A stretch of DNA of 64,000 nt from Sphingobium indicum BiD32 (GTDB taxonomy: Bacteria; Pseudomonadota; Alphaproteobacteria; Sphingomonadales; Sphingomonadaceae): the NCBI RefSeq assembly GCF_000382885.1, contig NZ_CAVK010000085.1:1-64000 (forward strand), read 5' to 3'. Under the pieces are notes generated by a model, which saw nothing but the letters and a program-made list of their open reading frames with translations, made no database searches and was not told the DNA's origin. The translations under genes were made by a program, and so were the position numbers. Below, piece after piece: positions 1 through 64,000 of this stretch (positions are counted from its first letter, which is position 1; each line of letters begins with the position of its first letter).

Positions 1-104
1 GGGGCATGCCCCCCATGATCTGATGATCAAACAGGCGGCTTAACGACAACCGGGATTAGCTTAACTCAGCCGCCAAACTGTCCAAAAAGGCGGGACCACC
101 TCAA
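1..104. mobile_element. Possible insertion-sequence end (left edge)
   Basis: The first hundred bases have no complete gene. A stretch near 66-102 (CAGCCGCC, then TGTCC, then GGACCACCTCA) resembles the short non-coding tail seen after IS3-type transposase genes. The open frame that resumes to its right has no start codon, as expected if an element had landed inside a gene. The transposase itself would lie outside the window, so this is a guess from memory of such ends, not a proven boundary. Confidence 0.25.
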
Positions 105-272
105 ACGGCGAAGAGCGGCGGCGGCATTGCAAGCGGGATACGCAGCAAGCGCGATACAAAGATAGCGGTTATTGAGTTTGCGTTGGACGGCTTGAACGAG
201 GATGCTGACGCGAACGCGAGTTTGAACGCGGAAATGCAGCAAAGGCTTGCGCGTGTGGTGAAACTGAAATGA
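60..272 (+). pseudogene. 3' fragment of an unknown gene
   Basis: An open frame runs from base 60 to a TGA at 270-272. From about base 105 it reads like a real protein tail: a Lys/Arg segment, then a helix containing IAVIEFALDGLNEDADANAS, ending ARVVKLK. It has no ATG or GTG that could serve as an upstream start. Its stop overlaps the ATG of the next gene (ATGA at 269-272), the usual sign of translational coupling, which supports both frames as coding. The 5' part seems to have been replaced by the sequence at the window edge. Product unknown. Confidence 0.4.
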
Positions 273-631
273 CAATTAAACTCGCGTTCGATTTTTGCGA
301 TTTCGATCTTCCGTTTGATGACGAGTTGCGACGGCGTAGCGGAAAGGCGCTTACAGAGCGGACAACGGCGTTTTCGATGATAACAATCGACGCGGATTTC
401 GAGCGCGAGATATTGCAATATCCGCATAAGCTTGATCTGCATTTTCAGGAAATGGTAGATTACATCAAGAAGGCTGGGGAAATGCGCGAGGCGTTTGATA
501 CGCACGCAATTCAACGACGCACTGCACAGATTTTCTACAGCGACGACGATGAACGCGATGATCTTGGTTTCAGGCTTCTCTATTTTTTTGAAACCGCAGA
601 GGACGCAAGCGCAGGGCGTTTCTTGCCGTAG
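269..631 (+). CDS. Hypothetical protein, accessory region
   Basis: A 120-residue acidic, soluble protein without signal peptide or membrane segment; I do not recognise the family. It starts with ATG overlapping the stop of the preceding gene fragment by ATGA, so the two were probably one operon. Aromatic-rich patches lie near the N-terminus (FDFCDFDLPF) and C-terminus (LLYFFETAEDA). Base composition is poorer in GC than the housekeeping genes further right, in keeping with the mobile character of this end. It could be a plasmid- or phage-derived orphan. Confidence 0.5.
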   Translation: MTIKLAFDFCDFDLPFDDELRRRSGKALTERTTAFSMITIDADFEREILQYPHKLDLHFQEMVDYIKKAGEMREAFDTHAIQRRTAQIFYSDDDERDDLGFRLLYFFETAEDASAGRFLP

Positions 632-700
632 CGCTTCATGGTGCAGATGCAGCGCGTTTGGGTAAACGCTACCGTGACGGCAAAAAACTGTGCAGCGAAT

Positions 701-767
701 GTCACATTTAGGTCGATTTCTAACTTTTGCGACAGCAGACAGTTTGGGTCTTAGAACCTAATGTGAC
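701..767. promoter_or_regulatory. Inverted repeat before the resolvase gene (res-like site)
   Basis: GTCACATTTAGGT at 701-713 and ACCTAATGTGAC at 756-767 form a near-perfect inverted repeat (one extra T in the left arm), with a second partial match, TTCTAA inside the left side and TTAGAA inside the right. The right arm ends 8 bases before the resolvase ATG. Serine resolvases of the Tn3 type bind paired inverted half-sites next to their own gene, both to recombine and to repress it, so this is a good candidate res or operator site. Function is inferred from position and symmetry. Confidence 0.5.
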
Positions 768-775
768 GAGGGAAT

Positions 776-1312
776 ATGATCGTAGGCTATGCGCGTGTCA
801 GCACAACAGGCCAAAGCTTGGATGTGCAGTTGGGCGAGCTTGCAGCGCAGGGATGCGAACGCATCTATGAGGACAAGGCGACAGGCACGAATTGCGAACG
901 CGCTGGGCTCATAGAGATGATGGGCTTTGTGCGCGAAGGCGATACGATTGTCGTAAGCAGGCTTGATCGTTTTGCACGTTCGCTGAGCGATCTGTTTCAG
1001 TTGCTGGATCAGCTTGCGGCCAAAGGCGTTGCGTTTCAATGCGTGCATCAGAACATTGACACAAGCAGCAGCACGGGAAAGCTGACGCTGGCGATCTTGG
1101 GCGCTGTAGCAGAGTTTGAAAACGATTTGCGGCGAGAACGGCAGCGTGACGGCATTGCAAAGGCGAAATCCAACGGAATTTACAAGGGGCGCAGAGCAAT
1201 GGTTAGCGCGGAGCGTGTGAAGGAATTGATAGCGAGCGGAACGGCGATCAGTGAAATTGCACGGCAGCTTGGTTGTCATCGTCAAACTGTTTATCGCTTG
1301 GCGCGATCTTGA
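776..1312 (+). CDS. Serine recombinase (resolvase/invertase family)
   Basis: A 178-residue small serine recombinase. The N-terminal catalytic domain begins GYARVSTTGQSLDVQ with the nucleophile Ser9 and Arg7; the conserved SRLDRFARS motif follows near residue 61-69. A long E helix (EFENDLRRERQRDGI) is followed by a C-terminal helix-turn-helix containing ISEIARQLGCHRQTVYRLA. Length and order match Tn3-type resolvases and DNA invertases. Start is the ATG at 776 behind GAGGG. The protein would cut and rejoin DNA at paired sites through a Ser-linked intermediate. No transposase is seen nearby, so it may resolve a plasmid, an island or a transposon lying to the left. Confidence 0.93.
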   Translation: MIVGYARVSTTGQSLDVQLGELAAQGCERIYEDKATGTNCERAGLIEMMGFVREGDTIVVSRLDRFARSLSDLFQLLDQLAAKGVAFQCVHQNIDTSSSTGKLTLAILGAVAEFENDLRRERQRDGIAKAKSNGIYKGRRAMVSAERVKELIASGTAISEIARQLGCHRQTVYRLARS

Positions 1313-1326
1313 ACGAAATTTACTAT

Positions 1327-1366
1327 GTAGATAATTTCTGTGCAGGGGTTTTCGACGTAGATAATT
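1327..1366. repeat. Pair of 10-base direct repeats
   Basis: GTAGATAATT occurs at 1327-1336 and again at 1357-1366, start-to-start spacing 30 bases, roughly three helical turns. They sit 15 bases behind the resolvase stop codon. In-phase short direct repeats of this kind can be binding sites (iterons or recombinase accessory sites), but two copies are few and chance is possible in AT-rich DNA. Confidence 0.35.
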
Positions 1367-1587
1367 AAATTTCGAGCGCGATAAATATATTCGTGAGACG
1401 CGCTGCGTTGCACGACATATGCTGCTTTCGAAAAACACTTGCTGGGACTAAGACCAGATGGATGAGCGCGCAGCACGCGAACGTGAAGACGAATTGGTCG
1501 TATGACGGCAGGAACAAACGCAATCATACGAACTTAGGAGTGCAAATCTCCTAAACCTTGGAACGAGGTTCAGTGGCACACGTAAAA

Positions 1588-1845
1588 ATGCAATCACAAG
1601 ATGCAAGCTCTGACTGTTCCATTGTCCAACTTGCACCCACACATCGAAATTTTGGAAGTTCGTTGTGTGGCACCGTTAGGTGCGTCAGCGATGACGCGGT
1701 AAAAACATCTGCAAACAAGTCAATACTAACCACTTGGCTGCGTAATAGCAGCGATGCTTCCAATAGCGTGCGGACCCAATCTCAACTCAACGAAAGGGCG
1801 AACGCAATTTTTACTCTCTTTTCTGCAGAGCAGAAAGGGGGGTAA
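1588..1845 (+). CDS. Doubtful small open frame
   Basis: An 85-codon frame from an ATG at 1588, extendable to a TTG at 1558. The product is rich in Ser, Asn and Thr with scattered Cys and has no recognisable domain. Codon use does not look strongly biased and no clear ribosome-binding site precedes it. Listed because it is the only plus-strand frame of any length in this stretch; it may well be non-coding. Confidence 0.2.
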   Translation: MQSQDASSDCSIVQLAPTHRNFGSSLCGTVRCVSDDAVKTSANKSILTTWLRNSSDASNSVRTQSQLNERANAIFTLFSAEQKGG

Positions 1846-2054
1846 AAAGCGATTGGTTTCCCATCTAATCTAACGAAGGCAGAAATCATACGACGCAACA
1901 ATTGGCAGCGACGAAGCGCGAAACGCTTGTTGCTGTAGATTGTGAAGGCGTTGGATTGCGTGAGCGCAAGCGAATGTAAGCCATATAACCAGCAACGAAT
2001 TGCGAAGCGGATTTGCGATCGACGAGAGCGAAAATTCACATAGATCGCGCGAAT

Positions 2055-2243
2055 ATGAGATACGAAATTTCCGTGCAAGATTTGCTGGATCACGTTGCGG
2101 AATTTCTGGACTTGGACGAGCGATTTTGGAATTCGCGTGAAGGCAGATTTGAGTGGTGCGGTAGGTGGGTGAATTTTCGCAAGGGCAGCGACGTGATCTT
2201 GCTGGTCGTGGACGGCGAAGCTTATGAGGTGGTGCGTGTCTGA
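2055..2243 (+). CDS. Small hypothetical protein
   Basis: A 62-residue acidic protein starting MRYEISVQDLLDHVAEFL, then an aromatic middle (EWCGRWVNF) and a hydrophobic C-terminal strand (VILLVVDGEAYEVV). The frame can be extended upstream to a TTG at 2013, but the ATG at 2055 gives the more natural N-terminus. The family is not recognised. Its end overlaps by 22 bases the end of the minus-strand gene on its right. The fold looks small and compact, as in plasmid or phage accessory proteins. Confidence 0.42.
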   Translation: MRYEISVQDLLDHVAEFLDLDERFWNSREGRFEWCGRWVNFRKGSDVILLVVDGEAYEVVRV

Positions 2244-2443
2244 GCAGTAGGCGCGAAGGCAGCTTTGCGAGCGCGTTCAAGATTTTTGCGCTGCTTCTGG
2301 TGATCCTTGACGCTTTGTAGAGCTTTCTTGGCGACAGCAATCTGGCGTTCTTTCGCTGCAACCAGTGATTGCTCAGGCGTCAATGGCTTACGTGGCTGCT
2401 TGGGCTTGCGCGGCTTGTTGGTGCGGAATTCGTAAAATCTCAT
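2222..2443 (-). CDS. Small Lys/Arg-rich helical protein
   Basis: A 73-residue very basic protein. After a short start it has a Pro/Lys tract (KPRKPKQPRKP), then a long predicted helix rich in Lys, Gln, Ala and Arg (residues about 22-62), and a Thr-rich tail. Composition of this kind suggests nucleic-acid binding, but no known domain is seen. It is transcribed away from the membrane protein starting at 2503, leaving a shared 59-base promoter gap. No strong ribosome-binding site precedes its ATG. Confidence 0.42.
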   Translation of the reverse strand: MRFYEFRTNKPRKPKQPRKPLTPEQSLVAAKERQIAVAKKALQSVKDHQKQRKNLERARKAAFAPTAQTRTTS

Positions 2444-2502
2444 ATCGTATTTATGAGGACACAGCTAAGCTTACACGATCTGACAGAATTAGCATTGCGG
2501 GG

Positions 2503-3186
2503 ATGGTGATGGGGCTGGCAATTTGCAGTGCTTCAATTGACTGGGCAGCAACAGGAACAATGCTACAGGGCATTGGCACAATTGGCGGTGTAGGCGCTGT
2601 TGTTTGGGCTGCGATCAAAGGTGCTAATACATTTGATGCGTGGCGCAGGCAGAAACTGGCTGAGCGCAAGCAAGATCAGGCAGAGCGAATTCTAACAGCG
2701 ACATACAGGGCACGGCGCGCGCTTGCATATGTCCGTGGTGTGATGATGTGGGGTCACGAGTTGCACGCTGCGGAAGAGCAGATGAAGGAGAAGGACGGTT
2801 GGGTAGCGCAGACGGAGGCAAGGCAAAAGCGGTTGGTGACTGCTCAGGCTTTCTACAACAGGATTAATCGCACGAAGGATGAACGCGAGGCGCTTGATGA
2901 GTGTCTTCCAATGGCGCGCGCACTGTTTGGCGAAGAGCTTGAGCAGGCCATTGAGAAGCTGAACCATCAATTTTGGATCGTGCAGGTTGATGTGGACAGC
3001 TACGTTGACGACGAAGGCGGCGCAGATGCTGAATTCACGAAGAAGCTTCGTCGTGGAATGTATGCGATCAAACCACCAGAAGGCGAGGTGAATGAGGTCA
3101 CGGAGGCGATGGAAGCTGCTGTGGCTACGATTGAACGGATTTGTTTGCCAGTTTTGCGTTTGGAGGCCAGTGCAGCGGCGACCTAA
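2503..3186 (+). CDS. Membrane-anchored hypothetical protein with coiled-coil tail
   Basis: A 227-residue protein from the ATG at 2503. The open frame extends to 2365, but that part overlaps the divergent gene and reads poorly. Two hydrophobic segments occupy residues about 1-12 and 22-42, separated by a short polar turn; then comes a basic stretch (RRQKLAERKQDQAERI) and a mostly helical cytoplasmic domain with many Glu, Lys and Arg to residue 200. The layout is that of a small inner-membrane protein with a cytosolic helical domain. The family is not recognised. It is the last gene of the AT-richer accessory region. Confidence 0.62.
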   Translation: MVMGLAICSASIDWAATGTMLQGIGTIGGVGAVVWAAIKGANTFDAWRRQKLAERKQDQAERILTATYRARRALAYVRGVMMWGHELHAAEEQMKEKDGWVAQTEARQKRLVTAQAFYNRINRTKDEREALDECLPMARALFGEELEQAIEKLNHQFWIVQVDVDSYVDDEGGADAEFTKKLRRGMYAIKPPEGEVNEVTEAMEAAVATIERICLPVLRLEASAAAT

Positions 3187-3311
3187 ACACACCTTTACAC
3201 GTTTCTTACACGCGAAATTCCAGACCGTTCTAATATGTTGAGAAAACGTTATAAATTTCAGCGCCGGTTTAGCGAAGCGCTAAGCGTTTCAGGCACTGCC
3301 AGACTATCGAG

Positions 3312-3338
3312 AAGGGGCCGGTTTTCCGGCCCCTTTTT
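3312..3338 (+). terminator. Rho-independent terminator
   Basis: AAGGGGCCGG-TTTT-CCGGCCCCTT followed by a T run: a 10-base perfect stem with a 4-base loop. It lies 125 bases behind the preceding gene and is GC-rich, more like the chromosome than the accessory DNA. It may once have ended a backbone gene that is now further left. Confidence 0.78.
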
Positions 3339-3365
3339 CGTTGGGTGCGCATGACGATTTTATCC

Positions 3366-3490
3366 AGATCCGTTCGTCCTGAGTAGCCATTGAGCGAAGT
3401 CTAAATGGCGTATCGAAGGACTCGTCCAGCGCCTGATGCTTCGATACGAGCCTTCGACAAGCTCAGTCTCTACTCAGCACGAACGGATCT
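3366..3490. repeat. Large REP-like palindrome
   Basis: The outer arms AGATCCGTTCGTcCTGAGTAG (3366-3386) and its inverse at 3470-3490 match at 20 of 21 bases. Inner arms repeat the theme (GTATCGAAGGAC against the later CTTCGATACGAG). The units TTCGACAAGCTCAG and CGAACGG recur at 17624-17649. Repeats of this family are scattered between genes in sphingomonad genomes; this one is a paired, full-length copy at the border of the accessory region. Confidence 0.75.
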
Positions 3491-3523
3491 TGGACCGCCC
3501 AACGTCATCTTCCACCCTCCCAT

Positions 3524-4837
3524 TCACCCCTGTGCCCGCACCGCGTTGCGGCTGGCGAGGCCCATCATCAAGAACCCGGCAACGGCCGCGACGATATTGG
3601 CGCTGGCAGCGCCAATCGTGCCGTAGAGCGGCAGCAGCGCGGCCTGCATCCCCAGCAACAGGGCGGTCGAGATAAAGGTGATGCGCAGCGACAGGCCCGC
3701 CCGGTCGGTCGCCATCAGTAGCGGGCGATAGCTGACCCCGATCAGGTCGATGCAGGCGGCGATGCCCAGCAGCAGCAGCAGCGGATAGGCGGGGAGGAAC
3801 TCCGGCCCGGCGATCAGCCCCAGCAGCGGGCGGCCGATGAGCAGGATCAGGGCGATGATGACCGCGCCCGCCACCAGCGCCAGCCGGTTGGTGCGGCGGA
3901 ACAGCGCGCCCAGCGCTTCGCTCCCCTGGTTGCCGCTGCGCGACAGTTCGACGAAGATGCTGCGTGACAATAGCCCCGAAATCTTGGTCAGCGAATTAGC
4001 GAGCTGGTTGGCGAGGCGATAGAGGCCCGCGCCGACCGGGCCGACGAACAGGCCGACCACCAGCACCGCGACCTGCTGCCCCATGGATGACAGGCTGGTC
4101 TGGAGATTGGTGGCAGTCAGGAAGCCGATGATGCCGGGATTTTCCGTCCGCGCGTCGAGCGCCCGGCCCGCCGTCCACTGGCCGATCCGCCCGCGTCCTT
4201 CGCGCAAAGCCAGTCCCCAATAGGCGATGGCGCACAAGAGTTCGGCGGCACCCCAGGCGATCAGGAAACCGGTGATGGACGGCATCAGCCATAGCGCCGC
4301 GACTGCGCCGATCATCCGTCCGACCGGAATCATGGTTTCGGCGAGCGCGGCGGAATCGAACCGGTCGAACAGGCGCAAGATCCCAGTCGGGCTGGACCGG
4401 ATGGTGATCATCATCACCATGCAGAAGATCCAGGCCTGCCACCCCATGCCCGGCGGCAGTTCCAGCAGCACGCCAAAGGCCAGGATGATGAAGGCGGCGA
4501 TCGCCCCGCCGACCGCGGCAGAGGCGAGGTCGATCAGGATACAGAAGCGCAGCACGCGGTTGAGCGCGTCGCCATTGCCGGTCGCCATATGGGTCTGGCC
4601 ATAGCGCACGACGATCTGCCAGCTTTCAAAACTGGTGATCGTCTTGATCACTGTCGCCGCGCTCAGGACCAGCGCGAACCGCCCGAAATCGGCGACGCCA
4701 AGCGTGCGGGTGACGATGGCGAGATAGGCAAGGCTCAGCACCGCGCCCACGCCCTTGCCCCCCAGCAGCCAGCCGGTATTGGCCAATATGCGGGAAAAGC
4801 CGTCCTGTGCTGCGCTGGGCTTGGGTTTCGCCATCAT
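3524..4837 (-). CDS. Polysaccharide (lipid-linked oligosaccharide) flippase, Wzx/MATE-like
   Basis: A 437-residue integral membrane protein with about 12-14 hydrophobic segments, beginning with ILANTGWLLGGKGVGAVLSL and ending with a Val/Ala-rich helix and a short basic tail. The pattern fits Wzx-type exporters of the MOP superfamily, which flip undecaprenyl-linked glycans across the inner membrane. The start is taken at the ATG at 4837 behind GGAAAG; the open frame runs further upstream but through a repeat. It is divergent from the nucleotidyltransferase at 5025 and probably exports the product of the cluster 5025-8509. The substrate cannot be read from sequence. Confidence 0.85.
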   Translation of the reverse strand: MMAKPKPSAAQDGFSRILANTGWLLGGKGVGAVLSLAYLAIVTRTLGVADFGRFALVLSAATVIKTITSFESWQIVVRYGQTHMATGNGDALNRVLRFCILIDLASAAVGGAIAAFIILAFGVLLELPPGMGWQAWIFCMVMMITIRSSPTGILRLFDRFDSAALAETMIPVGRMIGAVAALWLMPSITGFLIAWGAAELLCAIAYWGLALREGRGRIGQWTAGRALDARTENPGIIGFLTATNLQTSLSSMGQQVAVLVVGLFVGPVGAGLYRLANQLANSLTKISGLLSRSIFVELSRSGNQGSEALGALFRRTNRLALVAGAVIIALILLIGRPLLGLIAGPEFLPAYPLLLLLGIAACIDLIGVSYRPLLMATDRAGLSLRITFISTALLLGMQAALLPLYGTIGAASANIVAAVAGFLMMGLASRNAVRAQG

Positions 4838-4870
4838 TCTGCTTTCCAGCCTTCGCCGCATTGTAATTCC

Positions 4871-4933
4871 CGTTCGTTTCGAGCGAAGCCGAGAAACGTT
4901 GCGCGGTTTCTCGACTTCGCTCGAACCGAACGG
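4871..4933. repeat. REP-like palindrome between divergent genes
   Basis: CGTTCG..CGAGCGAAG.CGAGAAAC is mirrored by GTTTCTCG.CTTCGCTCG..CGAACG around a short centre, giving a long imperfect hairpin. It occupies the gap between the flippase start and the nucleotidyltransferase start and shares its CGAACGG end with the element at 3366-3490. Confidence 0.62.
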
Positions 4934-5024
4934 ATGAAGTTGAAGTCGATCCGCTCTAGGCGTTGCGAACGTCAGTTTGAAGCCGCCTTTTTTTCGGCCA
5001 ATTTCCCCTCTAAAGACCCGCGCC

Positions 5025-5789
5025 ATGACCATCACCAAAGCCATCATCCTGTCCGCCGGGCAAGGATCGCGCCTGTTGCCGCTGACCCGCGACGTGCCCA
5101 AATGCATGATCGACTTTAACGGCCGCACACTTATCAGCTGGCAGATCGCAGCGCTGGTCGCCAATGGCGTGACCGACATCGTCGTGGTGACCGGCTTTCG
5201 CACCGAACGGGTCGAGGATCATGCGCTGCAACTCTATCGCGAGACCGGCGCGCGGATACGCTGCGTGTTCAATCCCTTCTTTCAGGTGGCGGATAACCTC
5301 GGCACCTGCTGGATCGTGCGGGAGGAGATGGACCGGGACTTCATCATCCTGAACGGTGATACCATCGTGTCGGACGAAATCGTCGCGAAGCTGATCGCCG
5401 GAACGCAGGATGCGATCACCGTCACGGTCGATGTGAAGCCCGACTATGATGATGACGATATGAAAGTGAACCGCGACGAAAGCGGCCGCCTGCACCATAT
5501 CGGCAAGCGGCTGTTGCCGCCCGACACCAATGCCGAATCGATCGGGATGCTGGCCTTCACCGGCGAAGGCCCGGCGATTTTCCGCAACCAGATCGACCAG
5601 ATGATGCGGACGCCCGAAGGCGTCGAACGCTGGTATCTGCGCGCCATCGACATCATCGCCAAGGGCAACCGGGTCGGCACCGTCTCGATCGAGGGGATGG
5701 AATGGCAGGAGGTCGATTTCCATCAGGATGTCGAGGCAGCGAAGGCGCTGACGGCCAAGTGGGTCGCCGAGGGGCGCTACGGCCGATAA
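5025..5789 (+). CDS. Nucleotidyltransferase (LicC/IPCT-like, sugar- or polyol-phosphate)
   Basis: A 254-residue nucleotidyltransferase of the GT-A fold. The nucleotide loop is AIILSAGQGSRLLPLTRDVPK (residues about 5-25); NGDTIV near residue 112 carries the metal-binding Asp, and EWQEVDFHQDVEAA near the C-terminus is the second metal motif typical of LicC and inositol-phosphate cytidylyltransferases. Such enzymes join CTP or another NTP to phosphocholine, sugar phosphate or inositol phosphate. The start is the ATG at 5025; earlier in-frame codons lie in a poor leader. With the CDP-alcohol phosphotransferase at 6348 it makes a plausible donor-and-transferase pair. Confidence 0.85.
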   Translation: MTITKAIILSAGQGSRLLPLTRDVPKCMIDFNGRTLISWQIAALVANGVTDIVVVTGFRTERVEDHALQLYRETGARIRCVFNPFFQVADNLGTCWIVREEMDRDFIILNGDTIVSDEIVAKLIAGTQDAITVTVDVKPDYDDDDMKVNRDESGRLHHIGKRLLPPDTNAESIGMLAFTGEGPAIFRNQIDQMMRTPEGVERWYLRAIDIIAKGNRVGTVSIEGMEWQEVDFHQDVEAAKALTAKWVAEGRYGR

Positions 5790-5913
5790 GCGGCGCGGGA
5801 AAAAAGAGACGCGGCTATGGTTTGACCTTGTTCCCCCTCCCGCTGGCAGGGGGGGGCAGGGGGTGGGCCTGCTCAAGATTGCTTCAACCCTCCCAAAAAT
5901 CAAAGCGTTGGGA

Positions 5914-6351
5914 TCATTTCATTTCGTTATCGAAACAATTCTTCATCCACGCTTTCACATTGTCCAGCTCACTGTCCAGCTTGACCGCAGACCCAAGGTC
6001 TGGCTGCCCCGGCCAGCCTGAGTCCGCCACAGTCAAGCCCGCCGCACTGCGTGTCCCCTCATAGCGGGGGATGACGTGGAAATGGACGTGGGGATCGACC
6101 ATCATCAGCATCAGATAGTTGATCTTCGCATAGCCCACCGCCTTTCCTAGCGCCGTCTCGATCGCTGCGGTGACGGTCTTGAGTTCGGCATGGGCCTGCG
6201 CGGGCAGGTCGCCGAACGCCGTCGCGTCGCTTTTCGCCGCCAGGATCAGCGACCCCAGTGTCGGCTGGGCCGGGCGGAGCAGCACGACCCAGTGGGTGAA
6301 CTCCGCGATCAGCGTGGCGGGCCAGCCGAATTTCTCGATAGTGGGGTTCAT
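5914..6351 (-). CDS. HIT family protein
   Basis: A 145-residue protein with the histidine triad HVHFHVIPRY (residues about 88-97) of nucleotide hydrolases and transferases, which act on the alpha-phosphate of nucleotide conjugates through a His-nucleotide intermediate. An N-terminal strand HWVVLLRPAQPTLGSLIL and the L-K-x-V helix also fit the HIT fold. The start ATG overlaps the stop of the CDP-alcohol phosphotransferase by 3 bases, so it is the last gene of a tightly coupled operon. In this setting it may hydrolyse a leftover or dead-end nucleotide conjugate; this role is inferred. Confidence 0.9.
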   Translation of the reverse strand: MNPTIEKFGWPATLIAEFTHWVVLLRPAQPTLGSLILAAKSDATAFGDLPAQAHAELKTVTAAIETALGKAVGYAKINYLMLMMVDPHVHFHVIPRYEGTRSAAGLTVADSGWPGQPDLGSAVKLDSELDNVKAWMKNCFDNEMK

Positions 6352-7445
6352 GGCCGGGCCTGCTCCATCCAGCTGACGATCGGCTGGCCGGACCGTTTGA
6401 CGCCATAGGCTTGCGCCAGTCGCACGGCGTGAACGACCAGCGAGATCATCGTCCACCAGGCGAGTGCGATCAGGCCGATGTCGGGGCGTCCGAACAGCAG
6501 CGACACGAACAGGATCACCATATTGGGATTGCGCCGCGCGGTGATGAGGCGGAACTGGCTGTCGAAGCGTTGCCAGACATGGATGTCCATGCCGAAATCC
6601 TTGAGGAACATCCCCTCTATCAACCGTTGCAGCACATATCCCGCAATCACCGCCGCCATTACCAGCGCGAATGTCTGGGTCGAAAGCGCCAGCCCCCAAT
6701 AGACCAGCCCGGTCCCCCAGAAATGCCACCAGAAGGGCGGATGGACCAGATCGACGCCATGGTCGATCACATTGCCCCATTTGGAGGAGGTGATGGTACA
6801 GCGGGCGAGTTTCCCGTCCACCGTGTCCAGCACCATGAAGATAAAGCCGGAGAGAAAGCCGGTCCAATACATGCCCTGCGCGAACAGATAGGTGGCGACC
6901 AGGCAGAGGGTAACACCAATCACCGACACCATATTGGGGGTCATGCGCAGCTGCGCCGCGATGCGGGTCAGCACCAGTGCCAGTTCGGGCCATAGATATT
7001 TGGTGAGCAGGTCCGTGACGCCCTTATAGGCACCGAAATAGCTTTGCCGCTCGATCGCCCGCCGGGTCGATGGGTCAAGTTCGCGTACCATCGGCTGTTC
7101 GAGCTTGCGCAACTGGCGGTTGTAGAGAGCGCGGCCGTCCGACAGATCGATGACATGCGTAGCGGTCAGCGGATCGCTGCCTTGCGGCACCTGGCCCACG
7201 ATCGGCGCGTTGCCCCACACAAACAAGGTGCCCGGTGTTTCGAGCGCGAGGCGCAGCAGTAGCGGATCGAAGGCGTAGGCCAGGTTGAACAGCAGTTCGT
7301 GTCCCGCCGCCAGCGTGCTGCCATTCTTCGCGGCGCTTTCCGCCATGCGGCGGCTGCGCTCGGCATTGGTCATGCCCCAGATCGGCGTCGCATTGTCGCC
7401 GATCAGGCGGACGGGACCAAGTGTGGTGGTGAGGGTCTGGCTCAT
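6348..7445 (-). CDS. CDP-alcohol phosphatidyltransferase family membrane protein
   Basis: A 365-residue protein with the full signature D-x2-DG-x2-AR-x8-G-x3-D-x3-D, seen as DTVDGKLAR then G-NVI-DHGVD (residues about 202-227), inside a domain of six hydrophobic helices. The N-terminal 140 residues are soluble, and the approach to the membrane domain (YKGVTDLLTKYLWP, then TPNMVS) resembles di-myo-inositol phosphate phosphate synthase and related enzymes that join a CDP-polyol to an alcohol. It overlaps both neighbours by 4 bases or fewer. The donor is probably made by the nucleotidyltransferase at 5025. It is distinct from the PssA at 31206. Confidence 0.88.
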   Translation of the reverse strand: MSQTLTTTLGPVRLIGDNATPIWGMTNAERSRRMAESAAKNGSTLAAGHELLFNLAYAFDPLLLRLALETPGTLFVWGNAPIVGQVPQGSDPLTATHVIDLSDGRALYNRQLRKLEQPMVRELDPSTRRAIERQSYFGAYKGVTDLLTKYLWPELALVLTRIAAQLRMTPNMVSVIGVTLCLVATYLFAQGMYWTGFLSGFIFMVLDTVDGKLARCTITSSKWGNVIDHGVDLVHPPFWWHFWGTGLVYWGLALSTQTFALVMAAVIAGYVLQRLIEGMFLKDFGMDIHVWQRFDSQFRLITARRNPNMVILFVSLLFGRPDIGLIALAWWTMISLVVHAVRLAQAYGVKRSGQPIVSWMEQARP

Positions 7446-8509
7446 GGATGCGCCTTCGCGAAGTTCAGGATGAGGTCGGCCTGCCGCTGGGACGCGGGGA
7501 TGGGGGAAAGATCGATGGAATCGCGCATGGCCGCTTCCTGAGCAGCAACGAAGCCCGGTTGCAAGTCTGCGGCGCGGGCTAGGGCGGCGGGCAGGGCATC
7601 GGTGCTCTCGATCACCTGGCCGAGCTTCCAGTGGGCGAAAGCTTCGCTGCTGGCATCGCGCCGGTCGAGATTGAGGAAGATGCAGGGGCGCGGCTGGATG
7701 AGGAATTCATAGACCTGGCTGGACACGTCACCGAGATAGAGGTCGGCGCTCATCGTATAGCTCATGTCGATCGAGTGGCGGCTGCCCATGTCGACGTGGA
7801 TATGCGGCGCGGCGGTGACGATGGGTGGGACCGCGCGCGCCAGCTTGGTGTGGGGGGCGATGATGACGTTCCAGTCGGTCAGGGCTTCCAGCGCAGCCAG
7901 CACGGCGGGGCCATGGGTGACCCAAGACGAGAGTTTGGGGTCGAAATGGGGATTGTAGAGCAGCACCGGACGGTCATCGGCGAAGAATCGCTGGCGGGGT
8001 GCCTTCAGCTCAAATTTGGGATAACCGCCGACGGCAACCGTATCGGGCGTGCAAAGGTCGCGGTCGATCAGGCGGCGGCGATCCTTTTCGCCTGCGACCA
8101 GCGTCAGGTCGAAATCGGCATGGCGTTTCTTGTAGCCACCTTCGCGGTCCCCCGCGCCATGTTTGATGAGGATGAGGCGGGCGGCAAAGCCGGGGACGCG
8201 GCGTGCCCAGGCGGTGGAAATCTCGGTCGTCACAAGCACGGGAAAGCGGGCGATGGCGGGGTAGTTGAGCAGCAGGGTGGCAAGCCGCGAAGGCTGGCGG
8301 AACAGCGAGTCGGCGCGGCCGGGCGGGCGGCGCAAACGCACCGGGATCAGCCGTTTTTCCGGGTCGTAGCGCGCGACCAGCGCCAATATCTGGTCCGAGG
8401 GTGAGAGGATGCTGACCCGCACGCCGTTGCGGCGCGCCAGCTCCAGCGCGGCGGGCAGCCAGTGATAGAGTTGCTGTGCTTCGGCAATGGCGAGAAAGGC
8501 GATATCCAT
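7442..8509 (-). CDS. TagB/TagF-like glycerophosphotransferase or GT-B glycosyltransferase
   Basis: About 355 residues from the ATG at 8509; a longer start at 8536 with AGGCG before it is also possible. The C-terminal half has GDVSSQVYEFL followed by PCIFLN, the pattern by which CDP-glycerol glycerophosphotransferases bind the nucleotide, and the middle has IKHGAGDR, reminiscent of their HG motif. These enzymes build phosphodiester-linked polyol chains such as teichoic acid. It is the first gene of the operon running down to 5914 and overlaps the next by 4 bases. The alternative is a GT-B glycosyltransferase of unknown donor. Confidence 0.65.
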   Translation of the reverse strand: MDIAFLAIAEAQQLYHWLPAALELARRNGVRVSILSPSDQILALVARYDPEKRLIPVRLRRPPGRADSLFRQPSRLATLLLNYPAIARFPVLVTTEISTAWARRVPGFAARLILIKHGAGDREGGYKKRHADFDLTLVAGEKDRRRLIDRDLCTPDTVAVGGYPKFELKAPRQRFFADDRPVLLYNPHFDPKLSSWVTHGPAVLAALEALTDWNVIIAPHTKLARAVPPIVTAAPHIHVDMGSRHSIDMSYTMSADLYLGDVSSQVYEFLIQPRPCIFLNLDRRDASSEAFAHWKLGQVIESTDALPAALARAADLQPGFVAAQEAAMRDSIDLSPIPASQRQADLILNFAKAHP

Positions 8510-8668
8510 CAGGTCACAAACGCTCCCACGGGGCATGTCGCCTAGCGGCGATGCCGGGGCATATGCAAGGGTGGCTACGTCTTTCCCTTTTGTAGGTGCT
8601 GGACCTTTGCTTATTTTTTGTTATGCGGGCCGCGACCGAACGACACTCTGAAAGAGGCTCGACGAGCG

Positions 8669-9457
8669 ATGGCCGAATTTGCGTTGCCCAAGAACAGCAA
8701 GATCAGCGGCAAGGGTGTGACCCACCCCGCACCCGCAGGCGCGACGAAGGTGCGCAGCTTCAAAGTCTATCGCTACGATCCCGACTCAGGGCAAAACCCG
8801 CGGTACGACACTTATGAGATTGATCTCGACAGCTGCGGGCCGATGGTTCTGGACGCGCTGATCAAGATCAAGAATGAATATGATCCCACGCTGACCTTCC
8901 GCCGGTCGTGCCGCGAAGGGATTTGCGGTTCCTGTTCGATGAACATGAACGGCAAGAACGGCCTGGCCTGCACCACCGCGATCGAGGAATGTTCGGGCAA
9001 GGATGTGCGGATCACCCCGTTGCCGCACATGGACGTGATCAAGGATCTGGTGCCCGACTTCACCCATTTCTACGCGCAGTATAATTCGATCCAGCCCTGG
9101 CTCAAAACCGTGTCGCCGCCCCCGTCGGGCAAGGAACGCCTCCAGTCACCCGCCGACCGCGAGAAGCTGGATGGCCTGTATGAGTGCATCCTGTGCGCCT
9201 GCTGCTCGACCAGCTGCCCGTCCTACTGGTGGAATTCGGACAAGTTTCTTGGCCCGGCGATCCTGTTGCAGGCCTATCGCTGGCTGGCGGACAGCCGTGA
9301 CGAATATACCGGCGATCGCCTGGACGAGCTGGAAGATCCCTTTCGCCTCTATCGCTGCCACACGATCATGAACTGCGCCAATGTCTGCCCCAAGGGGCTT
9401 TCGCCGGCCAAGGCGATTGCCGAAACCAAGAAGATGATGGTCGAGCGGCAGCTCTGA
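8669..9457 (+). CDS. sdhB: Succinate dehydrogenase iron-sulfur subunit
   Basis: A 262-residue protein that carries electrons from the flavoprotein SdhA to quinone in complex II. The [2Fe-2S] motif is CREGICGSC with a later Cys (residues 81-101), and the ferredoxin part has [12 protein letters not shown] near 173-184 and [15 protein letters not shown] near 230-244 for the [4Fe-4S] and [3Fe-4S] centres. The start is the ATG at 8669 (MAEFALPKN). It stands apart from sdhC, sdhD and sdhA, which are not in the window, and leads a group with a thioesterase and zapE. Confidence 0.97.
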
Positions 9458-9462
9458 TTGTC

Positions 9463-9921
9463 GTGAGCGGGACAGGGGCGAATGCCTCCGCTGCACTGGC
9501 GGAGGATTGGAGTGGCTGGCGGCGTTGGGGTGAGCCGGATAGCGGCGATTTCCTGTCCGTCATCGGCAGCGGTTATGCGCGCAGCGACGCGCCCGGCCGG
9601 GCGCAGGTCGCGCTGGAGGTGCAGCCGCTGCACATCAACCGCTATGGCAATCTGCATGGCGGTTTTGCGGCAGGCTTTGCCGATCACGCCTATTTCATCG
9701 GCCTGTGGGCGATGGGGCGCAAGGATCAGGCAGGTGCGCTGACCATCGACCTGTCGATGCAATATCTGGGGCTTGGTAAGGTCGGTGTCGCGATGATCGC
9801 CGATGTCGAACTGCTCAAGGAAACCGGCAAGATGATGTTCCTGCGCATGACGATCGCCCAGGGCGACGGGTTGATCGCCGCCTCGACCGTTACGCTGCGC
9901 AAGGTTCCCGCCCCCAAGTGA
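9463..9921 (+). CDS. PaaI-type hotdog thioesterase
   Basis: A 152-residue single hotdog-fold protein with the family motif NLHGGFAAGFADHAYF (HGG plus catalytic Asp region, near residue 64-79), as in PaaI/YbgC acyl-CoA thioesterases. It starts with GTG 5 bases after the sdhB stop, and its TGA overlaps the GTG of zapE, so the three form an operon. It would hydrolyse a small or aromatic acyl-CoA; the exact substrate cannot be told. Confidence 0.85.
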   Translation: MSGTGANASAALAEDWSGWRRWGEPDSGDFLSVIGSGYARSDAPGRAQVALEVQPLHINRYGNLHGGFAAGFADHAYFIGLWAMGRKDQAGALTIDLSMQYLGLGKVGVAMIADVELLKETGKMMFLRMTIAQGDGLIAASTVTLRKVPAPK

Positions 9922-11030
9922 CAGGGGTGATTGCCCGATATGAGGCGCTGATCGTGGCGGGCGAATTGCGCGCCGATCCTGATCAGCGCGCGGCCGCGCG
10001 GCGGCTCGACGCCTTGCAGCAGGAACTGGAAGCGGTGCCAGCGCGCGGTTCGACGCTGTGGAAATTGTTGCGCAAGGCACCAGAGCCGCCGCGCGGCCTC
10101 TATATGTGGGGCGGGGTCGGGCGCGGCAAGTCGATGCTGATGGACCTGTTCTTCGACACGGTGAAGATCCAGCGCAAGAAGCGCGCGCATTTCCATGAAT
10201 TCATGCTCGACGTCCATGCCCGGCTGGCGCAGGCGCGCAAGTCGGAGAAGGGTGATCCGATCCCGCCAGTGGTGGAATCACTGGCTGATGAAGCGCGGTT
10301 GCTCTGTTTTGATGAGATGGTCGTCAACAATATGGCGGACGCGGCGATCATGTCGCGGCTGTTTACCGGGTTGCTGGAAAAGCGGGTGACGATCGTCACC
10401 ACGTCCAACCGCGAGCCGGACGAACTCTACAAGAATGGTCTCAACCGCCAGCTTTTCCTGCCCTTCATCGACCTGATCAAGGATCGGCTCGACGTGCTGA
10501 CATTGAATGGCCCGACCGATTACCGTCGCGACCGTCTGGGCGATGCCACGCTGTGGCACTGCCCCAATGGCGATGCGGCAACACAAGCGCTCAGCACCGC
10601 TTTCTTCCGCCTGACCGATTATCCCCCGTCGGACCGCGCCCATGTGCCGTCGGAGGATATCAAGGTGCAGGGAGGCCGCATGCTGCATGTGCCCAAGAGC
10701 CTGAAGGGCGTGGCGGTCTTTTCGTTCAAGCGGTTGTGCGCCGAAGCGCGGGGTGCGCCCGACTATCTGGCGATTGCGCGCAAATATCATACGATCATCA
10801 TCGTCGGCATCCCGGTGCTGGGGCCGGAGAATCGCAACGAGGCCGCGCGCTTCGTGACGCTGATCGACTCGCTCTACGAATATAAGGTCAAATTGCTGGC
10901 GTCGGCGGATGCGGAACCGGCCCGGCTGTATCCGGAAGGCGATGGCGCGTTCGAGTTTGAGCGGACCGTGTCGCGGCTGATGGAAATGCAGTCGGACGAT
11001 TATCTGGCGCTGGGCCACGGACCCAAATAG
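9918..11030 (+). CDS. zapE: Cell division protein ZapE (AFG1-like ATPase)
   Basis: A 370-residue P-loop ATPase of the ZapE/AFG1 family. The Walker A motif GGVGRGKS lies at residues 65-72, Walker B is LLCFDEMVV, and the sensor stretch TTSNREPDELYKNGL follows, with the conserved C-terminal FERTVSRLMEM. ZapE acts at the Z-ring of dividing Gram-negative cells and its mitochondrial relative handles unassembled respiratory subunits, which fits its place beside sdhB. It starts with a GTG overlapping the thioesterase stop by 4 bases. Confidence 0.93.
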   Translation: MTGVIARYEALIVAGELRADPDQRAAARRLDALQQELEAVPARGSTLWKLLRKAPEPPRGLYMWGGVGRGKSMLMDLFFDTVKIQRKKRAHFHEFMLDVHARLAQARKSEKGDPIPPVVESLADEARLLCFDEMVVNNMADAAIMSRLFTGLLEKRVTIVTTSNREPDELYKNGLNRQLFLPFIDLIKDRLDVLTLNGPTDYRRDRLGDATLWHCPNGDAATQALSTAFFRLTDYPPSDRAHVPSEDIKVQGGRMLHVPKSLKGVAVFSFKRLCAEARGAPDYLAIARKYHTIIIVGIPVLGPENRNEAARFVTLIDSLYEYKVKLLASADAEPARLYPEGDGAFEFERTVSRLMEMQSDDYLALGHGPK

Positions 11031-12408
<1,378 letters not shown>

Positions 12409-12424
12409 GCCTTTAGAGCTGCAC

Positions 12425-12463
12425 CGTTTCGTTCCAGGTAAGTGCGCAGCCTGGAACGAAACG
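12425..12463. repeat. Hairpin between mdh and sucD
   Basis: CGTTTCGTTCCAGG (12425-12438) and CCTGGAACGAAACG (12450-12463) form a perfect 14-base stem with an 11-base loop. There is no T run behind it, so it more likely tunes mRNA processing or stability between mdh and sucD than ends transcription. It also looks like a dispersed intergenic dyad. Confidence 0.6.
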
Positions 12464-12508
12464 CTTTAGACGCCAAGTGCCACTTCCACAGAAGATAAAG
12501 GGACACCT

Positions 12509-13393
12509 ATGTCCATTCTGGTGAACAAGAACACCAAGGTCATCACCCAGGGTATGACTGGTGCCACCGGCACCTTCCACACCGAGCAGGCGCTCGCCTA
12601 TGGCACCCAGATGGTGGCAGGCGTTACGCCGGGCAAGGGTGGTTCGACCCATATCGGCCTGCCCATGTTCGACACGGTGCTGGAAGCCAAGACCAAGACC
12701 GGCGCCGATGCGTCGGTTGTCTATGTGCCGCCACCATTTGCGGCCGATTCGATCCTGGAAGCGATCGATGCGGAAATCCCGCTGATCATCTGCATCACCG
12801 AAGGCATCCCCGTCCTCGACATGGTCCGCGTGAAGCGCGCCCTGTCGGGCAGCAAGTCGCGCCTGATCGGCCCGAACTGCCCCGGCGTGCTGACCCCCAA
12901 TGAATGCAAGATCGGCATCATGCCCGGTTCGATCTTCTCAAAGGGTTCGGTCGGCGTCGTGTCGCGTTCCGGCACGCTGACTTATGAAGCCGTGTTCCAG
13001 ACCACCAATGCGGGCCTGGGCCAGACCACGGCTGTCGGCATTGGCGGCGATCCGGTCAACGGCACCAACTTCATCGACGTGCTGGAGCTGTTCCTGGCCG
13101 ACGACGCGACCGAATCGATCATCATGATCGGCGAAATCGGCGGCGACGCGGAAGAGCAGGCTGCCCAGTTCCTGATGGATGAGGCCAAGCGTGGCCGCAA
13201 GAAGCCGATGGCTGGCTTCATCGCCGGTCGCACGGCGCCTCCGGGCCGTCGCATGGGTCATGCCGGTGCGATCGTGTCGGGTGGCAAGGGCGACGCGGAA
13301 AGCAAGATCGCGGCGATGGAAGCGGCCGGGATCAAGGTCGCGGCCAGCCCGTCCGAGCTTGGCACGACCCTGCTGGAAGTGCTCAAGGGCTAA
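12509..13393 (+). CDS. sucD: Succinyl-CoA ligase, alpha subunit
   Basis: A 294-residue CoA-binding subunit. The N-terminal Rossmann part has [17 protein letters not shown], the CoA-binding region includes NCPGVLTP, and the phosphorylated histidine lies in [10 protein letters not shown] near residue 250. With SucC it makes succinate from succinyl-CoA and conserves one NTP. The partner sucC, usually adjacent, is not in this window. It starts 100 bases after mdh and precedes sucA by 83 bases. Confidence 0.96.
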
Positions 13394-13476
13394 AATGAGC
13401 CTGTAAGGCGGCCGGGCTGCACCCCGGCCGTCCTTTGCCCGACCGCGACTGCACGCGGCACGGATGGGATAAGATA

Positions 13477-16272
13477 ATGGGTTACGAAAACCAGGAATTC
13501 GAGATCGAGCAAGGCCCAAGCTGGGCGCGCTCCAACTGGCCGTTGGCGGATACCGACGACCTGACCGGGGCGCTGGACCCGACGCAGATGCAGGTGGCCG
13601 TGAAGGCCGCTGCCAAGTCCGCAGGCAAGTCGGTGTCGGACGCCGACATAGCACAGGCGGCAGAGGACGCCATCCGCGCGCAGATGCTGATCCGCACCTA
13701 TCGCGTACGCGGTCACCTGGCCGCCAATCTCGATCCACTTGGGCTGACCCAGCGCGATCTGCCTGCCGATCTGACGCCGGAATATCATGGCCTGACTGAC
13801 CCGGCCAAGAAGATATTCCTGGGCGGAACGCTGGGCCTTCAGTTCGCGACCGTGACCGAAATCGTCGCCATCCTGCGCGCCAATTATTGCGGCAATGTCG
13901 GCCTTGAATATATGCACATCGCCGACGTGGAGGAACGCCGCTTCCTGCAGGAACGGATGGAAGGCAAGGACAAGGAAATCATCTTCACGCCGGAAGGCAA
14001 GAAGGCGATCCTGGCCAAGGTCATCCAGGGCGAGCAATATGAGAAATTCCTGGGCCGCAAATATGTCGGCACCAAGCGCTTTGGCCTGGACGGCGGCGAA
14101 TCGATGATTCCCGCGCTCGAAGCGGTCATCAAATATGGCGGTCAGTCGGGCATCCGCGAAATCGTTTATGGCATGGCCCATCGCGGCCGCCTGAACGTGC
14201 TGGCCAATGTGATGGCCAAGGGTTTCCGCGTCATTTTCCACGAATTTTCCGGCGGTACGGCCAACCCGGAAGACGTCGGCGGTTCGGGCGACGTCAAATA
14301 TCATCTGGGTACATCGACCGACCGCGAGTTTGACGGCATCAAGGTGCATATGTCGCTGGTCCCCAACCCCTCGCACCTTGAAACGGTCGATCCGGTGGTG
14401 CTGGGCAAGGTCCGCGCGCAGCAGACGTTCCGCGACGATCTGGGCAAGCATGAGCAGGTATTGCCGGTGCTGATCCACGGCGATGCGGCCTTTGCCGGTC
14501 AAGGTATCGTCTGGGAATGCCTCGGCTTTTCCGGTGTCGCGGGTTATAATACCGGCGGCTGCATCCACTTCATCGTCAACAATCAGGTCGGTTTCACCAC
14601 CAGCCCGCAATTTTCGCGCGGGTCGCCCTATCCTTCGGACGTGGCGAAGGGCGTGCAGGCACCAATCCTGCATGTGAATGGCGACGATCCAGAGGCAGTG
14701 ACCTTCGCCTGCAAGCTGGCGGTGGAATATCGCCAGACCTTCCATCGCGATATCGTGATCGACATGTGGTGCTATCGCCGCTTCGGTCATAATGAAGGCG
14801 ACGAACCTTCGTTCACCCAGCCGCTGATGTATGCGAAAATCCGCCAGCATCCGCCGGTCAGCGACGTCTATGCCACGCGCCTGAAGGCGCAGGGCGTGAT
14901 CGACGATGATTATGTGACCAAGACCACGGGCGACTTCGTCAACCATCTGGAAGAAGAGTTTGAGGCGTCCAAAAGCTACAAGGCCAACAAGGCCGACTGG
15001 TTTGCGGGTCGCTGGTCGGGCCTGCACAAGCCTGCCGACGCCGAAACGACCCGCCAGAGCGTGGAGTCGGCGATTTCGTCCAAGCTGTTCGACAGCCTGG
15101 GCAAGACGCTGACCAAGGTGCCGCAGGGCCACACCGTCCACAAGACGCTCCAGCGCGTGCTGGACGCCAAGGCGGAGATGTTCAAGTCGGGCGCGAATTT
15201 CGACTGGGCGACCGGCGAGGCTTTGGCCTTCGGATCGCTGTTGTCGGAAGGCTATGGCGTGCGCCTGTCGGGGCAGGACTCCGGGCGCGGCACGTTCAGC
15301 CAGCGCCACTCGGTCTGGGTCGACCAGAATAGCGAGAAGAAATATGTCCCGCTGTCGACCGTGCCGCATGGCCGGTTCGAGGTGCTGGACAGCCCCTTGT
15401 CCGAATATGGCGTGCTGGGCTTTGAATATGGTTATGCGCTGGCCGACCCCAAGAGCCTGGTGCTGTGGGAGGCGCAGTTTGGCGACTTTGCCAATGGCGC
15501 GCAGATCATTTTCGACCAGTATATCGCGTCGTCCGAAACCAAATGGCTGCGCTCCAACGGCCTCGTCTGCCTGTTGCCGCATGGCTATGAAGGGCAGGGA
15601 CCGGAGCATAGTTCGGCGCGTCTGGAACGCTTCCTGCAACTATGCGCGGAAGGCAATATCCAGGTCGCCAACATCACGACCCCGGCCAATTATTTCCACG
15701 TCCTGCGCCGCCAGATGCTGCGTCCCTTCCGCAAGCCATTGATCATCATGACGCCCAAGTCGCTGCTGCGGCACAAGCTGGCGGTGAGCAAGGCCGAGGA
15801 TTTCCAAGGCGACACGCATTTCATGCGTATCCTGTCGGACAGCAATCCGGCGCCGGACAAGGAAACCAAGCGACTGGTGCTCTGTTCGGGCAAGGTCGCC
15901 TATGACCTGATCGAGGCGCGCGATGCGGCGGGGGACAAGAATACCCAGATCGTCCGTATCGAGCAGCTCTATCCCTTCCCGACCGAGGCGCTGACGGTTC
16001 GCATGAAGCGGATGGTCAACCTGGAGGAAGTGATCTGGTGCCAGGAGGAGCCGCGCAACAATGGTGCGTGGTTCCATGTGGAGCCCTATATCGAGGAAGC
16101 GCTGGCAGATGCCGGCAAGGCACCGATGCGTGCCCGCTATGCCGGTCGCAAGGCTTCGGCGTCGCCCGCAACGGGCCTCGCCAAACGCCATGTCGCCGAA
16201 CAGGGCGCCCTCGTTGCCGATGCGCTGGGTCACAGCGTTCGTGAAGAAATCCGTCGCCAGAAGAAAGGCTGA
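13477..16272 (+). CDS. sucA: 2-oxoglutarate dehydrogenase E1 component
   Basis: A 931-residue thiamine-diphosphate enzyme that decarboxylates 2-oxoglutarate and passes the succinyl group to the lipoyl arm of SucB. Recognisable parts are the E1-typical [14 protein letters not shown], the ThDP motif [13 protein letters not shown] to [25 protein letters not shown], and the C-terminal GFEYGYA and [20 protein letters not shown]. The start is the ATG at 13477 (MGYENQEF). The long mirror-strand frame under it is a shadow. It is followed by sucB after 8 bases. Confidence 0.97.
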
Positions 16273-16280
16273 ACAAGCTC

Positions 16281-17528
<1,248 letters not shown>

Positions 17529-17591
17529 TAGTCGAGACGATAACATTACATCCGTTCGGCCCTGGACCTGATCCGGGGCTGACGAAGCCCC

Positions 17592-17649
17592 GCCCTTCTT
17601 GCTAAGGGCAAAAAATAGTGCGGCCCTTCGACAGGCTCAGGGCGAACGG
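17592..17649. repeat. Short hairpin plus half REP element behind sucB
   Basis: GCCCTT-cttgct-AAGGGC at 17592-17609 is followed by AAAAAAT, a weak terminator-like hairpin. Directly after it, CCCTTCGACAGGCTCAGGGCGAACGG (17624-17649) is a half copy of the repeat family seen at 3366-3490. The element separates sucB from lpdA and may set their relative expression. Confidence 0.5.
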
Positions 17650-17657
17650 AGATTTTT

Positions 17658-19058
17658 ATGGCTGAGTATGATTATGACGTTCTGGTGATCGGCGCTGGCC
17701 CCGGTGGCTATGTCGCCGCGATCCGGGCGGCGCAACTGGGCCTGAAGGTCGCGTGCGCGGAGAGCCGCGAGACGCTGGGCGGCACTTGCCTCAATGTCGG
17801 TTGCATCCCGTCCAAGGCGCTGCTCCATGCGTCCGAACTCTATGACGAAGCGGCCAACGGCACGCTGGCAAAGCTGGGCGTCAAGATCGACAAGATGAGC
17901 CTGGACCTGCCTACCATGCAGGGGCAGCGGGTTGACGCGGTCAAGGGGCTGACCGGCGGCATCGAATTTCTGTTCAAGAAGAATAAGGTGACCTGGCTCA
18001 AGGGGCTGGCCAGCTTTACCGGCGCGAATACGGTCGTGGTGGGCAGCGAGACGGTGACGGCGAAGAATATCGTCATCGCCACCGGATCGTCGGTCATGCC
18101 GCTGCCCGGTGTCGAGGTCGATAATGCCGGTGGTCAGATCGTCGATTCGACCGGCGCGCTGGAACTGGACAAGGTGCCGGGGCATCTGGTCGTCGTCGGC
18201 GGCGGCGTCATCGGTCTGGAACTGGGCAGCGTGTGGCGGCGGCTTGGGTCCAAGGTCACGGTCGTGGAATATCTTGACCAGATCCTGCCCGGCATGGACG
18301 GCGAAGTCCGCAAGGAAGCCAACAAGATCTTCAAGAAGCAGGGCTTTGAATATAAGCTCGGCACCAAGGTGACCGGCGCGAAGGCGGGCAAGAAGGGCGT
18401 GACCCTGACGGTCGAGCCTGCCGCTGGCGGAGCCGCCGAAACGATTGAGGCGGACGTGGTGCTGGTGTCGATCGGCCGCCGTGCCAACACCGATGGCCTT
18501 GGCCTCGACAAGATCGGGCTGGAACTGAACCAGCGCGGCCAGATCGAGACCGACCATGAATTTGGCACCAAGGTGCCCGGTGTCTGGGCGATTGGCGACG
18601 TGATCCCCGGCCCGATGCTGGCGCACAAGGCCGAGGATGAAGGCATTGCCGTGGCCGAGAATATCGCGGGCCTGACCGGTATCGTGAACCATGACCTGAT
18701 CCCCGGCGTCGTTTACACCAAGCCTGAAATTGCGGGCGTGGGGCTGACCGAGGAACAGGCCAAGGAGAAGGGGCCGATCAAGGTCGGCAAATTCCCGATG
18801 ATGGCCAACAGCCGCGCAAAGACCAATCATGAACCCGACGGCTTTGTGAAGGTCATTGCCGACGCTGAGACCGACAAGGTGCTGGGCGTGTGGATCATCG
18901 CGGTCCCGGCAGGCACGATGATCGCGCAAGTGGTACAGGCAATGGAATTTGGCGCGTCGAGCGAGGACATCGCCTATACCTGCCACGCCCATCCGACGCA
19001 CAGCGAAGCGATCAAGGAAGCGGCGATGGCGGTGACGGGCAAGCCGATCCATATGTGA
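17658..19058 (+). CDS. lpdA: Dihydrolipoyl dehydrogenase (E3)
   Basis: A 466-residue flavoprotein disulfide reductase that reoxidises the lipoyl arm of SucB with NAD. FAD loop VIGAGPGGYVAA (residues 10-21), redox-active disulfide GGTCLNVGCIPSKALLH with Cys44 and Cys49, NAD loop VVGGGVIGLELGS, and the catalytic HAHPTHSE near the C-terminus. It closes the sucA-sucB-lpdA group and is followed by a strong terminator. Confidence 0.96.
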   Translation: MAEYDYDVLVIGAGPGGYVAAIRAAQLGLKVACAESRETLGGTCLNVGCIPSKALLHASELYDEAANGTLAKLGVKIDKMSLDLPTMQGQRVDAVKGLTGGIEFLFKKNKVTWLKGLASFTGANTVVVGSETVTAKNIVIATGSSVMPLPGVEVDNAGGQIVDSTGALELDKVPGHLVVVGGGVIGLELGSVWRRLGSKVTVVEYLDQILPGMDGEVRKEANKIFKKQGFEYKLGTKVTGAKAGKKGVTLTVEPAAGGAAETIEADVVLVSIGRRANTDGLGLDKIGLELNQRGQIETDHEFGTKVPGVWAIGDVIPGPMLAHKAEDEGIAVAENIAGLTGIVNHDLIPGVVYTKPEIAGVGLTEEQAKEKGPIKVGKFPMMANSRAKTNHEPDGFVKVIADAETDKVLGVWIIAVPAGTMIAQVVQAMEFGASSEDIAYTCHAHPTHSEAIKEAAMAVTGKPIHM

Positions 19059-19081
19059 TCTGGTTGCGCGATCGACAGACG

Positions 19082-19112
19082 AAAAAGGCCTCCGCATTGC
19101 GGAGGCCTTTTT
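19082..19112. terminator. Bidirectional rho-independent terminator
   Basis: AAAAAGGCCTCCGC-att-GCGGAGGCCTTTTT: a long GC stem with A and T runs on both sides. It ends lpdA on the plus strand and would also stop transcription of the convergent minus-strand pair that ends at 19170. Confidence 0.9.
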
Positions 19113-19169
19113 CGTGACGGGGGGTAGAGCCTGATGAAATCCAACGGATCACGGTAAAGTCATCGCGCT

Positions 19170-19931
19170 CTAAAAGTCTGGCCGTCTCTTCCCTTGGAAC
19201 GCCGCAACACCTTCGGCAAAATCGGGCAGGGTGAAGGCGTCGCGGAACATGGCGAGGGTTGTGTCGTCGTCATCGGCCTGACCGTCCAATATCCGGCGAA
19301 TGATCGCCTTGGAGGCGCGCACGCTATGTTGGGCGTTGGTGGCGATAGTAAGGGCCAGGGCGGTGGCAGCGGCGAGGGGATCAGCCGCGATTTCGTCTAT
19401 CAGTCCGATGGCGAGGGCATCGTCCGCGCCATGCAGCGCGCCGGTGAAGAGGATGCGTTTGGCGCGGGCCGGGCCGACAAGGTCGACCAGCAGCTTGGTG
19501 TCGAACAGCGAATAGACGATGCCGAGTTTTGCAGGCGTGATCCCCAGCCGCGCGGTGGGGGAGGCGATGCGCAGATCGCAGGCGATGGCCAGGCCGCAAC
19601 CGCCGCCCACGCAATCGCCGTCGATCGCGGCGATCACGGGCTTTGGCGCGTGGGCGAGGGCATATTGGCTGGCGCGGATCGCGGCCTGATTGGCGACACG
19701 CCAGGCTTCTTCGCCGCTGTGGCTGGCAAATTCGCCGATGTCGGCCCCGGCGCAGAAGAGGCCGGGGGCGGCGGAGGCGAGGATCAATACGCGCACATCG
19801 TCGTCCGCCATCGCCTGTGCGACCAACAGGGGCAATTCTTCCCACATCGCCTGCGTCATCGCGTTGCGGCGGGCGGGGCGGTCGATCAGCAGGCGCGCTA
19901 TTGCGCCATCCTGTTCCAGCCGCAGGGTCAT
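19170..19931 (-). CDS. Enoyl-CoA hydratase/isomerase family protein
   Basis: A 253-residue crotonase-fold protein. The oxyanion-hole segments are visible as LFCAGADIGEFA (residues about 57-68) and DGDCVGGGCGLAIACDLRIA (about 104-123), followed by the acid-base region ARLGITPAKLGIVYS. Such proteins hydrate or isomerise acyl-CoA thioesters in fatty- or aromatic-acid breakdown. Its ATG overlaps the stop of the HAD phosphatase by 4 bases. No beta-oxidation partners are adjacent, so the substrate is open. Confidence 0.88.
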   Translation of the reverse strand: MTLRLEQDGAIARLLIDRPARRNAMTQAMWEELPLLVAQAMADDDVRVLILASAAPGLFCAGADIGEFASHSGEEAWRVANQAAIRASQYALAHAPKPVIAAIDGDCVGGGCGLAIACDLRIASPTARLGITPAKLGIVYSLFDTKLLVDLVGPARAKRILFTGALHGADDALAIGLIDEIAADPLAAATALALTIATNAQHSVRASKAIIRRILDGQADDDDTTLAMFRDAFTLPDFAEGVAAFQGKRRPDF

Positions 19932-20596
19932 TGCGGCCAGCTTTCAAGCAAGGGCAGCAGCGCATCGAAATGGTCAATGACGGCGTCTGCGGCGAGATCC
20001 TCGACCGGGCCATCGAGGAAGCCGAAGCTGACCGCAATGCTGGGGATGCCCGCATTGCGCGCCCCCGCTATGTCGTTGATCGTGTCGCCGATGAAAATCG
20101 CCCGGCCACCGCCTGCGCGTTCGATCATGGCGTGGATCGGTGTTGGATCGGGCTTGGCGATGCCCACCGTATCGCCGCCGATGATGCTGGCAAAGCGGGA
20201 CGTCAGGCCAAGCTGTTCGATCAGTGGGATGGTGAAACGTTCCGCCTTGTTGGTGCAGATGGCGAGCTTGACGCCTGCCGCCACCAGCGCGTCCATCGCT
20301 GCGATCAGGCCGGGATAGGGGACGGAATGGGCGCTGAGGTTCGCCTGATAATAGTCGAGCAGGATGGGCAGCAATTGCGCCAGTATCGCATCGTCATAGC
20401 CGCCTGACGCATCGAGCGCGCGTTGCAGCATGACCTTCGCGCCCTTGCCCACGAAAGGCTGGATCGCATCGACCGGGAAGGGCGGTCGGTCGATGGTAGC
20501 GATGGCGTGGTTGACCGCGGCGGCGAGGTCGGCGCTGGTGTCGATCAGCGTGCCGTCGAGGTCGAAACCAACAATATCGAAAGGAATTTTTGCCAT
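19928..20596 (-). CDS. gph: HAD-family phosphatase, phosphoglycolate phosphatase-like
   Basis: A 222-residue HAD hydrolase. Motif I FDLDGTLIDTS (residues 11-21) holds the nucleophile Asp, motif II is ICTNKA, motif III the Lys in GIAKPDP, and motif IV GDTINDIAGARNAG. A helical cap of the Gph type lies between motifs I and II. It likely removes 2-phosphoglycolate formed in DNA repair, though other small phosphates are possible. The start is the ATG at 20596, not the longer open frame. It is divergent from glmU with about 90 bases between starts. Confidence 0.87.
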   Translation of the reverse strand: MAKIPFDIVGFDLDGTLIDTSADLAAAVNHAIATIDRPPFPVDAIQPFVGKGAKVMLQRALDASGGYDDAILAQLLPILLDYYQANLSAHSVPYPGLIAAMDALVAAGVKLAICTNKAERFTIPLIEQLGLTSRFASIIGGDTVGIAKPDPTPIHAMIERAGGGRAIFIGDTINDIAGARNAGIPSIAVSFGFLDGPVEDLAADAVIDHFDALLPLLESWPQ

Positions 20597-20687
20597 GGCC
20601 GCGCCATGCCGCGAGCGCGGTGGCAAAGGCAAGCCAAACATGGCAGAGCCTTGGCGCATACACCCATTTATCAGGGACAGAGATATC

Positions 20688-22037
20688 GTGACCGCCAGCC
20701 GTCCTCTTGCTGTCATCATCCTTGCCGCCGGGCAGGGTACGCGCATGAAATCGTCGCTGCACAAGGTGCTGCACCCGGTTGCGGGGCGGCCGATGCTGCT
20801 GCACCTGCTGGCGAGCGTTTCCGCGCTGGAGCCGGAGCGGCAGGTGGTCGTGGTGGGCGCGGGGCGTGAGCAGGTCGAAGCGGCGGTGGCGGGCACCGGC
20901 GTGGGTGTAGCGGTGCAGGACAAGCAGCTTGGCACCGGCCATGCGGTTGCCCAGGCGCATGATGCGCTGGCGGGGTTCGCGGGCGATGTGCTGATCCTCT
21001 ATGGCGACGTGCCGCTGGTGAGTGGAGCGACGATGCGGGCGATGCTCGACCGGCTGAACCGGGGGGATGATCCGCGCGCGGTGGTGCTGGGTTTCCGTCC
21101 CGATGACGCGGCGGCCTATGGCCGGATCATCGCCGACGGGCAGGGGATCATCGAGAAGATGGTCGAATATAAGGATGCGAGCGAGGCCGAGCGGGCGGTG
21201 ACGCTGTGCAATAGCGGGTTGATGGCGGTGCGATCGACCGACCTGTTCGTGCTGCTCGACCAGATCGGCAACGACAATGCAGCGGGCGAATTTTATCTGC
21301 CCGACATCATCATGCTGCCGGGGGCGCCGAGTGCGGTTATCGAGACGGACGCATGGGAAGTGGCGGGGGTGAACAGCCGGGTCGAACTGGCGGGCGTGGA
21401 AGCGATGTGGCAGGCGCGCCGCCGGGTCGAGGCGATGCGCGAGGGCGTGACTTTGGTCGCGCCGGAGACGGTGTTCTTTGCCCATGACACGGTGCTGGGC
21501 CGCGATGTCGTGGTGGAGCCGAACGTCGTGTTCGGGCCGGGCGTATGCGTCGCGGACGATGTGGTCATCCACGCCTTTTCGCATCTGGAAGGGGCCAGCG
21601 TTGAAAGCGGCGCGGCGATCGGTCCCTATGCGCGGCTGCGGCCCGGTGCGCAGGTCGGCGTCAAGGCCAAGGTCGGCAATTTCGTCGAGATCAAGGAGGC
21701 GGTGCTGGGCGAAGGGGCCAAGGTCAACCACCTGTCCTATGTCGGCGATGCCAGCGTGGGTGCGGGGGCCAATATCGGCGCGGGGACGATCACCTGCAAT
21801 TATGACGGCTATTTCAAATATCGCACCGAGATTGGCGCGGGGGCGTTTGTCGGATCGAACAGCGCACTGGTCGCACCGGTGTCGATTGGCGAAGGCGCGA
21901 TCGTAGCGGCGGGAAGCGTGGTGACGCGATCGGTCGAGGCGGATGCGCTGTGCCTGGTACGGCCGGCGCAGGAGAGCAAGCCGGGCTGGGCCAAGCGGTT
22001 TCGGGCGCGGATGACGGCGCGGAAAGCGGCGAAGTGA
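20688..22037 (+). CDS. glmU: Bifunctional GlmU (GlcN-1-P acetyltransferase / UDP-GlcNAc pyrophosphorylase)
   Basis: About 449 residues from the GTG at 20688, which gives the usual short N-terminus; an ATG at 20640 would add 16 residues. The N-terminal uridyltransferase has LAAGQGTRMKSSLHKVLHP and GTGHAVAQA; the C-terminal left-handed beta-helix has hexapeptide turns and the acetyltransferase site in VNHLSYVGDASVGAGANIGA and TCNYDG. It makes UDP-GlcNAc for peptidoglycan and lipid A. Its substrate supplier glmS lies 1.7 kb downstream. Confidence 0.96.
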   Translation: MTASRPLAVIILAAGQGTRMKSSLHKVLHPVAGRPMLLHLLASVSALEPERQVVVVGAGREQVEAAVAGTGVGVAVQDKQLGTGHAVAQAHDALAGFAGDVLILYGDVPLVSGATMRAMLDRLNRGDDPRAVVLGFRPDDAAAYGRIIADGQGIIEKMVEYKDASEAERAVTLCNSGLMAVRSTDLFVLLDQIGNDNAAGEFYLPDIIMLPGAPSAVIETDAWEVAGVNSRVELAGVEAMWQARRRVEAMREGVTLVAPETVFFAHDTVLGRDVVVEPNVVFGPGVCVADDVVIHAFSHLEGASVESGAAIGPYARLRPGAQVGVKAKVGNFVEIKEAVLGEGAKVNHLSYVGDASVGAGANIGAGTITCNYDGYFKYRTEIGAGAFVGSNSALVAPVSIGEGAIVAAGSVVTRSVEADALCLVRPAQESKPGWAKRFRARMTARKAAK

Positions 22038-22092
22038 GAGAAGGCGACGTGCCCCCGCGCAGGCGGGAGCCTGGTTCGGTGTGTGGTGCGCG

Positions 22093-22992
22093 ATGAGGCT
22101 GGTCCGGCGGTATCCCTGGCGGGCGGGACTGATTGGTGCGCTGTTAGTGATGCTGGCCCTTGCGGGCTGGCTGATCCGCAACGCCAGCGCCATGCCGGTG
22201 GTGCGGCGGATGGAGATTGCGCTGCCTTTCCCGGCGGATGCGCCGCGTGAGCCGGTCACGGTTGCGCTGCTGACCGACACGCATTTGTCCGGGCCGGACA
22301 ATAGCCCGGCGCGGATGGCGCGGATCGTGGCGCAGATCAATGCGCTGAAGCCTGACCTCATCCTGCTGGGTGGCGACTATATTGGCGATGCCAAGGGTGG
22401 GGCGACCTATGACGCCCTGGCAAGCATCGCGCCCTTTGCCGGGTTGCGTGCGCGGCTGGGCGTGGTGGCGGTGCTGGGCAATCATGACAGTAGGAGCAGC
22501 AAGAACCTTGTCGCGCTGAATGGCCCGGCCTGGACGGCGGCGTTTGCGCGCCTGGGCATCACCCTGTTGCAGGATGATGTGGTGCGGCGCGGGCCGCTCG
22601 CGATCGGCGGGTTGCAGGATATTTATACGCGCAGGCTCGACCTGCCCGATACGCTGGCGGCGATGGCGCGATTAGGCGGTGCGCCGCTGATCCTGTCGCA
22701 TGGGCCGGACGTATTTCCCGCTCTGCCGGACGCGCCGTCGCTGACGCTGGTGGGGCATAGCCATTGCGGGCAGGTGGCGCTGCCCTTTGTGGGAATCGTC
22801 TATGTGCCGTCGAAATATGGCACGCGCTACGGCTGTGGGCTTTATCGCGACGGGGCCAAGACCATGATTGTCGCAGCCGGGGTTGGCACTAGCGGATTGC
22901 CGATTCGGATGCTGGCACCGCCCGATATCTGGCTGGTGAGGATAAAGCCGACACTGAGCCGGACATATGTGCGCGAATCGAACATGCCTTGA
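22093..22992 (+). CDS. Membrane-anchored metallophosphoesterase (YaeI/YkuE-like)
   Basis: About 299 residues. An N-terminal hydrophobic anchor (residues about 10-28) is followed by a calcineurin-like domain: metal motifs LLTDTHLSG, LLGGDYIGD, VLGNHDSR, LSHGPDVF and GHSHCGQV. Relatives hydrolyse UDP-2,3-diacylglucosamine-like or phospholipid substrates at the membrane. The start is the ATG at 22093; a GTG at 22081 is also in frame. The stop lies 33 bases before the toxin-antitoxin module. Confidence 0.88.
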   Translation: MRLVRRYPWRAGLIGALLVMLALAGWLIRNASAMPVVRRMEIALPFPADAPREPVTVALLTDTHLSGPDNSPARMARIVAQINALKPDLILLGGDYIGDAKGGATYDALASIAPFAGLRARLGVVAVLGNHDSRSSKNLVALNGPAWTAAFARLGITLLQDDVVRRGPLAIGGLQDIYTRRLDLPDTLAAMARLGGAPLILSHGPDVFPALPDAPSLTLVGHSHCGQVALPFVGIVYVPSKYGTRYGCGLYRDGAKTMIVAAGVGTSGLPIRMLAPPDIWLVRIKPTLSRTYVRESNMP

Positions 22993-23015
22993 CTTGATAT
23001 CATGATATGATATCA
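22989..23015 (+). promoter_or_regulatory. Promoter/operator of the VapBC-like module
   Basis: Two copies of the palindrome TGATATCA (22995-23002 and 23008-23015) have centres 13 bases apart, directly behind a TTGACT box (22989-22994) and 11 bases before the antitoxin ATG. Toxin-antitoxin operons are normally repressed by the antitoxin bound to paired palindromes over the promoter; the layout here fits that. Confidence 0.65.
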
Positions 23016-23025
23016 GAATATCATC

Positions 23026-23385
23026 ATGCGTTTTCTGGCTGACATTCCCGACGATGACGTCAAATGGCTTGACCAGCTTGCCCGTGAACAGGGCAAGTCG
23101 CGGGCGGCTGTATTGCGGGAAGCGGTGTCGGCCTATCGTCCGCAAACGTCGAAGGATTCGCTGGAGAGGGGCTTTGGCGCGTGGGCGCGGCATGGCGTGT
23201 CGGTCGATCGCCAAGAATATGATCGTGCGCGGCGGGCGGAATGGACCCGGCCGTGGGACGATGATTATGACGAAGTCCGCGCCGCATCCCCTGAATATTT
23301 CACGGAAGAGGATGACAAGGAGCGGGCGCATTATCTGGCGCTGGCGAAAAAGGCCGCCGAGACGCACCAAAAGAATCGCCCATGA
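23026..23385 (+). CDS. Antitoxin-like ribbon-helix-helix protein
   Basis: A 119-residue acidic protein. The N-terminal 40 residues (MRFLADIPDDDVKWLDQLAR, then GKSRAAVLREAV) form a CopG/Arc-type ribbon-helix-helix DNA-binding unit; the charged C-terminal part would wrap the toxin. Its stop overlaps the ATG of a PIN-domain gene by ATGA, the classical order antitoxin then toxin. It is preceded by paired palindromes, which supports autoregulation. Confidence 0.8.
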   Translation: MRFLADIPDDDVKWLDQLAREQGKSRAAVLREAVSAYRPQTSKDSLERGFGAWARHGVSVDRQEYDRARRAEWTRPWDDDYDEVRAASPEYFTEEDDKERAHYLALAKKAAETHQKNRP

Positions 23386-23762
23386 GCGGTTACAGCCTGG
23401 ACGCCAATATCATCATCGACGCCCTTTTGAATCATGAACCGGCACATCGCGAAATTTCCCGCATAGCCGGCAGCGGCGCGCGCATGTGGATCAGCCGCAT
23501 GGCGTGGATCGAGATATTGTCCAAAGGCAATGAATCGGCCGTGCGCGAGGTGCTGATGTTTCTGGGGCAGTTCGGCCTGGACGAAATCGATGACGAGATA
23601 TCGCATCGGGCGGCTGCGCTTCGCCGTGAACGAGCGAGGCTGAAGTCGCCCGACGCGATTATATTGGCGACAGCACAATTGCGCGGCCGCATTCTCGTGA
23701 CACGCAATACTAAGGATTTTCCGGCAGAGATGCCGGGCATCCGCGTTCCTTATCAAATCTGA
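23382..23762 (+). CDS. VapC-like PIN-domain ribonuclease toxin
   Basis: A 126-residue PIN-domain protein. The acidic quartet can be placed as Asp7 (SLDANIIID), Glu44 (WIEIL), Asp91 (SPDAIILATA) and Asp112 (TRNTKDF). Such toxins cut tRNA or rRNA when the antitoxin is lost. All four residues are present, so the toxin looks active. It lies 17 bases upstream of glmS, so read-through into glmS is possible. Confidence 0.88.
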   Translation: MSGYSLDANIIIDALLNHEPAHREISRIAGSGARMWISRMAWIEILSKGNESAVREVLMFLGQFGLDEIDDEISHRAAALRRERARLKSPDAIILATAQLRGRILVTRNTKDFPAEMPGIRVPYQI

Positions 23763-23778
23763 AAGGCTCCCCCGGCAC

Positions 23779-25602
23779 ATGTGCGGCATCATTGGCATCA
23801 TCAGCAATAGCGACGTGGCGGAGCGGCTGGTCGATGGTCTCAAGCGGCTGGAATATCGCGGCTATGACAGCGCGGGGGTCGCGACGGTCCATGACGGCGC
23901 GATCGAGCGCCGACGGGCAGAGGGGAAGCTCGCCAATCTGGTGAGTGAATTGCGCGACGAGCCGCTGCCCGGCACCACCGGCATCGCCCATACACGCTGG
24001 GCGACGCACGGAGCGCCGACGACCAGCAACGCGCACCCCCATGCGACGCGCGAAGTGGCGCTGGTCCACAATGGCATTATCGAGAATTTCAAGCCGCTGC
24101 GCGCCGAATTGATGGCGCGGGGGCGCATCTTCGACAGCCAGACCGATACCGAGGTGGTCGCCCATCTGGTGAGCGAGCTGGTGGAGCAGGGGGCGTCGCC
24201 CAAGGAGGCGGTGGCACAGGTGCTGCCGCGCCTGCACGGGGCGTTTGCGCTGGCGATATTGTTCCGCAGCCATCCCGACATGCTGATCGGCGCGCGGCTG
24301 GGGTCGCCGCTGGTGGTGGGCTATGGCGATGGGGAGACCTATCTGGGGTCGGATGCTTTGGCTTTGGCACCGCTGACGCAGAAGATCGCCTATCTGGAAG
24401 AGGGTGACTGGGTCGTCATCACCAAAGATGGCGCGGAGATTTTCGACAAGGATAATGTGCCGGTCGAGCGGCCGGTGACCCTGTCCGGCGTGTCGGGGGC
24501 GATGATCGACAAGGGCAATCATCGCCACTTCATGCAGAAAGAGATTTACGAGCAGCCGGTCGTCGTCGCCCAGACGCTGCGCGCCTATCTGCGCCGGATG
24601 GAGAATGAGGTCGCCATGCCGGACATGGATTTCGATCTGGGCGCAGTGAAGCGCATCACCATCGTGGCCTGCGGCACCAGCTTCTATGCCGGGATGGTCG
24701 CCAAATATTGGTTCGAGAAATTCGCGCGCGTGCCGGTCGACATCGATGTGGCGAGCGAGTTCCGCTATCGCGACCCGGTGCTGGAAAAGGGCGGATTGGC
24801 GCTGTTCATCAGCCAGTCGGGTGAGACGGCGGACACGCTGGCGGCGCTGCGCCATGCCAGGGCGGCGGACCAGATCATCGCGGTGGTGGTCAATGTACCG
24901 ACCAGTTCGATGGCGCGGGAGGCCGACCTGTTGCTGCCGACCCATGCCGGGCCGGAAATCGGCGTGGCGTCGACCAAGGCCTTTACCTGCCAGCTGGCGG
25001 TGCTGGCCGCGCTGGCCGCCAATCTGGCGCGGGCCAAGGGGCTGCTGACCCCGGAGGAGGAAGCCGAGATCGTCTGGCACCTGTCCGAAGGGCCCGCCGC
25101 GATGAACGAGGCGCTGGGCCATGACGGCGATATCGAGGCGATGGCGCATCTGATCGCGCCGGCGCGCGATGTGCTGTATCTGGGGCGCGGGCCGGACTAT
25201 CCGATGGCGCTGGAAGGGGCGCTGAAACTCAAGGAAATCAGCTATATCCATGCCGAGGGCTATGCCGCGGGCGAGATGAAGCATGGCCCGATCGCCCTGA
25301 TCGACGAGGCGGTGCCGGTGATCGTGATCGCGCCGTCAGGCCCGCTGTTCGAGAAAACCGTGAGCAATATGCAGGAAGTGCAGGCGCGCGGCGGCAAGGT
25401 GGTGCTGATTTCCGATGCGGAAGGCATCGCACTGGCGGGCGAGGGCTGCATGGCGACAATCGAGATGCCCAAGGTGCATCCGCTGATCGCACCTCTGGTC
25501 TATGCGGTGCCGGTGCAATTGCTGGCCTATCATGTCGCGGTGGCCAAGGGGACTGATGTGGACCAGCCACGGAATTTGGCGAAGAGTGTGACGGTGGAGT
25601 AG
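23779..25602 (+). CDS. glmS: Glucosamine-6-phosphate synthase
   Basis: A 607-residue enzyme that makes GlcN-6-P from fructose-6-P and glutamine, the first step toward UDP-GlcNAc. The glutaminase domain starts MCGIIGI with the N-terminal nucleophile Cys (after Met removal) and has THGAPTTSNAHPH; two SIS sugar-isomerase domains follow (first with ACGTSFYAG and SQSGETADT, second with AEGYAAGEMKHGP), ending in the conserved AKSVTVE. It lies between two toxin-antitoxin pairs. Confidence 0.97.
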   Translation: MCGIIGIISNSDVAERLVDGLKRLEYRGYDSAGVATVHDGAIERRRAEGKLANLVSELRDEPLPGTTGIAHTRWATHGAPTTSNAHPHATREVALVHNGIIENFKPLRAELMARGRIFDSQTDTEVVAHLVSELVEQGASPKEAVAQVLPRLHGAFALAILFRSHPDMLIGARLGSPLVVGYGDGETYLGSDALALAPLTQKIAYLEEGDWVVITKDGAEIFDKDNVPVERPVTLSGVSGAMIDKGNHRHFMQKEIYEQPVVVAQTLRAYLRRMENEVAMPDMDFDLGAVKRITIVACGTSFYAGMVAKYWFEKFARVPVDIDVASEFRYRDPVLEKGGLALFISQSGETADTLAALRHARAADQIIAVVVNVPTSSMAREADLLLPTHAGPEIGVASTKAFTCQLAVLAALAANLARAKGLLTPEEEAEIVWHLSEGPAAMNEALGHDGDIEAMAHLIAPARDVLYLGRGPDYPMALEGALKLKEISYIHAEGYAAGEMKHGPIALIDEAVPVIVIAPSGPLFEKTVSNMQEVQARGGKVVLISDAEGIALAGEGCMATIEMPKVHPLIAPLVYAVPVQLLAYHVAVAKGTDVDQPRNLAKSVTVE

Positions 25603-25623
25603 TGGGGAGGGTTATTGCTATCT

Positions 25624-25641
25624 GACACCATATACGGTATC
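25624..25641 (+). promoter_or_regulatory. Imperfect palindrome before the HicAB-like module
   Basis: GACACCATATACGGTATC is an 18-base imperfect palindrome (14 of 18 positions symmetric) ending 8 bases before the toxin ATG and 22 bases behind the glmS stop. A HicB-type antitoxin with a ribbon-helix-helix domain could bind here. Confidence 0.5.
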
Positions 25642-25649
25642 ATATCTGC

Positions 25650-25898
25650 ATGACCAAGGCGGATAAGCTGCTGAACCGGATGTCGCATAATCCCGCAGGG
25701 GATTGGACAATATCGGATATCCAGACGCTGTGCGCGCAACTGGGTTGGGCTTGCCTGCCGCCGACAGGGGGCGGGTCGCACTGGAAAGTGGCGGTGCCGG
25801 GCAGTGATACAATCCTGACCATTCCGGCCAAGCGCCCGATCAAGCCGGTCTATGTGCGTAAACTGATGGCATTTGTGAAGGACAGCAAGCATGGCTAA
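25650..25898 (+). CDS. HicA-like mRNA interferase toxin
   Basis: An 82-residue small basic protein of the double-stranded-RNA-binding fold used by HicA. The catalytic histidine region is GGGSHWKVAVPG (His44), followed by the typical ILTIPAKRPIKPVYVRKLM. The stop overlaps the HicB-like gene by 8 bases. Longer at the N-terminus than the shortest HicA proteins. The order toxin then antitoxin is normal for hicAB. Confidence 0.82.
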   Translation: MTKADKLLNRMSHNPAGDWTISDIQTLCAQLGWACLPPTGGGSHWKVAVPGSDTILTIPAKRPIKPVYVRKLMAFVKDSKHG

Positions 25899-26241
25899 AA
25901 CAAAGGCGCGACAGGCCGATTATGCGATCATGGTCGAGCCATTGTCGGATGCGGATGGCGGCGGCTGGCTGGCGACCGTTCCCGCGCTGCCCGGCTGCAT
26001 GGGCGATGGCGATACGCCGGAGGCGGCGTTGGTCGATGCGGCGGCGGCGATCACCGAATGGCACGATGCCGCGAAGGCATTGGGGCGCGAGGTTCCTGGT
26101 CCTGGCGCGCTCGGCCAGTGGCGGCAGCGCGTGCCACGGTCTCTGCATGAAAAGCTGAAATTCGTGGCTGCGCGGGAGGGCGTGTCGCTTAACGCCTATG
26201 TCGCCAATGTGCTGGCCGAGAGTATCGGGCGGGCGGGGTAA
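25891..26241 (+). CDS. HicB-like antitoxin with ribbon-helix-helix domain
   Basis: A 116-residue protein. The N-terminal HicB fold has the motif GGGWLATVPALPGCMGDGDT then PEAALVDAAAAI; the C-terminal 38 residues (RVPRSLHEKLKFVAAREGVS, then LNAYVANVLAESI) form a ribbon-helix-helix DNA-binding unit. It would mask the toxin and repress the operon. Confidence 0.87.
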   Translation: MAKTKARQADYAIMVEPLSDADGGGWLATVPALPGCMGDGDTPEAALVDAAAAITEWHDAAKALGREVPGPGALGQWRQRVPRSLHEKLKFVAAREGVSLNAYVANVLAESIGRAG

Positions 26242-26323
26242 GCTGTGGCAGCCTTATACCAGATTGCGGTGATTACGACTGAACATACCGTAAGTCCCCA
26301 CCAATGCGTGCTGGTATTGCTGG

Positions 26324-26680
26324 CTATTTGGCTGCGGGCGGTTCTGCGATAAATCCGACTTTCTTAAAACCGGCCCGTTGCGCGGTATAGATCATATGGC
26401 CGATACATCGGTACGGAATATCCATGCCACCCACGATGGAGAGAACTCGCCCCTTCTTAACGAGCGGCTTGAGCGTCGCGAGTAGAGCGTCATCCTGCTT
26501 TGGCATCAAGAATGATTGATCGCCAACGTTGACACGGCAGATGTCGGGCACTTCAAAAGTGATCGTCAATTGAACGACATCTCTTGACTCGGCTCCGGTA
26601 GACGCGCGCCCGATGACTGTCATTGGCAACAGCGCGGCGATGCAGAAAATTGCGGAAATGGCAGATTTACGGAAGCGCAT
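26324..26680 (-). CDS. Exported protein with an ExbD/TolR-like domain
   Basis: A 118-residue protein with an N-terminal signal peptide (hydrophobic core AISAIFCIAALLPMTVI). The mature part ends with IPYRCIGHMIYTAQRAGFKK and VGFIAEPP, the pattern of the periplasmic domain of ExbD/TolR (second strand and helix before IGLVT-like). It has no N-terminal TolR-type Asp-containing membrane helix and no ExbB/TonB partner nearby, so it is not a functional transport subunit in the usual sense. It stands alone between the HicAB-like pair and a broken nitrilase gene. Confidence 0.6.
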   Translation of the reverse strand: MRFRKSAISAIFCIAALLPMTVIGRASTGAESRDVVQLTITFEVPDICRVNVGDQSFLMPKQDDALLATLKPLVKKGRVLSIVGGMDIPYRCIGHMIYTAQRAGFKKVGFIAEPPAAK

Positions 26681-26751
26681 TTTGCCCTTCTAATGTCAGC
26701 TATATGAGCAATCAACGTTGGGCGCTGTGGTTTGCGATCTGCACAAGCCCA

Positions 26752-27345
26752 TCACCCACCACCCGGCGAATTATGCCCGCCTGCCGGGACCGGCCCGCCG
26801 CTCTGGGCGTGGGCGTGATCGGGGTTGTTGTCCCATTCGATATGATAGAGATCTAAACGGCGGTCGCGCAGGTTGCGGACGGTGCCTTCGGCGCGTGCCC
26901 AGCTGAGGTCGGCGAGGTTGACGTCGGCCATGGTCAGGGTTTCGACATTCTCACTGGATTCGGCTGCGATGCCATCGCGCGCGAAGGGCAGGTCGCAGGG
27001 GGTCAGGATGGCGCTCTGGGCATATTGGATGTCCATATTATCGACGTTGGGCAGGTTGCCGACATTGCCCGACATGACGACATAGCATTGATTCTCGATC
27101 GCGCGGGCCTGCGCGCAGTAGCGCACGCGCATATAGCCGGAGCGGGAGTCGGTGCAGAAGGGGACGAAGATGATGCGCGCGCCCTGATCGACCAGGCGGC
27201 GGGCGAGTTCGGGAAATTCGCTGTCGTAACAGATCAGCACGCCGATCGGCCCGCAGTCCGTCTGGATCACGTCGAGTGAATCCCTGCCCTTGATATTCCA
27301 CCAAAAGGCTTCGTTGGGGGTGGGGTGGATCGTAGCGTTCGGGTC
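26752..27345 (-). pseudogene. Carbon-nitrogen hydrolase, 5'-truncated
   Basis: The open frame gives 198 residues that match the C-terminal two thirds of a nitrilase-superfamily domain: IHPTPNEAFWWNIKG, then GVLICYDSEFPEL with the nucleophile Cys, and RARAIENQCYVV-like and GNVGNLP segments. The catalytic Glu and Lys regions, which precede IHPTPNE, are missing: coding similarity stops there and a TGA (27346-27348) follows. In many sphingomonads this domain is fused behind a GNAT domain in one long protein, so perhaps half or more is gone. No start codon fits the full fragment (first ATG-like start near 27270). It is best called a remnant left by insertion or deletion of the neighbouring AT-rich pair. 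Confidence 0.72.
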
Positions 27346-28227
27346 TCAACTGTTAGCCGACCGCAGCTTGTCGCGGATATCTGCGCGGGAGAAGGATCCA
27401 GCGAATATTGGCTTCTCCGCTTCACCGTTTGTATAGTTGGTAGTAGCACCGTTAGCCCTCAAGCCGAGCATACGGCACATTTTTTCGCCTTCTTTCGTGT
27501 AAGCGACTGCCAAGATCGTGAGGCGCTTTTCTTCATTTGCGTAGAAGGTGTCGTGAATGTGCCAGAGGGTGGCGTTAGCCAGTTTGGGAAACAGTTGGTC
27601 AGGCAAGCAACGATATTGCTCCCGAATCCCCAGTGCTAAGATCACGAGATAGCGTGCCTGGCTGTTTTCCGATTCCCGTAGAAGTTGATCGAGCGGTATG
27701 CTGTCGTCGGCGACTTTGCCCCATTCGATATCTCTGCCAGTCTTGGCCCGGACCGGCCACATTGCCACCCATCCTGCGATCGTATCCGTCGATTTTTCAA
27801 TAATGCCGACGAGCCGACGATTGTTGATCTTCTGTGCTTCGAGCGCAACTTCCAAGCTGGGGGTGACATCCGAGAACAGTTCTGCCACGGCGGTGGTATT
27901 GAGTTCTTGACTGTCAGCATATGTGTCCAGCACGCGGCACGCAAATCTGCTGGGTGGGATCGACAACTCCATCGGTGCGACCTTTGTCGTCGACCAGAGA
28001 AAATGGAGCGCCCAAAATATTAGGCAAACGGTGATCAGCGAAGCCGCAATAATGCCAGTGCCACGAAAATAGGGAACGGCTCGATTGTCGAGTGACAACA
28101 TCTGTTGGAGGCCGGAGATCAAGCCGATAAGGGTACACAGTAACCCGACGGCAAATAGGAGGCGTGTTCTAGCCGACCGCTCGATCGCGCCCCTGATGCG
28201 AGCCTTAAAAAGCAGGAGTTTTGGCAA
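27346..28227 (-). CDS. Unknown membrane protein with a possible degenerate GNAT-like domain
   Basis: A 293-residue protein. It starts with TTG at 28227, supported by GGAGAGAG about 8 bases before. Two membrane helices lie at residues about 22-42 and 57-79. The cytoplasmic part from about 95 to 255 alternates strands and helices (AGWVAMWPV, YLVILALGIREQ, TILAVAYTKEGE, KMCRMLGL) in a way that recalls GNAT acetyltransferases, but the acetyl-CoA loop RxxGxG is not there, so this is a loose resemblance. It is the second gene of an AT-rich pair (42 bases after the first) and its stop codon falls exactly at the nitrilase break. Confidence 0.68.
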   Translation of the reverse strand: MPKLLLFKARIRGAIERSARTRLLFAVGLLCTLIGLISGLQQMLSLDNRAVPYFRGTGIIAASLITVCLIFWALHFLWSTTKVAPMELSIPPSRFACRVLDTYADSQELNTTAVAELFSDVTPSLEVALEAQKINNRRLVGIIEKSTDTIAGWVAMWPVRAKTGRDIEWGKVADDSIPLDQLLRESENSQARYLVILALGIREQYRCLPDQLFPKLANATLWHIHDTFYANEEKRLTILAVAYTKEGEKMCRMLGLRANGATTNYTNGEAEKPIFAGSFSRADIRDKLRSANS

Positions 28228-28269
28228 ATCACTCTCTCCGGGACATGAAGACTTTTTCGTTGCCGTCGA

Positions 28270-28950
28270 TCAAATATGGGCGGTTGGAACTTCCTTGGCT
28301 GCGTCTGCGATAACTTGGGTGTCGGTCGTGGGCGTGTTCGGCTCACAGCTTTGATCGTTTGGAAATTTGGATTCGATGGTCAGCAGGCAGCATTCGCGAA
28401 GAAAGTCCACAAAGTCCTCTGCATAGGTCTGTCCATAGCTAGCCATATGGAATTCTATATCGCTGCGCGTCACCGTGCAAATTTCCAGATTATTGCGATC
28501 AACATAACTCATGATAGTATTGAGCCAGTTGCGGGCGATTTCCCTACTACTACCATGGGAGGAGAAGAGCCAAGTTCTGTTGGTGTACTTTGTGAAGTCG
28601 TATTTCTTTTCCTTAATCATTTTTTCTATGATGAATTTAACATCACTAGAATAGTTATTTTTTACGAAAAGAAAAGTCTCCTCGAGCGTGTAAATTAGGA
28701 GCGAAATCAGGCGATTACGCGAAAGATCTTTCTCGCGCTCCGTGCTAGAAAGCCGTTCGCTGCGTACGCTATTCAGATAATCGATCTCGGTCTTGAGATA
28801 ATCGCGAAAAATATCATTCAAGAATCGAATATTTGAATGATAACGACCATTGACATATTGCCTGTAGGCGAAAACGGCTGCCGCGAACGCGATGACAACG
28901 CTCGAAATGGTCGCGATATTGCCCGCTACCGACCATTGGTCGGTAGTCAT
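28270..28950 (-). CDS. Unknown membrane-anchored protein of an AT-rich two-gene pair
   Basis: A 226-residue protein from the ATG at 28950; the frame is open to 29061, but that part is an inverted repeat and reads poorly. One membrane helix at residues about 8-29 (ISSVVIAFAAAVFAYRQY) is followed by a cytoplasmic helical domain rich in Asn, Lys, Tyr and Arg, with SRNRLISLLIYTLEETFLF near 77 and WLFSSHGSSREIARNWLNTI near 130. It recalls small membrane proteins found in defence and prophage loci but belongs to no family I recognise. Codon use is clearly unlike that of icd next door. Confidence 0.7.
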   Translation of the reverse strand: MTTDQWSVAGNIATISSVVIAFAAAVFAYRQYVNGRYHSNIRFLNDIFRDYLKTEIDYLNSVRSERLSSTEREKDLSRNRLISLLIYTLEETFLFVKNNYSSDVKFIIEKMIKEKKYDFTKYTNRTWLFSSHGSSREIARNWLNTIMSYVDRNNLEICTVTRSDIEFHMASYGQTYAEDFVDFLRECCLLTIESKFPNDQSCEPNTPTTDTQVIADAAKEVPTAHI

Positions 28951-28972
28951 ATATATAGGCCACAAACCCAAC

Positions 28973-29055
28973 AATGCAGTGGCGTCCTTTGGACTTGCTG
29001 CGCCTGCGCAGACAAGGTTACCTGCGGAAACCAACAGGTCTGACGCCACTGCATT
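28973..29055. repeat. Inverted repeat with internal hairpins behind icd
   Basis: AATGCAGTGGCGTC (28973-28986) and GACGCCACTGCATT (29042-29055) are a perfect 14-base inverted pair; the 55 bases between them hold smaller stems (TGCGCcTGCGCA and ACCTG...CAGGT). It starts 24 bases behind the icd stop. It could be an icd transcript end, a small RNA, or the border of the AT-rich pair. No T run follows on the minus strand. Confidence 0.6.
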
Positions 29056-29078
29056 CTCCATTCGATAAGCTTTCGGAC

Positions 29079-30293
29079 CTACTTGGCCATTTCGGCTTCG
29101 AGGTTGACGCGGATCGTTTCAAAAAACTGTTCCGTGGTCATCCAGGCCTGTTCCGGGCCGATCAGCAGCGCCAGATCCTTGGTCATCGCGCCATCCTCGA
29201 CGGTCTTGATGCAGACGCGCTCCAGCGTTTCGGCGAACTTGGTGACATCGGGCGTGCCGTCGAACTTGCCGCGGAAGGCGAGACCCTGGGTCCAGGCGAA
29301 GATCGACGCGATCGGGTTGGTCGAGGTTGCCTTGCCCTGCTGATGCTGGCGATAGTGGCGGGTGACGGTGCCGTGGGCGGCTTCGGCCTCGACCGTCTTG
29401 CCATCGGGCGAGAGCAGAACCGAGGTCATGAGGCCGAGCGAGCCGAAACCCTGCGCGACGGTGTCGGACTGGACGTCGCCGTCATAATTTTTGCAGGCCC
29501 AGACGAACTTGCCGCTCCACTTGAGCGCGGAGGCGACCATGTCGTCGATCAGGCGATGCTCATAGACGATGCCCGCCGCCTTGAACTTGTCGGCGAATTC
29601 TTCGTCGAACACCTGCTGGAACAGATCCTTGAAGCGGCCGTCATAGGCCTTGAGGATGGTGTTCTTGGTCGACAGATAAAGGGGCCATTTGCGGTCGAGC
29701 GCATAATTCATGCTGGCCTTGGCAAAGTCGATGATCGACTGGTCGAGGTTGTACATGCCCATGGCGACGCCGGCGGCGGGGAAGTTGAACACTTCCTTTT
29801 CGATTTTCTCACCATTGTCGCCGTCCCACACCATGGTCAGCTTGCCCGCGCTGGGGACCAGGAAGTCGGTCGCCTTATACTGGTCGCCAAAGGCGTGACG
29901 GCCGATGACGATGGGGTCGGTCCAGCCGGGGACGAGGCGGGGGACGTTCTTGATGACGATGGGTTCGCGGAACACGACGCCGCCCAGGATATTGCGGATC
30001 GTGCCGTTGGGCGACTTCCACATCGACTTGAGGTTGAATTCCTCGACCCGCTGTTCGTCCGGGGTGATCGTGGCGCATTTTACGCCGACACCATATTGCT
30101 TGATCGCGTTGGCGGAATCGATCGTGATCTGGTCGTTGGTCTCGTCGCGCTTTTCGACGCTGAGGTCATAATATTTGAGGTCGATGTCGAGATAGGGAAG
30201 GATCAGGCGTTCGCGAATCCACTGCCAGATGATCCGGGTCATTTCGTCGCCGTCAATCTCCACGACGGGGTTTTTCACCTTGATCTTCGCCAT
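29079..30293 (-). CDS. icd: NADP-dependent isocitrate dehydrogenase
   Basis: A 404-residue enzyme that turns isocitrate into 2-oxoglutarate. Length and sequence fit the homodimeric type shared with eukaryotes, with [13 protein letters not shown] near the N-terminus, [15 protein letters not shown], the metal-binding [18 protein letters not shown], and [14 protein letters not shown] for NADP. The start is the ATG at 30293 (MAKIKVKNP). It is followed by an inverted repeat and the AT-rich pair. Confidence 0.96.
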
Positions 30294-30474
30294 GCGCCTG
30301 TTCGCCTTCTTCACTTTGGGTGGATTTGCGAAACGCCCTAGGCAAAGCGCGGCCAATGTTCAACCGTGCAGGCGGCGATTCTGGCGATGCGGCCAAGGTC
30401 GGAATATGGGTGAGGATACATAGCCCGGCATCGGTCGTTGTCAGGGCGAGGGTCTCTCCCTAAAGACGGTGGCT

Positions 30475-31209
30475 ATGGAAAATAACGAGATCACGATCGC
30501 TGCTGGCGGCAATATCAAATGGCGGTTCCCCCCGGTTCACCCGGAAGGGGTGAAATTCGGCCTGATTGCTGCGGCCATCACCGGGATTTTCTTCCTGCTC
30601 GGCTGGGAAGTGGTCGGCTGGCTGATGCTGATCGTGACGATGTGGGTATTGGCCTTCTTCCGCGATCCCGTGCGGGCTGTGCCGCAGGATGAGGGCGCGA
30701 TCATTGCGCCGGCCGATGGTCTCGTCACGCTGATCCAGAAGGTGCCGCCGCCGCGCGAGATGGCGGGTGCGGCAGGGCTGGGCGATCAGCCGCTGATCCG
30801 CGTGTCGATCTTCATGAGTGTGTTCGACGTCCATATCAATCGCACCCCGATCGGCGGGACGATCAAGTCTGTCGTCTATATTTCCGGCAAATTCCTGAAC
30901 GCCGACCTGGACAAGGCGAGCGAGGATAATGAGCGGCAGCATATTTTGGTCGAGCGCCATGACGGTGTGCGCGTCGGCTTCACCCAGATTGCGGGTCTGG
31001 TGGCGCGGCGGATCGTGCCGTTCGTCAAGCCGGGCGATATGGTTGCCGCGGGGCAGCGCATCGGCCTCATCCGCTTTGGCAGCCGGGTGGACGTCTATCT
31101 GCCCGCTGGCACTGCGCCGCGCGTGATCCTGGGCCAGCGGACGGTGGCGGGCGAGACTATCCTCGGCCAGATTGGCGACCGTCGCGTGATCGCGGGTATT
31201 CAACAGTGA
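30475..31209 (+). CDS. psd: Phosphatidylserine decarboxylase, proenzyme
   Basis: About 244 residues. Two hydrophobic segments (residues about 27-60) anchor the enzyme in the inner membrane. The self-cleavage site is the Gly-Ser in [13 protein letters not shown] (Ser about residue 203), which becomes the pyruvoyl group. [13 protein letters not shown] and the DGLVT motif are typical of the short bacterial form. It makes phosphatidylethanolamine. A GTG at 30469 is an alternative start. It overlaps pssA by 4 bases. Confidence 0.94.
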
Positions 31210-31991
31210 GGCAGCGCCGCGCCGTGCCCCGGGGTTTGCGCCGTGGGATCACCCTGCGGATGGTCGCACCCAATGCGGTGACGGCGATGGCGCTATGCTT
31301 TGGCCTGACCGGCGTGCGTTATGGCATATCGGGCGAATGGGAGCGGGCGGTGCTGTCCATCCTGTTTGCCGGCGTGCTGGACGGCCTGGACGGGCGAATC
31401 GCCCGGTTGCTGCGTGGCGAGAGCCGTTTTGGCGCGGAACTGGATTCGCTGTCCGATTCGATTGCGTTTGGTGTGGCCCCTGCGCTGATCCTCTATCTAT
31501 GGTCGCTGCATGCGATGCCGAAATTCGGCTGGATCTTCGCTTTGGCCCACGCCCTGTCCTGCGCGCTGCGACTGGCGCGGTTCAACGCCAATATCGATGT
31601 GGATGTGCAACCCCACAAATCGGCGGGATTCCTGACCGGCGTGCCTGCGCCTGCTGGTGCGGGGCTGGCGTTCGTGCCGCTCTATCTGTGGCTGGTGACG
31701 GGAGAGGATATTTTCCGCGCCTGGTATGTCGTGGCACCCTGGGCCGCGTTCATCGCCTTCCTGATGATTTCCAACATTGCGACCTATACCTGGTCGGCGC
31801 TGCGGCTGCGCAAGCGGATAAGGTTGGAAGCAATTGCCCTGGCCGGGTTGCTGGCAGCGCTGCTGGTGACCGATCCCTGGCTGACGCTGCTGCTGATCTG
31901 TGGCCTCTATGTCGCGCTGATCCCGTTCGGCATCCTGTCCTACGCCAAAGTGCGGCGTCAGCGCGAGGCGGCGGCCGACCCGGCAGCCTGA
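31206..31991 (+). CDS. pssA: CDP-diacylglycerol-serine O-phosphatidyltransferase
   Basis: A 261-residue membrane enzyme of type II. It has the CDP-alcohol phosphotransferase signature DGLDGRIAR-x8[14 protein letters not shown] (residues about 59-85) and six or more hydrophobic helices. It starts with a GTG that overlaps the psd stop. PssA supplies phosphatidylserine to Psd, so the pair forms phosphatidylethanolamine in two steps. CdsA, which makes its substrate, lies further right. Confidence 0.94.
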
Positions 31992-31998
31992 TCCTCCG

Positions 31999-32226
31999 TC
32001 AGGCGGCGAGAATGCCGGTTGACAGGGACGGGGTAGCGCGGCGTGCCGACGGCACGACGCGGGGACGACGAATGCGGACATGATAGACCGGTGCATCCTG
32101 CGGGATCGGCTGGAACAGCAAGGCTGCCACCATCTTGTCATGATAGTGGAGAAACATCCACGCGATCGTGCCGACCGCCATCAGGAAGGTCAGAGAAAAC
32201 AGGGTCACTGCAACGAATGTGAACAT
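31999..32226 (-). CDS. Small single-span membrane protein
   Basis: A 75-residue protein. Residues about 4-27 (VAVTLFSLTFLMAVGTIAWMF) form one membrane helix; the rest is short, Pro- and Arg-rich and probably cytoplasmic. It ends 8 bases from the convergent pssA stop. The family is not recognised, but the hydrophobic start and an adjacent intergenic region support a real gene. Confidence 0.6.
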   Translation of the reverse strand: MFTFVAVTLFSLTFLMAVGTIAWMFLHYHDKMVAALLFQPIPQDAPVYHVRIRRPRVVPSARRATPSLSTGILAA

Positions 32227-32393
32227 GAGATCACTTTCTATCTTGCCATTTGCACGGCTAGTCCCACTATGACGGTGTAAACAGCGGTTATCCGCATTTG
32301 TTCCGTCTGTTCACTGTATGTTCCCATCTTTGGTACAAGTCAACCCCTTGCGCAATGTTTCGCGGGTCGTTAAAGGCGCGCCCTATTCCACAT

Positions 32394-32454
32394 GGGAATC
32401 GACATATCCGGTGCCGGCAGGGTCTTTGAGGCTCTTTCCCGGTTCCTGATTCCC
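32394..32454 (+). promoter_or_regulatory. Dyad in the rpsB leader
   Basis: GGGAATC (32394-32400) pairs with GATTCCC (32448-32454), enclosing a GC-rich inner segment, and the structure ends 28 bases before the rpsB ATG, just before the AAGGAGA ribosome-binding site. Ribosomal protein S2 represses its own mRNA in several bacteria, so this may be an autoregulatory leader; that is an inference from position and symmetry. Confidence 0.5.
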
Positions 32455-32482
32455 AGAGGCACAACCGGAAGGAGATTATCTT

Positions 32483-33241
32483 ATGGCGGCACCTGTCGTC
32501 ACCATGCACCAATTGATCGACGCTGGCGCGCATTTCGGCCACCAGACGCATCGCTGGAATCCGCGCATGAAGCCGTACATCTTTGGCGAGCGCAACGGCA
32601 TCCACATCCTTGACCTGTCGCAGACCGTGCCTTTGTTCGGCCGCGCGCTCGACTTCGTGTCGTCGACCGTTGCCGCTGGCGGCAAGGTGCTGTTCGTGGG
32701 TACCAAGCGCCAGGCGCAGGACCCGATCGCCGACGCGGCGCGCAAGTCCGGCCAGCATTTCGTCAACCATCGCTGGCTGGGCGGGATGCTCACCAACTGG
32801 AAAACGATTTCGGGTTCGATCAAGCGTCTCAAGACCCTTGAGGAAAAGCTGTCGGGTGACACCCATGGCTTCACCAAGAAGGAAGTGCTCCAGATGACTC
32901 GCGAGCGCGAGAAGCTGGAAATGTCGCTGGGCGGCATCCGCGACATGAACGGCATCCCCGATGTCATGTTCGTGATCGACGCCAACAAGGAAGAACTGGC
33001 GATCAAGGAAGCCAACACGCTGGGTATCCCGGTCGTTGCGATCCTCGATTCCAATGTTTCGCCCGACGGCATCGCGTTTCCGGTTCCCGCGAACGACGAC
33101 GCCAGCCGCGCCATCCGCCTCTATTGCGACGCCATTGCGGCTGCCGCCACCAAGGGCAACCGTGGTGCGCAGCAGGCTTCGGGCGTCGACCTGGGCGCGA
33201 TGGACGAGCCGCTGGCTGAAGAGGTTGTTGCCGAAGCCTAA
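32483..33241 (+). CDS. rpsB: 30S ribosomal protein S2
   Basis: A 252-residue S2 protein, with the conserved [16 protein letters not shown] near the N-terminus, FVGTKRQAQ, and [14 protein letters not shown] in the middle. AAGGAGA precedes the ATG. It binds the small subunit near the mRNA exit and leads the translation-envelope block with tsf and pyrH. Confidence 0.98.
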
Positions 33242-33340
33242 AGGCGTCGCACAACTGCAAGAATGACAGGCTAGGGCGCGCTCTTTGTAGAGACGCGCCC
33301 TGCCGCTTATTTGAATCACAGACATATTAGGAGCCGAAAC

Positions 33341-34270
33341 ATGGCCGATATTACCGCCGCCACCGTCAAGGAACTGCGCGACCGTTCGGGCGCCGGCATG
33401 ATGGATTGCAAGAAGGCGCTGACCGAAACCAATGGCGACATCGAAGCGGCAACCGACTGGCTGCGCGCCAAGGGTCTGGCCGCCGCGCAGAAGAAGTCGA
33501 GCCGCACCGCAGCCGAAGGTCTGGTCGGCGTGGCCGTTTCTGGCACCAAGGGCGTGGCCGTTGAAGTGAACAGCGAAACCGACTTCGTCGCCAAGAACGA
33601 CCAGTTCCAGGATTTCGTCCGCACCGTGTCCACCATCGCGCTGGAAAGCGGCGTGGCGGATGCTGAAGCGCTGCTGGCGTCACCCTATCCGTCGGGTGGC
33701 ACTGTGTCCGAAAAGCTGGTCGCCAACATCGCGACCATCGGCGAAAACCAGAATGTCCGCCGCGTGGCGCATGTGTCGGTGAACCAGGGCGTGATCGTCC
33801 CCTATGTCCACAACGCGGCCGCCCCCGGTCTGGGCAAGATCGGCGTGCTGGTCGCGCTGGAAGGCGATGCGCCTGCCGCCGTTCTGGAACCGCTGGGCAA
33901 GCAGATTGCGATGCACATCGCCGCCGCTTTCCCGCTGGCGCTGTCGGCTGCCGACATTGACCCGGTCCAGCTGGAGCGTGAACGCGCCATCGCGACCGAA
34001 AAGGCCGCCGAATCGGGCAAGCCCGCTGAAATCATCGCCAAGATGGTCGATGGCGCGGTGGCCAAATATGCCAAGGAAAACGCGCTGCTGTCGCAGCTGT
34101 TCGTGATGGACAACAAGACGCCGATCGCCGACGTGGTGGCCAAGGCTGCCAAGGAAGCGGGCGCGTCGATCACCCTGACCAGCTATGTCCGCTTCCAGTT
34201 GGGCGAAGGCATCGAGAAGGAAGTCAGCGACTTTGCCGCCGAAGTCGCGGCGGCCGCTGGCGTCGCCTGA
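33341..34270 (+). CDS. tsf: Elongation factor Ts
   Basis: A 309-residue guanine-nucleotide exchange factor for EF-Tu. N-terminal domain with [19 protein letters not shown] and the TDFVAKND loop (residues about 80-87), then the paired core domains ending in [12 protein letters not shown]. The start is the ATG at 33341 behind AGGAG; it follows rpsB by 99 bases. Confidence 0.98.
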
Positions 34271-34276
34271 CGCATA

Positions 34277-34337
34277 GTCGGTTCGCTTTCGCGCGCCGGT
34301 CGGGAAACTTCTCTCGACAGGCGCGCAGCGAACCGAC
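34277..34337. repeat. Long hairpin between tsf and pyrH
   Basis: GTCGGTTCGC (34277-34286) pairs with GCGAACCGAC (34328-34337), with partly pairing GC-rich DNA between. There is no T run on the plus strand. It starts 7 bases behind the tsf stop and may partly end or process the rpsB-tsf transcript, separating it from pyrH. Confidence 0.6.
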
Positions 34338-34454
34338 ATGGGGGTGGCGTGAATCGCCAAAACCCCGCTTCACATACTGGCGCGCACTGCTAAGGTGCGC
34401 GCCATTTCCTTGCCCAAAACAGATGGGCTTAGAACAGATGGAATTTTGCCCCGC

Positions 34455-35180
34455 ATGACCCGGCCATCCTTCAAGCGCATATTGCTGAAATTGTCGGGCG
34501 AGGTGCTGATGGGTTCGGGCCAGTTCGGCATCGATCCCGAAACCGTCGATCGCGTCGCAGGCGAGATTGCCGCGGCGAAGGAAGCCGGGTTCGAGCTGTG
34601 CGTCGTGGTGGGCGGCGGCAATATCTTTCGGGGGCTGGCCGGCGCGGCCAAGGGTTTTGACCGCACCAGCGCCGACTATATGGGGATGCTGGCGACCGTC
34701 ATGAACGCGCTGGCGGTGCAGAATGCGCTGGAGAAGATCGGCTGCGACACGCGCGTCCAGTCGGCAATCCCGATGGCGTCGGTGTGCGAACCCTATATCC
34801 GGCGCAAGGCGGTGCGGCATATGGAGAAGGGCCGGATCGTCATCTTTGCGGCGGGCACAGGCAATCCCTTTTTCACCACCGATACGACCGCTGCATTGCG
34901 CGCGGCCGAGATGAATTGCGACGCGATCTTCAAGGGCACCAGCGTCGACGGCGTCTATGATGCCGATCCCAAGAAGGTGGCCAGTGCGACCCGTTATGAC
35001 GAAATCAGTTTCGACCGGGTGCTGACCGACAATCTCAAGGTCATGGATGCCAGCGCCATCGCGCTGTGCCGTGACAATCATATTCCCATCGTTGTGTTCA
35101 ACATCCGCGAAACCGGCAATCTGGCGACAGTGCTGGCCGGGCAGGGCGTGGCGACGATCGTACAAAATCAGGAGAGCTGA
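34455..35180 (+). CDS. pyrH: UMP kinase
   Basis: A 241-residue kinase of the amino-acid-kinase fold that phosphorylates [15 protein letters not shown] (residues about 8-19) is the phosphate loop, [11 protein letters not shown] follows, and [17 protein letters not shown] and [14 protein letters not shown] are typical. The start is the ATG at 34455 (MTRPSFKR). It is followed by frr after one base. Confidence 0.97.
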
Positions 35181-35181
35181 C

Positions 35182-35739
35182 ATGGCCCAATATGACAAAT
35201 CGGACCTGGAACGCCGCATGGCGGGTGCCGTCGAATCGCTCAAGGGCGACCTTTCGGGCCTGCGCACCGGGCGCGCCAATGTGATGCTGCTCGATCCGGT
35301 GACGGTGACCGTCTATGGCGCATCGATGCCGCTCAATCAGGTGGCGACCGTCTCTGCCCCCGAACCGCGCATGTTGTCGGTGCAGGTGTGGGACAAGACC
35401 AATGTGGGGCCGGTGGACAAGGCGATCCGGTCGGCCGGACTGGGACTGAACCCCATCGTTGACGGGCAGACGTTGCGCCTGCCGATCCCCGACCTGACCG
35501 AGGATCGCCGCAAGGAACTGGCCAAGCTGGCGAGCAAATATGCCGAAGCCGCGCGCATTGCGGTGCGCAACGTGCGGCGTGACGGCATGGACAGCCTGAA
35601 GGCCGACGAGAAGAAGGGCGAAATCAGCGAGGATGATCGCAAGCGCAAGGAAACCGAGGTCCAGAAGCTGACCGACGGCGTCATTGCGGAACTGGACGCG
35701 ACCTTTGCGGCCAAGGAAAAGGAAATTCTCGGCCAGTAA
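35182..35739 (+). CDS. frr: Ribosome recycling factor
   Basis: A 185-residue protein that splits the post-termination ribosome with EF-G. Three-helix-bundle signatures [20 protein letters not shown], and the C-terminal [27 protein letters not shown] precedes the ATG at 35182. Length is normal for the family. Confidence 0.97.
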
Positions 35740-35783
35740 GCCGGGAATGTTCCGCCCATGATCCGCGCAACCCCCACCAGCTG

Positions 35784-36520
<737 letters not shown>

Positions 36521-36524
<4 letters not shown>

Positions 36525-37306
36525 GCGGCATGGCAAGTGAATTGCGCACCCGCGCCATAGTGGGCGTCGTGCTGATTGCGGTGGCGCTGGGCGCTTTGCT
36601 GTCGGGCGGTTTGCTCTTCTGGGTGTTGTTGTCGGTGGCCGGCGTGCTGATGCAGGCCGAATGGGCTGACCTGAGCGGCGTATCGGCGGATCACAAGAAA
36701 TTGTCCATGTATGCGGTGTCGGTGCCGCTGGCGATTCTTTGTCCGCTGGCGGCAGGCCTGTCCTGGTTTGCGATCGGGCTGCTGGCGGCGGCGTTTCTGT
36801 TCGTGATCGGGGCGACGCGATCGGTCGGGCTGGCGCTGGGTGTCCTGTACGTCTGCCTGCCGGTGATGGCATTGCTGTTCCTGCGCGGGCAGACGCCGAA
36901 CATCTTTGGCCTGACGCTGGCGCTGTGGGCGCTGGCGCTGGTGTGGGCGACCGATATTGGCGCTTATTTTGCGGGCCGGTCGATCGGCGGGCCGAAGCTG
37001 GCACCCCGGATCAGCCCGTCCAAGACCTGGTCGGGGCTGGGCGGGGGCGTGCTGGCGGCGTTGCTGATTGGCTTCCTGCTGCACCGCTTTGCCGGGCTAC
37101 CGATCGAACTGGCGGCGGCCAGTGGCTTGCTGGCGGTGGCGGCGCAGGCGGGCGACCTGCTGGAAAGCGCGATGAAGCGGCGGGCGGGGGTCAAGGATAG
37201 CGGATCGCTGCTGCCGGGCCATGGCGGAGTGATGGACCGGCTGGACGGGGTCGCGACCGCCGCGCCGCTGGCGGCCCTGCTCTATCTGCTGCTGGTGCTG
37301 CGATGA
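36521..37306 (+). CDS. cdsA: Phosphatidate cytidylyltransferase (CDP-diglyceride synthase)
   Basis: About 261 residues with seven or eight membrane helices. The CdsA signature near the C-terminus is seen as DSGSLLPGHGGVMDRLDGV, with the earlier SPSKTWSGLGGG. It starts with a GTG overlapping the uppS stop by 4 bases; an ATG at 36530 is an alternative. It makes CDP-diacylglycerol, the substrate of PssA at 31206. Confidence 0.94.
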
Positions 37307-38463
37307 TGCGGAGGGTGTCGATATTCGGCGCGACCGGGTCGGTAGGCCAGTCGACGCTGGACCTGATCCGGCGGGATCGCGACGCCTATGAGATTGTGGC
37401 GCTGACGGCGAACAGTGACCTGGACAGTCTGGCGGCGCTGGCGCGGGAGACCGGGGCCAAGGTGGCGGTCATCGGTCAGGAGCGGCTCTATGGGGCGCTG
37501 AAGGAAGCGCTGGCCGGGTCCGGGGTCGAGGCGGCGGCGGGCGAGCAGGCGCTGGTCGATGTCGCGGGAGCCGGGGCGGACTGGACGATGGCGGCGATTG
37601 TCGGCTGTGCTGGTCTCAGGCCGACGATGGCGGCGCTGAAGGCCGGGGGCACGGTGGCGCTGGCCAACAAGGAGTCGCTGGTGTCGGCTGGTGGCCTGAT
37701 GATGGCGGCGGCGGGGGTTTCCGGCACGACATTATTGCCGGTGGACAGCGAGCATAATGCGATTTTCCAGTGCCTTGCTGGCAGTCGTTTGGAAGATGTC
37801 GCAAGAATAACCCTGACCGCCAGTGGCGGGCCGTTCCGCACCCGCAGCCGGGCCGAGATGGCGAATATCACCCCTGCGCAGGCAGTGGCGCATCCCAACT
37901 GGTCGATGGGCGCCAAGATCAGCGTCGACAGTGCGACGATGATGAACAAGGGGCTGGAACTGATTGAAGCGGCGCATCTTTTTCCGGTCGGCCTCGATCG
38001 GATCGAGATACTCGTCCACCCGCAATCGGTGATCCATTCGATGGTCGAATATCGCGACCGGTCGACGCTGGCGCAGCTGGGGTCACCCGACATGCGGATA
38101 CCGATCGCCCATGCGCTGGCCTGGCCGCAGCGGATCGCGACGCCCTGCCTGCCGCTCGATCTGGCGCGGATCGGGCGGCTGGATTTCGAGGCGCCCGATG
38201 AGGTGCGCTTCCCGGCGCTGCGCCTGACGCGCGAGGCGGCGGCGGCGGGCGGGGCGGTTCCGGCGATCCTGAACGCGGCAAATGAGGTCGCCGTTGCGGC
38301 GTTTCTGGGCGGGGCGATCGGCTTCCTTGATATCGCCATGATTGTGGAGGAGGTGTTGACCCGCTATAGCGCGCCCATGCCCACCACGATCGACGATGTG
38401 CTGGCGGCCGACGCCGGGGCGCGTGCCATGGCGGGCGATGTGATGGAAAGATTGACGGTTTGA
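37303..38463 (+). CDS. dxr: 1-deoxy-D-xylulose-5-phosphate reductoisomerase
   Basis: A 386-residue NADPH enzyme of the non-mevalonate isoprenoid pathway. NADPH loop SIFGATGSVGQSTLDLI (residues 5-21), the flexible loop with LANKESLVSAG, metal- and substrate-binding PVDSEHNAIFQC, and NPQSVIHSMV-like HPQSVIHSMVEYRD. Its ATG overlaps the cdsA stop by 4 bases. It feeds IPP/DMAPP to IspA and UppS, both encoded in this window. Confidence 0.96.
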   Translation: MMRRVSIFGATGSVGQSTLDLIRRDRDAYEIVALTANSDLDSLAALARETGAKVAVIGQERLYGALKEALAGSGVEAAAGEQALVDVAGAGADWTMAAIVGCAGLRPTMAALKAGGTVALANKESLVSAGGLMMAAAGVSGTTLLPVDSEHNAIFQCLAGSRLEDVARITLTASGGPFRTRSRAEMANITPAQAVAHPNWSMGAKISVDSATMMNKGLELIEAAHLFPVGLDRIEILVHPQSVIHSMVEYRDRSTLAQLGSPDMRIPIAHALAWPQRIATPCLPLDLARIGRLDFEAPDEVRFPALRLTREAAAAGGAVPAILNAANEVAVAAFLGGAIGFLDIAMIVEEVLTRYSAPMPTTIDDVLAADAGARAMAGDVMERLTV

Positions 38464-39593
38464 TCCAAAATCCCGGTTTTGTGCTGACCCTCCTGGCATT
38501 TGTGGCGGTCATCGGGCCGCTCGTTTTCGTGCATGAGCTGGGCCATTATCTGGTCGGACGCTGGTGCGGGGTGAAGGCGGAGGCGTTTTCGATCGGCTTC
38601 GGGCCGGAGCTGTTCGCCTGGGTGGACAAGCGCGGCACACGCTGGCGCGTCGCGGCGCTGCCGCTGGGTGGCTATGTCCGCTTCAAGGGCGACATGAATG
38701 CAGCGAGCATGACCGATCCGGCCTGGCTGGAACTGCCCGCCGCCGAACGGGCGCAGAGCTTTCCGTCCAAGCCGCTGTGGCAGCGCGCGGCGATTGTCGC
38801 AGCGGGACCGGCGATCAATTTCCTGTTCGCTATCCTGATATTGGCGACATTCGCCTTCGTGCATGGCGAGAGCCGGACGCCTGCGGTCGCGGGACAGGTT
38901 CAGCCGGGCAGTGCGGCTGCGGCGTCGGGGATATTGCCGGGCGACCGGATCGTGTCGCTGGGTGGGCGCGAAATGGCGACGTTCGACGATATTCGCCTTT
39001 ATGCGCAGATCCGCCCTGGCGAAACGGTCGCCATGGTGATCGAGCGCGATGGCAAGATATTTGCGAAAGACGGCAAGATCGGTAGCGTGACCGAGGATGA
39101 CGGCTTTGGTAACAAGTTCCAGATCGGACGGCTGGGCCTGGCCCCCGGCGATCCGGTGATCGAGCCGGTCAGCCTGCTGCGCGCACCGGTCGTCGCGGTG
39201 GAGCGGACGGGACAGATTGTCCGCACCATGGTCGAGACGATGGGCCAGATCATCAGCGGCGGCCGGTCGGTCAAGGAATTGGGCGGGCCGCTCAAGATCG
39301 CACAGGTTTCCGGGCAGGCGGCGACGCTGGGGCTGGAAAGCTTCATCTTCTTTGCCGCGCTTATCTCGATTAACTTGGGGTTCATCAACTTGTTGCCAAT
39401 CCCGATGCTGGATGGCGGGCATCTGCTGTTTTACGGGATAGAGGCTGTGCAGCGGCGGCCGGTCAGCGAACGGGTGCAGGAATGGGCCTATCGGTCGGGT
39501 CTGGCGGTGCTGCTGACCATGATGGTGCTGGTGACTTTCAACGATTTGTCGTCTTTCGGACTGTGGAAAAGCCTGTCCGGCTTGATCGGCTGA
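38460..39593 (+). CDS. rseP: RseP-type site-2 intramembrane protease
   Basis: A 377-residue zinc protease. The catalytic HELGH is at residues 25-29 in the first membrane helix; one PDZ domain lies around residues 130-200 (VQPGSAAAASGILPGDRIVS); the third metal ligand is in IPMLDGGHLLFY near residue 317. It clips anti-sigma factors inside the membrane to start the envelope stress response. The start is a TTG overlapping the dxr stop by 4 bases; a later in-frame GTG is possible. Confidence 0.93.
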   Translation: MIQNPGFVLTLLAFVAVIGPLVFVHELGHYLVGRWCGVKAEAFSIGFGPELFAWVDKRGTRWRVAALPLGGYVRFKGDMNAASMTDPAWLELPAAERAQSFPSKPLWQRAAIVAAGPAINFLFAILILATFAFVHGESRTPAVAGQVQPGSAAAASGILPGDRIVSLGGREMATFDDIRLYAQIRPGETVAMVIERDGKIFAKDGKIGSVTEDDGFGNKFQIGRLGLAPGDPVIEPVSLLRAPVVAVERTGQIVRTMVETMGQIISGGRSVKELGGPLKIAQVSGQAATLGLESFIFFAALISINLGFINLLPIPMLDGGHLLFYGIEAVQRRPVSERVQEWAYRSGLAVLLTMMVLVTFNDLSSFGLWKSLSGLIG

Positions 39594-39665
39594 GCCGCTT
39601 CGGGCAGGGAGACGCGGTTTGGCGTCGTCTGTGTCGGCGGAAACAATTTTATATGGTTTGAGGTG

Positions 39666-42329
39666 ATGCGGGTGACAGCGATGATGAGCAGCAAGAGGCA
39701 GCGCCCGGTCGTCACGGCCCTGTTGGCGACGACGATGATCGCTGGCTTGGCGACGGTTCCGGTGATGGCGCAGCAGGCCGCTGCGCCCGCGCGGACGCTG
39801 GCTCCGCCGGTTGCCCCTGCGCCGGTCGGTACGATCCGCGCGATCACCGTCACCGGCACCCAGCGGCTGGAGCCGGACACGATCCTGTCCTACACCAAGC
39901 TGCGCATTGGCCAGCCCTTTACCCAGGAAACGCTCGATCAGGGTCTGCGCGATCTGTATGAGACCGAACTGTTCGCCGACGTCCAGATCCGCAACGACAA
40001 TGGTACGCTGACGGTCGAGGTGAAGGAAAATCCGGTCATCAACCGCATCGTGCTGGAAGGCAATAAGCGGCTGAAAGAGGATAAGATCCGGCCGGAGATC
40101 AAGCTGGCTCCGCGCCAGATTTACACCCGGTCGAAGGTTCGCGCCGACGTGGCCCGCATCATCGAGCTGTATCGCCGTCAGGGCCGCTTTGCCGCCAGCG
40201 TCGAACCCAAGATGGTGCAGCTGGACCAGAATCGCGTCGATATCGTCTTTGAAATTACCGAAGGGCCGAAATCCAAGGTCCGCCAGATCAACATCATCGG
40301 TAACGAAAAGTTCAAGGACGGCGCGCTGCGCAGCCAGATGGTGACCAAACAGTCGCGCTGGTTCCGGCTGTTTTCGTCGGGCACCAGCTATGATCCCGAT
40401 CGTCTGGCCTATGACCAGCAGAAGCTGCGGCAATATTATCTGACCGAGGGCTATGCCGATTTCCGCGTGATTTCTGCGGTGGCGGAACTGACCCCGGACA
40501 AGCAGGACTTCATCATCACCTATGTGGTGGAGGAAGGCGACCGCTACAAATTTGGTGACGTGAAGGTCGAATCGGACATTCGCGACCTGTCGGGCGATGG
40601 CCTGACCAAGCGGTTGCCGATGAAGAAGGGCGACTGGTACAACGCCAAGCAGGTCGAGGATACGGTCGATACGCTGAGCGAGACGGCGGGCCTGTTCGGC
40701 TATGCGTTCGCCGATGTGTCGCCCGATTTCCAGCGCGACAAAGATACGCTGACGATGGGGATCAATTTCCGCATCGCCAATGCGCCGCGCGTCTATGTCG
40801 AGCGGGTGGACATCAACGGCAATACGCTGACGCAGGACAAGGTGGTGCGCCGCGAATTCCGTCTGGCCGAAGGGGACGCCTTCAACAGCTTCCTGGTCAA
40901 GCGGTCGAAGGACCGGATCAATTCGCTGGGCTTCTTCCAGGAGAAGCTGGACGTGGAGCAGAAGCCGGGTTCGGCGCCTGACCGCATCATCCTGGAAACC
41001 AATGTGCAGGAAAAATCGACCGGCGAATTGTCGCTGTCGGCCGGTTTCTCGTCGCTGGAACGCTTCATCGTGTCAGCCTCGATCACCCAGCGCAATTTCC
41101 GGGGCAAGGGCCAGGAACTGCGCACATCGGTCAATTATTCGGCCTATAGCAAATCAGTGGAAGTGGGCTTTACCGAGCCCTATTTCATGGACAAGAATAT
41201 CGCGCTGGGCGGCGACATTTATCGGCGTGATTTGAACAGCTTCCGCTATCTGACCAATAATGACCGCGATACGACCTATGAGCAGACGACGACGGGCTTC
41301 CAGATCCGCGCGGGCGTGCCGATCACCGAGTTCATGTCGCTGGCGCTGCGCTACAGCCTTAATCTGGACGATGTGACGCTCGACAGGGATACTTATTATT
41401 CCGACACCAATGGCGATGGTATCACCGAATGCGATCCGTTGCTGGCTGGCCGTTATCTGTGCGATGCAATCGGCAAGCGGACGACATCGTCGCTGGGCTA
41501 TTCGTTGATCTACGACACGCGCGACAATCGTATTCGTCCGACGCGCGGCCACAATGTCGTGCTGAGCCAGGATTTTGCAGGGCTGGGCGGTAGCGTCAAA
41601 TATGTTCGCACCCGCCTGAATGCGTCCAAATTCTTCCCGCTGGGCAGTGGCTTCATCTTCTCGATCACCGGGGAGGGTGGCTATATTCACAGCCTGGAAG
41701 GCGAACGTCTGGATTCGACGGGTCAGTCGGTCGACAAGATTCGCCTGACCGACCGTTTCTTCCTGGGTGAGCCGCAATTTCGTGGCTTCGACATTCGTGG
41801 TGTCGGCCCGCGCGTGAAACGTTTTTACCTGACGGCAGAGACGGATGCGAACGGCAACACCACCGGATACGTCAAGAATACCGATAATAATAATGTGTCG
41901 GACGACGCGCTGGGCGGCAAAATCTATTATCTGGCCCGCGCCGAAGTTGAAATTCCGCTAGGGTCGGGCGCACGCGAAATGGGCCTGCGCCCATCCGTAT
42001 TCATGGATGCAGGTGCCGTAGCCGGGCTGAAAAATCCCGGTACGATAGCCTTTTCCGGCTATTGTTCGCCCACATCGGGAACCGGTGCTGCGGTCAGAGC
42101 GGGCGGGACGCCCTATGCCCCGACCTGCGATGTCAACTATACCTTCTCCGGCGGCAATTTCGTGGAAGAATATCTCGGCGATACGCTCAAGCCACGCCTG
42201 TCGGTGGGCTTTGGCGTCAACTGGAACTCGCCCTTCGGTCCATTCCGCATCGATATCGCCAAAGCCCTGCTCAAGGAGCCGGGCGACGACAACAAGCTCA
42301 TCACCTTCAACGTAGGGACTCAATTCTGA
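39666..42329 (+). CDS. bamA: Outer membrane protein assembly factor BamA
   Basis: About 887 residues. A signal peptide (hydrophobic core ending VPVMAQQAAA) is followed by five POTRA repeats (first with IRAITVTGTQRLEPDTILSY; a later one with VYVERVDINGNTLTQDKVV) and a C-terminal beta-barrel from about residue 450, with the conserved FFLGEPQFRGFDIRGVGPR and a final Phe (NVGTQF). BamA inserts beta-barrel proteins into the outer membrane. The start is the ATG at 39666. It overlaps the skp gene by one base. Confidence 0.97.
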   Translation: MRVTAMMSSKRQRPVVTALLATTMIAGLATVPVMAQQAAAPARTLAPPVAPAPVGTIRAITVTGTQRLEPDTILSYTKLRIGQPFTQETLDQGLRDLYETELFADVQIRNDNGTLTVEVKENPVINRIVLEGNKRLKEDKIRPEIKLAPRQIYTRSKVRADVARIIELYRRQGRFAASVEPKMVQLDQNRVDIVFEITEGPKSKVRQINIIGNEKFKDGALRSQMVTKQSRWFRLFSSGTSYDPDRLAYDQQKLRQYYLTEGYADFRVISAVAELTPDKQDFIITYVVEEGDRYKFGDVKVESDIRDLSGDGLTKRLPMKKGDWYNAKQVEDTVDTLSETAGLFGYAFADVSPDFQRDKDTLTMGINFRIANAPRVYVERVDINGNTLTQDKVVRREFRLAEGDAFNSFLVKRSKDRINSLGFFQEKLDVEQKPGSAPDRIILETNVQEKSTGELSLSAGFSSLERFIVSASITQRNFRGKGQELRTSVNYSAYSKSVEVGFTEPYFMDKNIALGGDIYRRDLNSFRYLTNNDRDTTYEQTTTGFQIRAGVPITEFMSLALRYSLNLDDVTLDRDTYYSDTNGDGITECDPLLAGRYLCDAIGKRTTSSLGYSLIYDTRDNRIRPTRGHNVVLSQDFAGLGGSVKYVRTRLNASKFFPLGSGFIFSITGEGGYIHSLEGERLDSTGQSVDKIRLTDRFFLGEPQFRGFDIRGVGPRVKRFYLTAETDANGNTTGYVKNTDNNNVSDDALGGKIYYLARAEVEIPLGSGAREMGLRPSVFMDAGAVAGLKNPGTIAFSGYCSPTSGTGAAVRAGGTPYAPTCDVNYTFSGGNFVEEYLGDTLKPRLSVGFGVNWNSPFGPFRIDIAKALLKEPGDDNKLITFNVGTQF

Positions 42330-42970
42330 TGAAGACCATTTTTAAGGCTGCGGCGCTCGTTTTCGCGCCGATGACTGCCATCGCTCTGACCGCCGTTCCC
42401 GCCGCTGCCCAGTCCAAGATGGGTATCGCCGTCGCCGACCTGCAGCGCGCGGTTGGCACCAGCGCGGCCTATACCGTCGCCCGCACCCAGATGCAGACGA
42501 CCTACAAGCCGCAGATCGACGCATTCAATGCGCGCAAGACGGCGATCGACGCTGACCTCAAGACCAAGGGCGATGCCATCCAGGCGGCGCTGACCGCCGC
42601 TGGCAACAAGCCGACCCCGGCGATCGAGACCCAGTATCAGGCGTTCCAGCAGTCGCAGCAGACCGCGCAGGCCGAATTGCAGCGCATGGGCCAGCCGATC
42701 GCTTTGGCCAACGCCTATGTCGAGGAACAGATCACGGCCAAGCTGTCCGATGCGCTGAAGGCGGCCATGGCGAAGGCCAAGGTTGATCTGGTGCTGGCCC
42801 CCGACGCGACCGTATCCTACCAGCCGACCGTGGACATCACCGCCGCTGTGGTGACCGAAATCAATGCGCTGGTCCCCAGCGTGTCGATCACCCCGCCCGC
42901 CGGCTGGCAGCCGGGCCGTCAGGGGCAGGCCGCACCGGCCAATCCGGCGCAGGCTCCCAAGTCGCGCTGA
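42329..42970 (+). CDS. OmpH/Skp-like periplasmic chaperone
   Basis: A 213-residue exported protein. Signal peptide of about 28 residues ending AVPAAAQ, then MGIAVADLQRAVGTSAAY, the OmpH start motif, and a long Gln/Ala-rich coiled-coil (residues about 60-135). The C-terminal tail is Pro/Gln-rich. It probably holds unfolded outer-membrane proteins for BamA, encoded directly upstream (start codon overlaps the bamA stop, TGATG). Confidence 0.88.
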   Translation: MKTIFKAAALVFAPMTAIALTAVPAAAQSKMGIAVADLQRAVGTSAAYTVARTQMQTTYKPQIDAFNARKTAIDADLKTKGDAIQAALTAAGNKPTPAIETQYQAFQQSQQTAQAELQRMGQPIALANAYVEEQITAKLSDALKAAMAKAKVDLVLAPDATVSYQPTVDITAAVVTEINALVPSVSITPPAGWQPGRQGQAAPANPAQAPKSR

Positions 42971-42976
42971 TCCAGC

Positions 42977-43456
42977 ATGACGGGGGAAGTTGAAAACACA
43001 GGCGCGCGTGGCCCGATGGATGTCCGTCGGGTCATGGCCGCGCTGCCGCATCGTTACCCGATGCTGCTGATCGACCGCGTGGTTTCTCTGGTGGTCAACC
43101 AGTCGATCCACGCGATCAAGGCGGTGTCGGTGAACGAACCCTTTTTCCAGGGCCATTTCCCGACCCGGCCGATCATGCCGGGCGTGCTGATCATCGAAGC
43201 GATGGCGCAGGCGGCGGGCGTGCTGGCGGTGGAATCGATGAATTTGACCGATTCGGGCAAGCTCGTCTATTTCATGAGCATCGACGGCGCGAAGTTCCGC
43301 TCACCGGTGGAGCCGGGCTGCCTGCTCGACCTGCATGTCGAGGTGACGCAGAACCGGGGCGCGATCTGCAAATTCGCGGGCAAGGCGATGCTGGGCGACA
43401 AACTGGCCGCCGAGGCGCAGTTCGTCGCGATGATCAGCGACCCACCCAAGGATTGA
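42977..43456 (+). CDS. fabZ: 3-hydroxyacyl-[ACP] dehydratase FabZ
   Basis: A 159-residue hotdog-fold dehydratase with the active site [20 protein letters not shown] (residues about 57-76) carrying the catalytic His and Glu, and [13 protein letters not shown] near the N-terminus. It follows skp after 6 bases, as in many bam-skp-lpx-fabZ operons, but lpxD and lpxA are not here. It serves fatty-acid and lipid A synthesis. Confidence 0.96.
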
Positions 43457-43579
43457 GGGCGACGGCGCGGGGCGGCGCATCGCGCTTGCCATGGCGCGCC
43501 AAACCCGCTAACGGCGCGCCTTCGCACTTTTCCCGCATCCACAGCCGGTCGGAACCGGCGCACTACGGAGCATGAAGCC

Positions 43580-43804
43580 ATGAAGGCCGATATTCACCCC
43601 GATTACCACATGATCACCGTCCAGATGACCGACGGTACGACGTTCCAGACCCGTTCGACCTGGGGCAAGGAAGGCGACAAGATGGCGCTCGATATCGACC
43701 CCAAGTCGCATCCGGCATGGATCGGTGGCCAGCGTCAGCTGGATCAGGGCGGCCAGGTGGCGCGCTTCAACAAGCGCTTTGGCGGCCTGACGCTGAAGAA
43801 ATAA
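43580..43804 (+). CDS. rpmE: 50S ribosomal protein L31
   Basis: A 74-residue L31, beginning [20 protein letters not shown] and ending GRF-like [14 protein letters not shown]. It lacks the four zinc-binding Cys of the zinc form, as is usual in alphaproteobacteria. ACGGAGC precedes the ATG. It has its own leader of 123 bases after fabZ and a strong terminator behind it. Confidence 0.97.
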
Positions 43805-43824
43805 TCGGCCTTGTAGGTTGAATG

Positions 43825-43855
43825 AAAAGGGCGCCCGATGTGGCGCCCTTTTTTT
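43825..43855 (+). terminator. Rho-independent terminator of rpmE
   Basis: AAAAGGGCGCC-cgatgt-GGCGCCCTTTTTTT, an 11-base stem followed by seven T. It stands between rpmE and the convergent aroB. Confidence 0.93.
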
Positions 43856-43892
43856 GTTTCTGCTCCCCTCCCGCTTGCGGGAGGGGGACTTA

Positions 43893-44996
43893 CTAAGCCC
43901 GGTCCGCGTCCAGAAACTTGGCGACATCGTCCAGCACGACGTCCTTTGACAGGAAGGTCTGGCCGATTCCGCGCGCGAGGAGGAATGGGAGGGTGCCGGC
44001 CGCCATCTTCTTGTCGTGGAGCATATGGCCGACCAGCGCCACGCCATTGGCAGTGACATGGGCGGTGGCGAGGTCGTGGGGCAGGCCGACGGCGCGCAGA
44101 TGCGCGGTGACGCGGTCGGCGTCGGATTGCGGGCAAAGGCCCAGCCGTGCGGAATAGCGGAACGCGAGCGCCATGCCCGCGGCGACGCCCTCGCCATGGA
44201 GCAGCGTATCGCAAAAGCCGGTGTCGGCTTCCAATGCATGGCCGAAGGTGTGGCCAAGGTTGAGCAGGGCGCGGCGGCCCGATGTCTCGCGCTCGTCATC
44301 GGCGACGATCGCGGCCTTGGCACGGACGCTGCGCTCAATGGCGATGGTGCGGGCGTCGGGGTCACCGGCGAGCAGCGCCTGCGCATTGGCTTCGCACCAG
44401 CCGAAGAAATCGGGATCGTCGATCAGGCCATATTTGACGATTTCGGCATAGCCGGCGCGGGTTTCGCGCGGGGGCAGGCTGTCGAGGGTCGAGGGGTCGA
44501 TCAAGACCAGGGCGGGCTGGTAGAAGCTGCCGATGAGATTCTTGCCCGCCGCTGTGTTGATCGCAGTCTTGCCGCCGACCGACGAATCGACCTGGGCCAG
44601 CAGGGTGGTCGGCACCTGGATGAAGTGGCAGCCGCGCTTGAGGATGGAGGCGGCAAAGCCGACGAGATCGCCGATCACGCCGCCGCCCAGCGCCACGACA
44701 TGGTCGCCGCGCTCGATTTCGAGCGCCAGCAGCGCGTCGAGCAATTGTTCCAGATGTTGCCAGCTCTTGGTCTGTTCGCCCGGTGGCAGGATGATGGGTT
44801 CGAGCGTGACGTTCGCGCGGCGCAGGCTGGCATCGAGCCGGGGAAGCTGGGCGGCGGCGACATGGGCGTCGGTGACGACGACCAGCCGGCCTTTGCGGGC
44901 ATAGGGGGCGAGGATGTCGCCCGCGCGGTCGAGCCCGCCCTGTTCGACGATGATATTGTAGCTGCGCGCGCCGAGCGCGACCGGGACTATTGCCAT
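43893..44996 (-). CDS. aroB: 3-dehydroquinate synthase
   Basis: A 367-residue NAD- and metal-dependent enzyme, second step of the shikimate pathway. It has GGGVIGDLVGFAAS, the PTTLLAQVDSSVGGKTAIN active-site stretch (residues about 130-148), and the metal ligands in LNLGHTFGHALE. Its start overlaps the aroK stop by 10 bases, so aroK-aroB is a coupled minus-strand pair. Confidence 0.97.
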   Translation of the reverse strand: MAIVPVALGARSYNIIVEQGGLDRAGDILAPYARKGRLVVVTDAHVAAAQLPRLDASLRRANVTLEPIILPPGEQTKSWQHLEQLLDALLALEIERGDHVVALGGGVIGDLVGFAASILKRGCHFIQVPTTLLAQVDSSVGGKTAINTAAGKNLIGSFYQPALVLIDPSTLDSLPPRETRAGYAEIVKYGLIDDPDFFGWCEANAQALLAGDPDARTIAIERSVRAKAAIVADDERETSGRRALLNLGHTFGHALEADTGFCDTLLHGEGVAAGMALAFRYSARLGLCPQSDADRVTAHLRAVGLPHDLATAHVTANGVALVGHMLHDKKMAAGTLPFLLARGIGQTFLSKDVVLDDVAKFLDADRA

Positions 44997-45535
44997 TCCG
45001 TCAGATGCTCCATGATGCGGTCGACCGTGATGTCATGCGGGGCGGCGATGCTCTTCACATGAATGGGCGCGAGCGCGTAAACCGGATTGCGGACCGCCGC
45101 CAGTTCGGTCAGCACCGTGCGGGGATCGCGATCCTTGAGCAGGGGGCGGCCTTCGCGGCGGGACACGCGATCGACCAGCACGTCGATGTCGGCGTCCAGC
45201 CAGATGGCGGTCGCCTGATCCAGTATCAGTGCGCGGGTATCATCCTGCATGAAGGCGCCGCCGCCGGTTGCGATCACCTTGGGCGCGCCATCCATCAGTC
45301 GGGCGATGACGCGGCGTTCGCCGTCGCGGAAATGGGATTCGCCATAGCGGGCGAAAATTTCGGTGATCGAAAGTCCGGCGGCTTTCTCAATCTCCTCATC
45401 GGCATCGACGAAAGTCACGCCCAGCCGGGCGGCGAGCCGCCGTCCAACGGTGGATTTGCCCACGCCCATCATGCCCACCAGGACGATGGGACCGCGCTTG
45501 GCGTAGGTTGCCGGGAATTTGCTGTTTCGCTGCAT
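44987..45535 (-). CDS. aroK: Shikimate kinase
   Basis: A 182-residue P-loop kinase. Walker A GMMGVGKSTVGRRLAARLG (residues about 21-39), the DADEEIEKAAGLSI shikimate-binding region, ATGGGAF, and the lid with RREGRPLL. The start is the ATG at 45535 (MQRNSKFPAT); a longer start at about 45580 is possible. The open frame runs far upstream only because of the mirror strand of the next genes. Confidence 0.94.
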   Translation of the reverse strand: MQRNSKFPATYAKRGPIVLVGMMGVGKSTVGRRLAARLGVTFVDADEEIEKAAGLSITEIFARYGESHFRDGERRVIARLMDGAPKVIATGGGAFMQDDTRALILDQATAIWLDADIDVLVDRVSRREGRPLLKDRDPRTVLTELAAVRNPVYALAPIHVKSIAAPHDITVDRIMEHLTEWQ

Positions 45536-45629
45536 GGCGACCGGGGCTATACAGCCAGCCGTCACAGAGGCAAATCGCATCTTTCCCTGTCGTTTCGCGC
45601 AATGGCGGGACCAGTCGTAGCAAGGACTC

Positions 45630-45818
45630 ATGAAGAACAACCGCAATTTCAGCAGTTTTGAGGGCGCTGGCCGCCGTCGTGGCACGCGCCTTCCGATCCT
45701 GCCCATCATTCTGGTGGTGCTGGTCGTCGCGCTGCTGGCCTTTCTGTGGTCGCGCGGCGGCGAACAGCCGCAGCAGCGGGTCGAGAAGGTCATCCCCGCC
45801 GAGAAGCTGGGCCAGTAA
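45630..45818 (+). CDS. Small single-span membrane protein
   Basis: A 62-residue protein. A basic, Arg-rich N-terminus is followed by one membrane helix (LPILPIILVVLVVALLAFLW, residues about 22-41) and a short Gln/Glu tail ending EKLGQ. It is divergent from aroK and lies 5 bases before the next gene, suggesting an operon. Family not known; possibly a partner of the exported protein that follows. Confidence 0.72.
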   Translation: MKNNRNFSSFEGAGRRRGTRLPILPIILVVLVVALLAFLWSRGGEQPQQRVEKVIPAEKLGQ

Positions 45819-45823
45819 AGCCC

Positions 45824-47635
45824 ATGCGCAGGACCGGGGGTAAGGCAAAATGGGCGCTGGGCAGCTTTGCGCTGGCGCTGGCGCTGCCGGTCGTGGCGCA
45901 ACAGGCACCCGAATCGCTGTTGCCGCCCGGTTTTGGCGACGCACCGGAAGCGCCCGCGCCAACGCCCGCGCGCCCGGCGCCCGGATCGACGCCGGGGCCA
46001 GTGGCGGCGCCTGCGCTCAACCCGGCGACGCCGCCCGATCTGGCGCTGGTGCAGGAAGCGGCAGCCAATGCCGCCGAAGAAGAACTGACGCCCGAAGAAC
46101 TGGCGGCGCAGAAGGCGAAATATGACCTGCCCGACACGGCGCGCCGGTCGCTGGATCGCATCGGCCCGCTGACGCCCGCGACGCGCGGGATGGAGCCGAC
46201 TGCCTTTGGTGGCCAGTCGGGCAAATATCTGGCCACGCTGATGCAGCAGACCCATGCGCCGATCATGTCGCGCTGGGCCGCGATCCTGCTGCGGCGGACC
46301 TTGCTGTCGGCGGTGGATACGCCGCGCGACATTGACGGCGCGGACTGGACGGCGGAACGCGCCTGGCTGCTGCTGCGCATGGGCGAGGCCGATAGCGCGC
46401 GGATGATGGTGCAGAGCGTCGATCCCGACCGCTATTCCCCACGTCTCTATGCCATTGCGATGCAGACCTATCTGGCGAGCGCTGACCCGGCGGGGCTGTG
46501 CCCGCTGTCGGCAGGCGCGCTGCGCTTCAGCAAGGAGCCGGGCTGGGACATGTCGCGGGCGATTTGTCCGGCTTTGTCGGGCGATCAGGGATCGGCCAGC
46601 GGTGCGCTCAATCAGGCGCAGCGGCGGGGCGTCGTGCGTGGCGTCGACTATCGGCTGGCGGAAAAGGTGGTCGGCACCGGTTTCAATGCGCGCCGTTCGG
46701 TGAAGATCGAGTGGGACGGGGTGGATCGACTGACCGCCTGGCGCTTTGGCCTGGCGACGGCGCTGAATGTCGAAATTCCCGATACACTCTATGGCACGGT
46801 CGGGTCGCATGTACGGGCGTGGGAAGCGCGCGCGCCCGCGCTGGCGGCAGTGCGGCGGCGGACGGCAGTGGAAATTGCGGCGCGGCTGGGGGTATTTTCC
46901 AACGCGGCGCTTGTCGGCTTTTATAGCCAATTGGCGGCCGATGGCGATGCACCGACCGAAATAGCCGACCGGATCGACGCGCTGCGCACCGCCTATGCCG
47001 GGGCGACGGTGGGTGAGCGGATCGGCGCGATGCAGACATGGTGGCAGGATGGCGCGCGGCCTGACTATGTCGGGCTGATCGCGACGGCGCGCGCGGCGGC
47101 GGCGCTGCCGGTGGCGCAGGCCGATGCGCGCGATGCGGCCAATCTGGTCGCGGCGATGATGACTGCGGGTTATGATCGCAACGCGGCGCGCTGGGCGCGG
47201 GCGCTGGGGCAAATCAACGGCGATGGCGCTGCACAATTCTGGGGTCTGCTGGCGGTCGGCGCGCCCAGCCCGGTGGTCGAGATCAACGAGGGTCGGGTGT
47301 CCGCCTATGTCGGTGAGGCAGGGCCGGAAAAGGGCCGGATGCTGATCGCGGCGCTGGCGGGGCTGGCGCGACTGTCTGCCGATGATGCCGCCAGTATGGC
47401 GCAGGATAATGGCGTGAACTTGTCGGCCAACAGCCGCTGGGCGCGCGCGATCGGTGCGGCGGCACAGCGGGGTGAAAAGGGCACGGTGGCGCTGCTGGCG
47501 GCGGTGGGGATGCAGGGGAGCGACTGGAATCGCCTGTCGCCGGGGCATCTTTATCATGTCGTCGCCGCGCTTCATCGCGTCGGGCTGGACCCCGAAGCGC
47601 GGATGATCGCGGCGGAGGCGATCACGCGGCTTTGA
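45824..47635 (+). CDS. Exported hypothetical protein, alpha-helical repeat type
   Basis: A 603-residue protein with a signal peptide (hydrophobic ALGSFALALALPVVAQQ) and a Pro/Ala-rich linker to about residue 70. The rest is mostly short helices with Ala and Leu spacing, as in TPR-like or superhelical proteins, but no canonical repeat can be marked. It lies between a small membrane protein and xerD (1-base overlap). The position beside aroKB and xerD is seen in other sphingomonads. Function unknown. Confidence 0.8.
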   Translation: MRRTGGKAKWALGSFALALALPVVAQQAPESLLPPGFGDAPEAPAPTPARPAPGSTPGPVAAPALNPATPPDLALVQEAAANAAEEELTPEELAAQKAKYDLPDTARRSLDRIGPLTPATRGMEPTAFGGQSGKYLATLMQQTHAPIMSRWAAILLRRTLLSAVDTPRDIDGADWTAERAWLLLRMGEADSARMMVQSVDPDRYSPRLYAIAMQTYLASADPAGLCPLSAGALRFSKEPGWDMSRAICPALSGDQGSASGALNQAQRRGVVRGVDYRLAEKVVGTGFNARRSVKIEWDGVDRLTAWRFGLATALNVEIPDTLYGTVGSHVRAWEARAPALAAVRRRTAVEIAARLGVFSNAALVGFYSQLAADGDAPTEIADRIDALRTAYAGATVGERIGAMQTWWQDGARPDYVGLIATARAAAALPVAQADARDAANLVAAMMTAGYDRNAARWARALGQINGDGAAQFWGLLAVGAPSPVVEINEGRVSAYVGEAGPEKGRMLIAALAGLARLSADDAASMAQDNGVNLSANSRWARAIGAAAQRGEKGTVALLAAVGMQGSDWNRLSPGHLYHVVAALHRVGLDPEARMIAAEAITRL

Positions 47636-48564
47636 TGGGCGAGGATGACGCCCTGATCGACCGCTTTCTGGAGATGATGGCGGCGGAACGGGGCGCGTCG
47701 CGCAACACATTGCTGGCCTATCGCGCCGACCTGAATGGTGCAGCGGCGCTGATTGGCGGGCTGGCCGGGGCGAGCAAGGCGGCGCTGGGGACGCTGGCGG
47801 GCGAATGGGCGACACTGGCGGCATCGTCGGTCGCGCGCAAGGCGTCGGCGTTGCGGGCCTTTTACGGATTTCTGGAGGAAGAAGGGCTGCGTGCGGATAA
47901 TCCCGCCAGCGCGCTGCCGCGCCCGGTGATGCGGCGACCCTTGCCCAAGATATTGTCGGGGGCCGAAGTCGATTCGCTGTTCGCGCTGATCGCCGAGCGG
48001 CTGGCGGTGGCGCATCCTGCGCCGAACGACCTGCGGCTGTCGGCGCTGATCGAGTTGCTCTATGGCTCCGGCTTGCGCGCGACCGAACTGGTGTCGCTGC
48101 CGCGCCGGGCGCTGGCCGCGGACCGGCCCTTCCTGATCCTGAAGGGCAAGGGCGGGCGTGAGCGGCTGGTGCCGATTTCGGACCGGGCGCGCGCTGCGGT
48201 CGCAACCTGGCTGGCGCATGTGCCGCCCGATAGCGCCTGGCTGTTTCCATCGGGGAAAAGCTATCTGAGCCGCATCCGCCTCTACCAGATCGTCAAGGCG
48301 CTGGCGGGTGCGGCGGGAATTGCGCCCGAACGGGTCAGTCCGCATGTGCTGCGCCATGCCTTTGCCACCCATTTGCTGGAGGGCGGGGCGGATCTGCGCG
48401 CGCTCCAGTCGATGCTGGGCCATGCCGATATCGGCACGACGCAAATCTACACCCATGTCGATAGCCGGCGACTGGTCGAACTGGTCAACAGCCGCCATCC
48501 ATTGGGGCAGATGGTGCCGAAAATGCCGCAGCCGCGCGTTGACGACGACGCATCATCGCCCTAA
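47635..48564 (+). CDS. xerD: Site-specific tyrosine recombinase XerD
   Basis: A 309-residue tyrosine recombinase. The N-terminal SAM-like core-binding domain (residues 1-95) is followed by the catalytic domain with Arg in [13 protein letters not shown], the [15 protein letters not shown] box, and the Tyr in GTTQIYTHV. It resolves chromosome dimers at dif with XerC. The start is the ATG at 47635, sharing one base with the preceding stop. XerD rather than XerC is chosen from the overall look, not proven. Confidence 0.88.
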
Positions 48565-48575
48565 CGCCATGCGCC

Positions 48576-49520
48576 ATGGTCAGCTTTCTGGAATTTGAAA
48601 AGCCCGTTGCCGAACTGGAAGCGCGCATTGTCGAACTGCGCGCCACTGCCAGCGTCGGTGACATCAATATCGACGGCGAGATCGCGACGCTGGAGCAGCG
48701 CGCGGCGAAGATGCTGGGCGACACCTATGCCAAGCTGACGCCCTGGCAAAAGACGCAGGTGGCGCGCCACCCCGAACGCCCGCACTTCAAGGATTATGTC
48801 GCGGGCATGTTCGACAATTTCCTGCCGCTGGCGGGCGACCGCGCCTTTGCCGACGATCAGGCGATTTTGGGCGGCTTTGCAACGCTGGGCGATCGTCGGG
48901 TGATGGTGATCGGCCATGAAAAGGGTGACGATACCGCCAGCCGGGTGCGACACAATTTCGGCATGGCCAAGCCTGAGGGCTATCGCAAGGCGATCCGCCT
49001 GATGGAACTGGCCGACCGGTTCGGGCTGCCGGTGGTGACTTTGGTGGATACGTCAGGCGCTTTCCCCGGTGTGCAGGCTGAGGAACGCGGTCAGGCCGAG
49101 GCGATTGCGCGTTCGACCGAGGCGTGCCTGAAGCTGGGCGTGCCGATGGTGGCGGCGGTGGTGGGCGAAGGCGGGTCGGGCGGCGCGATCGCGCTGGCGG
49201 CGGCCAATCGCGTGCTGATGTTTGAACATGCGGTCTATTCGGTGATTTCGCCCGAAGGCTGTGCGTCGATCCTGTGGCGCACCGCCGACAAGGCCAGCGA
49301 CGCGGCGACGGCGATGCAGGTGACGGCGCAGCATCTGAAGAATCTGGGCGTGATCGATACGATCGTGCCGGAGCCGGTGGGCGGCGCGCATCGTGATCCG
49401 GTGGAGGCGATTGCCAGCCTGGGCGCGGCGATCGAGGCGGAACTGGTGGCGATGGACGGCATGGACCCGCTGGCGCTGCGCACCGACCGGGCGGACAAAT
49501 TTCTCGCCATCGGTGCCTGA
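48576..49520 (+). CDS. accA: Acetyl-CoA carboxylase carboxyltransferase subunit alpha
   Basis: A 314-residue carboxyltransferase subunit. The N-terminal helical part ([15 protein letters not shown]) is followed by the crotonase-like core with [32 protein letters not shown] and [14 protein letters not shown]. With AccD it moves carboxyl from biotin to acetyl-CoA, the first step of fatty-acid synthesis. It follows xerD by 11 bases. Confidence 0.97.
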
Positions 49521-49591
49521 CGGACGCTTGACGGGGAACGCTCCGGCCCCTCTTCTCGTTACGATGAGGTAACAGAGGAGGAGAATAGCGG

Positions 49592-51070
49592 ATGATCTGG
49601 AAACTGTCGCTGGCGTGCGCGGGTGTGGGCATGGCTGCGCTCATGGCAGCGCCCGCCGTGGTCGGTCAGCAGCGCGCGATACGTACCGTGTCGTCGATCA
49701 GCGCGCAGGACAAGGCGAGCGGGGCCAAGCAGCATCCTGAACTGCTCAAGGAATTTGGCGGCCCTTATGCGGGACCGCAGGCGCGCTATGTAGAGAGTGT
49801 AGGACGCCGCATTTCGGTGCAATCCGGTCTTTCCAATGCGCAGAGCGATTTTACCGTCAGCCTGCTCAATTCACCGGTCAACAACGCCTTCGCGATTCCG
49901 GGCGGCTATGTCTATGTCACGCGCCAGTTGATGGCGCTGATGAATGACGAGGCGGAACTGGCCGGGGTGCTGGGGCATGAAGTGGGCCATGTCGCGGCGC
50001 GCCATGGCCAGCGGCGGCAACAGGCGGCGCAGCGCAATGCGATTGGCGGGGCTTTGCTGGGGGTGCTGACAGGTGCGTTGCTGGGTGATTCGGGCTTTGC
50101 CGGGCTGATCCAGAAGGGGATTGGCACCGGCAGCCAGTTGCTGACGCTGAGATTCTCCCGCACGCAGGAATATGAGGCGGATGATCTGGGTATCCGTTAC
50201 CTGGCGTCGGGTGGTTATGATGCGCGGGCGCTGTCGGGGATGCTGGCGTCGCTGGCGGCGCAGAGCAATCTGGACGCGCGCGTTGCAGGCAGCGCGCGGA
50301 CGATGCCCGAATGGGCCAGCACCCATCCCGACCCCGCGTCCCGCGTGGCGCGTGCGGCCAAGGGCGCGGCCGGCAGCGGATCGAAGAGCGTGGTGCGGAA
50401 TCGCGATGCTTTCCTTAATGCGCTCGACGGGCTGCTCTATGGTGACGATCCCCGGCAGGGGGTGATAGACGGGAATCGCTTCCGCCATCCCGACCTGCGC
50501 CTGACCTTCACCGCGCCGACCGGCTTTGGCATGGAAAATGGTGCGGATGCGGTGTCGGTGACCGGATCGGGCGGGCAGGCGCAATTTGGCGCGGCGGCAT
50601 ATTCGGGCAATCTGGCGGTCTATATCGACAGCGTGTTTGCCAAGCTTGGTGGAGCCAATGGCAGCGTGCCTGCGGGTGAGGTCAGCCGGACCAGCGTGAA
50701 CGGCTTGCCTGCCGCCTGGCGCACGGTACGCGCCAACAGCCAGTCGGGCGCGGTGGATGCGACCGTGTTCGCGTATGATTTTGGCGGCGGGAAAGCCTAT
50801 CATTTCCTGCTGTTGACCGCGGCTGGGCAGGGCATCGGCCCGTTCAACGCGATGGTCCAGTCGGTCCAGCGCCTCTCGCCCCAGGAAGCGACGGCAATCA
50901 AGCCGCGCCGGGTCGATGTGGTGACGGTGAAGGCGGGCGACAGCGTCCAGTCGCTCAGCCGTCGCATGGCCTATAGCGACTATCAGCTGGAGCGGTTCCT
51001 GACGATCAACGCGCTGGCCGCCAATGCGTCATTGCGACCGGGGCAGCGGGTAAAGATCGTGACCTGGTGA
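49592..51070 (+). CDS. M48-family metalloprotease with C-terminal LysM domain
   Basis: A 492-residue exported protein. Signal peptide (residues 1-25, ending PAVVGQQ), peptidase M48 domain with the zinc motif HEVGH at about residues 129-133 and the third ligand in EYEADDLGI, and a C-terminal LysM-like domain (VKAGDSVQSLSRRM to LRPGQRVKIV, last 48 residues) for peptidoglycan binding. It resembles BepA/LoiP-type periplasmic proteases that check outer-membrane protein assembly. GGAGGAG precedes the ATG. Confidence 0.92.
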   Translation: MIWKLSLACAGVGMAALMAAPAVVGQQRAIRTVSSISAQDKASGAKQHPELLKEFGGPYAGPQARYVESVGRRISVQSGLSNAQSDFTVSLLNSPVNNAFAIPGGYVYVTRQLMALMNDEAELAGVLGHEVGHVAARHGQRRQQAAQRNAIGGALLGVLTGALLGDSGFAGLIQKGIGTGSQLLTLRFSRTQEYEADDLGIRYLASGGYDARALSGMLASLAAQSNLDARVAGSARTMPEWASTHPDPASRVARAAKGAAGSGSKSVVRNRDAFLNALDGLLYGDDPRQGVIDGNRFRHPDLRLTFTAPTGFGMENGADAVSVTGSGGQAQFGAAAYSGNLAVYIDSVFAKLGGANGSVPAGEVSRTSVNGLPAAWRTVRANSQSGAVDATVFAYDFGGGKAYHFLLLTAAGQGIGPFNAMVQSVQRLSPQEATAIKPRRVDVVTVKAGDSVQSLSRRMAYSDYQLERFLTINALAANASLRPGQRVKIVTW

Positions 51071-51141
51071 GAAAGAATAATTGGCGTTGAGTGGGCCGAT
51101 TTCGGCGCGGGATATGCCGATTGCATAGTCGCCAAACGAAA

Positions 51142-51171
51142 AGGGGCGGCGAAGTTGCCTTCGCCACCCCT
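51142..51171 (-). terminator. Terminator of the first Flp pilin gene
   Basis: AGGGGCGGCGAAG-ttgc-CTTCGCCACCCCT, a 13-base stem with one mismatch. On the minus strand it is followed by TTTTCG. It lies 22 bases behind the pilin stop. Confidence 0.72.
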
Positions 51172-51193
51172 CTGGTTCGACAATGTGTCGGGC

Positions 51194-51355
51194 TTACTTG
51201 AGGTTGCCCGAAACGTTGTTGAAGGTGCTGCCGAGCTTGGTGCCCAGGCTGGTCATCGCGCCAATGGCGGCGACGGCGATCAGAGCCGCGATCAGGCCAT
51301 ATTCAATGGCGGTCGCGCCCTTGTCGTTCTTCAGCATCTTACGGATGAACTGCAT
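51194..51355 (-). CDS. Flp family type IVb pilin (short)
   Basis: A 53-residue pilin, below the size most gene finders list. It reads MQFIRKMLKNDKGATAIEYG, then a hydrophobic helix LIAALIAVAAIGAMTSLG and a polar tail ending GNLK. The class IVb prepilin signature (Gly before the mature residue, Glu5 in the mature form: G-ATAIEYGL) is complete. Flp pilins are cleaved by a TadV-type peptidase and assembled by the Tad machinery, none of which is in the window. It is transcribed alone, with an AT-rich promoter gap upstream. Confidence 0.93.
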   Translation of the reverse strand: MQFIRKMLKNDKGATAIEYGLIAALIAVAAIGAMTSLGTKLGSTFNNVSGNLK

Positions 51356-51493
51356 GTGATGTCTCCCTATCTTGAAACTGCGTTTAACTACCCGGCCGCC
51401 CCGCTTGAATAAATGTGGTCAGCAAGGATTGGATTAGGTGATGTCGGTTGAAAAACCGTTAATGGGAAGCACGTAGCTGTCAGATATTGATAG

Positions 51494-51679
51494 TTAACGC
51501 GACGTTACTTCATTGGACACGTTGTTCCACATGCCCGTTGTCTTGTTGGCCACATTGGTCAGCGCTGTGATCATCGCGAGAACGACCATCGCGATGATGA
51601 GGCCATATTCGACTGCCGTTGCACCGCGTTCGCATCGCGCAAGCCCCAGACGGGCGATGATTTCGATGATCCCGCGCAT
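51494..51679 (-). CDS. Flp family type IVb pilin (second copy)
   Basis: A 61-residue pilin parallel to the one at 51194. It reads ARCERGATAVEYGLIIAMVV, then LAMITALTNVA and a polar tail ending EVTSR; the cleavage Gly and mature Glu5 (G-ATAVEYGL) are kept. The two copies differ in the basic leader and tail, so they are paralogues and not a recent duplication. It lies 138 bases upstream of the first. Confidence 0.92.
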   Translation of the reverse strand: MRGIIEIIARLGLARCERGATAVEYGLIIAMVVLAMITALTNVANKTTGMWNNVSNEVTSR

Positions 51680-51760
51680 ATGGTCCCCAGTTCACTACAG
51701 ACAGTCCCCGATAGACCTGTAAAAGACCCACGGTTAACAAAGCCCTTTCAACGGACCTTT

Positions 51761-52168
51761 ATGGACAGTTTTTCGCCTTTATGGGTGGCGGCCGCCGCCC
51801 TGATCGACGCGGATGGCCGTGTTCTTGTGCAGCAACGGCCACCTGGCAGGGCGATGGCGGGGCTGTGGGAGTTTCCGGGTGGCAAGCTGGAGCCGGGTGA
51901 AACGCCCGAAGCGGCGCTGATCCGTGAACTGGAAGAGGAACTGGGCATTCGCACGCATGCGAGTTGCCTGGCACCCGCGACCTTCGCCAGCGAACCGCTG
52001 GGCGACAAGCATTTGCTGCTATTGCTCTATGTCTGTCGTAAATGGGAAGGGGTGGCGCAGGCGCGCCATGCCACGGCACTGCAATGGGTGCGCCCGGCGC
52101 AGATGTATGGGCTGGACATGCCGCCCGCCGACCTGCCGCTGATCGGGATATTGGAAGCGCTGCTATAG
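51761..52168 (+). CDS. mutT: (Deoxy)nucleoside triphosphate pyrophosphohydrolase, MutT-like
   Basis: A 135-residue Nudix hydrolase. The Nudix box is GGKLEPGETPEAALIRELEE then ELG (residues about 39-61), preceded by VQQRPPGRAMAGLWEFPG, which is close to MutT. It likely cleans 8-oxo-dGTP from the nucleotide pool. The start is the ATG at 51761; the open frame extends upstream. Confidence 0.9.
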   Translation: MDSFSPLWVAAAALIDADGRVLVQQRPPGRAMAGLWEFPGGKLEPGETPEAALIRELEEELGIRTHASCLAPATFASEPLGDKHLLLLLYVCRKWEGVAQARHATALQWVRPAQMYGLDMPPADLPLIGILEALL

Positions 52169-52170
52169 GC

Positions 52171-52191
52171 GGGAGGGGTTGTGCCCCTCCC
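52171..52191. terminator. Bidirectional hairpin between mutT and bfr
   Basis: GGGAGGGG-ttgtg-CCCCTCCC, an 8-base perfect GC stem between two convergent genes. No clear T run, so it may act with Rho or as a simple barrier. Confidence 0.55.
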
Positions 52192-52202
52192 GGTCGCGCT
52201 CG

Positions 52203-52682
52203 TCAGCCCTCGGCGGCTTTGCTCTGGAGCTGGATATAATTCTGGATGCCCATGCGTTCGATCATTTCAAACTGGGTTTCCAGCGTGTCGATATGCTCTT
52301 CCTCGCTTTCGAGGATATATTGGAACAGGTCGCGGGTCACATAGTCGCGAATCGATTCGCAATAGGCGATGCCGTCCTTGAGCGGTGGCAGGGCTTCATA
52401 TTCGAGCGCAAGGTCGGCCTTCAGGATTTCCTCGACCGTCTCGCCGATCTTGAGGCGACCCAGCAGCTGGAAATTGGGCAGGCCGTCGAGAAAGAGGATG
52501 CGCTCCGCCAGCTTGTCGGCGTGCTTCATCTCGTCGATCGATTCCTCATATTCAAATTTGGCGAGCTTTTCGACGCCCCAATGGTTGAGGATGCGATAGT
52601 GGAGGAAATATTGGTTGATCGCGGTCAGCTCATTTTTGAGCACCTCGTTCAGATAGTCGATGACCTTCGGGTCGCCTTTCAT
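52203..52682 (-). CDS. bfr: Bacterioferritin
   Basis: A 159-residue iron-storage protein of the four-helix ferritin fold. The di-iron ligands are in LTAINQYFLHYR (Glu18 region), EYEESIDEMKHAD (Glu51, His54) and SEEEHID, and the haem-binding Met lies in ESIDEMKHA (near 52). It stores ferric iron in a 24-mer shell. The companion ferredoxin bfd lies 149 bases upstream on the same strand. Confidence 0.96.
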   Translation of the reverse strand: MKGDPKVIDYLNEVLKNELTAINQYFLHYRILNHWGVEKLAKFEYEESIDEMKHADKLAERILFLDGLPNFQLLGRLKIGETVEEILKADLALEYEALPPLKDGIAYCESIRDYVTRDLFQYILESEEEHIDTLETQFEMIERMGIQNYIQLQSKAAEG

Positions 52683-52831
52683 GGCGGATACTCCGGCTGG
52701 GGGGAAATGCCGCCGGACTATAGGCTGTAGGATCGCCGCTGTTAAGCTGAAAAGCCTTGGAATTCCGCCACTTCATCGCGCGCTATTGCGTCGGCTTCGC
52801 GAGTCTTTCGTGCGGATGATTTGCAGTCTTG

Positions 52832-53002
52832 TCAGGCGGACGCACGCTCTGCGGCGATGATCGTGCGGGCGAAGGGGACGCACTGGCCACATTTGGGACG
52901 GTGGCCGAAGCGCGCATAGGCGCTGCACGGCGTATCCGCGCCGTCACGCACGGCTTCCTTCAAATCCTTTTCACGAATGGCATTGCAGATACAGACGACC
53001 AT
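52832..53002 (-). CDS. bfd: Bacterioferritin-associated ferredoxin
   Basis: A 56-residue protein, too short for most automatic lists. MVVCICNAIREKDLKEAVRD, with Cys4 and Cys6, and later KCGQCVP with Cys38 and Cys41 give the four Cys of a BFD-type [2Fe-2S] cluster. In other bacteria Bfd docks on bacterioferritin and releases its iron. Its position just upstream of bfr supports the call. CAGGAGAG lies before its ATG. Confidence 0.92.
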   Translation of the reverse strand: MVVCICNAIREKDLKEAVRDGADTPCSAYARFGHRPKCGQCVPFARTIIAAERASA

Positions 53003-53060
53003 CGAGACACTCTCCTGTTGGGACAGAGATAGCGCAGATGATAATAGGTCGCAATAGTAT

Positions 53061-54314
53061 TCAGCTGCTCTTGCGAATCTTTTGCGGTTGGCCGCGGATC
53101 AGACTGCGCCAGAGCCATTCGACCGGCCCAAGCGCGAATCGCGAGAGCCAGAGCGGCGACCAGAGCAGCATCAAGCCCCAGGCCCCCAGCACGAAGGGCA
53201 GCAGCAAGCCGGGCCGGACATGGCCGAACAGGCCCATCCCCCAGCCGTAGAAAAGTGCGGTCATCAACAGGCTGGACCCCAGATAATTGCTGAGCGCCAT
53301 CCGCCCGGTGGCGGACAGGCGCGCGACGAGGGGATGGTCGCGATGGCGCGCGAGCAGCCAGAGGATGAGTGCAGCCCAGCCGACGGCAAGCGGGATGCGG
53401 AAGGGGAAGGACCAGAGCAGGACAGTGCCGAATGCGGGAAGCGGGGCAAAGCCGCTGGCGATGATCCAGATGGCAAGGCCGATCATGGGCGGCAGGCCGA
53501 TGAGGAAGCAGTGGCGCGCGGTGCGCCAATATTGATCGGCGGGCCAGCGCCCGGTGAGAAAGCCGCCCTTCAGCATCGCCATGCCGAGCAGCATGAAGCC
53601 CAGCACATCGAACCCGGTGAACATGAAACCCCACAGCCATTCACCGGGGAAGGCGGTGAGCTTGTGCGAGAGGATCGCGCCGAAGCCGCCGCGATAGGTG
53701 GCGATGTCCGCGCGGACGCCGGGGCTGGCAGGATCGGCCATGGTCGCCATGAAGGTCGCAAAACCATCGCGCGTGGCGGCGCTGGCGTCGGGCAGGGCGG
53801 CGGCATGGCCCCAGGCGTAGAGGGTGGCGATGAAGGCGGCGCAGAGCAGGAAGTGGAGAAGGAATATCAGGAAGGCGCTCTTGACCAGTGCCATCGGTTC
53901 CTGCCGCACGAATTGCAGCGCGGCGAGGCTGACGATCGCGTAGATCGCCAATATGTCGCCCCACCAGAGTAGCAGATAATGGGCCATGCCGATGACCAGC
54001 AGCCAGCCAGCGCGGATCATCTGGCTGCGGCGACCATCGCGCCCGGCCATCTCCTCCCGGTCGATCAGCAGCAGCATCGACGCGCCGAACAGCATGGCGA
54101 ACAGGCCGCGCATCTTGCCGTCGAACAGGATCAGGCTGCTCATCCAGAAGGCGATGTCGCCGGTGCCGAGCGATCCCGATGCCGCCGGGTTGAAATAGGC
54201 CGACTGAGGCAGGGCGAAGGCGGTGATGTTCATCCACAGGATGCCCATCACCGCGCAGCCGCGCAGCACGTCCATGGCGGGAATGCGGGGGGAGGCGATC
54301 ATGGACTTACCCAT
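53061..54314 (-). CDS. DUF418 family membrane protein (YeiB-like)
   Basis: A 417-residue protein with about ten membrane helices. The N-terminus RIPAMDVLRGCAVMGILWMN and the C-terminal DUF418 region (GRMALSNYLGSSLLMTALFY, then GPVEWLWR) match the family. Related proteins are thought to handle acyl transfer or small-molecule export, but no reaction is proven. The ATG at 54302 is an alternative start. It is divergent from the methyltransferase that follows. Confidence 0.88.
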   Translation of the reverse strand: MGKSMIASPRIPAMDVLRGCAVMGILWMNITAFALPQSAYFNPAASGSLGTGDIAFWMSSLILFDGKMRGLFAMLFGASMLLLIDREEMAGRDGRRSQMIRAGWLLVIGMAHYLLLWWGDILAIYAIVSLAALQFVRQEPMALVKSAFLIFLLHFLLCAAFIATLYAWGHAAALPDASAATRDGFATFMATMADPASPGVRADIATYRGGFGAILSHKLTAFPGEWLWGFMFTGFDVLGFMLLGMAMLKGGFLTGRWPADQYWRTARHCFLIGLPPMIGLAIWIIASGFAPLPAFGTVLLWSFPFRIPLAVGWAALILWLLARHRDHPLVARLSATGRMALSNYLGSSLLMTALFYGWGMGLFGHVRPGLLLPFVLGAWGLMLLWSPLWLSRFALGPVEWLWRSLIRGQPQKIRKSS

Positions 54315-54360
54315 GAAGGGGACTGGTCAGCGGCGCAAGCCTCTGCCAAGGCGCGTAGCC

Positions 54361-55143
54361 ATGATTGATGGCTCCAGGCAATGGCGCAAGCAACGGATCA
54401 GCGACGCCTTCGGCGCGGCGGCGGCGCATTATGATGATCATGCCGGGCCGCAGCGGCAGGCGGCCGCGCTGGTGGCGGAACTGGCGCAGCGACAGAAGCC
54501 CGACGGGGTTGGGCGGATATTGGAGATTGGCTGCGGCACCGGTTTTCTGACGCGCGACGTGCAGGCGCGCTGGCCGGGCGCGGAGATGGTGGTGACCGAC
54601 CTGTCGCCAGGCATGCTGGAACAGGCGGCGTCGGCGGGCCATGTGGCGGGGCGGTTCCTGACGATGGACGGGGAAGCGCCGATCTTTGAAGGGCCGTGGT
54701 TCGACCTGATTGTGTCCAGTCTGGCGTTCCAGTGGTTCGATGATCTGGGCAGCGGGATTATACGGCTGGCGGGGCTGTTGCGGCCGGGCGGAAGCCTGAT
54801 CTTTTCGACCATGGGGCAGGGGAGTTTCGCGCGCTGGCGGGCGGCCCACGCGCAATGCGGGCTGGTGGCGGGTGTGCCGGACTATCCGACGCTGGACGGG
54901 CTGCGCGCGATGCTGGCGGGGTTTGGCGATGCGTTTGCGTTTGACGAGGATTATGCGCTGGATTGCGGCGGGGCGCGGGGGCTGATCGCGCATTTGCGCG
55001 GGATTGGCGCGGTGGTGCCGGGCGAAGGGCGCGCGCCGCTATCGCCGGGGGATTTGCGACGGGTGATGGCAGCGTTTGAGGCCGGGGGTGGCGGGGATGC
55101 GTATCAGGTGCTGTTCGGGCGGGTGACGCGATCAGCGCGCTGA
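54361..55143 (+). CDS. Methyltransferase, BioC-like
   Basis: A 260-residue class I SAM-dependent methyltransferase. Motif I is ILEIGCGTGFLTRDV (residues about 49-63), followed by VVTDLSPGMLEQA and FDLIVSSLAFQWFDD, all as in BioC (malonyl-ACP O-methyltransferase, first step of pimelate synthesis for biotin). No other bio gene is near, so it may have another target. The start is taken at the ATG at 54361 (MIDGSRQWRKQRISDAFG), which matches the usual BioC opening RIARAFG. Confidence 0.8.
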   Translation: MIDGSRQWRKQRISDAFGAAAAHYDDHAGPQRQAAALVAELAQRQKPDGVGRILEIGCGTGFLTRDVQARWPGAEMVVTDLSPGMLEQAASAGHVAGRFLTMDGEAPIFEGPWFDLIVSSLAFQWFDDLGSGIIRLAGLLRPGGSLIFSTMGQGSFARWRAAHAQCGLVAGVPDYPTLDGLRAMLAGFGDAFAFDEDYALDCGGARGLIAHLRGIGAVVPGEGRAPLSPGDLRRVMAAFEAGGGGDAYQVLFGRVTRSAR

Positions 55144-55536
55144 TTTGCGGATCATGAGTTTGAGGCCGGACCAGATGGCGTCGACGGCGCACACCTTGAC
55201 ATCGACCAGATCGGTCGCGGGCAGGATGACGGCGCGGATCACATCCTCGGTAATGTCGGTCGGGACTTTGGACGCCTTTTTGGGCCAGCTGATCCACAGG
55301 AAGCCGGTGGGCGCGAGCAGCGGACGGAGCGCGGCGATCTTTGCGGTCATGTCGGCGCGATCGGTGACGAAAATATGGGCGGCGTCGATCGGCGCTTGCG
55401 GGGCGGGGAGACGGATGACGGCGGCGTCGGCGAGTTCGGCTTCGACGGACGGCGGCATGGCGTCCCACCAGGCGCGCAGGCCGGGCTTGAGGCTGAGCTT
55501 TTTGGCCAGAGGGGTGGTGGAGTAGCCGGTGGTCAT
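55132..55536 (-). CDS. DUF3052 family protein
   Basis: A 134-residue protein beginning MTTGYSTTPLAKKLSLKPGL, with FLWISWPKK in the middle and a C-terminal VCAVDAIWSGLKLMIRK, as in the DUF3052 family of unknown function. It has no membrane segment or catalytic motif. Its ATG overlaps the final TGA of the broken DUF559 gene upstream, so the two were one operon. It converges on the BioC-like gene, overlapping it by 12 bases. Confidence 0.85.
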   Translation of the reverse strand: MTTGYSTTPLAKKLSLKPGLRAWWDAMPPSVEAELADAAVIRLPAPQAPIDAAHIFVTDRADMTAKIAALRPLLAPTGFLWISWPKKASKVPTDITEDVIRAVILPATDLVDVKVCAVDAIWSGLKLMIRKSAR

Positions 55537-55895
55537 GAGGTGCGCTCCCGAACATAGGCGACGATCGCGTCGGCGGTGGTTGCGGGGTCGTTTAGCACAT
55601 CGGCGGCGGGGATGCGGAGCAGGGTGACGCCCTAATCGTGCAGCCAAGTCTCGCGGGTCGCGTCGCGGGCGGGGCGGTCACCCATGTCATGGGCTGCGCC
55701 CTCAATCTCTATGCCCAGCTTTGCGGAGGGTGCGTAGAAATCGAGGATATAGGGGCCGATCGGATGCTGGCGGCGGATTTTGATGCCTTGCGGTTGGCCT
55801 TTGAGCAATCGCCAGAGCAGGGTTTCGGGGAGGGAGAGATTCTGGCGGAGGGCGCGGGCTTTGGCGACGGTGCGTGGAGTCGTTGCGCGCGCCAT
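55533..55895 (-). pseudogene. DUF559 (Vsr-like endonuclease fold) gene with one in-frame amber codon
   Basis: From the ATG at 55895 the frame gives 87 residues of a DUF559 domain (SLPETLLWRLLKGQ, KIRRQHPIGPYILDFYAPSA, IEIEGAAHD) and then a TAG at 55634-55632. The same frame goes on for 32 more codons (GVTLLRIPAADVLNDPATTA to VAYVRERTS) to a TGA that overlaps the next start. In homologues this place reads like xQGVxVLRI, so the TAG is most simply a CAG (Gln) to TAG change. DUF559 proteins share the Vsr/PD-(D/E)xK fold. The gene is otherwise intact: a recent mutation, sequencing error, or suppression are all possible. Confidence 0.8.
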
Positions 55896-55904
55896 TGACC
55901 CCAC

Positions 55905-56068
55905 CGTCAGCGCTTCGCGCTGTTCAACGGAGTCACGTGCCTCCGTTGAACTCCCCATCGCTGCGCGACAGGGAGGATCGAAGAAAGGGAAGATCCTCCC
56001 TGTGCCGAAGGCATGGGGGAGGTGGCAGCCGCGCAAGCGGCTGACGGAGGGGCTATTTCCCCTCCCTG
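55905..56068. repeat. Intergenic repeat cluster
   Basis: Between the DUF559 and purL genes lie several short inverted units: TTCAACGGAG..CTCCGTTGAA, CAGGGAGGATC..GATCCTCCCTG, and GGGGGAGGTGGCAGCCGCGC with GCGGCTGACGGAGGGG. The same GGGGAGGTG and GACGGAGGGG units recur at 61551-61677. They behave as dispersed sphingomonad intergenic repeats. Confidence 0.6.
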
Positions 56069-56071
56069 TCG

Positions 56072-58249
<2,178 letters not shown>

Positions 58250-58404
58250 GAGCGCGCCTTTAGCGGGGCCACGCGGGATTCACAATGGTGGGTGTGGGGT
58301 GTCGGATGCAGCAATGCCGTCGAACCCGCTCTTCCAACTTCGCCCAGCCGGCAAGCTGGCGAGGCTTCGTATCCTTCTCCCCGGCGGCGAGAAGGTGGGG
58401 ACAA

Positions 58405-58439
58405 GAAAAAGGCCGGACCTTTGGGGAAAGGTCCGGCCT
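58405..58439 (-). terminator. Terminator of the lipoprotein gene
   Basis: AGGCCGGACCTTT-gggg-AAAGGTCCGGCCT, a 13-base perfect stem. On the minus strand it is followed by TTTTTC. It lies 26 bases behind the lipoprotein stop. To its left, 58320-58400 is a short intergenic repeat. Confidence 0.9.
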
Positions 58440-58464
58440 GGAAGAAGAGGAAGGCGCGCGCGTC

Positions 58465-58845
58465 TTAGACGTGGCAGGCCTGTGCGCCCTTGCCGGGCAC
58501 GGTGATGGTCACGTCGTCGCCCGCGCCGCTGACTTCAAAGCCTTCGGCGGTGAAGGGCTGGCCGACTTCGGCGGCCTTGAGCGTGGTGGCGGTGCCGCCC
58601 TTTTCGGTGCGCAGCTGGGCCGTCTTGTCGTCGCTCATATAGTCGACGAAGATCAGGCTGTTATCCTTGCAACGATACTGCTTGTTGGCCTTGACCGACG
58701 GCGGCAGCTCGACCGGCGCGGCATTGGCCAGTTCAGCAGCCATCGGATCGGCAGGGCCGCCCACGACTTCAGGTTCATCATTCTTGTTGCAGGCGGCCAG
58801 CAAGCTGAGCGAGGCAACGGCGATAAGGGGGAGATAAAATTTCAT
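58465..58845 (-). CDS. Small lipoprotein, possibly MliC-like lysozyme inhibitor
   Basis: A 126-residue protein. The signal peptide ends in the lipobox LLAAC (Cys19). The mature part has an acidic linker, then QYRCKDNSLIFVDYMSDDKT and a C-terminal Cys (KGAQACHV). The YxCxDN opening, aromatic strand and late Cys recall MliC/PliC lysozyme inhibitors, but the match is partial. A general outer-membrane lipoprotein is the fallback. Confidence 0.72.
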   Translation of the reverse strand: MKFYLPLIAVASLSLLAACNKNDEPEVVGGPADPMAAELANAAPVELPPSVKANKQYRCKDNSLIFVDYMSDDKTAQLRTEKGGTATTLKAAEVGQPFTAEGFEVSGAGDDVTITVPGKGAQACHV

Positions 58846-59013
58846 AGCGGTCCTTCTATGTGCACCTGCAACATGATGCGTCAACGCAAAACTGCCCATA
58901 ATCCACCATCGCTATCATATGACGTCATGACGGCACGATGACAGTCATGAAAGCTGGCAGGAAAGCCGGTGTGATGGCTTGACCGGGGCGACGGTGGCGG
59001 TCAATGCAGGGAC

Positions 59014-59286
59014 ATGGCAGACGATAGCAGCACGGCCCCCTTCAATTCGGCCCCCGATCCAGCAACGCTCTCTTTCGAGGATGCGCTGCGCGCGCTCGAA
59101 ACGATCGTGCGGCGGCTTGAAAGCGGGGACGTGCCGCTCGACGAGTCGATCTCGCTCTATGCGCAGGGCGAGGCATTGCGCAAGCGCTGCACCGAGCGGC
59201 TGGCAGCAGCCGAGGCGCGGATCGCCAAGCTGACGATCGACGCCAATGGTGCTGTGACCGGCGCGCAGCCGTTCGGCGCGGAGTGA
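59014..59286 (+). CDS. xseB: Exodeoxyribonuclease VII small subunit
   Basis: A 90-residue XseB with the family motif LSFEDALRALETIVRRLESG followed by VPLDESISLYAQGEALRKRC. It joins XseA in degrading single-stranded DNA; xseA is not in the window. The ispA start overlaps its stop by 4 bases, the usual xseB-ispA arrangement. Confidence 0.95.
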   Translation: MADDSSTAPFNSAPDPATLSFEDALRALETIVRRLESGDVPLDESISLYAQGEALRKRCTERLAAAEARIAKLTIDANGAVTGAQPFGAE

Positions 59287-60206
59287 GCGGCTTGGCCGGG
59301 GGAGAGACGGCCTCCGCTGGGGCATTGGTCAAGGCGCGCGCGGCCGAGGTCGCGGCGGCGATCGATACCGCATTCGACCATTTGCTGAGCGTGCCGGACG
59401 ATGCACGGGCGCGGCTGTATGAAGCGATGCGCCATGCCGCGATCGGCGGGGGCAAAAGGCTGCGGCCGTTGCTGGTGCAGGCGACCAGCGACCTGTTCCA
59501 TCTGTCGCGCGAATCGGCGCTGCGGGTCGGCCTGGCGATCGAGTGCATCCATGTCTATTCGCTGGTGCATGATGATCTGCCCGCGATGGACGATGATGAC
59601 ATGCGCCGGGGCAAGCCGACCGTTCACAAGGCGTTTGACGAGGCGACCGCGATCCTGGCAGGCGATTGCCTGCACGACCTGGCGTTCCAGATCCTGTCCG
59701 ACGAGGAGACGCATCCCGACCCGTTCGTGCGGATCGAGCTGGTGCGCGCTTTGGCGCTGGCCAGCGGCCCGGCGGGCATGGCTGGCGGGCAGATGATGGA
59801 CCTGGAGGCGGAACATGCGAGGTTTGACCTCGCCACCGTCACCCGGCTGCAAAATCTCAAGACCGGGGCGCTGATCGCCTTCTGTGTCGATGCCGCGGCG
59901 ATCATGGCGCGGATTCCTGAGGACGCACGCAAGGGGCTGCATGGCTATGCGCGCGACATCGGGCTGGCATTCCAGATAGCCGACGATCTGCTGGACGTAG
60001 AGGGCGACGCGGTGCTGGCGGGCAAGGCGCTGGGCAAGGATGCGGCGGCGGGCAAGGAAACATTTGTGTCGCTGCTGGGCGTCGATCGGGCGCGGGCGCA
60101 GGCGCATATGCTGGTCGATCAGGCCAAGGCGCATCTGCGCGGGCATGGCGCGGAAGCGGACCTGCTGCGCGCCATTGCCGACTATATCGTGGAGAGGGAT
60201 CGCTAA
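59283..60206 (+). CDS. ispA: Polyprenyl (farnesyl/geranyl) diphosphate synthase
   Basis: A 307-residue trans-prenyltransferase. First Asp-rich motif DDLPAMDDDDMRRGKP (residues about 97-112), second DDLLDVEGD near 235, and GGGKRLRPLL near 57. It makes farnesyl diphosphate for UppS, quinones and hopanoids or carotenoids. It starts with a GTG overlapping xseB. dxs, which often follows ispA, is absent; coaD comes instead. Confidence 0.93.
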   Translation: MSGLAGGETASAGALVKARAAEVAAAIDTAFDHLLSVPDDARARLYEAMRHAAIGGGKRLRPLLVQATSDLFHLSRESALRVGLAIECIHVYSLVHDDLPAMDDDDMRRGKPTVHKAFDEATAILAGDCLHDLAFQILSDEETHPDPFVRIELVRALALASGPAGMAGGQMMDLEAEHARFDLATVTRLQNLKTGALIAFCVDAAAIMARIPEDARKGLHGYARDIGLAFQIADDLLDVEGDAVLAGKALGKDAAAGKETFVSLLGVDRARAQAHMLVDQAKAHLRGHGAEADLLRAIADYIVERDR

Positions 60207-60211
60207 AGGGC

Positions 60212-60724
60212 ATGAGCAAGCAGCGCATCGGTGTCTATCCCGGCACATTCGACCCCATCACATTGGGGCATATGGACATCATCCGGCGGGGCGCGAAGCT
60301 GGTCGATCGGCTGGTGATCGGCGTGACCACCAATATTTCCAAGTCGCCGATGTTCAGCGACGAGGAACGGCTGGATATGGTGCGGCGCGAATGTGCCGGG
60401 ATCGATGCCGACATCGTGGTTGTGGGTTTCAATTCACTGCTGATGGACTTTGCCGAATCGCAGGGCGCCAGCGTGATCATTCGCGGGCTGCGCGCCGTGG
60501 CCGACTTTGAATATGAATATCAGATGGCGGGGATGAACCAGCAGATCAATGCCCGCGTCGAGACGGTATTCCTGATGGCCGACGTGTGCCTTCAGCCAAT
60601 CGCGTCGCGGCTGGTAAAGGAAATCGCGCTCTATGGCGGGCCGATCCATAAGTTCGTCGGGCCAGTGGTGCGCGACGAGGTGGTTGCGCGGGTTGAAACA
60701 CTGGGGCGCAAGGGGAGCGCTTGA
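60212..60724 (+). CDS. coaD: Phosphopantetheine adenylyltransferase
   Basis: A 170-residue nucleotidyltransferase, next-to-last step of coenzyme A synthesis. VYPGTFDPITLGHMDII with the HxGH-type motif (residues 8-24), RGLRAVADFEYEYQMAGMNQ, and the ISSR-like SRLVKEIALYGG near residue 137. It starts 5 bases after ispA. Confidence 0.97.
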   Translation: MSKQRIGVYPGTFDPITLGHMDIIRRGAKLVDRLVIGVTTNISKSPMFSDEERLDMVRRECAGIDADIVVVGFNSLLMDFAESQGASVIIRGLRAVADFEYEYQMAGMNQQINARVETVFLMADVCLQPIASRLVKEIALYGGPIHKFVGPVVRDEVVARVETLGRKGSA

Positions 60725-60804
60725 TCCCGCTCAGCCTGCGTTCAGTTGCCAATCGCGATCAGCGCGCTATCAGGACGGCCAAGATATTGAGGAAAGTAAC
60801 TCCC

Positions 60805-61524
60805 ATGCGTTTCACTTGCGCGCTCAAGACCGTGGCGATTGGTATCGCCCTTACCGCGTCAGGCCTGGCCTATGCCCAGGGCGGCGGCGGCAAGGGCGAT
60901 GATATGAAGAAGGCGGAGGCCGCGGCGCGGGCGGCGGAAAATGCCAAGTCGCTGGGCGGCGACCTGACCCCCAAGCTGCCGCCAGCGGTGGTGCCGGCCG
61001 ATCCGCAGAATATCTGGGACCTGGACCTGTCGAGTGGCGGGCGGGTGCGCATCCAGTTGCGTCCCGACATCGCACCCGGCCATGTCGAACGGATCAAGGA
61101 ATTGACGCGGCAGGGCTTTTACAACGGGCTGAAATTCCATCGTGTCATTCCCGGCTTCATGGCGCAGGGCGGCGACCCCAAGGGTGATGGCACCGGCGGT
61201 TCGACCCAGCCCGACCTGAAGGCCGAGTTCAACCCGATGCCGCATCTGCGCGGCACCGTGTCGATGGCGCGCGCGCAGGGGGAGGATAGTGCGAACAGCC
61301 AGTTCTTCATCGTGCTGCTGCCCCGGATGCAGCTCGACAAGAAATATACCGTGTTCGGCCGGGTGATCGAGGGTATGAACTATGTCGACGCGATCGCGCA
61401 GGGCGAGCCGCCCGCCAACCCGACCGTGATCCTGCAGGCGTCGATCGAGAGCGACGGCAAGCCGCCGGTGACTGCGCCTGTTGCGCCTGTTGCGCCGTCG
61501 ATCATCGGTGCGCAGACGAAATAA
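60805..61524 (+). CDS. Exported peptidyl-prolyl cis-trans isomerase (cyclophilin)
   Basis: A 239-residue protein with a signal peptide (residues 1-24, ending GLAYA). A charged, Ala-rich spacer leads to a cyclophilin domain (from about residue 70) with FYNGLKFHRVIPGFMAQGGD, the catalytic Arg and Gln, then NSQFFIVL. A Pro/Val tail follows. It would speed protein folding in the periplasm. GAGGA lies before the ATG at 60805. Confidence 0.93.
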   Translation: MRFTCALKTVAIGIALTASGLAYAQGGGGKGDDMKKAEAAARAAENAKSLGGDLTPKLPPAVVPADPQNIWDLDLSSGGRVRIQLRPDIAPGHVERIKELTRQGFYNGLKFHRVIPGFMAQGGDPKGDGTGGSTQPDLKAEFNPMPHLRGTVSMARAQGEDSANSQFFIVLLPRMQLDKKYTVFGRVIEGMNYVDAIAQGEPPANPTVILQASIESDGKPPVTAPVAPVAPSIIGAQTK

Positions 61525-61550
61525 CAGAGTCCGCTTCCTTCATCGGCATC

Positions 61551-61677
61551 CTCCCTGCCTAGGGGAGGTGCCAGCGCGTAGCGATGACGGAGGGGTGTCG
61601 CCCTCTCGACAGGGCGATACCCCTCCGTCTGGCCTGCGGCCAGCCACCTCCCCTTGCAGGGGAGGATCAGTAAAACG
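61551..61677. repeat. Long palindromic intergenic repeat
   Basis: GGGGAGGTG..GATGACGGAGGGGT..CGCCCT is mirrored by AGGGCG..ACCCCTCCGTC..CACCTCCCC around CTCGAC, a nested palindrome of more than 80 bases. The same units appear at 55905-56068. It fills most of the gap between the cyclophilin and queA. Confidence 0.75.
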
Positions 61678-61691
61678 AAACGCCCTAGACC

Positions 61692-62720
61692 ATGCGCGTA
61701 GATCTTTTCGATTTCGACCTGCCGCCGGAGAATATCGCGCTTCGGCCCGCGTCTCCGCGCGATAGCGCGCGGCTGCTGCTGGTGCCGGGCGAGGGTGATT
61801 TTGCCGATTTGAGCGTGCGCGATCTGCCATCGTTGCTGCGGGCGGGCGATGTGCTGGTGTTCAACGACACGCGCGTCATTCCGGCCCAGCTGGAGGGGAT
61901 GCGCGGGCAGGCGCGGATCGGGGCGACGCTGCACAAAAGGCTGGGGCTGCGCCAGTGGCAGGCCTTTTTGCGCAATGCCAAGCGGGTGCGCGACGGCGAG
62001 CGGATTGATTTTGGCGCTGGCGTCACCGCCATTGCCGGGCCGCGCGACGATGATGGCGGGGTGACGCTGAGCTTTGAAGGCGAGGAACCGGTGGAGGTTC
62101 TGCTGGAGCGGGCGGGGCGGATGCCGTTGCCGCCCTATATCGCCAGCAAGCGCGCGACCGATGAGCGCGACCGGACCGATTACCAGACGATGTTTGCGCG
62201 GGAGGATGGCGCGGTGGCAGCGCCCACGGCTGCGCTGCATTTTACCCCGGAGTTGATGGCGGCCTTGGCGGAGCGCGGAATCACGACCGAGACGCTGACG
62301 TTGCATGTGGGCGCAGGGACGTTCCTGCCGGTCAAGGCGGACGATACCGATGACCACCGGATGCACGCCGAATGGGGGCGGATCGAGGCTGCGACGGCAG
62401 ATCGGTTGAATGCCGCGCGCGCGGCGGGCGGTCGGCTGATCGCGGTCGGCACCACCAGCCTGCGCCTGCTGGAAAGCGCGGCGGGGGAAGATGGGATGAT
62501 CCGCGCCTTTGCCGACGAAACCCGCATCTTCATCACACCGGGCTACCGGTTCCGGGCGGTCGACGGGCTGATGACCAATTTCCATCTGCCCAAATCGACC
62601 TTGTTCATGCTGGTGTCGGCGCTGATGGGGACCGAGCGGATGCGGGCGGCCTATGATCATGCGATCGGGTCCGGCTATCGCTTCTACAGCTATGGCGATT
62701 CTTCGCTGCTGTTGCCGTGA
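61692..62720 (+). CDS. queA: S-adenosylmethionine:tRNA ribosyltransferase-isomerase
   Basis: A 342-residue enzyme that adds the cyclopentene ring precursor to preQ1 in tRNA during queuosine synthesis. [20 protein letters not shown] at the N-terminus, [41 protein letters not shown] and [17 protein letters not shown] are all conserved family blocks. tgt, often next to it, is not seen here. Confidence 0.97.
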
Positions 62721-62764
62721 CGCCGGGATGATCCGGGGCGGATTTCTGTGCTAGGCCAACGTGC

Positions 62765-63346
62765 ATGAGCAAGAAGCAGGTGGCAAGCGACCAGGGGACG
62801 CGGTCCCGGCGCGACGAGATATTGACCGTCGCAGCGCAGCTGTTTGCGCGCAAGGGCTATCGCGGCACGTCGATGCGCGACATTGGCGAGGCGTCGGGGG
62901 TGCTGGGCGGGTCGCTCTATCACCATATCAAGTCCAAGGACGCGCTGTTCGTTGAGTTGCATAATGGTGCGCTGGATGCGGCGGAGGCGCGGATCGCGGC
63001 GGCGGTGGCGGACGTGGCCGATCCGTGGGACAGGCTGGAGGCAGCGTGCGTGGCTATGCTGGAGGTGCAACTGGCACCCGATTCGCTGACGATGCCGATG
63101 ATGAATGATTTCCGCGAGGTGCCTGATGCCGTGCGGGTTGAACTGGTGGCGCGGCGCGACCGGTTTGAGGGGTTGTTCCGGGCGATCGTCGCCGACCTGC
63201 CTTTGCCAGCCGGGATTGACCGGTCGATCTATCGCAACCTATTATTGTCGCAGCTTAATGCCGCGGCGGACTGGTTCCGGCCGGGGCGGCTCACTCCGCG
63301 CGAGATTGCGGGGCAAGTGGCGCGGCTGTTCCGGCACGATGGTTAG
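62765..63346 (+). CDS. TetR/AcrR family transcriptional regulator
   Basis: A 193-residue regulator. The N-terminal helix-turn-helix covers residues about 17-60 (EILTVAAQLFARKGYRGTSM, then RDIGEASGVLGGSLYHHIKS), followed by a helical ligand domain. No clear target gene lies beside it: upstream is queA, downstream is a convergent LysR gene whose stop overlaps by 4 bases. Other TetR proteins of this kind control fatty-acid or aromatic metabolism, but nothing here says which. Confidence 0.92.
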   Translation: MSKKQVASDQGTRSRRDEILTVAAQLFARKGYRGTSMRDIGEASGVLGGSLYHHIKSKDALFVELHNGALDAAEARIAAAVADVADPWDRLEAACVAMLEVQLAPDSLTMPMMNDFREVPDAVRVELVARRDRFEGLFRAIVADLPLPAGIDRSIYRNLLLSQLNAAADWFRPGRLTPREIAGQVARLFRHDG

Positions 63347-64000
63347 TCCCGCCTGGCCAGCGCGACCGGCAATTCGCTGCGCAACAGGTCGAGCAGGCCC
63401 GTGATCTTGGGCAGAAGGTGACGGCGCTGGGGATAGACGGCCCAGATCGGTTCATCCTCCATCGCGAAATCGGCCAGCAGCGGCACAAGCGCGCCTGACG
63501 CGATATGGGGCAGGACGTAAAATTCGGGCAATTGGCACACGCCCATGCCCGCGACGGCGGCTTGCGCCACCGCCGCTCCGCTGTTGCAGCGCCAGCGGCC
63601 GCGCGGGCGGATGGTTTCAACCCGGCCCCAGGAACGGAATTGCCAGCTGGTCGCGGTGCCGATCAGGCAGTCATGATGGGCCAGATCGGCGATGGCGTTA
63701 GGGGTGCCGCGGGCCGCGAGATAGGCAGGCGCTGCGCAGGTGTAGAGGGTGCGCGACGCGATGCGCGTACCGATGAGGCGGCTGTCGGCCAGCGTGCCGG
63801 TGCGGATCGCCATGTCATAGCCTTCGCCGATCAGGTCCACGATGCGGTTGGTCAGATCGATCGTGACAGCGAGTTTGACATAGCGCGCGGCAAATTCGCG
63901 GACGATGGGGGCGATGAACCGCTCCCCCATCGCGGTCGAGCAGGTGATGCGCAGGTCGCCCTGGGGTTCCGCGCCTTCGCTGATGAGGGCGATGGCCTCG
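63343..64000 (-). CDS. LysR family regulator, N-terminus beyond window
   Basis: The open frame runs from 63343 to the window edge, giving at least 218 residues of a LysR substrate-binding domain: GDLRITCSTAMGERFIAPIV, then VREFAARYVKLAVTIDLTNR, the IRTGTLADSRLIGTRIASR effector region, and the C-terminal VALARRD. The helix-turn-helix part lies to the right of base 64000. The ATG at 63930 is internal, not the start. This subfamily often represses or activates a divergent gene, which would also be outside the window. Confidence 0.93.
   Translation of the reverse strand, partial: EAIALISEGAEPQGDLRITCSTAMGERFIAPIVREFAARYVKLAVTIDLTNRIVDLIGEGYDMAIRTGTLADSRLIGTRIASRTLYTCAAPAYLAARGTPNAIADLAHHDCLIGTATSWQFRSWGRVETIRPRGRWRCNSGAAVAQAAVAGMGVCQLPEFYVLPHIASGALVPLLADFAMEDEPIWAVYPQRRHLLPKITGLLDLLRSELPVALARRD

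Follow-up and report, generated by a model that had tools for sequence, protein, structure and literature searches.

The closest described system is the phosphosphingolipid (CPG/CPG2) cluster of Caulobacter crescentus, CC_1152-CC_1168 or CCNA_01210-01226 (PMC11324152). The activity of CpgD and the genetic roles of CpgA to CpgD are known from this organism (PMC12275187, PMC13228409, PMC11324152): CpgD is a proven CTP:phosphoglycerate cytidylyltransferase (PMC12275187, PMC13228409), and CpgA is assigned genetically to the step from ceramide phosphoglycerate to the diphosphoglycerate form and is required for CPG2, a requirement known solely for Caulobacter CC_1159 (PMC11324152). In that report CC_1156 and CC_1155 are LptF2 and LptG2, CC_1166 is a potential flippase, and CC_1157 and CC_1167 are judged probably unrelated to the pathway (PMC11324152). 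Among the matches listed, no role for CC_1157 or CC_1167 was found in the open-access literature. The CPG2 pathway has previously been predicted in print for Sphingomonas wittichii. Here we describe five genes of Sphingobium indicum BiD32, lying in a window of 64,000 nucleotides (the whole stretch of DNA analysed), which on sequence comparison are very likely to be a relocated headgroup module of the anionic sphingolipid (ceramide phosphoglycerate, CPG2) pathway, gathered next to sdhB.

Layout and conservation of the cluster

The five neighbouring genes, all inside 3524-8509, are real genes, each with a match to the expected Pfam family, although the PF04464 match is weak:

3524-4837, minus strand: MOP-type flippase, candidate counterpart of Caulobacter CC_1166 (PF01943, 48.5 bits)
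4838-5024, no strand: divergent intergenic region between the flippase and CpgD-type genes, containing an imperfect palindrome (about 4877-4935) recognised by eye
5025-5789, plus strand: CpgD-type CTP:phosphoglycerate cytidylyltransferase, predicted activity (PF00483, 54.8 bits)
5914-6351, minus strand: HIT-family protein, CC_1157 counterpart (PF01230, 25 bits, cut-off 21.5)
6348-7445, minus strand: CpgA-type CDP-alcohol phosphotransferase with a soluble N-terminal part of about 150 aa (PF01066, 32.6 bits)
7442-8509, minus strand: TagB/TarL-like transferase, CC_1167 counterpart (PF04464, 14 bits, cut-off 22.1)

ATGA overlaps join the TagB-like, CDP-alcohol phosphotransferase and HIT genes, an arrangement consistent with a single translationally coupled operon. 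For the flippase, 4837 (ATG) is taken as the start; begun from a GTG further upstream, the protein would have 559 aa. The first-pass annotation had read from this stretch a LicC/IPCT-superfamily cytidylyltransferase, a CDP-alcohol phosphotransferase with a long soluble N-terminal part on a separate gene, and a TagB-like protein and exporter in the same envelope cluster of an alphaproteobacterium, and this inventory stands.

In a genus sample of 25 genomes, our own counted, the nucleotidyltransferase and the CDP-alcohol enzyme are both present in 23, and the other two (G010 and G022) lack both. Measured from coordinates, the two genes lie less than 1.7 kb apart in 15 of the 23, some 3-4 kb apart in four and about 12 kb apart in one; in the remaining three they are on separate contigs, which may reflect assembly breaks. 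The arrangement is not chance. The flippase accompanies the nucleotidyltransferase on one DNA stretch in every one of the 23 genomes that have the latter, and the five-gene cluster adjoins sdhB in this genus. The separation in related genomes that the first-pass annotation named as evidence against its grouping is thus seen in part: the nucleotidyltransferase and flippase lie about 12 kb from the other genes in the one genome and on another contig in the three, and the TagB-like gene is absent at the locus in three (G003, G006 and G023).

The CpgD-type and CpgA-type enzymes

The protein encoded at 5025-5789 aligns with C. vibrioides CpgD at 48% identity over 246 columns (BLASTP, 212 bits, E 3e-73) and is the sole CpgD-like protein found in its own genome, the next matches scoring 23 bits. 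Twelve of the 13 published CTP/glycerate active-site residues (list taken from the accounts in PMC13228409 and PMC12275187) are identical, including the counterparts of Met147, Lys161, Ser170, Asn90 and Asn110; where CpgD has Thr88, which makes a main-chain contact to cytosine, the window protein has Ala89. The family profile also matches LicC (4e-24) and IPCT structures (2e-10 to 5e-12), but the IPCT structure 4jd0 gives the window protein 29.7 bits by phmmer, far weaker than CpgD. The protein does not look like the plain glucose-1-phosphate enzyme that the first-pass annotation named as evidence against its reading, and we predict that it is a CpgD-type CTP:phosphoglycerate cytidylyltransferase.

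Along its full length, the N-terminal part included, the product of 6348-7445 is 42% identical (379 columns, 258 bits) to that of the gene which we take to be cpgA in C. vibrioides. The CDP-alcohol phosphotransferase signature is intact at residue 207 and is kept in 14 of 14 aligned relatives. The corresponding profile matches the IPCT-DIPPS structure 4mnd at 7e-5. Asked whether the N-terminal part might be a decayed nucleotidyltransferase, hhalign against the CpgD alignment gave a probability of 9 to 13%. Single-sequence structure predictions were of low confidence (mean pLDDT 39.3 for the CpgA-type and 33.8 for the TagB-like protein) and were set aside.

The HIT, TagB-like and flippase genes and their probable place in the pathway

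The HIT protein shares 54% identity over 124 aa with that of the Caulobacter region (L089:15439-15873). It carries the H-x-H-x-H motif, as HVHFHVI at residue 88, and the closest solved structure to the family by profile is 2oik; across 14 aligned sequences the second and third histidines of the triad are invariant and the first is replaced in six. The presence of HIT follows that of CpgA without exception in 41 relatives (26 with both and 15 with neither, including two co-losses), and in G033 and G039 HIT is present on a different contig from CpgA. Within a class set of 289 genomes each is found in 22 and both in 16, so that six genomes have HIT without CpgA and six the reverse (naive Fisher p 7e-17, which ignores shared ancestry). 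The HIT gene adjoins an lptF2/lptG2-type gene in ten of 20 wider class regions; this label is used for both permease genes, whichever of the two is F2 or G2. In plasmid-borne clusters, one from Roseomonas and one on a betaproteobacterial IncP plasmid, HIT lies between a metallophosphoesterase gene and an LptF/LptG permease gene, with one additional annotated gene in that interval in Roseomonas.

The TagB-like protein is 36% identical to the product of L089:4689-5813. Of 15 aligned relatives, 13 are picked up by PF04464 at E<=0.1, the strongest at 6.8e-8, and all 15 have the HG[A/S]GD and GDxSSQxYE motifs. In a tree of 22 such proteins the window group of four genus sequences is supported at 99/100, while the deep forks are weak, and with them its relation to CC_1167. 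The flippase matches L089:5813-7141 at 27% identity over about 415 aa, within a large family, and this together with shared neighbourhoods makes it a candidate CC_1166 counterpart. Among the 20 class regions the TagB-like gene occurs in three and the flippase in four, and in some relatives glycosyltransferase-like genes seem to take the TagB-like gene's place. The TagB-like gene recurs near the flippase: the pair adjoins aasR in G182 and G260, two TagB-like copies stand beside a flippase both in G311, where some 0.9 kb separates them, and on a Rhizorhabdus wittichii plasmid, where they are in tandem, and in one lineage (G026) the two are fused, next to homologues of CC_1153, CC_1158, CpgB and CpgC. 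From these associations, which to our knowledge of the cited work are new, both the CC_1157 counterpart, through its co-occurrence with CpgA and adjacency to lpt genes, and the TagB-like gene look like real parts of the pathway.

The partners of such a pathway lie elsewhere in the genome. A search covering spt, cerS, CpgB, CpgC, lpt-type genes and CC_1153 located spt and CpgC on contig C220, a CpgB-like kinase (28% identity only), two lptF2/lptG2-type genes and cerS on C67, and a CC_1153 homologue on C63; CpgC, cerS and the lpt-type genes are named after Caulobacter genes that are themselves assigned by their order. The two genus members without CpgA, CpgD and HIT, G010 and G022, retain spt, CpgB-like and CC_1153-like genes, as would be predicted for a module supplying the second unit alone. 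G295, which belongs to a different family, has the same divergent flippase/CpgD pair set among aasR, CC_1153, cerS, lpt-type and HIT genes (L157). What the sequence itself shows is the homology of the five genes, the order in which they lie and the existence of partner genes for the pathway.

We propose that ceramide would be supplied by spt, cerS and their partners, phosphorylated by the CpgB-like kinase and then converted, with the help of CpgC, to ceramide phosphoglycerate. The CpgD-type enzyme would form CDP-glycerate from CTP and 2-phosphoglycerate, and the CpgA-type enzyme would move phosphoglycerate from CDP-glycerate to give the diphosphoglycerate form, with the HIT protein as a dedicated nucleotide-handling accessory of this step. 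The TagB-like enzyme, with a presumed donor and acceptor, may attach a further phosphate-linked unit, after which the CC_1166-type flippase would flip the lipid and LptF2/G2 would export it. The functions of the HIT, TagB-like and flippase proteins, and the product in this organism, are all what we infer from these relationships.

The inositol or glycerol chemistry favoured by the first-pass annotation is not supported by the scores of the two enzymes, whose closest characterised relatives found are CpgD and CpgA. An inositol-phosphate or teichoic-acid-like polymer made by a split IPCT/DIPPS pair, a TagB-like polymerase and a flippase, independently of sphingolipids, has in its favour the superfamily membership, the LicC, IPCT and 4mnd profile matches, and the recurrence of the TagB-like protein with the flippase. 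It is nevertheless very improbable, since IPCT and DIPPS resemble the two enzymes far less than CpgD and CpgA do, and all five genes have counterparts in the Caulobacter sphingolipid region; a polymer would come about solely through the TagB-like gene, and a sphingolipid headgroup is likelier. Specificity for inositol or choline was rejected, IPCT, DIPPS and LicC all being much more distant than CpgD and CpgA. Since the five genes match, one by one, parts of the Caulobacter phosphoglycerate-sphingolipid pathway, a charged sphingolipid is the probable product, in preference to a polymer of inositol or glycerol.

Within a sphingolipid reading, the TagB-like gene and flippase could still be an unrelated surface-glycan cassette placed by chance around CpgA, CpgD and HIT, as might be suspected from TagB-like/flippase cassettes without CpgA or CpgD on sphingomonad plasmid stretches L179 and L180 and in G010, a genome without the module, and from the absence of the TagB-like gene at the locus in three genus genomes. 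We consider this unlikely, given the pair's position beside aasR and inside the Caulobacter region, the G026 fusion with its pathway neighbours, the constancy of flippase with CpgD in the 23 genus genomes and in G295, the presence of CpgA in seven of ten class-set genomes with TagB-like genes, and the cofitness values printed for CC_1167 in PMC11324152, 0.57 for its pairing with spt and 0.54 with CC_1159. Somewhat greater weight, though still well short of an even chance, attaches to the HIT gene being a passenger that encodes a generic dinucleotide hydrolase and owes its position near the cluster to chance and common descent: the cofitness data described in PMC11324152 include no high values for CC_1157 mutants, the first triad histidine is replaced in six of the 14 aligned sequences, and HIT occurs without CpgA in six class genomes. 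Against this stand the complete agreement with CpgA in 41 relatives, with its co-losses and the two genomes keeping HIT on another contig, the frequent lptF2/lptG2-type neighbour, the travel of HIT with the cluster on the IncP plasmid, and the invariance of the other two histidines.

Comparison with known systems

Placing the cluster in ceramide phosphoglycerate synthesis gives it a defined chemical expectation. It also offers a testable correction to the Caulobacter model, with CC_1157 (HIT) and CC_1167 (TagB-like), along with CC_1166, as candidate pathway members. In some sphingomonads, sphingolipids are considered to stand in for the lipopolysaccharide of most Gram-negative bacteria. Sphingomonas koreensis is described as having no LPS, and its sphingolipid synthesis seems essential (PMC11324152).

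A bolder idea, for which we see an outside chance, is that the TagB-like enzyme is a second user of CDP-glycerate (or a similar CDP-linked unit), building on ceramide phosphoglycerate a short teichoic-like phosphodiester chain that its partner flippase would turn over; such a chain might, just as tentatively, be a Gram-negative, sphingolipid-anchored analogue of teichoic acid. CDP-glycerol, the substrate of TagB, is a direct analogue of CDP-glycerate, and the paired TagB-like copies of the R. wittichii plasmid and G311 recall the primase-plus-polymerase pair of teichoic acid synthesis. We know of no earlier sphingolipid-borne teichoic-acid-like polymer, should the TagB-like enzyme extend the headgroup. 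A hint of such a chain comes from G026, which has CpgD and the TagB-flippase fusion, with CpgA and HIT not detected in an assembly that is 90% complete and in 430 contigs. Pointing the other way, TagB-like homologues also occur in G010, G022 and G027, genomes in which, at E<=1e-60, neither CpgA-type nor CpgD-type proteins are seen.

Compared with the TagB/TagF/TarL glycerol- and ribitol-phosphate transferases, the TagB-like family gives profile matches that are weak but repeated, the window protein itself falling below the Pfam cut-off; TarL (8va1, PF04464) aligns in the C-terminal segment only (E=0.011), where D-x-SS-x-x-YE is conserved. The IPCT-DIPPS of thermophiles (NF041135, 4mnd) and IPCT (2xme, 4jd0) have the same two enzyme superfamilies as the window, but the domains of IPCT-DIPPS are fused and those here are not, and the window proteins reach 60.9 and 32.6 bits with NF041135, far below the family cut-off of 580, whereas CpgD and CpgA are much closer. 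In the Caulobacter CPG cluster the window genes have counterparts in CC_1152 (CpgD), CC_1157 (HIT), CC_1159 (CpgA), CC_1166 (flippase) and CC_1167 (TagB-like). The C. vibrioides region L089 holds the HIT, TagB-like and flippase counterparts with spt, cerR, aasR and CpgB (Pfam-checked), as well as CpgC, cerS, lptF2 and lptG2, identified there by gene order; a CC_1158-like metallophosphoesterase was not found by blastp within the window. Gene order and orientation differ between the two systems, and in Sphingobium the five genes stand together beside sdhB, apart from spt, cerS, CpgB, CpgC and the lptF2/lptG2-type genes.

Layout of the cluster

The window, bases 1-64000 of contig 178 in a draft genome of 4.79 Mb, carries the following genes, each assigned with Pfam:

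3524-4837, minus strand, MOP-type flippase (Pfam)
5025-5789, plus strand, nucleotidyltransferase (Pfam; CpgD type by homology)
5914-6351, minus strand, HIT protein (Pfam)
6348-7445, minus strand, CDP-alcohol phosphotransferase (Pfam; CpgA type by homology)
7442-8509, minus strand, TagB-like protein (Pfam, weak match)

The first-pass annotation had described a five-gene cluster here, which Pfam bears out for all five families (weakly for TagB), and had read it as making an inositol or glycerol phospho-polyol glycan. That interpretation needs correcting: the IPCT and IPCT-DIPPS matches of the two key enzymes are weak compared with those to CpgD and CpgA, and the cluster probably represents a pathway of a familiar type, newly arranged. 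From left to right, sdhB follows the TagB-like gene. On the minus strand, from 8509 down to 5914, ATGA overlaps join the TagB-like, CDP-alcohol phosphotransferase and HIT genes, and are consistent with a single, translationally coupled operon.

The flippase accompanies CpgD in all 23 genus genomes that have CpgD, including four in which CpgD lies 12 kb from CpgA or on a separate contig. G295, which belongs to a different family, has this divergent flippase/CpgD pair too, with aasR on one side and the CC_1153-cerS-lpt-HIT genes on the other (stretch L157). The cluster thus seems to be built from two sub-modules: the flippase and CpgD form one, and the TagB-like gene, CpgA and HIT the other.

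Imperfect palindromes, read by eye, occur in intergenic DNA at about 3370-3495 and at 4877-4935, the latter between the divergent flippase and CpgD-type genes; both resemble a repeat dispersed among intergenic regions. Directly beside the cluster, positions 1-3200 look like a mobile stretch: some 105 bases at the contig end resemble sphingomonad plasmid stretches, some annotated as IS3-family transposase, a serine resolvase gene lies inward of them (776-1312), and an ORF at 2365-3186 has no Pfam match over the cut-off. The closest plasmid matches come from Novosphingobium, Sphingobium, Sphingomonas and Croceicoccus, which points to a sphingomonad. At 30469-31991 a phosphatidylserine decarboxylase gene adjoins a phosphatidylserine-synthase-like gene, an ordinary phospholipid pair.

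Pathway enzymes and a proposed route

Our reference was cpgD of Caulobacter vibrioides DSM 9893 (not NA1000 itself), found through a published primer, with its neighbours read off the same contig. CpgD is 48% identical to the window nucleotidyltransferase, in which 12 of the 13 catalytic, CTP- and glycerate-contacting residues reported in PMC12275187 and PMC13228409 are identical, the one that differs being a main-chain contact. Across an alignment of 11 CpgD-type sequences, the positions that match the reported Met147, Lys161, Asn90 and Asn110 do not vary, and the one that matches Ser170 is kept in 10. The product of the C. vibrioides gene taken as cpgA, chosen by position (next to the lipid kinase gene cpgB, near spt) and not by locus tag, is 42% identical to the window CDP-alcohol enzyme along the entire protein, including the N-terminal part.

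The genome encodes homologues of Spt (54% identity) and CpgC (41%) on contig C220, of CpgB (28%) and CerS (46%) on C67, together with two lptF2/lptG2-type genes, and of CC_1153 (37%) on C63. Its fourth CDP-alcohol phosphotransferase match (C21, 27557-28018; stretches L004 and L090) has no NCBIfam family at E<=0.001. In several of the comparison clusters, a divergent second CpgA-like CDP-alcohol phosphotransferase adjoins the lptF2/lptG2-type genes (L155:6169-7527, L162:5031-6410, L163:2-1189, L177:4681-5889).

We propose that the CpgD-type enzyme would convert CTP and 2-phosphoglycerate to CDP-glycerate, from which the CpgA-type enzyme would transfer phosphoglycerate onto ceramide phosphoglycerate; HIT may provide accessory nucleotide chemistry and the TagB-like enzyme an optional further transfer, before the lipid is flipped and exported by Lpt2. 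The predicted CDP-glycerate step is the one that rests on a characterised close relative, and the CpgA-type transfer would follow by analogy with Caulobacter genetics; the roles of HIT and TagB-like protein, flipping and Lpt2 export we infer. The new and testable assignments are two, HIT and TagB-like.

Near CpgA, a HAD hydrolase is found in three genomes (L073:8934-9650, L074:6666-7349, L153:8614-9300), and 11 of 20 class regions have a metallophosphoesterase that resembles CC_1158 (L147-L152, L154, L155, L161-L163). The type switches, the two occurring together in none of the stretches examined near CpgA, which suggests that the phosphatase step is exchangeable.

Co-occurrence of the HIT gene with CpgA

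Among 41 genomes of the order, our own included, CpgA-type proteins (called at E below 1e-60) occur in 26, CpgD-type in 27 (the extra one in G026) and HIT in 26, and the presence or absence of HIT and CpgA agrees in all 41. Two genomes of the same genus, G010 and G022, lack CpgA, CpgD and HIT and keep spt and the CpgB-like and CC_1153-like genes. Since spt matches of at least 50% identity occur in 40 of 41 genomes (34% in G036), CpgB-like matches in 40 and CC_1153-like in 39, HIT tracks CpgA and not ceramide synthesis in itself. HIT is present in G033 and G039 even though it lies on a different contig from CpgA there.

Across 289 genomes of the class, HIT and CpgA each occur in 22 and together in 16, with six exceptions in each direction (Fisher p = 7e-17, a naive value that ignores shared ancestry); in 11 of the 16 the two genes share a contig, and 0.4 to 12.2 kb separates their starts. 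An lptF2/lptG2-type gene is the neighbour of HIT in 10 of 20 regions fetched from the class, in C. vibrioides, and on two plasmids: one from Roseomonas, whose stretch has spt and no CpgD match, and an IncP plasmid from Diaphorobacter, whose stretch has CpgD and no spt. The latter stretch (L177, NZ_CP065408.1 51071-71841), from a conjugative plasmid that belongs to Diaphorobacter sp. JS3051, a betaproteobacterium, encodes homologues of CpgA, CpgC, CpgD, CC_1153, CC_1158, HIT, CerS and two lptF2/lptG2-type genes, with a weak CpgB match, so that a large part of the pathway is able to pass from one class to another.

TagB-like gene, flippase and the Caulobacter region

An orthologue occupies the TagB-like locus in 20 of 25 genus genomes. 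Its place is taken by family 4 glycosyltransferase genes in G003 and G023 (the two G003 genes assigned by eye) and by an FkbM methyltransferase-like gene in G006. Caulobacter, G182, G260, G033 and G311 have a TagB-like gene directly next to a flippase-like one, and in G010 and G023 the gap between the two is below 0.9 kb. In G026 they lie in a single open frame of 820 aa, which has homologues of CC_1153, CC_1158, CpgB and CpgC beside it. The two genes also adjoin on a Rhizorhabdus wittichii plasmid and are separated by one gene on a Sphingobium plasmid; in Roseomonas an annotated family-4 glycosyltransferase neighbours the flippase. One straightforward interpretation is that the gene product partnering the flippase completes the headgroup by TagB-like or glycosyl transfer. 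On the 24-kb conjugative plasmid of R. wittichii DC-6 (L180, CP021188.1 898-15857), the flippase gene is divergent from two tandem TagB-like genes.

CpgA is also found in 7 of the 10 class genomes with a TagB-like match (at most six first-look candidates scored per genome). Only 3 of the 20 class regions showed a TagB-like gene and only 4 a flippase gene. TagB-like genes without CpgD-type or CpgA-type proteins in G010, G022 and G027 argue against an obligate link to CpgD.

Blastp against the C. vibrioides region matched HIT to the CC_1157 counterpart (54% identity), TagB-like to that of CC_1167 (36%) and the flippase to that of CC_1166 (27%), so that the 17-gene Caulobacter phosphosphingolipid region holds counterparts to all five window genes. 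CC_ numbers on this region (L089) and on comparison stretch L036 were mapped from gene order and domains, with Pfam checks of aasR, cerR, spt, CpgB, CC_1153 and CC_1158 only. The 2024 paper PMC11324152 names CC_1166 a potential flippase and deems CC_1157 and CC_1167 probably unrelated, although it gives CC_1167 cofitness values of 0.57 with spt and 0.54 with CC_1159; high cofitness is absent for CC_1157 mutants. The same paper already predicts CPG2 production by Sphingomonas wittichii from BLAST, with genes spread across six regions, and describes Zymomonas mobilis as without CC_1159 and CC_1157, which fits the co-occurrence of HIT and CpgA found here.
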